Virus record (IMG/VR): IMGVR_UViG_3300036652_000886
Coordinates: 1-35,213 of that record
Reading direction: 5' to 3' (one strand)
Length of the DNA stretch: 35,213 nucleotides
Source of the DNA: a virus
Shown here: positions 1 through 35,213 of the stretch, piece by piece
Numbering within the stretch: position 1 is the first letter of the stretch
How the letters are laid out: each line of letters begins with the position of its first letter
Program-made: the position numbers and the translations under genes
The notes under the pieces: generated by a model
Told to the model about the DNA's origin: nothing
Seen by the model: only the letters and a program-made list of their open reading frames with translations
Database searches by the model: none

Positions 1-1
1 G

Positions 2-3000
2 GAAAAGGGCATCGCCCTCACTGCAGCACAGGTCTCAGCACACTACAATGCTGGCCTGCCGCCAAAGACATACACCGCGAGTCTCGCTGACAGTGTGCAG
101 ACCGGGCCGGGCACGACGTCGGTCCAAGTTGTCCAGCAAAAGGTAGTCAACGCTTCAAATAACCAACCGGCGGTTACGTTTTCGACGCGCCCCGCGACCG
201 GCAATCTCCTCGTCGCGGCGCTTTCATCGTACTACGCCATCGGGGCGAAAGCTGGCAATGGTTGGACGCTCCTTGAAACGCAGCACAATGGCGGAACGGA
301 CGAAGTGGACATCCTCACCTATACCGTGCAAAGCACGGACACATCGACCTTCAACGTCGGCGGTGCTGCTGGTTACAGCGGCGAGTACAGTATGGTCGTC
401 TATGAAGTCTCCGGCTTCAATACCGGCGCACCAATCAACGTCCACAACAGCACGGGAAGCTCGACATCAGTCTCCGCATCACCCACCGTTGGTGGATGCC
501 TCGCTATTGCATGTGGTGTTGATGGCAATTCAACCAGCGGTCCGACCATCGCCGGCTACACGCTCGACAACACCAACAACGGAGGCAGAGAAGGTCAAGC
601 TCACACGACGCTAACGTCAACCGGGTCGTCAACGGCGAACTTCGTGTTTTCTGGCAGTAGCGGCTCCGTCGCGGCGGCGATTGTTCTCATCGCGCCCTCG
701 TCGTTTAGTCCAGCGAGCTTGCTGTCTGATAGTATCGCGTACTCAATTACCCATGTAACTCAGACATACACCGCGACTCCCGTCGATACCCTCACCACCT
801 CAGACGCTATCACCAAAATCCAAGGTCATAATCGCCCTGTATCCGACTCATTCACCACCTCGGACTCGAACTCAAGACTTCAGAATAATACCCGTCAACC
901 AACCAACACATCAACAACGTTAGATGTGGTTGCACGTTCCTTTACGGGTACCCGCACCGTACAAGATAATGCCTTTGGTTTAGGTTCGGGGTCTTATTCG
1001 GCTGCAATTCTCAATGACAGTCCATTGGTGTATTACCGTTTGGATGATACTGGAAGCACAGCCGTCAACTCCGGGACTGGTGGAGGCGTCTATGATGCAA
1101 CCGTTGGCTCATCGGTCACCAAGAGTGTAGCGGGCTTAGTAACGGGCGACTCCGATACCGCCATGACCTTCCCCGCCGTAGCGTATTCGGCAGGCGTATC
1201 GTCGGTATCTACCAGCCGTCTTACCGGAATTGAGTATACGACTAACTTCTCGGTAGAGTGTATCGTTACAATCAATGCTCTTGGTGGTGCCATCCCGCTT
1301 GTGAGTTACACGGGTACGGGAAACTTTCCGTGGCGTTTACAATGGAAGCCTGCGAACTTTCTCCTGTTCTCTGTGCTTATCGGTGGTTTGGCAAAAAATG
1401 CATCCTCCGCAACTTTAGGTACAGGGACCTACCATGTCGTGGGCACCTATGATGGAACCGCCGTGACTGTGTATGTCAACAGCATAGCAACATCGTTAGC
1501 AATTACCGGGTCCGTTGGTGGGTATTCAACAAACTCGCAACTCAGTATTGGGTCCGCACCGGGTCTTACAAACACTTCGGCCGTAACCATTGATGAAGTC
1601 GCAGTTTATAACACAGTATTAACCCCAGCGCAGGTAGCCAACCATTACAATCTTAGTATTGGTATTGGTTCTGGTGCTGGTGGATTTCAGGATATTGTTC
1701 TCACCTCATCAAACATCCATCGCATTCTTTCAGAAATGATGGTTATGTCTGATGGCGCTCCTGCACTTGCCTTTGCCCGTGTAGCAGCATTAGCAGATAC
1801 AATCTTGACCTCGGATAGTGTGCTTCGTCCAACGTCGTACTACCGTGCTGCCTTTGATACATTACCTTCGTTCAGTGATTCAATTGCTGCCATCAAGACC
1901 AAATTAGCAGCATTAGTCGAGTCACTTACTACCAGCGACAGTGTAAGCCGTAAAGCAACCTACGGACGTACTCAAGCCGACACATTCACAACCGCAGATA
2001 CGATTACTGCAATACGTGGCGTTATTCGTACTTTGGTCGATACGGTCAGTACCTCAGATTCGGTTGTCCGTAGTCAAGTAGTAGCCCGCATTCTTGCGGA
2101 AACTCTCACAACGCTTGAAGTATTAAATCGTTCTCTTAGCGCACTTCGAAGCGCAAACAATATAAATGCGACATCAGATGCCTTGGGAATCCAGCAGGCG
2201 TTGGTCCGTCAGCCTAACGATACAGTTACTACCTCTGGTGCTATTCAGAGTCCCATCAACCGCAATCGTACTCTCGCTGATACCATGACAACCAACGACA
2301 GTATTGACAGGGTAATGTCCTCCATTCGTTCATTGAATGACCTGTTGAGCACAATCGACTTTTTGGGCGACAACCAGAACCATGTGCGCTTCTTTAGTGA
2401 TATTCTAACAACGGCTGATAATGCTTACCGTAATGCTACCTATACGCGAACCGAAACTGATTCCTTCGCAACCAGTGCTGCACTTGAGCGCACCATTGCA
2501 ATCATCCGTGGACTTGCCGATACGGTTAGCACATTTGAAACACTTTCGCGCCAATATTTATCTGTGCGCCATGCAACGGAAACATTAGATACCACAGATA
2601 GTGCGACTAGAATCTTAGCAATAAAGCGTGCTTTAGATGATGCCCTTGCAACCACAGATGGTGGTGGCCCAACGCGACTGGTTAACTATACCCGCACCGC
2701 ATCAGACACATCCGTATTTTCGGACTTGTTGCAGAAGGGTATGTCGGCCTACCGCAATCTCATAGATGCAGTATCAACCAATGACTCGGTATCTCGTAAG
2801 TTAGAAACCAATCGTTCAGCAAGTGATGTTTTCAGCACAAGTGCAACAACTACAAATCAAAATGCAGATAGACGCGAGTTGTCTGATACCTTCGTTACGG
2901 CTGTCAACATCAATCTGGTACAAGAGGCTCTTCGTAGATTAGAAGCGGAAAATATCCTTACCTCAGATGCCCTTCAGTCTTTAGTTGCACACCCACGCGC

Positions 3001-3241
3001 TTTGGTCGAATACCTAACGACAGTAGATAAACTTATTTCACAAATTCTTATCTACGTTGCTCCCCTAGACCTCAACATGAAGGCGAGACTCTCTCAAGAG
3101 TTAGGACTAGGAGCAAACACATCAGTAAGTATGTCCCTTCGAGTCTCAATAGACCCGCTAGTTTTACATCCAACAACCTCTTCAATCAATCTTGGTCTTA
3201 AGGCACTTCCTGAAGGCGAAGTGAATATCAAACTGCAGTAA
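2..3241 (+). CDS. Tail fibre / host-recognition protein, C-terminal part (continues from 33751 across the circular join)
   Basis: This is the downstream part of the gene that starts at 33751; there is no real start here, because the frame is open from base 2 and is in phase with the window's end. In order it encodes the end of a first LamG-like domain; a beta-rich module (about 100-720) paralogous to the fibre's own N-terminus; three 20-residue repeats (about 780-960); a second LamG/concanavalin-like domain (about 1000-1660, key strings VYYRLDDTG and DEVAVYNTVLTPAQV); about 20 more repeats of the type DTxTTSDSVxR (about 1790-3050); and a short C-terminal cap. LamG folds usually bind sugars, so this is the likely receptor-binding fibre. 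The repeat arrays probably form an elongated stalk. It is followed 13 nt later by a small tail-associated gene. Fibre assignment is by domain architecture and position after the tail genes. Confidence 0.8.
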   Translation, partial: EKGIALTAAQVSAHYNAGLPPKTYTASLADSVQTGPGTTSVQVVQQKVVNASNNQPAVTFSTRPATGNLLVAALSSYYAIGAKAGNGWTLLETQHNGGTDEVDILTYTVQSTDTSTFNVGGAAGYSGEYSMVVYEVSGFNTGAPINVHNSTGSSTSVSASPTVGGCLAIACGVDGNSTSGPTIAGYTLDNTNNGGREGQAHTTLTSTGSSTANFVFSGSSGSVAAAIVLIAPSSFSPASLLSDSIAYSITHVTQTYTATPVDTLTTSDAITKIQGHNRPVSDSFTTSDSNSRLQNNTRQPTNTSTTLDVVARSFTGTRTVQDNAFGLGSGSYSAAILNDSPLVYYRLDDTGSTAVNSGTGGGVYDATVGSSVTKSVAGLVTGDSDTAMTFPAVAYSAGVSSVSTSRLTGIEYTTNFSVECIVTINALGGAIPLVSYTGTGNFPWRLQWKPANFLLFSVLIGGLAKNASSATLGTGTYHVVGTYDGTAVTVYVNSIATSLAITGSVGGYSTNSQLSIGSAPGLTNTSAVTIDEVAVYNTVLTPAQVANHYNLSIGIGSGAGGFQDIVLTSSNIHRILSEMMVMSDGAPALAFARVAALADTILTSDSVLRPTSYYRAAFDTLPSFSDSIAAIKTKLAALVESLTTSDSVSRKATYGRTQADTFTTADTITAIRGVIRTLVDTVSTSDSVVRSQVVARILAETLTTLEVLNRSLSALRSANNINATSDALGIQQALVRQPNDTVTTSGAIQSPINRNRTLADTMTTNDSIDRVMSSIRSLNDLLSTIDFLGDNQNHVRFFSDILTTADNAYRNATYTRTETDSFATSAALERTIAIIRGLADTVSTFETLSRQYLSVRHATETLDTTDSATRILAIKRALDDALATTDGGGPTRLVNYTRTASDTSVFSDLLQKGMSAYRNLIDAVSTNDSVSRKLETNRSASDVFSTSATTTNQNADRRELSDTFVTAVNINLVQEALRRLEAENILTSDALQSLVAHPRALVEYLTTVDKLISQILIYVAPLDLNMKARLSQELGLGANTSVSMSLRVSIDPLVLHPTTSSINLGLKALPEGEVNIKLQ
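8..222. repeat. Terminal direct repeat, left copy
   Basis: These 215 bases are identical to 34999-35213 at the other end of the window. The seven bases before this copy do not match the bases before the right-hand copy, so they look like an assembly tip. The repeat lies inside the tail-fibre frame and is in phase at both ends. The simplest reading is a circular assembly overlap. A true terminal redundancy, or an internal repeat where the assembler stopped, remains possible. Confidence 0.9.
780..3050 (+). repeat. Array of 20-residue (60-bp) repeats in the tail fibre, interrupted by a LamG cassette
   Basis: The protein repeats a unit of about 20 residues, consensus DTxTTSDSVxR followed by about nine variable residues with a conserved Arg near the end. 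Three units lie at about 780-960. The array is then interrupted by a LamG domain (about 1000-1660) and resumes at about 1700-1790 for roughly 20 units. The DNA copies have diverged, so the array is visible mainly at protein level. Regular Ser/Thr/Asp-rich repeats of this kind are typical of fibrous stalks. Unit boundaries are estimated by eye. Confidence 0.75.
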
Positions 3242-3254
3242 GGATTCAACCAAC

Positions 3255-3542
3255 ATGTCAACTCTTATAACCCAGGCAGCAGAAATCGGAAAAACCATAA
3301 CTGATTCTCCCGGTGTGAATCTTGCTGGCTTTACAGTAAATCTTTTGGTTCAAGACACCACAGGAAAAGTTTCTTCGTATCCAATGGCAGTCAACACGGT
3401 GCAAAATATTGCATCCTATGTGACCCTTGGGAGCGAGTTTCCTATCCCTGGAAATTACAAAGCGCAGTTACAATTGATAAATGCTGGCGAGAAGTTTTAT
3501 ACCGCTGTCACCAGTATCAAGGTCATTGCTAACCTGTTGTAA
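3255..3542 (+). CDS. Small Ig-like tail/baseplate-associated protein
   Basis: A 95-residue protein starting 13 nt after the fibre stop. It is rich in beta-forming residues and has the pattern of small phage tail or baseplate modules: an Asp-Ser-Pro-Gly turn near residue 18, alternating hydrophobics (GFTVNLLVQDTTGKVSSY) and a closing strand pattern of the type GNYKAQLQLINAGEKFYTAV. Such Ig-like modules usually sit beside or within fibre genes and attach the fibre or help it fold. No catalytic motif, signal peptide or membrane segment is visible. Assignment rests on fold-like pattern and location; exact function is not known. Confidence 0.6.
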   Translation: MSTLITQAAEIGKTITDSPGVNLAGFTVNLLVQDTTGKVSSYPMAVNTVQNIASYVTLGSEFPIPGNYKAQLQLINAGEKFYTAVTSIKVIANLL

Positions 3543-3623
3543 ATAGTATACCAAAATTGCGTATACACTTAGTAAGGCCCTCAAAGCATCGGGTCTATTC
3601 TTATGAGGGTGATTTGTACCAAA

Positions 3624-4001
3624 ATGGATGAAGGACTACAACCACAGAACTTACTTCTTCAAGAGATACTGAATAATCAGCGTGACACCGGGAAGAAGAT
3701 TGATGATTTAACTTCGAAGGTTGCCTTTCGCGAAGATATCCAGGAAATAAAAGAGGCCATGAAAGAGTTCGCTTTACGTCGTGACTTAGATGCTCACAAA
3801 ATGGAAAGTCGTGATGCTCTTAAGTCTATTGAGACAACGCTTGAAGAATTCAAAGCCAATAGATGGCCAGCTATTGCGAAAACAATTGGTGGCTCAGTTG
3901 CTGCAGCAATCATCCTCTCTTTGTTGTTCTTCATGGGTCAAAATTTTGTTCATACATCAGTACCAACAACCATTCAAACAATGAAGGTAAATAGACCATG
4001 A
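3624..4001 (+). CDS. Coiled-coil protein with one C-terminal membrane segment, possible XhlA/holin-like lysis protein
   Basis: A 125-residue protein. Residues about 10-80 are charged and heptad-like (coiled coil), followed by one membrane segment at about 86-105 (AKTIGGSVAAAIILSLLFFM) and a short tail. This resembles XhlA-type haemolysin or holin accessory proteins, which sit after the tail genes of many phages, as here. I chose the ATG at 3624, preceded by GAGGGTG at 3605-3611; an in-frame ATG at 3603 would add seven residues but has no ribosome site. Its stop overlaps the start of the next small ORF (ATGA). No endolysin partner is recognisable nearby, so the lysis role is inference from topology and position only. 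Confidence 0.55.
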   Translation: MDEGLQPQNLLLQEILNNQRDTGKKIDDLTSKVAFREDIQEIKEAMKEFALRRDLDAHKMESRDALKSIETTLEEFKANRWPAIAKTIGGSVAAAIILSLLFFMGQNFVHTSVPTTIQTMKVNRP

Positions 4002-4129
4002 CATCATTCCTAAAAATATTTGCCGCTGGAAGGTCTGTCCTTACAGCCATCACTCAAGTCGAATTGCTAGGCCAACCCGTTACCTTTCGGATTGGCAGTG
4101 AGACATTCACGCTAACCAAAAATAGTTAA
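3998..4129 (+). CDS. Small hypothetical protein (43 aa)
   Basis: The ATG overlaps the stop of the preceding holin-like gene in an ATGA arrangement, which suggests translational coupling. The product begins MTSFLKIFAAGRSVLTAI, an amphipathic or weakly hydrophobic N-terminus, and ends with a beta-like stretch VTFRIGSETFTLTKNS. No family is recognised. Small proteins placed directly after a holin-like gene are sometimes lysis accessories, but nothing in the sequence proves it. The coupling is the main evidence that it is translated. Confidence 0.5.
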   Translation: MTSFLKIFAAGRSVLTAITQVELLGQPVTFRIGSETFTLTKNS

Positions 4130-4312
4130 AAAGAAAAGAGCCCGGCGTTTAATCTGTTGCGAACTTAATGAACCAACGCTTAGAATAGTTCTGAAACGTT
4201 CTATTTCTCGACTTATGAAGCAATTCGTTGGTTTACGAAGTTAAGGGAATGAAAAAGGGATAAATCAGACCAAGGCCAATCAATGCTCCTAATCACTGTG
4301 ATTGGGAGTTTT
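4130..4312 (+). ncRNA. Structured intergenic RNA candidate ending in a terminator
   Basis: This gap folds well on paper. AACTT (4162-4166) and AACCAACG (4171-4178) pair with CGTTGGTT (4226-4233) and AAGTT (4238-4242), with a symmetrical internal loop between the two helices. Inside is a second helix, AGAATAG (4182-4188) against CTATTTCT (4201-4208). A rho-independent terminator closes the region at 4286-4312, just upstream of the next start codon. It could be a 3' UTR, a small regulatory RNA or a leader controlling the 4320 gene. No known RNA family is recognised. Confidence 0.45.
4286..4312 (+). terminator. Rho-independent terminator overlapping the leader of the next gene
   Basis: CTCCTAATCAC pairs with TGATTGGGAG and is followed by TTTT. 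It would end the virion/lysis transcript. The GGGAG of its 3' arm is also the only good ribosome site for the ATG at 4320, so forming the hairpin would hide that site. This could act as an attenuator. Confidence 0.65.
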
Positions 4313-4319
4313 ATATATT

Positions 4320-4883
4320 ATGGCAACAAATAACCCTAGAGACTATGGCCGAATCTCGGAAGAGGCCAAGGCATATTTTGCAACTCTACTCGAAAGCCTC
4401 AAAGGGAAAACAGCCCTGCCGTGGTCTAAAGAACTTAATCGTCCTCTATTAGCTGAACTCAAGGGTGCGGGCTTAGTCGATTATGATGGCAAGGGACGTA
4501 AGCCACCTACTTTCGTTAAGGCGACCGGGACGATGGCCAATGTGGAAGTCAAGGCAACCCGTGCTAGTCGTAAGCCTTCGGCCAAGACATCGGCCATGAA
4601 AGACCAATGGCAGCATTGGGAGCAATATTACATCGACACCCGGCCCGAGGCACAACGGGAGCATGAGCGACGGACCCAAAGCGTGAGTATCGAGACTATC
4701 GCGAAACGTGCCAAAGAACTGCAGAGAGAGAAGCCGTTGACCAACGTGCAGGCACTCGAATTCGCCACCCATGAACTCAGCCTCCCGTTCTCCAAATGGC
4801 TCGAAGAGAAGTACGGGAAGGGCATGGTCAAGACGTTACCTCCGCCTCCGGTTGGTCCTGATACCCGCGATAGTAAGTCGTAG
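4320..4883 (+). CDS. Hypothetical basic protein with winged-helix-like N-terminus (187 aa)
   Basis: Starting at the ATG at 4320, which has GGGAG upstream. Residues about 10-60 alternate helices with a short basic turn (GLVDYDGKGRKPP) in a way that resembles a small winged-helix fold. A lysine/serine-rich linker follows, then a charged helical region (WEQYYIDTRPEAQREHERRT) and a proline-rich tail (TLPPPPVGPDT). No catalytic motif or membrane segment is visible. It is the last rightward gene, flanked by terminators on both sides, next to attP. This places it as a separately expressed gene, perhaps active in the prophage. A lysogeny or regulatory role is a guess; no family is recognised. Confidence 0.65.
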   Translation: MATNNPRDYGRISEEAKAYFATLLESLKGKTALPWSKELNRPLLAELKGAGLVDYDGKGRKPPTFVKATGTMANVEVKATRASRKPSAKTSAMKDQWQHWEQYYIDTRPEAQREHERRTQSVSIETIAKRAKELQREKPLTNVQALEFATHELSLPFSKWLEEKYGKGMVKTLPPPPVGPDTRDSKS

Positions 4884-4893
4884 CAAACGAACT

Positions 4894-4925
4894 AGCCCTG
4901 GTTACAAACAGCCAGGGCTTTTTTG
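4894..4925 (+). terminator. Rho-independent terminator
   Basis: AGCCCTGG (4894-4901) pairs with CCAGGGCT (4912-4919) and is followed by a run of T. It ends transcription of the 4320 gene just before the first 20-bp attP repeat. Confidence 0.85.
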
Positions 4926-4944
4926 TACCCTTCTGAGTACCCCT
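4925..4944. repeat. 20-bp direct repeat, copy 1 (candidate integrase arm site)
   Basis: GTACCCTTCTGAGTACCCCT is identical to 5158-5177. Within it the half-site GTACCC occurs twice, 12 bp apart in the same orientation. The two copies flank the tRNA remnant, the arrangement expected for arm-type integrase sites around an attP core. Confidence 0.7.
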
Positions 4945-5010
4945 TACAGCATCGAAACTAGCCATATTCCATCGTATTCAGTAGAGTTGGTTCAAAAGGG
5001 ATGAAATAAA

Positions 5011-5037
5011 GAAAAAGCCCGTGGTTACGGGCTCTTT
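5011..5037 (-). terminator. Terminator for the leftward integrase transcript (possibly bidirectional)
   Basis: Read on the minus strand, AGCCCGT pairs with ACGGGCT across an AACC loop and is followed by TTTTTC. On the plus strand the same hairpin has a weaker T run. It lies downstream of the integrase and the tRNA remnant. Confidence 0.8.
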
Positions 5038-5073
5038 CCTGTCATTGGTGGCAATTTGGAGAGGGCATTTTCT

Positions 5074-5116
5074 ATGCTTATCAAGCATGCGCTCTAACCA
5101 GCTGAGCTAATGGCCC
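5074..5116 (-). pseudogene. Truncated tRNA-Ile(GAT): 5' half only
   Basis: Read on the minus strand from 5116, 43 nt match the start of a bacterial tRNA-Ile: acceptor strand GGGCCAT, D arm GCTCAGCTGGTTAGAGC, and anticodon arm with loop TTGATAA (anticodon GAT). The anticodon stem has four of five pairs. After that the match ends: there is no TTCGAAT T-loop and no 3' acceptor strand ATGGCCC. It is therefore not a working tRNA. It most likely is the piece of the host tRNA gene carried in attP. Carrying the 5' half is unusual, since most phages carry the 3' half. Confidence 0.75.
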
Positions 5117-5153
5117 GTGAGGGGATTCGGCCGTTTTGTACTACTTTTGGACT

Positions 5154-6299
5154 CTAGTACCCTTCTGAGTACCCCTCAGATGATGCTACTTGGTAGACTT
5201 CCACTGCAGCTATCATTTCACGGTCGAACACGTTACGATATGTCGTTCTCACCATCCTGGTATTTTTGTGACCGGACCCACGCGCCAAAACAGCATCGGG
5301 AACATTGTTGGAAGCCAGATACGAAATTCCCAACGTCTTGAGTGAGTAGGGAGTCGGCCCGATTGGTAGACCGAGGTCTTTACGGATACGCTCAAAGTTG
5401 AAGGTGTGGCGGGTATGTGGTTTCCCATCGTCCTGAGAGAAGATGAAGGATGCCTCAGACTCGCCTTTGCGGGCCTCTCTGGCACGTTTGAAGAGTGAGG
5501 TAAGGATTTGGTTCATCGGAACACCTAGACCAGCCCGAGAGTCGTCCTCTCCGGTTTTCGTTGAATCTACGACGATTGGACCAGACTTATCATCACGAAT
5601 GGTTTCATCAAACGTAATGCCTTGATTCTTGAAATCAATATCAGACCATCGCAAGGCCCAAGTCTCATTCATGCGACAACGAAGAATGAACATCGTAGCA
5701 ACCCAAAGCCGAGCCATCAAGGGCTTGGTTTCATCCCCAATGACCTGAAGAATGACCTCAGCCTCAAATAGTTTCTTTTGCTTCGGGATAACCCGGCGTG
5801 TCTTAATGTCACAGAAATAATCATCGGGCCGACTTGGAATCCGATGTTTGCCAAACCTTAAAGCCAGAAATAGGTCCTCTCGAAGGTCATTAAACTTCCG
5901 AGGAGTCGTGAGAACCTCAATGGCTTGAAAATAGCTCTCCATTGCTTCGAGATGCAGGTTGGCTAAAGGAATAGACCGGAAGCGTTCCGCTATGGGGTGC
6001 ACCAAGACCATTTCCGTGATACGGCTCTTGCGGGCCCGAAATTCACCCCAAGAGATAGACCCGGCCTCATACCGATTCTGTTCCCGGTCAATGAACTCTA
6101 AGAGTAACCCCTGAAACCGGGTATTCTTATCAATCCCTGGCTTGGCATGAGCCTCTCTGGTGCGCTTCGTCACAGCCTCAGACTCGGTTGCCCCATAGAA
6201 ATCCTTAGAGGTAGGTCGAATTCCAGTCACAGGGTCCTTGGGAAAGGTAAGCCTGGCTCGCCATAACCCCTTGCGAACCTTGCGGGTGTTAGTAGGCAT
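5154..6299 (-). CDS. int: Tyrosine recombinase (phage integrase)
   Basis: A 381-residue site-specific recombinase for integrating and excising the phage. The N-terminal part (about 1-70) is a basic arm-binding-like region. The core-binding helical domain is at about 60-165 and the catalytic domain at about 175-365. Visible catalytic residues are Arg209 (CRMNETWALRWSDID), Lys248 (KTGEDD), His344 in SGHKN and nucleophile Tyr354 (TTYRNV). The usual HxxR box reads YSLK (318-321), so both His and Arg are replaced by conservative but atypical residues. The start is supported by a strong AAGGAGG nine bases upstream, inside the end of the excisionase-like gene. The gene ends in TAG. It sits directly beside the tRNA remnant and repeats of attP. 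Confidence 0.93.
   Translation of the reverse strand: MPTNTRKVRKGLWRARLTFPKDPVTGIRPTSKDFYGATESEAVTKRTREAHAKPGIDKNTRFQGLLLEFIDREQNRYEAGSISWGEFRARKSRITEMVLVHPIAERFRSIPLANLHLEAMESYFQAIEVLTTPRKFNDLREDLFLALRFGKHRIPSRPDDYFCDIKTRRVIPKQKKLFEAEVILQVIGDETKPLMARLWVATMFILRCRMNETWALRWSDIDFKNQGITFDETIRDDKSGPIVVDSTKTGEDDSRAGLGVPMNQILTSLFKRAREARKGESEASFIFSQDDGKPHTRHTFNFERIRKDLGLPIGPTPYSLKTLGISYLASNNVPDAVLARGSGHKNTRMVRTTYRNVFDREMIAAVEVYQVASSEGYSEGY
5158..5177. repeat. 20-bp direct repeat, copy 2, inside the integrase 3' end
   Basis: Identical to 4925-4944. Read on the minus strand it encodes the last residues of the integrase (…EGYSEGY). The putative arm site and the coding end therefore overlap, which ties the gene to its site. 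Confidence 0.7.
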
Positions 6300-6312
6300 A
6301 TAAAAATCCTCC

Positions 6313-6495
6313 TTAAGAGGCCCTATTAGATTGGAATTTGACTAATGCCTTTTCAGTCACTCGTAAACAAGCCCGTTTCGTAAGGTCCGAGGCTGCATTG
6401 AACGCCTCAAGCCGACCCCTTTCAATAAGACTGTAGACCGCCTGAGGACAAAGACCCAATAGTCTAGCCACCTCCTTAACTGAGTATGATTGCAT
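6313..6495 (-). CDS. xis: Excisionase-like helix-turn-helix protein
   Basis: A 60-residue protein with a MerR/excisionase-type HTH: YSVKEVARLLGLCPQAVYSLIERGRLEAF, followed by a wing-like stretch ending in LRVTEKALVKF. Such small proteins bend attachment-site DNA and bias integrase towards excision. They can also act as regulators. It lies 13 bp upstream of int on the same strand, and the int ribosome site is within its 3' end, so the two are coupled. Its own start has AGG eight bases upstream. No larger repressor gene is present, so this protein could also be the lysogeny regulator; that is inference. Confidence 0.8.
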   Translation of the reverse strand: MQSYSVKEVARLLGLCPQAVYSLIERGRLEAFNAASDLTKRACLRVTEKALVKFQSNRAS

Positions 6496-6586
6496 GATTG
6501 GAACCTATTGATTCTCCTTGTAACGCATGTTCCTTAAACTTTCTATAATTGTAGAATTGCTGGAATGATGGATTCGCGACCAGACA

Positions 6587-6769
6587 TCAGTTGAGCGAGA
6601 AATGAGCATCTATAATCGAATTATCCTGGGGCTTGGGTTCAAAGGCTTTACCAACAAACAATTCCCGCATGATTTGTCTTTCCACTAAAATTCTGTGAAC
6701 AGTTGCCAGGGTGTAAAGATTCGCCACTAAACCAACTATAATTACGAGAGAGAAGAAAAAAAGCCACAT
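6587..6769 (-). CDS. Small single-pass membrane protein (60 aa)
   Basis: The N-terminus is one long hydrophobic segment (FFFSLVIIVGLVANLYTLAT, about residues 4-23), followed by a charged helix (RILVERQIMREL) and a hydrophilic tail. AAAGGG lies about nine bases upstream of the ATG. It would be the first gene of the leftward transcript towards xis and int. No family is recognised. Small prophage-expressed membrane proteins sometimes act in superinfection exclusion, but nothing here shows that. An overlapping frame on the same strand (6648-6842) is less protein-like. Confidence 0.5.
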   Translation of the reverse strand: MWLFFFSLVIIVGLVANLYTLATVHRILVERQIMRELFVGKAFEPKPQDNSIIDAHFSLN

Positions 6770-6913
6770 CAGTAAAGCCCTTTATAAAGAGAATAGTGAG
6801 TGAGTGCCGAAGCGAATTTATCCCCTTCGGCTTTGCCAGCATACTACAGCGTCGAATTATTGCCTAGCCTTTTCGGATTTATTCTTTACGCATAAATTAA
6901 GAACTGAAAAGAT

Positions 6914-6943
6914 GTTATAGATTGACGACTATCCATCAATCAA
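6914..6943 (-). promoter_or_regulatory. Candidate leftward promoter for the small membrane protein–xis–int transcript
   Basis: On the minus strand, TTGATT (6938-6943) and TATAAC (6914-6919) are spaced by 18 bases. The same stretch contains an inverted repeat, ATTGA…TCAAT (about 6922-6940), that could be an operator. It lies in the divergent gap between the leftward genes and the rightward RNA region. Confidence 0.45.
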
Positions 6944-6997
6944 AAAAGATTTTTCAAAAAGTATGCTGCAACTCTAGATTTTTCCTATACTCTATAT

Positions 6998-7115
6998 ATA
7001 GAATCAATTTATACGGTTAGAGTTGGTACGGAAAACTTTTAAGTTGTCTCAGGGTGAAAACCCATGAGAAACAAAAGACCTGATGCTTGACTAGCCGCAA
7101 GCGCCGGGTCTTTTT
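6998..7115 (+). ncRNA. Candidate small RNA with its own terminator
   Basis: About 120 nt with no ORF. It has a clear stem-loop at 7044-7075 (TTGTCTCAGGGT…ACCC…TGAGAAACAA) followed at once by a rho-independent terminator (7073-7115). AT-rich hexamers TATACT (6986-6991) and TATATA lie just upstream, but no good -35 is visible, so the 5' end is uncertain. It faces away from the integrase operon, where a small antisense or regulatory RNA could sit. No RNA family is recognised. Confidence 0.5.
7073..7115 (+). terminator. Rho-independent terminator with nested hairpin
   Basis: AAAAGACC (7073-7080) pairs with GGTCTTTT (7107-7114); GCTTG (7085-7089) pairs with CAAGC (7098-7102) inside the loop. A run of five T follows. 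Confidence 0.8.
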
Positions 7116-7776
7116 ATATTGTTGTTGTCATCCTTCGTACATAGAGCTACGAGCCAAATGGGTTCCTAGTTATTAAAGCGAAGGAGGACGACAACAACTC
7201 TACTAAATCCTGAATAATCAATCTAGCACTTCGACTTTATCATTCAGTCTGAGTAGCACATGAAGAAGAGTGACCGCATGCAAGTTGCGGACCCTGACGA
7301 CCTTTACCCCTATGGTAGACCGTAGTGGTGTTAGTGCGGGACTATGAATGCAACTCTTCATTGAGCCAAGGAGCATAAGCCGCAAGGTTGGGCTATTATC
7401 TGAAAATGATAATACTGTCGTTGTCGTGGCAATCGTAGTAGATGAACGGGCAACCAGGCTGGTATCAAGGTGGATTCTACCTTATACTCCTTAGTCGTCT
7501 ATTGCCCAAACGTAAGACTAGAAAATAATTATAGTCTCTTATCATTAGGAGAAGGTTGAGAATTGAAGATTAAATCTACTACTTATCATTAGGAGAATAA
7601 AAATATTATATCTTTTTAGGATTAGTAGTAGATGCAAGGCTATAGAGCTTCTATGGCTCTAATCTCCTACTTCGGATTAAGGAGAATAAATTTTATTATA
7701 AACACTTTGATGATTTAGCCCACGGGGTTAAGCCCTTCTTCCTTGATTTCGCCGTCGAAGCGAAGCGAAGACGTTT

Positions 7777-7810
7777 CCCCATCCCCCAATTCCGCTTTCC
7801 CCCCTTCCCC
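7777..7810 (-). other. G-quadruplex motif (four G runs of 4-6) on the minus strand
   Basis: The plus strand has C runs at 7777-7780, 7783-7787, 7799-7804 and 7807-7810. On the minus strand these are four runs of four to six G with loops of 2, 11 and 2 bases. Only one G interrupts the plus-strand tract. It lies in the distal part of the large RNA region, after the triplicated GAAGC motif (7757-7770). Confidence 0.65.
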
Positions 7811-7903
7811 AAATCATCCGAAGATGCGTTGAATTGCAGTCTTTGACTTATAATTGAAATAGTTGTAGTGGTACCAGTAAACGTGTGTTACTGCTCTACA
7901 CCG

Positions 7904-7945
7904 AAGCACCCAACATTTTATGCCATTCTTTGTTGGGTGCTTTTT
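7904..7945 (+). terminator. Strong rho-independent terminator of the large RNA region
   Basis: AAGCACCCAACA (7904-7915) pairs perfectly with TGTTGGGTGCTT (7931-7942) and is followed by T residues: a 12-bp stem. It lies well before the HNH start at 8126, so it ends the RNA rather than serving the HNH gene. Confidence 0.9.
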
Positions 7946-8125
7946 CTTTGTCCTGGTATTGGTGTTCTTTATTATTTGTGTACGCCTATTTGTTACGAAT
8001 CCCGAAAGCCACGCAATTCTAATAGGTGTAAGACACTTATACTACACAACACCCTGCGCCATTCAATGTTCGAGTTTGTGTCCTCCTCCATTGATTCTCA
8101 TTGGTGCAGAAGAGGAAACATAAAA

Positions 8126-8821
8126 ATGGCAAGACCTATACTTCCCCTTGATACTCCATGTTTTGACTGCGGGATAAATCCTCGTAGACAATACTCGAAA
8201 CGGCTTTGGACGTATTGTGGGAGTTGTCATAATAAGCGAACCATGAAGTGGAAGAGCGAAAATCCCGAAGCAGTGAAACTCTCTCAAGAAAAAGCTAAAG
8301 CACAGCGAAAACAATTACGAACCCAGAATCCGAAAAAGACCCCTAAGCGCCAACAACAGATTATTGATGTCGTGACCTTCATTACAGACAACCCTAATCA
8401 TCAAGCATGCATTATCTGGGAAGGCGCTGGCCGAAATAGCTACGGAAGACTGTCTTGGGGAACGAAGGTCGTATCCGCACCCCGTATCGCCCTTAAACTG
8501 TTTATGGAACAGAACAACCAAGAGTTCGATGAGAGTTTAGATGTTCTGCATAGCTGTGATAATCCACCCTGCTACTCCCCGAATCACTTGCGACTAGGAA
8601 CTGCGAAAGAAAATATTGCCGAAGCCATCCAACGCGGTCGATTTACACACCACCTGGCCCCAAAGCCTAATCTTCGTAAATTAACAGAGGACCAGATAAG
8701 AGACATTCGCAGACGCGTTGCAACAGGTCAAACACAAAGCTTCATTGCAGCCCAGATGAACGTTTGCAAATTCACAATTAGCTCCATCGTGCGCAATCTG
8801 ACTTATAAAAACGTGGTGTAA
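8126..8821 (+). CDS. HNH endonuclease with zinc ribbon and C-terminal HTH (homing-type)
   Basis: A 231-residue protein. An N-terminal zinc ribbon has paired cysteines (CFDCG and YCGSCHNK). The middle holds an HNH_3-type nuclease core (VLHSCDNPPCYSPNHLRLGT followed by a KENIAEAIQRGR helix). The C-terminus is a resolvase-like HTH (LTEDQIRDIRRRVATGQTQ). This is the usual build of free-standing phage homing endonucleases, which cut DNA lacking them and spread by repair. The start at 8126 has AGAGGAAA upstream. The frame is open back to 7868, but that part overlaps the 12-bp terminator and reads like non-coding sequence. After the terminator, 7946-8125 shows no gene. It shares the CSSCHNK/CGSCHNK ribbon with its neighbour at 8883. 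Confidence 0.85.
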   Translation: MARPILPLDTPCFDCGINPRRQYSKRLWTYCGSCHNKRTMKWKSENPEAVKLSQEKAKAQRKQLRTQNPKKTPKRQQQIIDVVTFITDNPNHQACIIWEGAGRNSYGRLSWGTKVVSAPRIALKLFMEQNNQEFDESLDVLHSCDNPPCYSPNHLRLGTAKENIAEAIQRGRFTHHLAPKPNLRKLTEDQIRDIRRRVATGQTQSFIAAQMNVCKFTISSIVRNLTYKNVV

Positions 8822-8829
8822 ATAATTAA

Positions 8830-8867
8830 AAGAGAACACTATAACTACTACAGGTTGGTGTTCTCTT
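8830..8867. repeat. Inverted repeat between the two HNH genes
   Basis: AAGAGAACAC (8830-8839) pairs perfectly with GTGTTCTCTT (8858-8867). The T run follows it on the minus strand rather than the plus, so as a terminator it would face left. It may instead be an RNA stem or a nuclease target. Confidence 0.6.
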
Positions 8868-8882
8868 GCATACCTAATAAAC

Positions 8883-9308
8883 ATGAAGACACCAGAGAAG
8901 AAGAAAAGATTCTGTAAAAATGATGACTGTGAACGTCCTGTTGAAAAGGGGCGTAGAATTTGCTCAAGTTGTCATAATAAACAGCGCACCCCTGAAGCCG
9001 TAAAACGAGCTAGAGCTAAGTTTCAAATCTATCGCTCCAACTATCGTAAGCAACAGAAGCAGAATGTTCTTGCTGCCTATGGTGGTAAGTGCTATTGCTG
9101 TGGTGAGGATAACGCAATGTTCCTCACTATTGACCACATCAATAATGATGGTGGTGAACAGCGCAGAATCAATCAACACTTCCGCAATATCTTCGTAGCC
9201 TTGACAACCAAACCCGTAGACCTGAACACCTATCGCGTAGCCTGTTTTTCATGCAACTGCGGACGTCAAGTGAATAATGGAACTGTCTGTCCACATCAGG
9301 AGTTGTGA
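8883..9308 (+). CDS. Small HNH endonuclease with zinc ribbon
   Basis: A 141-residue protein. The N-terminus has a cysteine ribbon (CKNDDCERP and ICSSCHNK), then a basic helix, then the nuclease core: GGKCYCCGED, LTIDHINNDGG (the DH of the HNH fold), and ACFSCNCGRQ as the second zinc pair. It belongs to the same general family as the 33094 gene (GGKCAHCG / ALDHVNGDG / CFNCN) and shares its ribbon with the 8126 gene. Role: a free-standing homing nuclease or a nicking/packaging nuclease; position away from the terminase genes favours homing. No strong ribosome site is seen before the ATG, which directly follows the 8830-8867 stem. Confidence 0.82.
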   Translation: MKTPEKKKRFCKNDDCERPVEKGRRICSSCHNKQRTPEAVKRARAKFQIYRSNYRKQQKQNVLAAYGGKCYCCGEDNAMFLTIDHINNDGGEQRRINQHFRNIFVALTTKPVDLNTYRVACFSCNCGRQVNNGTVCPHQEL

Positions 9309-9333
9309 TTAAACAACATCACTCAGATAACGA

Positions 9334-9360
9334 TTGTGGGTACACGAGAATACCTATAAT
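9334..9360 (+). promoter_or_regulatory. Candidate sigma-70-type promoter
   Basis: A perfect TATAAT (9355-9360) follows TTGTGG (9334-9339) at 15 bases; GATTGT (9332-9337) at 17 bases is an alternative -35. It lies in the 130-bp gap after the HNH gene and before the chain of small ORFs, so it probably drives that chain and perhaps the terminase genes. Nothing else is seen in 9309-9437. Confidence 0.5.
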
Positions 9361-9437
9361 CAGTAGAGAAGAACAAGAAACACCATCATCATTTACTCGT
9401 TGCATTGTTTCGTAAGGAGAAGAACAAAAACACTACT

Positions 9438-9560
9438 ATGTCACCATTATCAATGTACGAATTTTACAACCTGCTAGAATCCATCAACTATTCGAAAGAT
9501 GAACTAGAACATCACCTTGATGACCTCCTAGAACCATACTTCGAAGTTTGGTGTGATTAA
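9438..9560 (+). CDS. Small acidic hypothetical protein (40 aa)
   Basis: A short acidic, helical product (MSPLSMYEFYNLLESINYSK, then a Glu/Asp-rich second half). It is preceded by TAAGGAGAAG, a good ribosome-site core, though about 20 bases upstream of this ATG. Its stop overlaps the next start (TAATG). It is the first of five or six coupled small ORFs. Function is unknown. Acidic small proteins of this sort in phage early regions often bind host proteins, but no specific role can be claimed. Confidence 0.5.
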   Translation: MSPLSMYEFYNLLESINYSKDELEHHLDDLLEPYFEVWCD

Positions 9561-9712
9561 TGATTGATTTCCGAACCTACAACAAGAAACAACTCACGGC
9601 TTATGCTCATCGGGTAACCCTGCGAATTCTTAAAGACTTGAATCTTGCAATGGAAGGTATCAAAGAACCAAAGCCTATTAAATACCTCGGAAGACTAAGA
9701 AATGAAGACTAA
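9560..9712 (+). CDS. Small basic hypothetical protein (50 aa)
   Basis: The start overlaps the preceding stop (TAATG), so translation is probably coupled. The product is basic and helical (MIDFRTYNKKQLTAYAHRVT…) with no recognised domain. Its 3' end overlaps the next ORF, whose ATG is at 9702. Confidence comes from the tight packing of ORFs, not from homology. Confidence 0.5.
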   Translation: MIDFRTYNKKQLTAYAHRVTLRILKDLNLAMEGIKEPKPIKYLGRLRNED

Positions 9713-9902
9713 ACAAATGCCAACTATCAATGAACTCATTGCTGACCTTGAATCCTATGCTGATTCCTTCGGCCTCGACTACAATGAAGAATTATCTAAT
9801 GAGGACTGCGCTCAAATCGCTCAGGTCTTAGCCTACTCCCATATGTATGAACACTTCAAAGCAGAAGAATTCTCACTTACTTCTTTTCATAAAAAAGGTT
9901 AA
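9702..9902 (+). CDS. Small acidic hypothetical protein (66 aa)
   Basis: It overlaps the 3' end of the previous ORF by 11 bases. The product is strongly acidic and helical (NELIADLESYADSFGLDYNE and further Glu/Asp), without membrane segment or cysteine motif. One base separates it from the next small membrane ORF. No family is recognised. Confidence 0.6.
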   Translation: MKTKQMPTINELIADLESYADSFGLDYNEELSNEDCAQIAQVLAYSHMYEHFKAEEFSLTSFHKKG

Positions 9903-9903
9903 C

Positions 9904-10005
9904 ATGACTCTTGCACTCACTATCGGACTTGGTATCACTCTTGGCTTCATCGGTTGCATACTCGTTCTCCACGCTATCATAGCCCTGGACAAAATATTAC
10001 TCTAA
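9904..10005 (+). CDS. Tiny single-pass membrane peptide (33 aa)
   Basis: The product is almost entirely one hydrophobic segment (LALTIGLGITLGFIGCILVL) followed by a short charged end (LDKILL). It starts one base after the stop of the 9702 ORF and its own stop overlaps the next ATG (TAATG). The length fits one membrane crossing. Small holins or antiholins can be this size, but the early location argues against a plain lysis role. No family is recognised. Confidence 0.5.
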   Translation: MTLALTIGLGITLGFIGCILVLHAIIALDKILL

Positions 10006-10220
10006 TGAGCACAACTACTACCTGGGAACCCTATACCGAGAAGTTCCTAGATTGGCTCCTACAATCATCACCAGATGACTTCCAAAGAATAATGAACAAA
10101 AACTTAACCAATAAAAGACTTAAACGACTCATGGTTAGATTTGAAACCGAATACCCAGAGGCTTATAAGGATAAACCAAACAGAAGTGATGAAACAAAAC
10201 AAAAACAAACAACCACCTGA
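10005..10220 (+). CDS. Small hypothetical protein (71 aa)
   Basis: The start overlaps the previous stop (TAATG). The N-terminal part is helical (TWEPYTEKFLDWLLQSSPDD) followed by a basic stretch (NKNLTNKRLKRLMVRFE) and a lysine/threonine-rich tail. It resembles small phage DNA-binding or adaptor proteins only loosely. It overlaps the start of the sigma-like gene by 32 bases. An in-frame upstream start at 9954 would overlap the membrane peptide and is less likely. Confidence 0.55.
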   Translation: MSTTTTWEPYTEKFLDWLLQSSPDDFQRIMNKNLTNKRLKRLMVRFETEYPEAYKDKPNRSDETKQKQTTT

Positions 10221-10683
10221 AACAGATGACAATAATGATGATATTAACCTCGGCATTATCATTAGTACCAATGATGATGAAATAATAATAACAACAACTA
10301 CACATGTTGACTACCCAAATGACGAAGAGTACGAAGAAGCCCTAAAGCAATATCAACCCCTTATTAATAAACTCGTTAAACAATGGTATGTACCTAATAA
10401 AAACTCCCTGGAAAGAGATGACCTCCTGCAACACGCAAGAATAGCGCTCTTTAATGCCATGAAACTCTTTGACCCAGAAAGACAAATCTATTTCGGTATC
10501 TACCTCAAACAAGCCATTACCAATAACTTGGCTAACTACGTGAGACAATATCAACCCCACCATTGGACTAAAGATATAGAGAAAACTCAAGAGACCGGAA
10601 AACAATGCTTTAAAAGAGTTCGCATCTACGTCCAAAGCCTAGATTCTGCAGAAGAAAATAAAAACAATGACTACAACTCATAA
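10189..10683 (+). CDS. Sigma-70 region 2-like protein, possible late-gene activator
   Basis: A 164-residue protein. The first 45 residues are Asn/Asp/Thr-rich and probably disordered. Residues about 55-120 match the helix pattern of sigma-70 region 2: YQPLINKLVKQW, then RDDLLQHARIALFNAMKLFDPERQ, then YLKQAITNNLANYVRQ. These correspond to the core-binding helix with its DL(L/I)Q motif, the FDPER turn and the -10-recognition helix. No region 4 is visible in the C-terminal 40 residues. It lies directly before the small terminase gene, the position of late-transcription activators such as ArpU/RinA in other phages. It may redirect host RNA polymerase to virion genes. The ATG at 10189 is chosen over an upstream TTG at 10141. 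Confidence 0.7.
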   Translation: MKQNKNKQPPETDDNNDDINLGIIISTNDDEIIITTTTHVDYPNDEEYEEALKQYQPLINKLVKQWYVPNKNSLERDDLLQHARIALFNAMKLFDPERQIYFGIYLKQAITNNLANYVRQYQPHHWTKDIEKTQETGKQCFKRVRIYVQSLDSAEENKNNDYNS

Positions 10684-10720
10684 CAATAGATAACAAAAGT
10701 ATTAAGCAGGACACCGAACA

Positions 10721-11401
10721 ATGGGACAACCTATTACACCACCAGAAAAAGAACAACTACAAGCCTTGTATGAAAAACAAGGCTTATCTGTTTATGCGCT
10801 AGGGAAGAAATATGGCGTCAATGACAAAACAGCTAAGAACTGGTTGCAGCTTTATAATATCCCGGTACGCACAAAAAACGAACAACATGCTATTACACAC
10901 GCAAAAATCCGAAATGCTGAACCCCTAAAACTCCTTGAGACACAGAGGGTTAATGCATTAAACGACCCCGAAGGGGGAGAGAAATCAGAAAATGTAGCAA
11001 AAATGCCCTCCGATGAGAGTGAAGATGAAACTCCCTTCGGTCGTTTGACTAGAAATCAGAAAGAAGCTGTTGTATTACTGGCTGATTTAGACAGTCAAAC
11101 AACAGAAGAGGCAATTTGTCAGCGTATTGGGATTAATCAACAGACTTTACGAGTTTGGAAGAAGAACCCTGATTTTCATTATTGTCTTATGTCTATGCGC
11201 AAGACCGAGATGGAGCGAGAATTAACCATGCGTTGGGCTGAGGACATGCTAGCGAGATATACGAAGGGTGGGAGAGATTTAACAACAACCGATAGAGAGT
11301 TAACCGCGAAGGTATTAGGGTTATTCTCTGATGGTTCAGTTACCAATGTGAGTGTCAATATCAAGGAGGATAATATCCTTGATGGTCGTTTTAGAAGATA
11401 G
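10721..11401 (+). CDS. terS: Terminase small subunit
   Basis: A 226-residue DNA-binding protein. It has an N-terminal HTH (about 8-55: SVYALGKKYGVNDKTAKNWL), a charged linker, and a second HTH-type module with the small-terminase pattern (about 105-155: TEEAICQRIGINQQTLRVWK). A helical region of the phBC6A51 kind follows. The small subunit recognises the packaging site and feeds DNA to the large subunit. The large terminase follows within 500 bp. GGACACCG lies upstream of the ATG. The gene ends in TAG. Two HTH motifs make a transcription factor an alternative, but order and C-terminal pattern favour terminase. Confidence 0.8.
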   Translation: MGQPITPPEKEQLQALYEKQGLSVYALGKKYGVNDKTAKNWLQLYNIPVRTKNEQHAITHAKIRNAEPLKLLETQRVNALNDPEGGEKSENVAKMPSDESEDETPFGRLTRNQKEAVVLLADLDSQTTEEAICQRIGINQQTLRVWKKNPDFHYCLMSMRKTEMERELTMRWAEDMLARYTKGGRDLTTTDRELTAKVLGLFSDGSVTNVSVNIKEDNILDGRFRR

Positions 11402-11408
11402 GATACCT

Positions 11409-11600
11409 ATGATTCAATCAAACTACGTTTATCACGTCAATGATAGCCAAATAGCCATCACAACCTATGATAATTCAACCTTTACGATTGCGGTTGATGG
11501 CGTTCTAGTCTATGGCAATCTCCCGAAGGTTGCTGTTCAGAAAGTCCCAGTAGGTGAAATTCATCCAGATATCACCTTTAGTCGCAGCCAGCCGAGCTAG
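11409..11600 (+). CDS. Small hypothetical beta-rich protein (63 aa)
   Basis: It starts at the ATG at 11409 with AGGATA upstream, seven bases after the small-terminase stop. The product alternates hydrophobic and polar residues (YVYHVNDSQIAITTYDNSTF, TIAVDGVLVYGN), which suggests a small beta sheet. No family, membrane segment or cysteine motif is visible. It lies between the terminase genes, just before the hairpin-rich gap. It may be a packaging accessory, but this is guesswork. Confidence 0.55.
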   Translation: MIQSNYVYHVNDSQIAITTYDNSTFTIAVDGVLVYGNLPKVAVQKVPVGEIHPDITFSRSQPS

Positions 11601-11897
11601 CTAGGTTGCTCTCTCAGAGGCCATAGACTCACTTTTCCCGTAGGAAAACATAGGGTGCTGGAAGTCGCTCATGCTGGTCTAGCATGAGTTGTTGGCTTAA
11701 TTCATCGACAACCACGGGCTTTCTTTAACGCCATACCCTTCTGGTGTACCCTTTAGGACTTAACGAAGCCCAGAAATGCCCTGTAAGGCCGTTCTAGCCA
11801 TCCAGCCTTACCAAGACTCACCAGATGGCTCTAAACCGCCTTCTAGCCCTATAGGAAGCCCAGAGCGAAGCGACTGGGCGTATCAGGTATTATCTTT
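11601..11897 (+). ncRNA. Hairpin-dense gap between the terminase genes (structured RNA or packaging site)
   Basis: About 300 bp without a gene. Stems include CTCATGCT/AGCATGAG (about 11668-11689), GTTGT/ACAAC, GGGCTT/AAGCCC (about 11716-11771), AGCCATC/GATGGCT (about 11794-11830), CTTC…GAAG, and GCCCAG/CTGGGC with a GAAGCGA-type loop (about 11858-11877). Within it, TACCCTTCTGGTGTACCC (11734-11751) resembles the attP 20-bp repeats. Packaging sites often lie at or near the terminase genes, so this could be cos/pac DNA. The number of stems also suits an RNA element. No family is recognised. Confidence 0.45.
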
Positions 11898-13349
11898 ATG
11901 CCCTTTCATGACCCAACAAAGCCTCACAAGCGCAATTTCAGATTAAACTACAAACCGCATTGCGACAAGATTAAAGAGTTTCACCTCAATTGGAAAAAGA
12001 ATTTCCGTTTCTTAGCTGGAGGTGTTGGCACAGGTAAGACGATGGCTGCGGTATACGAGCTATTATCGAACATGCTAGATAACCCAGACTACATTGGTAC
12101 CAAGGCTATTATTGTCACCCTGAAACTCGAACACGTTGAAACAGTTATCATGCCATTCATTGACATCATCTTACAGGATGAAAAAGGTCGTGGGCTTCGC
12201 AGAGGTGTTGATTACCGGGTTACCAAGAAGCCATACAATGTCAAATTCCCAATCAATGGTTCAGAGATAATCTTTGGTTCCTCTGAAATGGGTGCCTCTT
12301 CCTTGGCTTCTAATAACTGTTCAATTGGTATGTTGGATGAAGCCGATAAAACCTCACCAGATGTGTTCAATGAGGTCTGGGCCCGTTTAGGACGCAGTAA
12401 GACTAGGAAGCAAGTTGACTATCCTGCAGCAAGGATGATATGCACCTTGAATCCTACAGCACCCACACATTGGCTAGCAAAGAGATTCTTCAATCATTGG
12501 ATTGAAACGGGTGTTTATGATGAGAAACAGCGCAATTATGTAGGCGGTCAGATGCCACAAGATACCTGGCTCTGTTGCCTATCTCAATATGATAACCCGT
12601 ATGCCAAGGATAAGTGGGCAGCAAATGAACTTGCTTATGGTTATAGTGAGAATCTCAAGCGTCGAATGCTCTATGGTCAATTTGTTTCTTCAGAAGGTAC
12701 AGTCTTTGGTGAGGTATTTGACCAAGAAAAGCATTGCCGTAATATCCAGGTTAATCTCAATTGGGAATGTTATCGAGGGTTAGACTTTGGTGCAACAGCA
12801 TCTGGTCATACGGCCTGTCTCTGGGTGGCTTATGACCGTGAAACAGGTAAGCATTATATTTACCGTGAGTATTACGGTAAGGATAAAGCACCTGAAGAGA
12901 ACGCTAAGAACATCATGTCAAAGACCTTTACCAGAGAACATGTTATAACGACCTATTCTGATACCTACAAAGAATCCGTGCTCTCTTATCGTAATTCTGG
13001 CATGAGTATTATTCCTGCCCAGAAGGGTGCTGGTTCAATTGAGGCTGGCATCAACCAATTGCGTTCATTGCTTTATGCTGGTCGTATTGAGATTGATAAG
13101 AAGTGCAAAGGGTTGATTACCGAGTTAGAATCGTATGCCTATAATCCCAACACTGGGAAGCCATATGATAGAGATAACAACTTCATTGATGCCTTGCGTT
13201 ATGTTCTCTGGGCAATTGAAGGTAAGAGCCATGCCATCACCATCAGTAAGACCACCTACAAGCCTACTGAGGATGTGTCTGTTGATGCTAACCTCATGTA
13301 TTTAGGATTAGGTCCTGATGGTAAGCCGCTTTATGCTCGCCTAACCTGA
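11898..13349 (+). CDS. terL: Terminase large subunit (packaging ATPase/nuclease)
   Basis: A 483-residue DNA-packaging motor protein. The ATPase domain shows Walker A GGVGTGKT (41-48), Walker B IGMLDEAD (143-150) and a coupling-type motif at CTLNPTAPTHWL. The nuclease domain starts near residue 293 with RGLDFGATASGH (first metal-binding Asp) and continues with a second acidic site and the C-terminal NFIDALRYVLWAIE. Length and order are those of HK97/SPP1-type large terminases. AGGT about nine bases upstream supports the ATG. It is followed after 70 bp (with a small nested hairpin, 13352-13387) by the portal gene. It acts at the portal vertex with the small subunit. Confidence 0.95.
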   Translation: MPFHDPTKPHKRNFRLNYKPHCDKIKEFHLNWKKNFRFLAGGVGTGKTMAAVYELLSNMLDNPDYIGTKAIIVTLKLEHVETVIMPFIDIILQDEKGRGLRRGVDYRVTKKPYNVKFPINGSEIIFGSSEMGASSLASNNCSIGMLDEADKTSPDVFNEVWARLGRSKTRKQVDYPAARMICTLNPTAPTHWLAKRFFNHWIETGVYDEKQRNYVGGQMPQDTWLCCLSQYDNPYAKDKWAANELAYGYSENLKRRMLYGQFVSSEGTVFGEVFDQEKHCRNIQVNLNWECYRGLDFGATASGHTACLWVAYDRETGKHYIYREYYGKDKAPEENAKNIMSKTFTREHVITTYSDTYKESVLSYRNSGMSIIPAQKGAGSIEAGINQLRSLLYAGRIEIDKKCKGLITELESYAYNPNTGKPYDRDNNFIDALRYVLWAIEGKSHAITISKTTYKPTEDVSVDANLMYLGLGPDGKPLYARLT

Positions 13350-13419
13350 CAAGGCTTTAGTAACTTGTGTATCTAGTTAGGAGCCTGTTTCTATACGGAA
13401 GTGATGATATCTATTTCTT

Positions 13420-14907
13420 ATGTCTTTTATTTGGAAGAATCTATTTAAAGCTACTGGTCCTGTTGAGAAGCCAAAGTCATACACTTTTGGTTCTTCGTCA
13501 TTATCTCAGGGTTCCTATATTGTCAATGAACCGTATCAGGAAGATAAGATGCGGGAGTTACAAGTCTATTGGGATTTATATCAGAATCATCATTGGGTGA
13601 AGCGTTGTGTGGATGCTATTGCTGGTGCGGGTTCCAAGATGTATGAATTGATTCCCAATGATGGTGGTGAGACTCAATCTGCTCAAGAGGTTGATGAAGA
13701 GGGTGCAGAAGAGATTCAAGCCTTTTTGAACTCGCCAAATCCGCAGGATTCGGCTCATGACATCTTATTTAAGATTCATCGTGATTTGATGGTCTTTGGT
13801 GTGTGTTTCATTGAGCGTCAATACTGTCAGACTAATGTTGACAAGTTACGTCCTATTATTCAGAAGGCTTTAGCTCCGATGGCCAACTATATTTCTGATA
13901 TCCAGCAAGAGGCTGAAGATATCATTGGTGCAGTTGCGCCTGTTGGCATTCCTGGCTTCATGCGTGTTTTGCCAGCCCAGCAGATTGAAGTTGTGGTTGA
14001 TGATGATGGTAATGTGCTTCGGTACATTCAGTGGAAGAGCAACGGTAAGAAGGCTACCTTTGAGTGTGATGAGGTAATTCACATGCTTCATCCTCATGCT
14101 CAGGACCCGCGATATGGTGAGTCTCCATTGAAGTCTTTGGCTACGGTTGTTACCACAGATTTATTAGTTGATAAGCGGCAGAAGAAGATTCTTCTTAATG
14201 ACATTGCTTTGGAGTGGTTTATCAATCTTCCGAATGTTGCTGAAGAAGAGGCAAAGCGTGTTTATGAGCAGTTTATTGCTCAATACAAGAGTGAGAATAG
14301 TACCTTTAATGGCATTGTAAATACGAGTCCTGATTTTAAAATTGAGAACATTTCGAAGTCTAAGGATGGTGATTTCTTAGCACTTGGCAAGGACCACATG
14401 GAAACTATTGCCATGTGTCTGGGTGTGCCTTTAAGTGTGCTTGGTTCTTCGGCTGGTACGTCGATGAATGGTGCTGGTTCAGACAACCATCTTCGTAATT
14501 TTATTGAGAATACGGTACGTCCTATTTCGAACAAGGTAGAGACTCACCTAAACCGTGATTGCATAAGTGCTTTCTTGAATCACGGTTTGGATTATAGTTT
14601 GAAGTTAGTTCTTGAAGATGCTGATGATGCTGCGGCTCGTATAGAGATGCAGGGTAATGCTGTCAAGTTTGGATTAAAGACCATCAATGAGATTCGTGAG
14701 GAAGAGAATAAGCCACCTTTAGAGGGTGGTGATAAGGCGTTCATCCTTGCTGGTAATGCCATTATCCCAATTGACCAGATTGGAGTGTCAGTTCTTCCTC
14801 CTGCTGTTGTTGCTCCTCCTATGGATAGCAATGTGGACGACCAGCCATTGAATGAAGCTAAGGATGCTCTTAAAAAGGCTATTAGGGTTTTACGAAAGGC
14901 GTTGTAA
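13420..14907 (+). CDS. Portal protein
   Basis: A 495-residue protein of phage portal type, which forms the dodecameric ring through which DNA enters and leaves the head. The N-terminal half shows the family pattern (WDLYQNHHWVKRCVDAIAGA; FKIHRDLMVFGVCFIER). The stem/wing region includes EVIHMLHPHAQDPRYGESPL, matching the conserved “D.ryG.SPL” string of portals. The C-terminal third includes LGVPLSVLGSSAG and a long helix with NEIREEENKPPLEGGD, also typical. Its stop directly abuts the next ATG. No strong ribosome site is visible before 13420. Confidence 0.92.
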   Translation: MSFIWKNLFKATGPVEKPKSYTFGSSSLSQGSYIVNEPYQEDKMRELQVYWDLYQNHHWVKRCVDAIAGAGSKMYELIPNDGGETQSAQEVDEEGAEEIQAFLNSPNPQDSAHDILFKIHRDLMVFGVCFIERQYCQTNVDKLRPIIQKALAPMANYISDIQQEAEDIIGAVAPVGIPGFMRVLPAQQIEVVVDDDGNVLRYIQWKSNGKKATFECDEVIHMLHPHAQDPRYGESPLKSLATVVTTDLLVDKRQKKILLNDIALEWFINLPNVAEEEAKRVYEQFIAQYKSENSTFNGIVNTSPDFKIENISKSKDGDFLALGKDHMETIAMCLGVPLSVLGSSAGTSMNGAGSDNHLRNFIENTVRPISNKVETHLNRDCISAFLNHGLDYSLKLVLEDADDAAARIEMQGNAVKFGLKTINEIREEENKPPLEGGDKAFILAGNAIIPIDQIGVSVLPPAVVAPPMDSNVDDQPLNEAKDALKKAIRVLRKAL

Positions 14908-15783
14908 ATGCTGTCTATTTATTTAGAGGCAGTCTCCACCTTAGCTAAGGCCACTGGGAACCGAGTCTCTTCGAAGTCGATTAAATCCATTCATGCCTTA
15001 CTGGACCAACATGAGCCTGCGGTGCTACGTGCTGTGCAGAGCGCTTTGGTTGGTGCCCGTAGGCGTTTTACGAAGCGGTTCAAGGTAGCGAATGTTGTTC
15101 AACGCTTTGAGGGTATTGGTAAGAGTTTGAAGGATGATGTTCTGCAATACATCACAGCCATGGTTGCTGCTTCTTATGGTGATGAGTTTACGCAAGAGAT
15201 AACTGATGCTCTTGAGCCTATTATCAAAGATATTATTGTGCAGCTTACCAGTGAATACAAGGTCACACCTAAATTCGATGTTGTAAACGCGCAGGCAGTT
15301 GAGTATCTTCAGGAACACGCTGATAATCTTTTTTCACAGATTAGTGATGACCAGGCGCAAGCCATCTTCGATAAGATTTCCTTTGAGATGTCTTCCGAGA
15401 GTGGTTATACTCTGAAGAACATTGTCACATCTATTCGGGATAACTATCTTAGTGACTCGATGTATTTTTCGACAGCAAACGGGATTCGGGAAATGCAGAC
15501 AAGTGATTGGGCTTATACCGTTGCTCGTACTGAAACAGCCCGTGCAGCTTCATTCTCTCAACGTTCAACGCTTGAGTCTATTGGGATGAAAACGTGGCAA
15601 TGGAATGTGCAATCGTCTGGTTGTGATGTTTGTGATTCAAATGCTGATGAGATTGTTGTTATAGGTGATGCCTTTCCAAGTGGTGATACCGAGCCACCCG
15701 CGCATCCAAATTGTCGATGTATTGTCACTGCGGTTATAGATGAACTCACTACGCTTGATGATTCTGCTGCTATTAATCCATAA
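14908..15783 (+). CDS. Head morphogenesis protein, MuF/SPP1 gp7 family
   Basis: A 291-residue protein starting on the base after the portal stop. Its C-terminal part has the diagnostic motif of the family: CDVC (239-242), then HPNCRC (266-271), after a helix with TVARTETARAASF (about 205-216). In SPP1 and Mu these minor head proteins bind the portal, are incorporated in a few copies and may be ejected with DNA. The N-terminal 200 residues are helical. No toxin domain is fused at the end, unlike some MuF proteins. Gene order portal–MuF–protease is standard. Confidence 0.88.
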   Translation: MLSIYLEAVSTLAKATGNRVSSKSIKSIHALLDQHEPAVLRAVQSALVGARRRFTKRFKVANVVQRFEGIGKSLKDDVLQYITAMVAASYGDEFTQEITDALEPIIKDIIVQLTSEYKVTPKFDVVNAQAVEYLQEHADNLFSQISDDQAQAIFDKISFEMSSESGYTLKNIVTSIRDNYLSDSMYFSTANGIREMQTSDWAYTVARTETARAASFSQRSTLESIGMKTWQWNVQSSGCDVCDSNADEIVVIGDAFPSGDTEPPAHPNCRCIVTAVIDELTTLDDSAAINP

Positions 15784-15839
15784 ATTTATAACATTGGGCG
15801 AATAATCGTATATAGCCATTAAGAGGACCTAAGATTACC

Positions 15840-16808
15840 ATGCAATTTGATTTTTTTATTGACATCGAGAAGGCTGAGTCCAATGAGGGCAAGTTATTCC
15901 TCGAAGGTGTTGCTAGCACGGTGGATACTGATTTACAGAACGAGACAGTATCAAATCTAGCTATAGAGCGTATGGCTAAATCAGCTATTGGTATTCCGGT
16001 TGTTATCAATAGTCATAACCACGAGTTTACTGATGAGATTGGGTCTATCGTTTCGGCCAAGGCTGAAAGTGGCAGACTCCACATCAGGGCTGAGTTGGAT
16101 GGCGAAGACCCCATTGCGGTTCGCACATTCAAAAAAGTTCAGAAGTCCAAGAAAGTTGGATTTTCGATTGGTGGTAAAGGCAAAGGTCGTTATCTTGGCA
16201 AGTCCCGCGTGATTGATGAAGTTTTTTTAAGTCATGTAATGCTTACAAGTAAACCGGCAAACCCCAATACATTCGCATTCGCAATTGCCAAAGCATTAAC
16301 TGATGAGGTAATTGTTTCCCAACCTGAGGATACTATGACCCTTGAAGAAATGCTTAAGTCTGATGAAATGCAAGCCCATATTACTGGTGAGATTGCTAAG
16401 GCTAAGACCGAAGCTGAAGTAACCATTGCTAAGGCTGGCGCAACTTTTTCAGCAGCAAACAAGACTGCGCTAAAAGATATTCATGACGCTGGCGACGACC
16501 TTATTAAACAAAAGGTTCGCGCTGCTCTTGGTGCTGATGCAGATGATGTATTAGGCGAATCAATTATGGATGGTGATGATGACGACAATACGAGCCTTGT
16601 GGGCGAGGGTATTGGTGTTGAGAAGTCGCTTGATGATAAGTTAGATGATTTCAGAAAGTCCGTCATTGCTGAAATCAAAGATGCTGTATCTGGGCTAACA
16701 ACTGTTGTATCTAAGGGTTCAGCTAATCCTGATGCCCCAGTCGTAGATGCATCACTACATAACACAAATGAAACTTTGGGCGAATCCCTTCGCAGAATGC
16801 TCCTATAA
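15840..16808 (+). CDS. Prohead protease fused to scaffold-like domain (XkdF/S78-type)
   Basis: A 322-residue protein. Residues about 1-150 resemble XkdF/S78 capsid-maturation proteases: a histidine cluster INSHNHEFTDEIG (about 57-68), a strand with catalytic-type Ser in KVGFSIGGKG (Ser109), and HVMLTSKPANP near 132. From about 165 onward the sequence is helical and acidic (EMLKSDEMQAHITGEIAKAK…), as in scaffolding domains, with an Asp-rich linker at about 240-250. Such fusions guide capsid assembly, then cut scaffold and capsid tails. GAGG lies upstream. The capsid gene follows after a 112-bp leader. Confidence 0.8.
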   Translation: MQFDFFIDIEKAESNEGKLFLEGVASTVDTDLQNETVSNLAIERMAKSAIGIPVVINSHNHEFTDEIGSIVSAKAESGRLHIRAELDGEDPIAVRTFKKVQKSKKVGFSIGGKGKGRYLGKSRVIDEVFLSHVMLTSKPANPNTFAFAIAKALTDEVIVSQPEDTMTLEEMLKSDEMQAHITGEIAKAKTEAEVTIAKAGATFSAANKTALKDIHDAGDDLIKQKVRAALGADADDVLGESIMDGDDDDNTSLVGEGIGVEKSLDDKLDDFRKSVIAEIKDAVSGLTTVVSKGSANPDAPVVDASLHNTNETLGESLRRMLL

Positions 16809-16920
16809 ACGGTGGCTAAATAACACCACCCCTTAAACACACTCGTAATTTGAGAAAGGCAATGCTTATTGCACGATTCTTTTAAAGAAACGTCTTGCAT
16901 TGAATTAGTCACTAAAAAAT
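16809..16920 (+). promoter_or_regulatory. Leader of the capsid gene with two stem-loops
   Basis: GGTGG (16811-16815) pairs with CCACC (16826-16830), and CAATGC (16860-16865) pairs with GCATTG (16897-16902). The only Shine-Dalgarno-like GAGAAAGG (about 16852-16859) is about 60 bases from the capsid ATG, just before the second stem. The bases next to the ATG are A-rich (ACTAAAAAAT). Translation may use the A-rich leader or a folded leader. Confidence 0.45.
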
Positions 16921-18084
16921 ATGGATAATCAACTTTTTGACCTTCGTAAAGCCCTTGATACTAGCACGACAAACAACAACAATGTTCTGTCTCCTATTAT
17001 CCTCTCTAAGGCTATTTCTGACTGGGCTCGTCGTCAGCCAGCCATTCGAAATATCATCAAGCGTACTCCTTGGAATACCTTGGTTTACACCTGGGATACA
17101 GTCGTTGACCACGGAGCAGCCGAACTCAAAGCCGATGGTGCAAATCTTTCGCTTATTGATGCTTCGTTTCGCCAGGATACAGCTAAGATGTCGTTCATCT
17201 ATCACACTGGCCTTATCAGCAATCCCGCCATTCTTGCAGACCAGGAACTCATTGACGCCGTAGAAATGCGCGTTGGTCAGGCCACCAAATCGGTTCTCAA
17301 GAAAGAGAACGCTTCGATTTATGCTGGTGACCCTGGTAATGCTTCTAATCCCGGACTTATTGCTTCGCTCAGTGCTTCAAGCACCTTTGGTATTGTTGGC
17401 GCTGGTGCCGCATCCAATCGCAGCATGTTCACCACGATGCAAACAGCCCTAGAGGGTGAAGGCTATCAACCAGGGGCATATGTCGCTTCTCCCCGTGTGT
17501 ATTCTCTCTTAAAAGAAGCTGCCTTCAATCAGGTTCGCTTCATGGGAATTGATGGAGATGCCGCAATTGGTTATGCTCTTGCTTTGACAAAGAATGTGAC
17601 CATCAATGGTCTTCCAGTTGTGTTAGATAAATACGCTGAAACACCAACTGCGGTCGCTTCAGAGAGTCTCACACTTGTCTCGGGCAAGACATATAAGTTT
17701 GCTAATCAGAACGTGTACACAGTTGCTGGTAACGACCAGGCTGGTACAGCATGGCTCGCCCCAACCTTCACAGGTGGTGGTACTTCCCCAGTATTCGGTT
17801 TAGATGCAACTGGTAATACAACCGTGACATTCTCGGGTACACCAGCTTCACCAACTGCAACGTATACTTACGGCGCAGACAATGTGTTCTGTCTCTCGCT
17901 CGACCCTGCTGACCTTGTGATTGCAGAAATGCAACCCCTTATGGTCAATATGAATCTTGGTGAACCTATCCAACAGGATGCTAAACCATTTCGCGTACAG
18001 CAATATAGTGTGCTCGCGGTTCGTAACCCACATGCACACGTACTTGCTTCGAACGTATCGGTTCCATTGCTCTCGGCATTCTAA
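16921..18084 (+). CDS. Major capsid protein (HK97-like fold)
   Basis: A 387-residue protein in the usual place after the protease/scaffold. Features of HK97-type capsids are visible: an N-terminal helical arm; an E-loop-like strand pair (VYTWDTVVDHGAAELKADGA); the spine helix region (AILADQELIDAVEMRVGQATKSVLKKENASIYAGD); and the P-domain end (DLVIAEMQPLMVNMNLGEP, then VQQYSVLAVRNPHAHV). Residues about 240-315 (SLTLVSGKTYKFANQNVYTV … TYTYGADNVF) look like an inserted beta-sandwich domain in the A-domain, which would be exposed on the capsid surface. A terminator follows. No local ribosome site precedes the ATG. Confidence 0.85.
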   Translation: MDNQLFDLRKALDTSTTNNNNVLSPIILSKAISDWARRQPAIRNIIKRTPWNTLVYTWDTVVDHGAAELKADGANLSLIDASFRQDTAKMSFIYHTGLISNPAILADQELIDAVEMRVGQATKSVLKKENASIYAGDPGNASNPGLIASLSASSTFGIVGAGAASNRSMFTTMQTALEGEGYQPGAYVASPRVYSLLKEAAFNQVRFMGIDGDAAIGYALALTKNVTINGLPVVLDKYAETPTAVASESLTLVSGKTYKFANQNVYTVAGNDQAGTAWLAPTFTGGGTSPVFGLDATGNTTVTFSGTPASPTATYTYGADNVFCLSLDPADLVIAEMQPLMVNMNLGEPIQQDAKPFRVQQYSVLAVRNPHAHVLASNVSVPLLSAF

Positions 18085-18109
18085 AACAAACGTTCGCGCA
18101 ACATTGAAA

Positions 18110-18142
18110 GGCCGCTGCTGGCTCCAATCAGCGGCGGTCTTT
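18110..18142 (+). terminator. Hairpin terminator after the capsid gene
   Basis: GCCGCTG pairs with CAGCGGC around a loop of about 11 bases, followed by a short T-rich stretch (GGTCTTTCGCTTT). It probably reduces read-through from capsid to connector genes. Confidence 0.65.
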
Positions 18143-18165
18143 CGCTTTCAAGGGGTTATTAGTAG

Positions 18166-19224
18166 ATGACGCAATCCATAACGTTTCCCTCGCTACCGCA
18201 ATATCAAAACTATTGCACGGTAGCTGATGTGAAGAATTTGATTGGTAATGTGTATCCCATCTCCAATGGGGATGTAGCGGATGCTCAGATTCAATCTGTC
18301 ATTGCTAATGCGACCGACTTCATTGATGCTCAGACTCATAACTTCTTTAGTCCCCGGCGTCTACGATTCAAGATGGATGGTAATGGCAAATCTCGCATGG
18401 TTCTGCCACACTCGCATGTGCTTTGGGTGAACGAACTTGATGTCTACTTCACTTATCCAGTAAGTCTAAGTCGCATTGCTCACGATTGGGATATAAACGT
18501 TGACCGCCCTGCGGGTATCCTTTCGTTCCCACCATATACAAACGCCCCATTCTTTGCACCCTTTGCGTATACGTTCTTCAAATCAAGTCGTAACGTTCAA
18601 GTTGATGCTTGGTTCGGTTGGTCTAGAAGTATTTTTGGTGAGGTGCCAACGTCGGCAGACCGCCAAAATTACGTGTTTGCAAATCCAACCGCTATAACAA
18701 ACACAAAAGAAGCCATTTATTTCCCAACTACACCACCTGAATTTGGGCCCACGGTCTATCTAAATGGACAGAAGCTTGTCAACACGACCTACACCTTGGT
18801 TACGTCTATTGATTCCTCAGCAAATAACCAATGGGAAATACAGACTGATAACATCTATTACACGTTACAGGTTGGTCCGAATGGGTTCACTGGGATTAAG
18901 TTCAACTCTCCGAATGCAAACACGGATGTAGTGACGGTTGACTATGACTTTTGGTATATCCCATCCGACATCAAAGATATTTGCGCGAAGAAGGTTGCAG
19001 TAACTCTTCTAACATCATTCGCAACTTCAACTTTTCAAGACCAGCAATTTCAGGGCGCTGTTGAGATTCAATCTGATGGACCTTCACGTATCAAGTATGA
19101 AGGTGGACAATGGGGACCACAAATCAATTGGTGGGATTCCGAGATTGAAAAAGTCATAAGGAAACACACACGCATTCCTATGCCGTATGGTGTTGGCTAT
19201 AGCGAAGACGGGTCGTTCTTCTAA
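18166..19224 (+). CDS. Head-tail connector (gp6/gp15-like adaptor) with inserted domain
   Basis: A 352-residue protein. The N-terminus (YCTVADVKNLIGNVYPISNG … IQSVIANATDFIDAQTHNFF) matches the helical start of gp6-type adaptor proteins, which dock under the portal. The middle (about 60-260) is beta-rich and makes the protein far longer than the 100-150 residues usual for adaptors. It includes a LNGQKLVNTTYTLVT strand pattern. The C-terminus returns to the adaptor's helices (DIKDICAKKVAVTLLTSF; EIEKVIRKHTRIPM). Its stop overlaps the next ATG (TAATG). Function by order (after capsid, before closure protein) and helix pattern. Confidence 0.7.
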   Translation: MTQSITFPSLPQYQNYCTVADVKNLIGNVYPISNGDVADAQIQSVIANATDFIDAQTHNFFSPRRLRFKMDGNGKSRMVLPHSHVLWVNELDVYFTYPVSLSRIAHDWDINVDRPAGILSFPPYTNAPFFAPFAYTFFKSSRNVQVDAWFGWSRSIFGEVPTSADRQNYVFANPTAITNTKEAIYFPTTPPEFGPTVYLNGQKLVNTTYTLVTSIDSSANNQWEIQTDNIYYTLQVGPNGFTGIKFNSPNANTDVVTVDYDFWYIPSDIKDICAKKVAVTLLTSFATSTFQDQQFQGAVEIQSDGPSRIKYEGGQWGPQINWWDSEIEKVIRKHTRIPMPYGVGYSEDGSFF

Positions 19225-19586
19225 TGAACCGTGTATATCCTATGGCAACCAAAACGTTCACGGTTTATCGTCGCAATGCAACGCAGGTAGTAGGCAACAA
19301 CATTATCCCGATGGCAACAGGTAAACAAACACCTATTTCGACGGGCGAATCAATCTTGCTCAAAGACCAGGTTGGCATCATAAATAATGATAAAGGTGGT
19401 GCAGTTTTCTCAGGTATGTATATAGCAGATACCTTTGTTGACACACCCATCATGCTTGGTGACATTCTGATGGATGAGAACGAAACCAATGTTCAAGGCG
19501 AGCATATAAAGTACGAAGTTCAAGGCAAGACCATCAACATTTTCAATACGAAGTTGCACTTGCGAAGAACAGATATCGGAGTGTAA
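19224..19586 (+). CDS. Head closure / connector protein
   Basis: A 120-residue, mostly beta protein (FTVYRRNATQVVGNNIIPMA … VGIINNDKGGAVFSGMYI … GEHIKYEVQGKTINIFN). Length and barrel-like pattern suit head-completion proteins of the SPP1 gp16/HK97 gp7 type, which seal the portal channel and join head to tail. It starts within the stop of the adaptor gene. An internal ATG at residue 7 is an alternative start. The call rests mainly on synteny. Confidence 0.6.
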   Translation: MNRVYPMATKTFTVYRRNATQVVGNNIIPMATGKQTPISTGESILLKDQVGIINNDKGGAVFSGMYIADTFVDTPIMLGDILMDENETNVQGEHIKYEVQGKTINIFNTKLHLRRTDIGV

Positions 19587-19589
19587 CGT

Positions 19590-20021
19590 ATGGCCGAAGC
19601 ATCCTCAGAGGGCTTTGAACAAATAAAAGCCCGTCTTCAGCGTATGATAGCGGCTAAACAGGAAGCATTAAAAGCGTCAGGCGTTGCGGTCTTAACCGAG
19701 TCTCAGAAGACTATCACAAGTGGTGGTAATGGGTGGGCTCCTTGGTCTACGAACTACAAACCAAAGCGTGTACATCAGATGCTGTGGGATACCGGGACGT
19801 TGCTTCGTTCGTTATCAATTGGTGATGAGCATAACATCTTTAGGACTGATGGTGATGATTCGATAGTCGTTGGTTCTAATGTCAAATATGCTGCTGCTCA
19901 AAACTACGGTTATTCACCTCGAAATCTTCCGGCGCGTCCTTATCTGGTATTGAATGCTCAGGTTGAAGAGGTCGCTAAAAAAGCATTCGCAGCACAACTT
20001 CAAAGGGCATTTAATTCATAA
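19590..20021 (+). CDS. Neck/tail completion protein (phage virion morphogenesis, Mu gpG/HK97 gp10-like)
   Basis: A 143-residue protein. An N-terminal helix (EGFEQIKARLQRMIAAKQEALK) is followed by the family signature: WAPWSTNYKPKR, then LWDTGTLLRSLSI, then GSNVKYAAAQNYGYSPRNLPARPYLVL and a final helix. This is the pattern of phage virion morphogenesis proteins needed to complete the tail end at the neck. GGAG precedes the ATG and the stop overlaps the next gene (TAATG). Confidence 0.85.
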   Translation: MAEASSEGFEQIKARLQRMIAAKQEALKASGVAVLTESQKTITSGGNGWAPWSTNYKPKRVHQMLWDTGTLLRSLSIGDEHNIFRTDGDDSIVVGSNVKYAAAQNYGYSPRNLPARPYLVLNAQVEEVAKKAFAAQLQRAFNS

Positions 20022-20524
20022 TGGCAACTGTAAATTCAAGTATTGCTGCAGCCACTAACAAAGCAATTATTAATCGGCTAACAGCCCAACAAGGTACTGG
20101 CACTCTAGCATCCGTTAGGTCAATTGGCACGACGACCTTTCCCGAAGCCAACGTCTATCCCTATGTTGGTGTAGAGCTAGTTCATCGTAAGGAAGAAATC
20201 TGGGGTTCTCTTCACAAGAAGTCAATACTGACATTTGCAATCAGCATCTCGGTTCGTACAACGGCTGATACATCAACTTTGGCTGATGCTGTTTCGCAAA
20301 GAGATTTAATTATTGATGATGGTTCAGGCAATGGTATTGAACCTATCCTGCGCTCATTCAATCTAGATGTTGGTGGTGCGCTTAATGGGACATCAATCAA
20401 GGCTGAAATCTTAGATGTCCTGTTGACCACCAATGCAGCAGAGGATAAGAGTGCATCACCTTCTGTCTATTATGCAGAGGGCTTAATAATGTTCCAAGTT
20501 ACACAGCAAATCAATATCGCCTAA
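20021..20524 (+). CDS. Tail terminator-like protein
   Basis: A 167-residue alpha/beta protein placed where tail terminators lie, between the virion-morphogenesis protein and the tail tube. Visible pattern: YPYVGVELVHRKEEIWGS, a strand pair LTFAISISVRTTAD, a helix LADAVSQRDLII, and a closing strand YYAEGLIMFQVTQQ. Tail terminators of lambda gpU type have a similar helix–sheet order and cap the tail tube. No sequence motif alone proves it; the assignment rests on order and size. Confidence 0.6.
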   Translation: MATVNSSIAAATNKAIINRLTAQQGTGTLASVRSIGTTTFPEANVYPYVGVELVHRKEEIWGSLHKKSILTFAISISVRTTADTSTLADAVSQRDLIIDDGSGNGIEPILRSFNLDVGGALNGTSIKAEILDVLLTTNAAEDKSASPSVYYAEGLIMFQVTQQINIA

Positions 20525-20528
20525 CTAC

Positions 20529-20557
20529 ATTTGATAAAACTCTTGAGTATATCAAAT
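20529..20557 (+). promoter_or_regulatory. Inverted repeat in front of the zinc-ribbon gene
   Basis: ATTTGATA (20529-20536) and TATCAAAT (20550-20557) form a perfect 8-bp inverted repeat about 20 bases before the ATG at 20574. It could be an operator or an mRNA stem. The gap breaks an otherwise overlapping gene string. Confidence 0.45.
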
Positions 20558-20573
20558 AGAGAGATTAAAAGTT

Positions 20574-20996
20574 ATGAAAATTAAGTACGTTCCAATTGTT
20601 GAGATGGACATTTATCACTTCCACTCCATTCCCCTTGAGCATAAGTATCCAGGTATTTCTGCTTGGACTGTTGGCGAAACTAAGGATATTCCTGATGACG
20701 CTAGTGTTCGGATAAATGGGGTTTCGGTCAATCTCACAACTGATGTCCTTTCGAATTCCTTTTTCAAAATCGTTAAGGAAGATAAGAAGGGTAAAGTCGA
20801 ATTATCTAATCCAAACTTTACGTGTTCGAAGTGTGCTAAAGAAACCTTGGATGAATCTATTCTCCATCCCAAAACTGGCATAGGCGTACCGCTTGAAATT
20901 GATGGAAAGCGCGTATGTAAAGCTTGCTTCGATTCCACTCCAAAAACCGTAACAACCACGGGCTTCGAATTCTCTGATGATAAGGAAACCAAATAA
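20574..20996 (+). CDS. Zinc-ribbon protein of unknown role in the tail operon (140 aa)
   Basis: The N-terminal half is beta-rich with a turn pattern of small structural domains (WTVGETKDIPDDASVRING), common in proteins next to the tail tube. Residues about 83-120 contain a treble-clef or ribbon pair: CSKCAKETLDES and later RVCKACF. It lies between the tail terminator and tail tube and its stop overlaps the tube start (TAATG). A tail-tube accessory or assembly factor is likely, but the zinc site makes it unusual for this position. No named family is recognised. Confidence 0.65.
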   Translation: MKIKYVPIVEMDIYHFHSIPLEHKYPGISAWTVGETKDIPDDASVRINGVSVNLTTDVLSNSFFKIVKEDKKGKVELSNPNFTCSKCAKETLDESILHPKTGIGVPLEIDGKRVCKACFDSTPKTVTTTGFEFSDDKETK

Positions 20997-22000
20997 TGCC
21001 AACAAATAGCTTTGCACCGTCAGGCTTTCGCACAGTCTTGGGGTTAGGTAAAGAAACTACTTTCGGAACGGCAGTTCCCCCAACTATTTACTTGCCCTTT
21101 TCAGACCATAATATCGGTTTTTCAAACAAAGTGCAGACAAGTAACTCTGTCCGTCAAGGTGCTGGTCGTCCGGCTCCAACTTCGGGAACAATGGAAGTTA
21201 AGGGTACGGTCACTTCTTATACGGATGTCGCCTCTTGCGCCCCACTCTTTGCATGGGCCATGGGAAAAGAAGTAGTTACGGGCGTTGCCGCACCCTACAC
21301 TCACACCTTCACACTCGCCACAGGTATTCCGTCAATCACATTCTCTGCTGATGATGGCCAGGGTATTGTGGAGCAATATGTTGGTTGCCGCATTGGTGGC
21401 ATCGACATCAGTATCAAACAAGGTGACTTCTTGATGCTAAAGACCGATGTTCAGGGTCAAACCGTGGCACCACTTCCCGCAACGTCGCTTTCTCCAACCT
21501 TTTCGCAGAATGATTTTATCGAATTCAATCACATGAGTTCGGCAAATGCGGGTCTAGGGGTTTCAACACTCCAGGGTGTTCCTTATAACTTCACAGACTT
21601 CAACATTCAGTTGAAGACCAATCTGAAGTATCAATATGGTTCCATTGCTGGCCGTGTGCCCGTAAGCATTACGGACCTGATGCGCACAGTGTCCGGTTCA
21701 TTCATTGTTACCTATGACACTTCAACCGCTGATTCTATCAATAAATTGCTCTGGGGCGCTACAACTGGCCCAATCAATGGACCCGTTCCTCGTGCAAATC
21801 TCGTGTTCACATTCGCTCAGACTGCTAACACATCTATTTCGTTCTCTTTGGGAAATATCACACTTCTTGATGCTGTTGTGAATCGTAAAGCAAACGATAT
21901 CTTGATGCAAACAGTCAAGTTTGATGCTTCTGAATCTGCTCCCGGCGCTGGTGATGACCTCTCGGTTATCATCAAAAACACGGCTGCTACTGTCTACTAA
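20996..22000 (+). CDS. Major tail tube protein (Phage_tube_2-like)
   Basis: A 334-residue protein with the start typical of this tube family: FRTVLGLGKETTFGTAV. The repeated beta pattern follows, with GTMEVKGTVTSYTDVA near 75 and IGGIDISIKQGDFLMLKTDVQG near 140. The protein is rich in beta residues throughout. Such proteins stack as hexameric rings to form the non-contractile tail tube. It is followed by a 13-bp hairpin and the tail chaperones, the usual order. With no sheath gene nearby, a siphovirus tail is indicated. Confidence 0.88.
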   Translation: MPTNSFAPSGFRTVLGLGKETTFGTAVPPTIYLPFSDHNIGFSNKVQTSNSVRQGAGRPAPTSGTMEVKGTVTSYTDVASCAPLFAWAMGKEVVTGVAAPYTHTFTLATGIPSITFSADDGQGIVEQYVGCRIGGIDISIKQGDFLMLKTDVQGQTVAPLPATSLSPTFSQNDFIEFNHMSSANAGLGVSTLQGVPYNFTDFNIQLKTNLKYQYGSIAGRVPVSITDLMRTVSGSFIVTYDTSTADSINKLLWGATTGPINGPVPRANLVFTFAQTANTSISFSLGNITLLDAVVNRKANDILMQTVKFDASESAPGAGDDLSVIIKNTAATVY

Positions 22001-22010
22001 GAGTAAAAAG

Positions 22011-22048
22011 AGTCTCACATCCGTTAAGCCCATGGCGGATGTGAGGCT
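22011..22048 (+). promoter_or_regulatory. 13-bp hairpin after the tail tube gene
   Basis: AGTCTCACATCCG (22011-22023) pairs with CGGATGTGAGGCT (22036-22048), with one G·T pair. No T run follows, so it is more likely an mRNA-stabilising or processing hairpin that keeps tail-tube mRNA abundant than a terminator. Confidence 0.65.
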
Positions 22049-22087
22049 ACCAACTATATGGGCAAAAATGGAAAAAGAGAAAACATA

Positions 22088-22582
22088 ATGGGCCGTAAAC
22101 TAGATATGATTAATGCTTCCTCAGAAGGCAAGCCAGTAAATTTAAAACGCGACAACATCGAGCATGAACTTGATAGTGTCGATAGTCAACTCAAAACGTT
22201 AGAGCCTGACACCGTGACCGTACCACTTATTGATGGTACGAAGGTCGAGCTTCCCGTGGAGCTTACGCTTGAAGATATTTTCAAGAACAAGGTGATGAAT
22301 TCGGTTCGCTTCTTTTACTTCTTGATGCAGTCTGTAATTAAAGACATCAAGGGTGAAAAACCGATGTCTCCCAATGACCCACTCTTCTTTGGAATTCTAT
22401 TCGAGGAAAGTGTTCAAGAGGCCATGGCTAAGTTGGTTGCAACAGTTACCAGACGTAATGCGGCTGACTTCTCTGGCAAATTCGGACCAGAGGGCGCAGT
22501 AGAAGTTTTCAAATGGGTTCTTAAAATGATTACTGGTAAAACAAAACCGAGTAACGAGGAGCCACAAGACCCAAAACAATAA
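22088..22582 (+). CDS. Tail assembly chaperone, short form (gpG-like)
   Basis: A 164-residue protein between the tube and tape measure genes, where tail assembly chaperones lie. It is acidic, with helices at FKNKVMNSVRFFYFLMQ, PLFFGILFEESVQEAMAKLV and VEVFKWVLKMITG. A low-complexity end (NEEPQDPKQ) leads to the stop. The slippery CCCAAAA is six bases before the stop, so a fraction of ribosomes would make the longer fusion. The start may be the ATG at 22088 (AGAGA upstream) or the in-frame ATG at 22058 (GAGG 11 bases upstream); the choice is uncertain. Chaperones coat the tape measure during tail assembly and are absent from virions. Confidence 0.8.
   Translation: MGRKLDMINASSEGKPVNLKRDNIEHELDSVDSQLKTLEPDTVTVPLIDGTKVELPVELTLEDIFKNKVMNSVRFFYFLMQSVIKDIKGEKPMSPNDPLFFGILFEESVQEAMAKLVATVTRRNAADFSGKFGPEGAVEVFKWVLKMITGKTKPSNEEPQDPKQ
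22570..22576 (+). promoter_or_regulatory. -1 ribosomal frameshift slippery site CCCAAAA
   Basis: In the chaperone frame the bases read C CCA AAA, a perfect X XXY YYZ heptamer. It is directly before CAA TAA. A one-base slip back gives CCC AAA ACA ATA AGG GGT and opens the downstream frame to 22755. Confidence 0.88.
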
Positions 22583-22755
22583 GGGGTATTTACGAGGAAA
22601 TCGCAGTTGTACGTCATTATCATGGCTACACAGAAGAAGCACTCTGGAAGTTAACCCTCAATCAACTTCATTTGGATTATTACTTCGCTATCAAGGCTGA
22701 ACGCCGACAAGCAGAACTTCTTGCAATGGCTGTAGCTAAATCCCTATCTGGTTAA
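22577..22755 (+). CDS. Frameshift extension of tail chaperone (gpT-like part of gpGT fusion)
   Basis: This frame has no convincing start of its own and is reached by a -1 slip at 22570-22576. It adds about 60 residues: TIRGIYEEIAVVRHYHGYTE, then a helix ending in AKSLSG. The GYTEEALWKLT and YYFAIKAERR pattern is typical of gpT-type C-terminal parts of chaperone fusions. In lambda-like tails the gpG:gpGT ratio, set by frameshifting, controls tail assembly. The stop is TAA at 22753-22755. A terminator-like hairpin follows before the tape measure gene. Confidence 0.85.
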
Positions 22756-22787
22756 TAGAAACAATAAAATAGGTAGCTAACCCTACC

Positions 22788-22847
22788 AACCCGTCGTGGC
22801 AATAAACGGTGCAAATCGTTTTTAAAACAAAGTCATGGCGGGTTTTT
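22788..22847 (+). terminator. Terminator-like hairpin before the tape measure gene
   Basis: AACCCG (22788-22793) pairs with CGGGTT (22839-22844), with an inner AACG/CGTT pair, followed by TTTTT. A small GGTAG/CTACC hairpin precedes it. The stem is short, so it may only weaken transcription into the tape measure. Confidence 0.45.
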
Positions 22848-22867
22848 CATTTATAAGGTAACTCATC

Positions 22868-25800
22868 ATGGCTGATATGGAAGCATCTATTAAGCTAACC
22901 GCAGATATGACCGCAGTTGAAACTCAACTTGCGGGTATTATCGCGCAATTTGAAGCTTTGACGGGTAAATCCTTACCTGCTGCTGCAGGCGGGTTGGTTG
23001 AAGTAGAAGGTGGTGCAAAAGCAGCCAGTGCGGGTCTTGCTGCTGCGGCTGAATCATCCAGTGTACTTGATAAATTCCTTGAAGATGTTGGTTTACATTC
23101 GCGTACCGTGGCTATTGGCTTAGAATCAATGGGTTTGAGTGCCGAGGCTAGCGCTGCAAAGATTGGTGGCCTCGTAGAAGCCTTTGCGTCATTGAAGTCG
23201 GCCGTACCCGCACTCTTACTTATAACCGCTGGCTTTGCAGCAGTATTTGGTTCCTTCGAGCTAATCAAAGATTCGATTTCTGACGCTGGTAAGTGGAACC
23301 AATCAATGCAGGTTCTTGGAGCTACTGTAACTGCGCAGGGTGGTGATTGGAAAACCCTCTCTAAAGATGTTGCCGAATACGCAGACCTTCAAGAGAGAAC
23401 AACCACATTTTCACGTGACCAAGTAGTTGATGCCCTAAAGCAACTCACCTCAGCAGGCATGGGTGTAGCCGAAGCCATGCAGGTGAACCGCATTGCTGAA
23501 GATGCGTCAATAGCTACCGGGCAGAGCCTCGTAACAGTTAACCACGCTTTAGTAGAGGCCATGCATGGACGCACTCAGGCTCTTACCATGCTTGGAATTG
23601 GGACCAAGGCATCCATCAAGGCTGGTATGTCGTTCAGTGACATTCTGACGGCAATTGAAAAGCAGATGGGTGGAACTGCTGCGGCTGCGCTCAATACACT
23701 ACCTGGCGCACTATCAGAACTGGGCAACGTTTTTGAATCCTTTAAGGAAAGCGTTGGACAAAACTTACAGCAGCCTCTTATTGCTCTTGTACAAACATTC
23801 ATAAGTCTGGTTGAGAATGATGGTCCTCCGGTTGTGGACTTCATCAACAACCTTACCAACACAGCCGAACTCCTAGGGCACGAAGTAACATCAGAAATAA
23901 TCCCTGCCTTCAACGATTTAGTAGCTGCATTCCAACCCACTATAGATGGCGTACATAACCTCACAGAGGAGGTAGTTGGAAGTCATAACGGTTGGCAGAT
24001 TCTACAACAACTTATTGAGAATGCCGCGCAAGCAATTCGCGACTTTACAGAGTTTCTAGCAAACAATAAAGACCTGGTAGAAGTATTCTTTGATGTACTT
24101 ATCGCGGTTAAAGCAGTTGGTGCGCTAACTGCATTACAAGGGTCCTTTGCACTCACGGTAGTTGGAGGCGGAGCCTTCACAACGGTTATCGAGACACTAG
24201 CCTCCGTATTCACGGTCGGCTTTATTCCCACATTGCAAGCCGTAACTGCTTCAGTATGGGAATTCGTTGCATCTGAAACCGCAGCAACGATGGGATTAAA
24301 CTTGCTCATCGGTGGTGCTATCGTTGCGTTCATCGAGGGAATGCAACACATGGATTCAGTTGTCCATACGGTTGATGATACGATTGCTGGCCTACTGGGT
24401 GATATCCACAACATTTATGATGCTTTGGAAGAGCTATTTAATTCCATTTCAGGTTGGATTCCTGGCGCGAATCTCTTAGCAGATGCCTTTGGTGCTATCG
24501 GCACAGCCGCAGGAAATGCAGCCAACGCTATTCGTGACATGAATAATGCGAAGGCTGCTCAAGCTGGCAATTTAGATAGTCCCAACGCTATTATGAGCCA
24601 ACAGATGGCTGGCCTAGAGCTAACCATTGCGACTGACAAGAACCCCAAAGACGTAGCCGAGGCCAAGAAAAATCTGTCTGCGCTCTTTATTAAACGCGGC
24701 GATAATGCGGACGGAACGTATGGTTCGGAATCCGGCAATCCCGCCACAATTCCCGATGACCACACAATGGTTGGTGGTGGACACGGGAAGAAGAAAAAAA
24801 GTGGTTCTGGGTCTGGTTATAATGCTACCAAGACGAATGTAGCCGCAGAAGATTTAAACAATATCCGCAAAGAAAAAAAAGCTTTGGCTGATGCGGTGGA
24901 TGCAGATACCTTGGCAGAGGCCGAGAATAAGATAAAAATAGACGATTCCCTGACTTCGGTTGGAGCTAAGACAGCCGCTGAAGAGAAACTTTATAGCGCC
25001 TATCAGAACTCAATAAAAAGTTTGCCACAGCTTACTTCGGAAGTTACAACAGAGAAAACAACCGCAGATGCTGCTCGAATCTCATTAGAAGCGAAATACG
25101 ATGCGTATACTGATTCTGTTGATGCTCTTAATGGGCTCAAAGAGTCGCTTAGTGGAAAAACCAAACTCAGTAAAGATGACAAAGAGGCGATACACGACGC
25201 AACTGCTGCTGAAGTTGCTGCGCAACTTGCTTACAAAAAGTCAGATAAAGACCTTATAAGCGTTAACGCAACTCTAGCCGAGCGTAAGAAACAATTAGAT
25301 GCAGCTACGAAGGCGACAAAAAACTTCGTAAATGAACAGCAAAATCTGATGGTTTCCTTCAATGATAAAGAAGCCGCCGCACAGCAGAAACAAACAGATA
25401 CCGAAGCGACCTATGGTTTATCTCCCGAAGCGCAACTAGCATATTACCAACAACTGCTTACGGCCAAGAAACAAGAAGACCAAGACTACTTTGACGTCCA
25501 CCATTTTTGGAATCAAAAAATCCATGATGATGATGCTGCTCTATATGATAAAGTCTTACAATTACAAACAACAGAGTACACGAAGGCTATAGATGCTGCT
25601 AGAAAACGGTACTCAGAAGAAGAGAAGTACGTTGGCACCTTCTTAAGTGATTTACTTGTAAAACATAAATCGTTTAGCAGTGAACTGAAGTCCATCTATG
25701 ATGATATCCTTAAGGCATTCATCACGATGGTCGAAAAGATGATTGTCGAAAGCAAACTCTTCCAAGGGATTATGGGCGCACTTGGTATTGCTACGGGTTC

Positions 25801-26896
25801 ATCTGCTGCTGGTGGTATTCTCTCCTTGGCTGGCGCAAGTTCTAGTGGCGGTGCGCATGGACCAAATGGTTCTTCTTCTAGTCCTATTAGTGTTGTTGTC
25901 CAAGACGCTGGTTCAAACTTCCTTAGCAAAACAACGGGTTCCACTAGTGGCGTAAGTCCATTTTCTGCTCCCACTCCAGCAATGACCGGATTAATGGTTC
26001 TCGCTGGCGCGGCTGGTGTTGGTGGTCTTATTGGTAGCATGGAAGGCGCTGGCACAGGTGCTCAAAAGACCCACGCCACGAACGGAATGATTGGTGGAGT
26101 TGCGGGCGCTGCCGCAGGTGGCTTGGGTGCCCTAGCCTTAGGCTTTGGTGGTGGTGCTTTTGGTACTCTGGGCGCTGGCCTCTCTATGTTCACTCCCGCA
26201 GGTTGGGCAATTCTTGCTGGTGGAGCACTTCTTGGTGGTCTAGCTGGCGGAGCTATTGGGCCACATTGGGGACCAGCCACAAACTACCCGGACCGTGCTG
26301 ATACACAAAACTACGGTGGCTTTGTTTCTGATGTAAACGGTGTCTCTGGTAACTTCAATGGGACAAGCATAAGCCCACAATCAAAATTCTCTGGTGAGAA
26401 TACAGCCAAAGACATGGCTCACCAGATGTATGCCTGGGCTCAAGCAAATGCAAGTGATGCTATTGCGAAACAAATTCTTGCTCTTGGTGCAAGCGGTAGT
26501 GATATTCGCATTTCCAATGAGAAGGATGGCGTCTTCACGTTATCCGATGGAACCAAGATTTCAGTAACTGATTATGAAAAACTCGGAAGTGCTTTCAACA
26601 GCAAGATTGCCTCTGGTGGTGCTTCAACTTCCCCAATCTTTGCGCTTGACCGATTAGCGCCAGACTTCAATACCGCCCGAACATCAGCATGGACTTCGAA
26701 TAGTCGAACAACTGGCGTTCCTACTCCATCTGGTGCGGGCGGTATTGACCCAATTCATCATCACCCACCCATTCTTGTAACCATAAACAATCCTCGTATT
26801 TATGGTGCTGGTGGCGTGGAAGAGTTTGCATTGCAAATTGAAACCGCTATCGCAAGAAACCGTACACATAATTCTGGAAATCGAAATGAATACTAA
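22868..26896 (+). CDS. Tail tape measure protein
   Basis: A 1342-residue protein in the expected place after the chaperones. The N-terminus is helical (SIKLTADMTAVETQLAGIIA) and a TMP-type region lies at about 150-310 (TTTFSRDQVVDALKQLTSAG, LLGIGTKA-like segments, LPGALSELGNVFESFKESVG). Hydrophobic segments occur at about 115-135, 405-425, 480-495 and 1050-1140, the last very Gly/Ala-rich. A long charged coiled coil runs at about 670-960. It sets tail length and is ejected with DNA; by the usual 1.5 Å per residue this length suggests a tail near 200 nm. AAGG precedes the ATG. No lysozyme or peptidase domain is evident. Confidence 0.92.
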   Translation: MADMEASIKLTADMTAVETQLAGIIAQFEALTGKSLPAAAGGLVEVEGGAKAASAGLAAAAESSSVLDKFLEDVGLHSRTVAIGLESMGLSAEASAAKIGGLVEAFASLKSAVPALLLITAGFAAVFGSFELIKDSISDAGKWNQSMQVLGATVTAQGGDWKTLSKDVAEYADLQERTTTFSRDQVVDALKQLTSAGMGVAEAMQVNRIAEDASIATGQSLVTVNHALVEAMHGRTQALTMLGIGTKASIKAGMSFSDILTAIEKQMGGTAAAALNTLPGALSELGNVFESFKESVGQNLQQPLIALVQTFISLVENDGPPVVDFINNLTNTAELLGHEVTSEIIPAFNDLVAAFQPTIDGVHNLTEEVVGSHNGWQILQQLIENAAQAIRDFTEFLANNKDLVEVFFDVLIAVKAVGALTALQGSFALTVVGGGAFTTVIETLASVFTVGFIPTLQAVTASVWEFVASETAATMGLNLLIGGAIVAFIEGMQHMDSVVHTVDDTIAGLLGDIHNIYDALEELFNSISGWIPGANLLADAFGAIGTAAGNAANAIRDMNNAKAAQAGNLDSPNAIMSQQMAGLELTIATDKNPKDVAEAKKNLSALFIKRGDNADGTYGSESGNPATIPDDHTMVGGGHGKKKKSGSGSGYNATKTNVAAEDLNNIRKEKKALADAVDADTLAEAENKIKIDDSLTSVGAKTAAEEKLYSAYQNSIKSLPQLTSEVTTEKTTADAARISLEAKYDAYTDSVDALNGLKESLSGKTKLSKDDKEAIHDATAAEVAAQLAYKKSDKDLISVNATLAERKKQLDAATKATKNFVNEQQNLMVSFNDKEAAAQQKQTDTEATYGLSPEAQLAYYQQLLTAKKQEDQDYFDVHHFWNQKIHDDDAALYDKVLQLQTTEYTKAIDAARKRYSEEEKYVGTFLSDLLVKHKSFSSELKSIYDDILKAFITMVEKMIVESKLFQGIMGALGIATGSSAAGGILSLAGASSSGGAHGPNGSSSSPISVVVQDAGSNFLSKTTGSTSGVSPFSAPTPAMTGLMVLAGAAGVGGLIGSMEGAGTGAQKTHATNGMIGGVAGAAAGGLGALALGFGGGAFGTLGAGLSMFTPAGWAILAGGALLGGLAGGAIGPHWGPATNYPDRADTQNYGGFVSDVNGVSGNFNGTSISPQSKFSGENTAKDMAHQMYAWAQANASDAIAKQILALGASGSDIRISNEKDGVFTLSDGTKISVTDYEKLGSAFNSKIASGGASTSPIFALDRLAPDFNTARTSAWTSNSRTTGVPTPSGAGGIDPIHHHPPILVTINNPRIYGAGGVEEFALQIETAIARNRTHNSGNRNEY

Positions 26897-26907
26897 GGGC
26901 ACTCCCA

Positions 26908-29900
26908 ATGTTTGATGTTTTACTACTGCTGTATCAAGGCGAATATGCTAACGCCACCTTTCTTCAAATCCTCAATGCTGATTCGATGGTGCTTGAACGC
27001 ACATCTTTTGGAGAAATTGGTCGCGCCAAATACACACTTAATGCGGCACCTGAAGACCTATCCAACCTCATCACTCCTAATCGCATAGACTGCTACGTCT
27101 ATCGCGACCTGTTAAGCGTATCCAGTGCTCTTAACGCTACAACCCTCACAGTTAAGGATGGGACGCGCTTCGCTGTTGGGCAAACAATTGCCGTATATGA
27201 TGGCGTTCACTTTGATTTAGCATCAATTACCTCAATTGCTGGAAACGTTGTATCTCTCAATCAACACATGACAAATGCTTATGCGTTGGGCTCCAGCGTC
27301 TTGCGGTTGGTTCACACGGGAAGATTGTCTGTCGTTGATGCTGATGTTAATCGCCAAAGATTGCAACCAATTGAAACGCAGTCCTATTTTCAAGAGCTTG
27401 GCGACTTCGTTTGTAACGACAATATCAATAAGTATGAATGTGGTTGGGTTCTCTACAATGCCCTGAAGAAATATCAGTCGTCGCTCGACATGGTTATCAA
27501 TGCTTCAAACTTCATTATGGACGCAACTGGTACTGGGACAGGTGGAACGGGCGTACAATATACTGCCGTCAATGGACAAGTGCCACTCTTGCAGTTGGTT
27601 CAAGAAGTCGTCAAGACAGCCAATGGAAATTCTGGTAATGTTGTCTACCGTCTATGGATAGATGAATTGAATGTGCTGCATTTTGGCACAGTGCAGGCGA
27701 CAACTCCAACAGTTACCTATAATTTAGCGGGCTACACCCAATCATCAACCGGAGATGGTCTATTTGATGTTGTGATAAGTCACACAACACATGACCAAGA
27801 TTTAACCACAGTAAAAAACACCTACAGTCTTGTAGGCGGTAAGGATGCTTCAGGTTCTCCGGTTACGGCTCGCATTTTTGACCAGAACTCTGTGAACCAA
27901 TATGGCCAAAAAGAATCGGTCATTTCGAATCCATCACTTACTTCGGTTGATGCCCTTAGGTCTTGGGGAACAGCGCTCCTTAATGAGACTGCTTATCCGG
28001 CTCGCCACTATGTGACTGATGTCGAACCATCATTCATAATCCCAACGTGTACCGATTACATTTCAGTAACTGGATTTACAGATGCGCATGTCGAGAATTA
28101 TGCACCTCTCACCACAGAACTAAGTTGGAAGTCTTCGGCACCAGGGCAATTTCACATAAAGATTACAGGAGCAGAAGTGCTTCCCGATATCAATCGGATT
28201 ATGAAGGGCATTGCAACTGAGCACTATATTCCGGTCATTGGTATTACCTCTGGTGGAGTAAATCTTTCAGACCGCTTTGTTCAAAATGGCCTGCAGGGCT
28301 CCTATGCTCAGAGTAGTTCCGTGTTCAATGTTACGGCTGGCGTCATGAATGCGAATCTGCAGGTGTCTGGGGTCACCACCCTCGTAGAATTCGACATCAA
28401 TGCCTTCTCATTCACTGTTCCAACTGATGACACATACACGGTTGCGTATCTCTATAGAAACACAGATGGCACAGTCGTAACGTCGCCTCAGATGGTGACT
28501 TTCCAAGGTCTTACGGTTCCCCAAGGGCAGGGATACACTGATTATCAAATCGTGCCATTATGGACAGTGACTCGCCTTGGTGGCACTATTACACATGGTG
28601 TTGACCGTCGAAATCAGGGCGGTATAAGTGGTCCAAATATCAATGCATCCTCTATTGGCAACAAGCAGATGCAAGGCAATCCAAATCTTGCCTCTCCGCC
28701 TGCACTGGCAGCAAGCACGACAGTCTCAGGGCCTACCTATCCGGTGGCAGGTGGTGGAGCATATGATGCTGCCCTTACCTTCACATTGTCTGTTACAAAT
28801 CCAGATTGGTTATCGAACGTAAGACTTTATTCAGTGCCAGCAGGTGGCCAGTATTCATCACAACGCAGTTTCAAAGGTGATTTGACTCCAACATCAACTG
28901 GGGCGTACACATCCATCTACGGAGCATTGTCTTCAGGTCAAGCTTTCGACCTCTACGCATGTTTGGTGGATAATAAATCTATTGAAAGCCCACCACTATT
29001 ATTGGCAACAACGGTATCCCAAACGTTGAACGTCCTTGCTAATAATCTCCCTGCCATGCCTGCAAACATCACACCAAACAAAACCTCTGGTGTTGTAACC
29101 TTTGCCTATCCAACGGTTGGTAATGCTACCTATGATGCGCAGACACCAATAACACTTGACATCAATGGAACAACTGCCTCTTCTTGGTGTGAAGCAGTCG
29201 AGCTAGTTGCACAACCATACAACAATTCAAATAACTGGACCGTCTACAACACGCTACCATCAAACTCTGGCGGAGGTTATAACTGTGTATGGGGTGGCTT
29301 AGGCGCTGGTGGCGTCTACACGCTTGGTCTTCGCTATCGTGGATACCGTGCTGGTGATGTGTCCAATGTTCTGGTCCTAGGGGATACCGTTGGCAATCCC
29401 GTTCAGGGTCCAGCTATTGCAGCAGGGTCTGTGGACACCTCAAAGACGACAGGTATTTTTGATACCAATGGGCAGATGCTTTATTCCAAGAATCCGCCTG
29501 CTGTGCAAACTGCCATCGGGCCAAATGGAACAGTTCAAGCTGGTCAGTTGATTGGCACTATTCCCTATGGCGCGAATGGTTCTCCAATCACTTCAACTGT
29601 TAGTTCGACGGCTCAAACGGGAACTAGCGGAAACACGTATTTGACTAACAGTGCTGTATCAACAAATCAAGTTCAATCTGTTTCAATCATTCACACGCAG
29701 TTGGCAACGAGTCGCTATGATACATCTCTCTCAAATATTCGCAATGGCGCATCTTATCAATGGTATTCTGAAGGCTCTGGTTCCTATTTGGCAACCAATG
29801 GCACAATCATAAATGGCTCAACAATCACCTATGACGTTGGAACAGCTATTGATACCACATCCGCAACGCCTGCAACAAATACCTACATGCTGCCAGCGAG

Positions 29901-32139
29901 CGGAAACTGCCAAGTTAGGTTCAAACACAATAAGTTCACAACGGGTGGAGTTGGAAATGTGGCCGTCAATTTTACGGGTTCTGCAGTAACGCAGGGTGCG
30001 CCAATTGCAGATAGCCCCGTTATAAGCGGTTCAGACCAACCATCTATTACTCACACGGTCACAGCAAATTATACTGAAGATATTCAGCAATACACGATAC
30101 CTTCTGAGAGTTCGACTGCCACTATTACACAAAACACCAACCCAACCACCTACACCTTGACTCAGCATAATTCAGGTGTTTTAAGTAGTAATAGCACAGC
30201 GACCATTTCAGGCTCAACAAGCTATCCAACAACTACCACTGCTTCGACAAACATAAGCCTCGGAATGGGTGTGCAGAGTTATACTGACACAACATCTCCG
30301 AACGCTGGATGCCAAATGCAGACATGGAGCTACGTTCTTTCCGGCAATGCATATATCGCGAGTCAGGCTGTTAACACGGGCGCTAATGCCTATTGTGATT
30401 CTGCGCGAGCATTGAGTTTGAACTATAGCCTGCCATCAAATATTGCATTCGTCACTGGGTCCTATGGAAGCACTGAAATTTGGCACAAAATCGGAACCCC
30501 AGACCAATGGTTTTATTCATGCTCCACCACAAGGGATACGCGGACCTATCCATCATTTCCAATCACGTGGAATGTGACTCTAAAAAACCCAAGTGGTGTG
30601 ACCATTCAAACCTGGACAAATGTTTCGGGTAATTCATCATTGTCTTCAACAGCAGGGGCAGGAGCAACCGGAACCTACACCTGGTTTCTTAAGCCACAAT
30701 TTACTACTGACCCGGGTGGAACAACAGCACCTGATACATCAGCACCTGCTACTGGTACAAGCACAACGACCTACCCATATGCAAGTCCCGCGTACACATC
30801 AAATAATGCGGCCTGGACCCTAATCTTTCAAACACCCGCAGGCATGGTTGCTCCTACAAGTGCCGGGACACAATTAAACTTTCACTGTAACTCTGTAGCC
30901 AACGTATCTAATGCCCAAGGGTCAGCCGCAATGCATGTGGTTATCACTCGAACCTCTGATGGTACATGGGTGAAGGACTGTGGCTATCTTGCTGCTGGTG
31001 ACTATACCTATTTTGTTACGTCAGAGGCTGGTACGCAATACAATGTGTACGCGCGCGCAGAGATTACCGGAAACACAAACACCGGGACATCATCATATGC
31101 TTGCAACGTCAATGGAAATTTCTATTGGTACAATAATGATGTAAACCCAGCGACGTATTCGTACCCAACCTCAAATGGAGCAGTTCATCAAGCGACAACG
31201 GATAACAATGCGAATATTGACGCGCCAACATCGACAGCCGTACAAGTTGGAGTCTATATTTCGAGCTTGACTCCAACCAGCAATGCCTACGGGGCATCCA
31301 CACTTTACATGAATATTCTCGACCCCAATAATAATGTTGTTGTTAATGGTCAGGCTATAACCTCGGTTGGTACCTGGGGTTATTCAAATGCGGCGGCTAT
31401 CAAAGGGCAGTATAAATTTAATCTCTATGCGGTTATCACAACCAACAACAGCAATTCCCCGGGTACTCAATCATTTCCAGTGACATTTGCTGGCTATGCC
31501 TTCGATTACAATCACGTAAATCACCCAATAACCACTTACTTCAATAACTCCGGTACAACGTCGCAATATCTGACTGCATCAAGTTCAGTTGCGCCAAACT
31601 CTGCTACGCAATATCTGCAATTGAACCTGACATCCCTAACGGCTCAGGGTGCCTCATCATCGTTTGGTACCAATGACGTTTGTGTTCAATTACAAGACCC
31701 AACTGGGACATATTTGGCCTTTCAGTATTCAACTGATGGCGGAACTACATGGACAACGTTGGGAGCACAGCCTACCTGGGCACCTAACGGACATCCCGTA
31801 GGTGTGTCGTCAGTTCCCATCATCTATCGCTACTATGATGCTGCTCAGAGTCACACGGGGGTCTACACGTGGACCATCTACGGCATGGTAAACAATAATG
31901 GCACCGGGGATGCGCAGTACACGAACTCGTGGTCTGGAACGCAGACATACTTTGTTCCGGGTCCTTCAGGAGGTAATACCTACGTGCTGGCCTCGGATGG
32001 AACAACACAGCGAACCGCTACGAATGATGCGGATATCAAGTTCGTTTTGGCAACTCCTGAGATTCTAACATTCACAATTTATAATAATGCTGCTCAGGCG
32101 GTTTCATTCACCCTTGGTCAAGAGACAATCGGAGTCTAA
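26908..32139 (+). CDS. Giant tail tip protein: baseplate hub fused to repeated beta domains
   Basis: A 1743-residue protein after the tape measure. The N-terminal 420 residues look like a tail-hub/gp27-type domain: LERTSFGEIGRAKYTLNAAP, then helical and strand segments (YECGWVLYNALKKYQSSLDM; VRSWGTALLN-type helix near 350). From about 450 onward it is a long series of Ser/Thr/Asn/Gly-rich beta domains without cysteine pairs or enzyme motifs, probably Ig/fibronectin-like, ending in a beta strand series (FVLATPEILTFTIYNNAAQA). No separate Dit gene is seen, so distal tail and hub functions may be fused here. It likely forms the central tip spike and receptor contact. AAGGG lies upstream. Confidence 0.75.
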   Translation: MFDVLLLLYQGEYANATFLQILNADSMVLERTSFGEIGRAKYTLNAAPEDLSNLITPNRIDCYVYRDLLSVSSALNATTLTVKDGTRFAVGQTIAVYDGVHFDLASITSIAGNVVSLNQHMTNAYALGSSVLRLVHTGRLSVVDADVNRQRLQPIETQSYFQELGDFVCNDNINKYECGWVLYNALKKYQSSLDMVINASNFIMDATGTGTGGTGVQYTAVNGQVPLLQLVQEVVKTANGNSGNVVYRLWIDELNVLHFGTVQATTPTVTYNLAGYTQSSTGDGLFDVVISHTTHDQDLTTVKNTYSLVGGKDASGSPVTARIFDQNSVNQYGQKESVISNPSLTSVDALRSWGTALLNETAYPARHYVTDVEPSFIIPTCTDYISVTGFTDAHVENYAPLTTELSWKSSAPGQFHIKITGAEVLPDINRIMKGIATEHYIPVIGITSGGVNLSDRFVQNGLQGSYAQSSSVFNVTAGVMNANLQVSGVTTLVEFDINAFSFTVPTDDTYTVAYLYRNTDGTVVTSPQMVTFQGLTVPQGQGYTDYQIVPLWTVTRLGGTITHGVDRRNQGGISGPNINASSIGNKQMQGNPNLASPPALAASTTVSGPTYPVAGGGAYDAALTFTLSVTNPDWLSNVRLYSVPAGGQYSSQRSFKGDLTPTSTGAYTSIYGALSSGQAFDLYACLVDNKSIESPPLLLATTVSQTLNVLANNLPAMPANITPNKTSGVVTFAYPTVGNATYDAQTPITLDINGTTASSWCEAVELVAQPYNNSNNWTVYNTLPSNSGGGYNCVWGGLGAGGVYTLGLRYRGYRAGDVSNVLVLGDTVGNPVQGPAIAAGSVDTSKTTGIFDTNGQMLYSKNPPAVQTAIGPNGTVQAGQLIGTIPYGANGSPITSTVSSTAQTGTSGNTYLTNSAVSTNQVQSVSIIHTQLATSRYDTSLSNIRNGASYQWYSEGSGSYLATNGTIINGSTITYDVGTAIDTTSATPATNTYMLPASGNCQVRFKHNKFTTGGVGNVAVNFTGSAVTQGAPIADSPVISGSDQPSITHTVTANYTEDIQQYTIPSESSTATITQNTNPTTYTLTQHNSGVLSSNSTATISGSTSYPTTTTASTNISLGMGVQSYTDTTSPNAGCQMQTWSYVLSGNAYIASQAVNTGANAYCDSARALSLNYSLPSNIAFVTGSYGSTEIWHKIGTPDQWFYSCSTTRDTRTYPSFPITWNVTLKNPSGVTIQTWTNVSGNSSLSSTAGAGATGTYTWFLKPQFTTDPGGTTAPDTSAPATGTSTTTYPYASPAYTSNNAAWTLIFQTPAGMVAPTSAGTQLNFHCNSVANVSNAQGSAAMHVVITRTSDGTWVKDCGYLAAGDYTYFVTSEAGTQYNVYARAEITGNTNTGTSSYACNVNGNFYWYNNDVNPATYSYPTSNGAVHQATTDNNANIDAPTSTAVQVGVYISSLTPTSNAYGASTLYMNILDPNNNVVVNGQAITSVGTWGYSNAAAIKGQYKFNLYAVITTNNSNSPGTQSFPVTFAGYAFDYNHVNHPITTYFNNSGTTSQYLTASSSVAPNSATQYLQLNLTSLTAQGASSSFGTNDVCVQLQDPTGTYLAFQYSTDGGTTWTTLGAQPTWAPNGHPVGVSSVPIIYRYYDAAQSHTGVYTWTIYGMVNNNGTGDAQYTNSWSGTQTYFVPGPSGGNTYVLASDGTTQRTATNDADIKFVLATPEILTFTIYNNAAQAVSFTLGQETIGV

Positions 32140-32142
32140 AGT

Positions 32143-32433
32143 ATGCGTCCTCCAAAACATAAACCTGAAGGTAAGATGCAAAATCATCACTATGCTGCTA
32201 TCTTTGCTTCATATATGCACTGCGAACACACATGTAGGCGCGGTTTGGAACACAAAGAAGAAGCGCATCATGAGATTCATGCTGAGTTAGAGAAGTACCC
32301 GAACAAGAAGCGAATAGCTGAACTCCTTGATGGGATACTTGCGGACTTCTTACATCACGAAGCCAATATCCCGCCTCACTATCGCTCGGCTTTTTGTCAT
32401 GCTCATCAGATTGCTAAGACCTTCTTAAAATAG
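32143..32433 (+). CDS. Histidine-rich small protein (96 aa)
   Basis: It starts three bases after the tip protein's stop and is very rich in His (HHYAAIFASYMHCEHTCRRG, EEAHHEIHAELEKY, FLHHEANIPPHYRSAFCHAH) with three Cys. The helical spacing of His and Cys suggests a metal-binding helix bundle. No signal peptide or membrane segment is visible. Placed among tip genes, it may be a structural or assembly factor, but no family is recognised. It ends in TAG. Confidence 0.6.
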   Translation: MRPPKHKPEGKMQNHHYAAIFASYMHCEHTCRRGLEHKEEAHHEIHAELEKYPNKKRIAELLDGILADFLHHEANIPPHYRSAFCHAHQIAKTFLK

Positions 32434-32517
32434 CGTCAAGGCTACACACTATGTTCTAGTTGCGTATCTCCTATTGAGTAACTCATAGCAATAGTCTCTT
32501 TAGGAGCTTCTAAAATA

Positions 32518-33054
32518 ATGTTCGAGCAATTCAAAACATGTGCCGAAATTGGCATTAACGTTCTTCGTGGACGGGCCTTCGCTGATACCTTAGTACCCAA
32601 GAAACGCAACGCCATTACTGCCGTTATTTCTCGTGCCGATGGTTCGATTGATAAACTTCCTGTTTCATTTAACTCGCGTGTAGACGCTGGAGCAAATTGG
32701 CAGGCAGGCATCATGGGTTCGGCTACCGCTAACCCAGCTAACTATATCGCCCTTTCAAGTGTCGTATTGACTCCGGCTAAGGCTGATACCACATTGGCAT
32801 CCGAAATTGTCGCCAATGGCTGCGCTCGTGCCCTTGCAACCTATCAAAACTATACTGCTCCATCCGCCCTGGGTGGTGCAGCATCATATCAGTTAACCAA
32901 GACGTTCACGGCAACTGGCGCACAGACGGTTAACTCGGCTGCAATCTTCAATGCATCATCTGCTGGTGTTCTCTTTGTTGAAGCCAACCTTGCTTCACCA
33001 GCAACACTGGCCTCGGGCGATTCACTTACAGTCTCGTGGTCCATAAATCTGTAA
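32518..33054 (+). CDS. Conserved phage beta-protein (tip/fibre-associated or decoration)
   Basis: A 178-residue protein of a type often found near phage fibre genes. The diagnostic stretch reads YIALSSVVLTPAKADTTLAS, followed by EIVANGCARALATYQN, YQLTKTFTATGAQTVNSAAIFN, VLFVEANLASPATLASGDSL and a closing TVSWSINL strand. It probably forms a compact beta sandwich that is part of the virion. Its precise role is not established. GGAG lies 12 bases upstream of the ATG. Confidence 0.65.
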   Translation: MFEQFKTCAEIGINVLRGRAFADTLVPKKRNAITAVISRADGSIDKLPVSFNSRVDAGANWQAGIMGSATANPANYIALSSVVLTPAKADTTLASEIVANGCARALATYQNYTAPSALGGAASYQLTKTFTATGAQTVNSAAIFNASSAGVLFVEANLASPATLASGDSLTVSWSINL

Positions 33055-33093
33055 TAGACATTCAATATTTGAGATTTGTTCTATAACCTAATT

Positions 33094-33687
33094 ATGGACA
33101 TATCGCAATTCAAACATTGCGGTAAGTGTAGTAACGTATATCCCGTTTCGTTCTTCTTTAAAAACAAAGCAAGGTACGACGGCCTTTCGGTAAGATGCAA
33201 ACGTTGTCACTTAGAGAACGCCTGTAATCCCAAGCATATTCGTAAAGCAGTTATCGCAAAACTCGGTGGCAAATGCGCCCACTGTGGTTACGACAAAGAC
33301 ATTCGCGCATTGGCCCTAGACCATGTAAATGGTGACGGCGCACAGCATCGTAAAGAGCAGAAACAGCCTAATAAGTATTACAAAGATATGCTTGATGATA
33401 CCGAGGGACGTTACCAAATTCTATGCTTCAACTGTAATGAAATCAAGAAGCACGAAGATGGTGAGCAATTTACGTTGGAAGTCCCTTCACCAATTACGGG
33501 CGAACTGCGCGAGGCTGTATTAGCCAACAAACGCAAAGCGGGCGGTCAATCTGGTTCAAGCCGTCCCAACCAAAAGGAAGCCTTAGCTAAATGGCGTGAG
33601 GAAAACCCCGATAAATGGCTTGAACGAAACGAGAAGATTAGTGTTTCTAGAACGGGCCATATTTACAAGCGGAAACGTAACCAATAA
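33094..33687 (+). CDS. HNH endonuclease (homing-type) inserted between tail genes
   Basis: A 197-residue protein. An N-terminal zinc ribbon (CGKCSNVYPVSFFF … CKRC) precedes the HNH core: GGKCAHCGYD, ALDHVNGDGAQHR (catalytic-type DH), and ILCFNCNEIKKH (second zinc pair). A basic tail (SGSSRPNQKEALAKWREENPDKW) may bind DNA. It is related in plan to the 8883 gene. Position between a tip gene and the fibre gene, with its own downstream terminator, suits a free-standing homing endonuclease. The ATG at 33094 is chosen; upstream in-frame TTG at 33076 is less likely. The ribosome site is weak. Confidence 0.85.
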   Translation: MDISQFKHCGKCSNVYPVSFFFKNKARYDGLSVRCKRCHLENACNPKHIRKAVIAKLGGKCAHCGYDKDIRALALDHVNGDGAQHRKEQKQPNKYYKDMLDDTEGRYQILCFNCNEIKKHEDGEQFTLEVPSPITGELREAVLANKRKAGGQSGSSRPNQKEALAKWREENPDKWLERNEKISVSRTGHIYKRKRNQ

Positions 33688-33701
33688 ACAAACAAAACGT
33701 G

Positions 33702-33727
33702 AAGGGCGGCGATTTCGCCGTCCTTTT
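33702..33727 (+). terminator. Rho-independent terminator after the HNH gene
   Basis: AAGGGCGGCG (33702-33711) pairs with CGCCGTCCTT (33716-33725), with one G·T pair and an ATTT loop, followed by TTTT. It isolates the fibre gene from the upstream operon. Confidence 0.85.
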
Positions 33728-33750
33728 CTAATTTAGGAATAACTCGTTCA

Positions 33751-35213
33751 ATGGCTCTAGCAATTGTACAGCAGCAACACAGTGCAATAACCAGTTCACC
33801 AGCTAATTTATCTGTCACACTAACCAGTGCCCCAACTGCTGGTAATTTACTCATTGCCTTTGTTTCTGATTATGACAATGCCCCAATTATTGGTGCTGGC
33901 TGGACAGTTATTGATACTCAGGTTCCACCAAATGCAACGATTAATGAACTCTCGGCTTATAAGATTGCTGGTGCTGGAGAATCACCAACACAGATTCCAG
34001 CAACGGTAGGTTTGGCGGGTGACAATGGCGCTGTTCATGTTTATGAAATATCTGGTTAGGCAAGTACAAATTTCATCAATGCACACGCGAAAACCTATGG
34101 AACGTATAATGCAAAGACCGTTTCAACGCCACCTGTTACCCCGAGTTCGTTGAACTGCCTATTACTAATTGGTATTCCATCAAATACCGGCGCACCAATT
34201 GCAGGACCAGCGGCACTTACGCAAGACGCTGGCTCTGGTGGTTCTGGATATAATACCAACCAAGCTGATTTTCATAGAACCTCACTCACTTCAGATACGA
34301 CAACCGCACTTAGTTATGTAATTAACCAACCTCTCGGTTCGACTATCGACGCTCTTGTAGTATTGATAACCCCTATGTCGTTGTATTCATCAACCATCCT
34401 CGCTGATAACCCAGTAGTCTACTACCGACTTGACGACACCGGAACGACGGCGGTTAATTCGGGCACGGGCGGAAGTACCTATAACGCAACCATTGGCGCA
34501 GGTGTAACGACGGGCGCAACGGGGCTAGTCACCGGCAGCGACGCCGCGATGTCCTTCCCTTCGGGGGCGTATTCAGCCACGAACGCCGTTACGACCGCTC
34601 GGCAAACCGGGATTGAGTTTACCGACAACTACTCGATTGAGTGCTGGTTCACGATTCCATCGCTTCCCAGTACCTCTACCAGTACCTGGCTCGTGTCCTA
34701 CACCGGCGGATATTCCGCCGTTGTGACCAACAACGGCGGGTCTATCACGCCGTACTTCAGCTTTGGCAATCACGGCCTGCAAAATGGTCTAAATGCGTTC
34801 GCGGCCAACACGACGTATCACCTCGTCTGCACCTTCTCTGGTGGGACCGCGTCCATCTATGTCAACGGCGCACTGTGGTACAGCTACAGCGGCTATTCGA
34901 CGACGATGAGCTACACAAGCTCATCGTCGCTCATCATTGGCGGCGAGCCGAGTGGCATTAATGCCACAGCCGCAACCATCGATGAGGCGGCTATCTATGG
35001 CATCGCCCTCACTGCAGCACAGGTCTCAGCACACTACAATGCTGGCCTGCCGCCAAAGACATACACCGCGAGTCTCGCTGACAGTGTGCAGACCGGGCCG
35101 GGCACGACGTCGGTCCAAGTTGTCCAGCAAAAGGTAGTCAACGCTTCAAATAACCAACCGGCGGTTACGTTTTCGACGCGCCCCGCGACCGGCAATCTCC
35201 TCGTCGCGGCGCT
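33751..35213 (+). CDS. Tail fibre, N-terminal part, with in-frame amber codon (continues at base 223)
   Basis: Start of the fibre gene completed at 1-3241; joined length is 1494 codons. ATG at 33751 has AGGA 13 bases upstream. Codons 1-102 form a beta-rich module ending in VHVYEISG, then TAG (34057-34059). The same frame continues without another stop to the end of the window and on to 3241. The post-amber residues complete the module (FINAHAKTYGTYNAK…), followed by a LamG domain (about 34375-35040: ILADNPVVYYRLDDTG … TIDEAAIYGIALTAAQVSAHY). The paralogous module at about 100-720 has Phe where the amber lies (VYEVSGFNTG). So the frame is real, and is either read through, mutated or misassembled. 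A restart at ATG 34375 is possible. Confidence 0.75.
34057..34059 (+). other. In-frame amber (TAG) codon in the fibre gene
   Basis: Codon 103 of the fibre frame, context GGT TAG GCA. At least five other genes here (int, the 4320 gene, terS, 11409 and 32143) end in TAG, so amber is a normal stop in this phage. No suppressor tRNA is seen. If translated, the residue would be specific to this site. Confidence 0.8.
34999..35213. repeat. Terminal direct repeat, right copy
   Basis: Exact match to bases 8-222, offset 34,991. It encodes the end of the first LamG domain and the start of the next module of the tail fibre. Confidence 0.9.

Follow-up and report, generated by a model that had tools for sequence, protein, structure and literature searches.

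A gene-free region of 1356 nt (6770-8125) at the start of the rightward half of this phage very probably makes one or more folded RNAs that end at a strong terminator. The reading that we prefer, with a probability of roughly 45%, is that the region encodes one large structured noncoding RNA acting in trans, an orphan that would resemble the large RNA of the Vibrio phage ICP1 in size and setting. As the region matches no known RNA family and no related sequence was found, it makes a good candidate for a new large phage RNA, though an unproven one.

The window (the whole stretch of DNA that was analysed, 35,213 nt) is an IMG/VR virus record containing the genome of a complete, circularly permuted phage of about 35.0 kb. 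An exact 215-bp end repeat (bases 8-222 are the same as 34999-35213, offset 7 bases from the left end) indicates a complete circular map whose cut lies inside the LamG adhesin gene. The genes that flank the gene-free region are as follows.

5154-6299, minus strand: tyrosine integrase
6313-6495, minus strand: HTH/excisionase-like protein
8126-8821, plus strand: HNH endonuclease of the free-standing type, the first gene past the gene-free region

The rightward half is divergent from the integrase side and encodes two HNH endonucleases, small ORFs and a protein with sigma-70 region 2, then the small and large terminase subunits, the portal and the head genes. Only the HNH endonucleases, the small ORFs and the sigma-like protein precede the terminase genes, which confirms the setting given in the preliminary description (the start of the rightward half of a phage with few early proteins). 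The sigma-like protein (180 amino acids, 10141-10683), encoded directly before the terminase genes, matches little else than sigma-70 region 2 and is possibly a late-gene sigma-like activator. Neither inspection nor family scans, which covered part of the genes, turned up a recognisable repressor or replication gene, and ARAGORN detected no tRNA genes in the whole window. Directly beyond the integrase gene, 44 nt (5073-5116, minus strand) resemble the 5' half of tRNA-Ile(GAU); they are probably attP, and the phage is likely to integrate into a host tRNA-Ile gene. The 44-nt sequence has no exact match in viral contigs.

The gap is by far the longest gene-free stretch in the phage, the next largest being 300 nt. 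Of the 150-nt frames in it the best scores 0.07 per codon; windows taken from phage genes have a median score of 0.17, with 0.02 as the 5th percentile. The longest stop-to-stop frame wholly within the gap has 87 amino acids and is antisense, while the longest ATG frame preceded by a Shine-Dalgarno (SD) sequence has 28 (7632-7715); the latter is the sole such frame besides the downstream HNH gene and has no Pfam match. The earlier view that the region holds no credible gene is thus borne out, and the region is a long orf-less gap without coding signal, as expected of a large phage noncoding RNA. One direct repeat was identified in it.

7538-7553 (copy 1) and 7582-7597 (copy 2), plus strand: direct repeat CTTATCATTAGGAGAA, containing an SD-like AGGAG without a suitable start codon

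In viral contigs CTTATCATTAGGAGAA has 19 matches, which were taken as chance; the sequence surrounding them has no further similarity. AGGAG occurs five times in the RNA region (7182, 7369, 7547, 7591 and 7680, plus strand), of 17 occurrences on the whole plus strand, and the SD sites of the phage's own genes are mostly weak. Taken alone, this cluster was found in none of 1000 shuffles, but once all 5-mers were considered it was equalled in 133 of 300 and is not significant. The motifs would be of interest if the RNA turns up on ribosomes.

The plus strand of the region is more structured than expected by chance, and the excess is strand-specific. The minimum free energy of 6998-7945 (plus strand) is -296.4 kcal/mol, compared with -236.3 +/- 5.5 in dinucleotide shuffles (z -11.0; -8.95 in a repeat run), while 7119-7945 gave z -6.3 to -6.8 in two runs. 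The minus strand is weaker, with z -3.97 for 6998-7945 and a second figure of -3.1. When the plus strand was tiled in 830-nt pieces the most extreme tile was 6641-7470 (z -7.7); none of the tiles gains as much energy per base as 7119-7945 (0.052 kcal/mol). The many helices that had been noticed by eye are therefore real as an overall excess above shuffles. The predicted hairpins and domains within the region are listed below.

7119-7197, plus strand: long hairpin of 79 nt, with a 19-bp outer stem (one mismatch) plus a 10-bp inner stem
7265-7359, plus strand: predicted domain closed by GAAGAGT/ACTCTTC, with hairpin 7306-7329 inside (z -2.5 for 7255-7370)
7574-7633, plus strand: hairpin of 60 nt, 13 bp plus 10 bp (pair probability 0.86-0.98)
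7709-7818, plus strand: predicted domain closed by GATGATTT/AAATCATC (z -3.0 for 7705-7825; pair probability 0.88-0.96)

The excess is concentrated in four pieces, 7119-7200 (z -8.8), 7900-7948 (-6.8), 7570-7690 (-5.3) and 6998-7117 (-4.0), and is absent from 7243-7375 and 7826-7900 in the piecewise shuffle test. Hairpin 7119-7197 has a minimum free energy of -39.0 compared with -15.0 in shuffles (z -8.8 on the plus strand and -4.9 on the minus), and 7570-7690, which spans hairpin 7574-7633, has z -5.25 and -3.4 on the respective strands. With the end hairpins removed z is -4.9 (7200-7902), -4.3, -2.9 (7203-7890) or -3.1 (7203-7830), values for this middle part that vary with the edges and shuffles chosen; 7203-7512 has z -1.1. 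Together the piecewise values indicate a modest but real excess in the middle and a strong excess in a few local hairpins.

Strong folding excess was also seen elsewhere on the plus strand of the phage, at 22001-22200 (z -6.0), where the tail gene begins (22058), and at 26601-26800 (z -6.6), inside the end of the tape measure gene. At its end the tail gene (22058-22582) carries a CCCAAAA heptamer whose register, C CCA AAA (22570-22576), is slippery; a 66-codon frame in the -1 register (22555-22755) comes next, just ahead of the tape measure gene. This arrangement probably represents programmed -1 frameshifting for the tail assembly chaperone.

The ends of the putative transcript are marked by the following features.

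6986-6991, plus strand: TATACT, a possible -10 box, inferred from the sequence, for a start near 6998
7073-7117, plus strand: strong terminator-like hairpin (stem-loop 7073-7114 and T run), 16 bp with an 8-nt loop
7904-7945, plus strand: intrinsic terminator, 12 perfect bp (7904-7915/7931-7942) with a 15-nt loop and TTTTT (z -6.8)

The 12-bp terminator of the preliminary description was upheld, with its perfect stem, run of five T and z of -6.8, and it is rightward only, the opposite strand having no T run. The 5' end given there (7119) was not supported, because the strong terminator-like hairpin ends just before it and there is no promoter-like site. That hairpin (7073-7117) is a candidate attenuator or the candidate end of a separate RNA of about 120 nt. 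Either a transcript starts near 6998 and reads through 7073-7114, or the region would make several short RNAs. A scan of the region gave no convincing promoter; TATACT has no -35 consensus at the right distance and was missed by the scan. Past the second terminator lies a possible separate promoter for the HNH gene (7948-7975), a match at chance level.

Long-range pairings were also predicted.

7014-7023 with 7893-7903, plus strand: predicted end-closing helix of 10 bp (mean pair probability 0.94), its 3' strand abutting the terminator
7252-7262/7882-7892, 7458-7466/7870-7878 and 7487-7496/7675-7684, plus strand: predicted nested long-range helices (pair probabilities 0.84-0.98)

By the pair probabilities, successive parts of the 3' strand 7870-7903 are predicted to pair with 7458-7466, then 7252-7262, then 7014-7023, up to the terminator. 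Such pairings would join the two ends into one molecule of about 950 nt, which is suggestive and not evidence. The 5'/3' hybrid 7014-7023/7893-7903 was equalled in 52 of 2000 shuffles and is marginal, and three or more such long helices were present in 10 of 80 shuffled RNAs; the long-range architecture is near chance and its pairs are not significant. A pseudoknot at 7439-7506, seen by eye, was absent from a strict scan and was rejected as evidence, since such crossings occur in 33 of 200 shuffles. The part earlier described as multi-branched (7448-7507) proved unremarkable (z -2.1 for 7415-7530), given the same frequency of crossing helices in shuffles.

The preliminary description named GOLLD and ROOL as the classes to which the region might belong. 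A cmscan search of the whole window with all 4227 Rfam families gave no match at the gathering score, and the region alone, with E up to 10, gave nothing meaningful. Sub-threshold matches (ylbH, snoR2, SAM-Chlorobi and others) had E of 0.03 or worse, were mostly on the minus strand and were attributed to chance. A direct search of the region for ROOL gave no match. As a positive control, the same Rfam search recovered the ROOL of plasmid pMP118 at its published place (PMC5643018) with 130.4 bits and E 9.2e-28, so a ROOL diverged to the ordinary degree would have been detected here. Both GOLLD and ROOL usually have tRNA genes as neighbours (PMC12286853). The region has neither a covariance model match to ROOL (RF03087) nor tRNA genes nearby, the latter being a usual and not a strict feature. 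For GOLLD, whose covariance model includes a conserved 3' region, there was no match in the all-family scan, in which ROOL was the only positive control, and the tRNA genes that usually but not strictly accompany it are missing from the window. A group I or group II intron was rejected on the basis that there was no Rfam intron match and the region lies between genes, not within one.

Homologues were sought by viral contig scans, by blastn, and with profiles or patterns in some 1,800 genomes and records. The nucleotide BLAST proposed earlier, run against phages and plasmids, found no homologue of the region. Scans with the integrase, terminase, portal and capsid revealed just three short contigs as kin (L041, L159 and L160), none of them reaching the RNA region. 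Their portals are about 33-35% and their capsids 48-60% identical to those of the phage, with the L159 capsid about 49% identical over its length; the contigs represent a sparsely sampled phage group. No prophage kin were found in the sampled phyla by capsid profile or tRNA attachment pattern, an empty answer that carries little weight.

The closest parallel is in ICP1, a phage without tRNAs, whose most abundant transcript is an RNA of about 800 nt from a 1-kb orf-less gap (PMC7567579). The present region is alike in size, in the orf-less gap, in the lack of tRNAs in the phage and in belonging to no Rfam family at cut-off. The ICP1 RNA differs in that it is shown to be expressed and that it lies in the gp139-gp140 gap, by the lysis genes of a lytic phage; there is also no sequence relation, the present region having no blastn match to any phage record. 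By the same measure of folding, the ICP1 gap has a weaker excess (z -2.2 to -2.8, with -2.2 for the strand that carries the flanking genes), and the stretch of pMP118 that holds ROOL has z -3.75 on its own strand. With these smaller z values in both, the region is at least as structured as expressed RNAs, with the reservation that local hairpins dominate its score. ROOL is alike in size class and in being carried by phages and prophages, and GOLLD in being often over 800 nt and of phage or prophage origin; both differ in their model matches and in the tRNA genes near them. The lnc001 and lnc002 RNAs of phage K are likewise long RNAs from intergenic phage gaps, a likeness drawn from their description, but they have tRNA genes next to them and were demonstrated by RNA-seq (PMC9241854).

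Of the earlier proposal of a giant RNA, then, the structured, rightward, noncoding and intrinsically terminated character and the size stand, whereas identity with GOLLD or ROOL is not supported. Against a single large RNA count the near-chance long-range architecture, the hairpin that would split it, the lack of a convincing promoter in the scan, the origin of much of the folding excess in four local hairpins (z only -2.9 to -4.9 in the middle) and the failure to find a homologue. Much the same hairpins could belong to a cis-acting early leader or attenuator, the main rival and a possible reading but not a probable one, in which transcripts from near 6998 would terminate at 7073-7117 and 7904-7945. 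Read-through into the HNH and early genes would then be controlled by the hairpins or by short RNAs processed from them, and such RNA control could take the place of the repressor gene apparently missing from the phage. P4-type immunity RNA and the HK022 put antitermination sites are structured early leaders of temperate phages with terminators in series, and the two serial terminator-like hairpins at the start of the rightward early region, together with the lack of a recognisable repressor or replication gene, are consistent with control of that kind. GTAGTAGATG, at 7435 and 7625, is complementary to 7574-7583, a layout that would allow competing pairings; at such length, however, a repeated 10-nt segment is within chance (about one expected by our own estimate). 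P4-type immunity RNA and the put sites are also much shorter, 830 nt being very long for a leader, and the HNH gene may have its own promoter, itself the chance-level match given above.

That the strong signal is confined to four hairpins, with z -1.1 for 7203-7512, would also fit an ordinary regulatory and intergenic region made up of terminators, one or two small RNAs, and sequence that has no function or works at the DNA level (a replication or recombination site, for example, or homing endonuclease relics), and HNH genes of the adjoining kind are widespread in unrelated phages. We consider this improbable, given the strand-specific folding excess. A replication origin was rejected, there being no tandem repeats, DnaA box cluster or clear GC-skew turn at the region, and phages rarely retain 1.3 kb of idle DNA. 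Least probable of all, and very unlikely, is an mRNA that encodes very small proteins, such as those of the frames at 7632-7715 (28 residues) or 7563 (9 residues, TTG start), with the folding belonging to a type I toxin-antitoxin or peptide-control locus. A weak SD precedes the frame at 7632 at 10 nt, the product of this frame is partly hydrophobic, and the five AGGAG motifs point in the same direction, but most of these have no start codon at a usable distance, their excess is not unusual among all 5-mers and no family match was obtained.

For the preferred reading, a single large RNA, we propose that transcription runs rightward from the promoter area where the integrase/excisionase side and the early genes diverge, with the RNA starting near 6998 and ending at 7904-7945, where the terminator would shield the downstream HNH gene from its transcription. 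If hairpin 7073-7114 terminates efficiently, the products would be an RNA of about 120 nt plus a minority read-through RNA of about 950 nt. By analogy with ICP1, phage K, GOLLD and ROOL, the RNA would most likely act in trans, being stable and abundant during infection or lysogeny.

We know of very few giant phage RNA classes, and of none with an established function. It is conceivable, though we hold it only tentatively, that the region represents a new one, of about 950 nt and unrelated to GOLLD, ROOL and OLE, in a temperate phage whose host lineage is unsampled, at the position expected for the repressor or early control. If so, it would offer a compact, testable case in a temperate phage that is small and has almost nothing in its early region. 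If the RNA is instead a long leader, it could show how early genes are controlled by RNA in place of a repressor protein.
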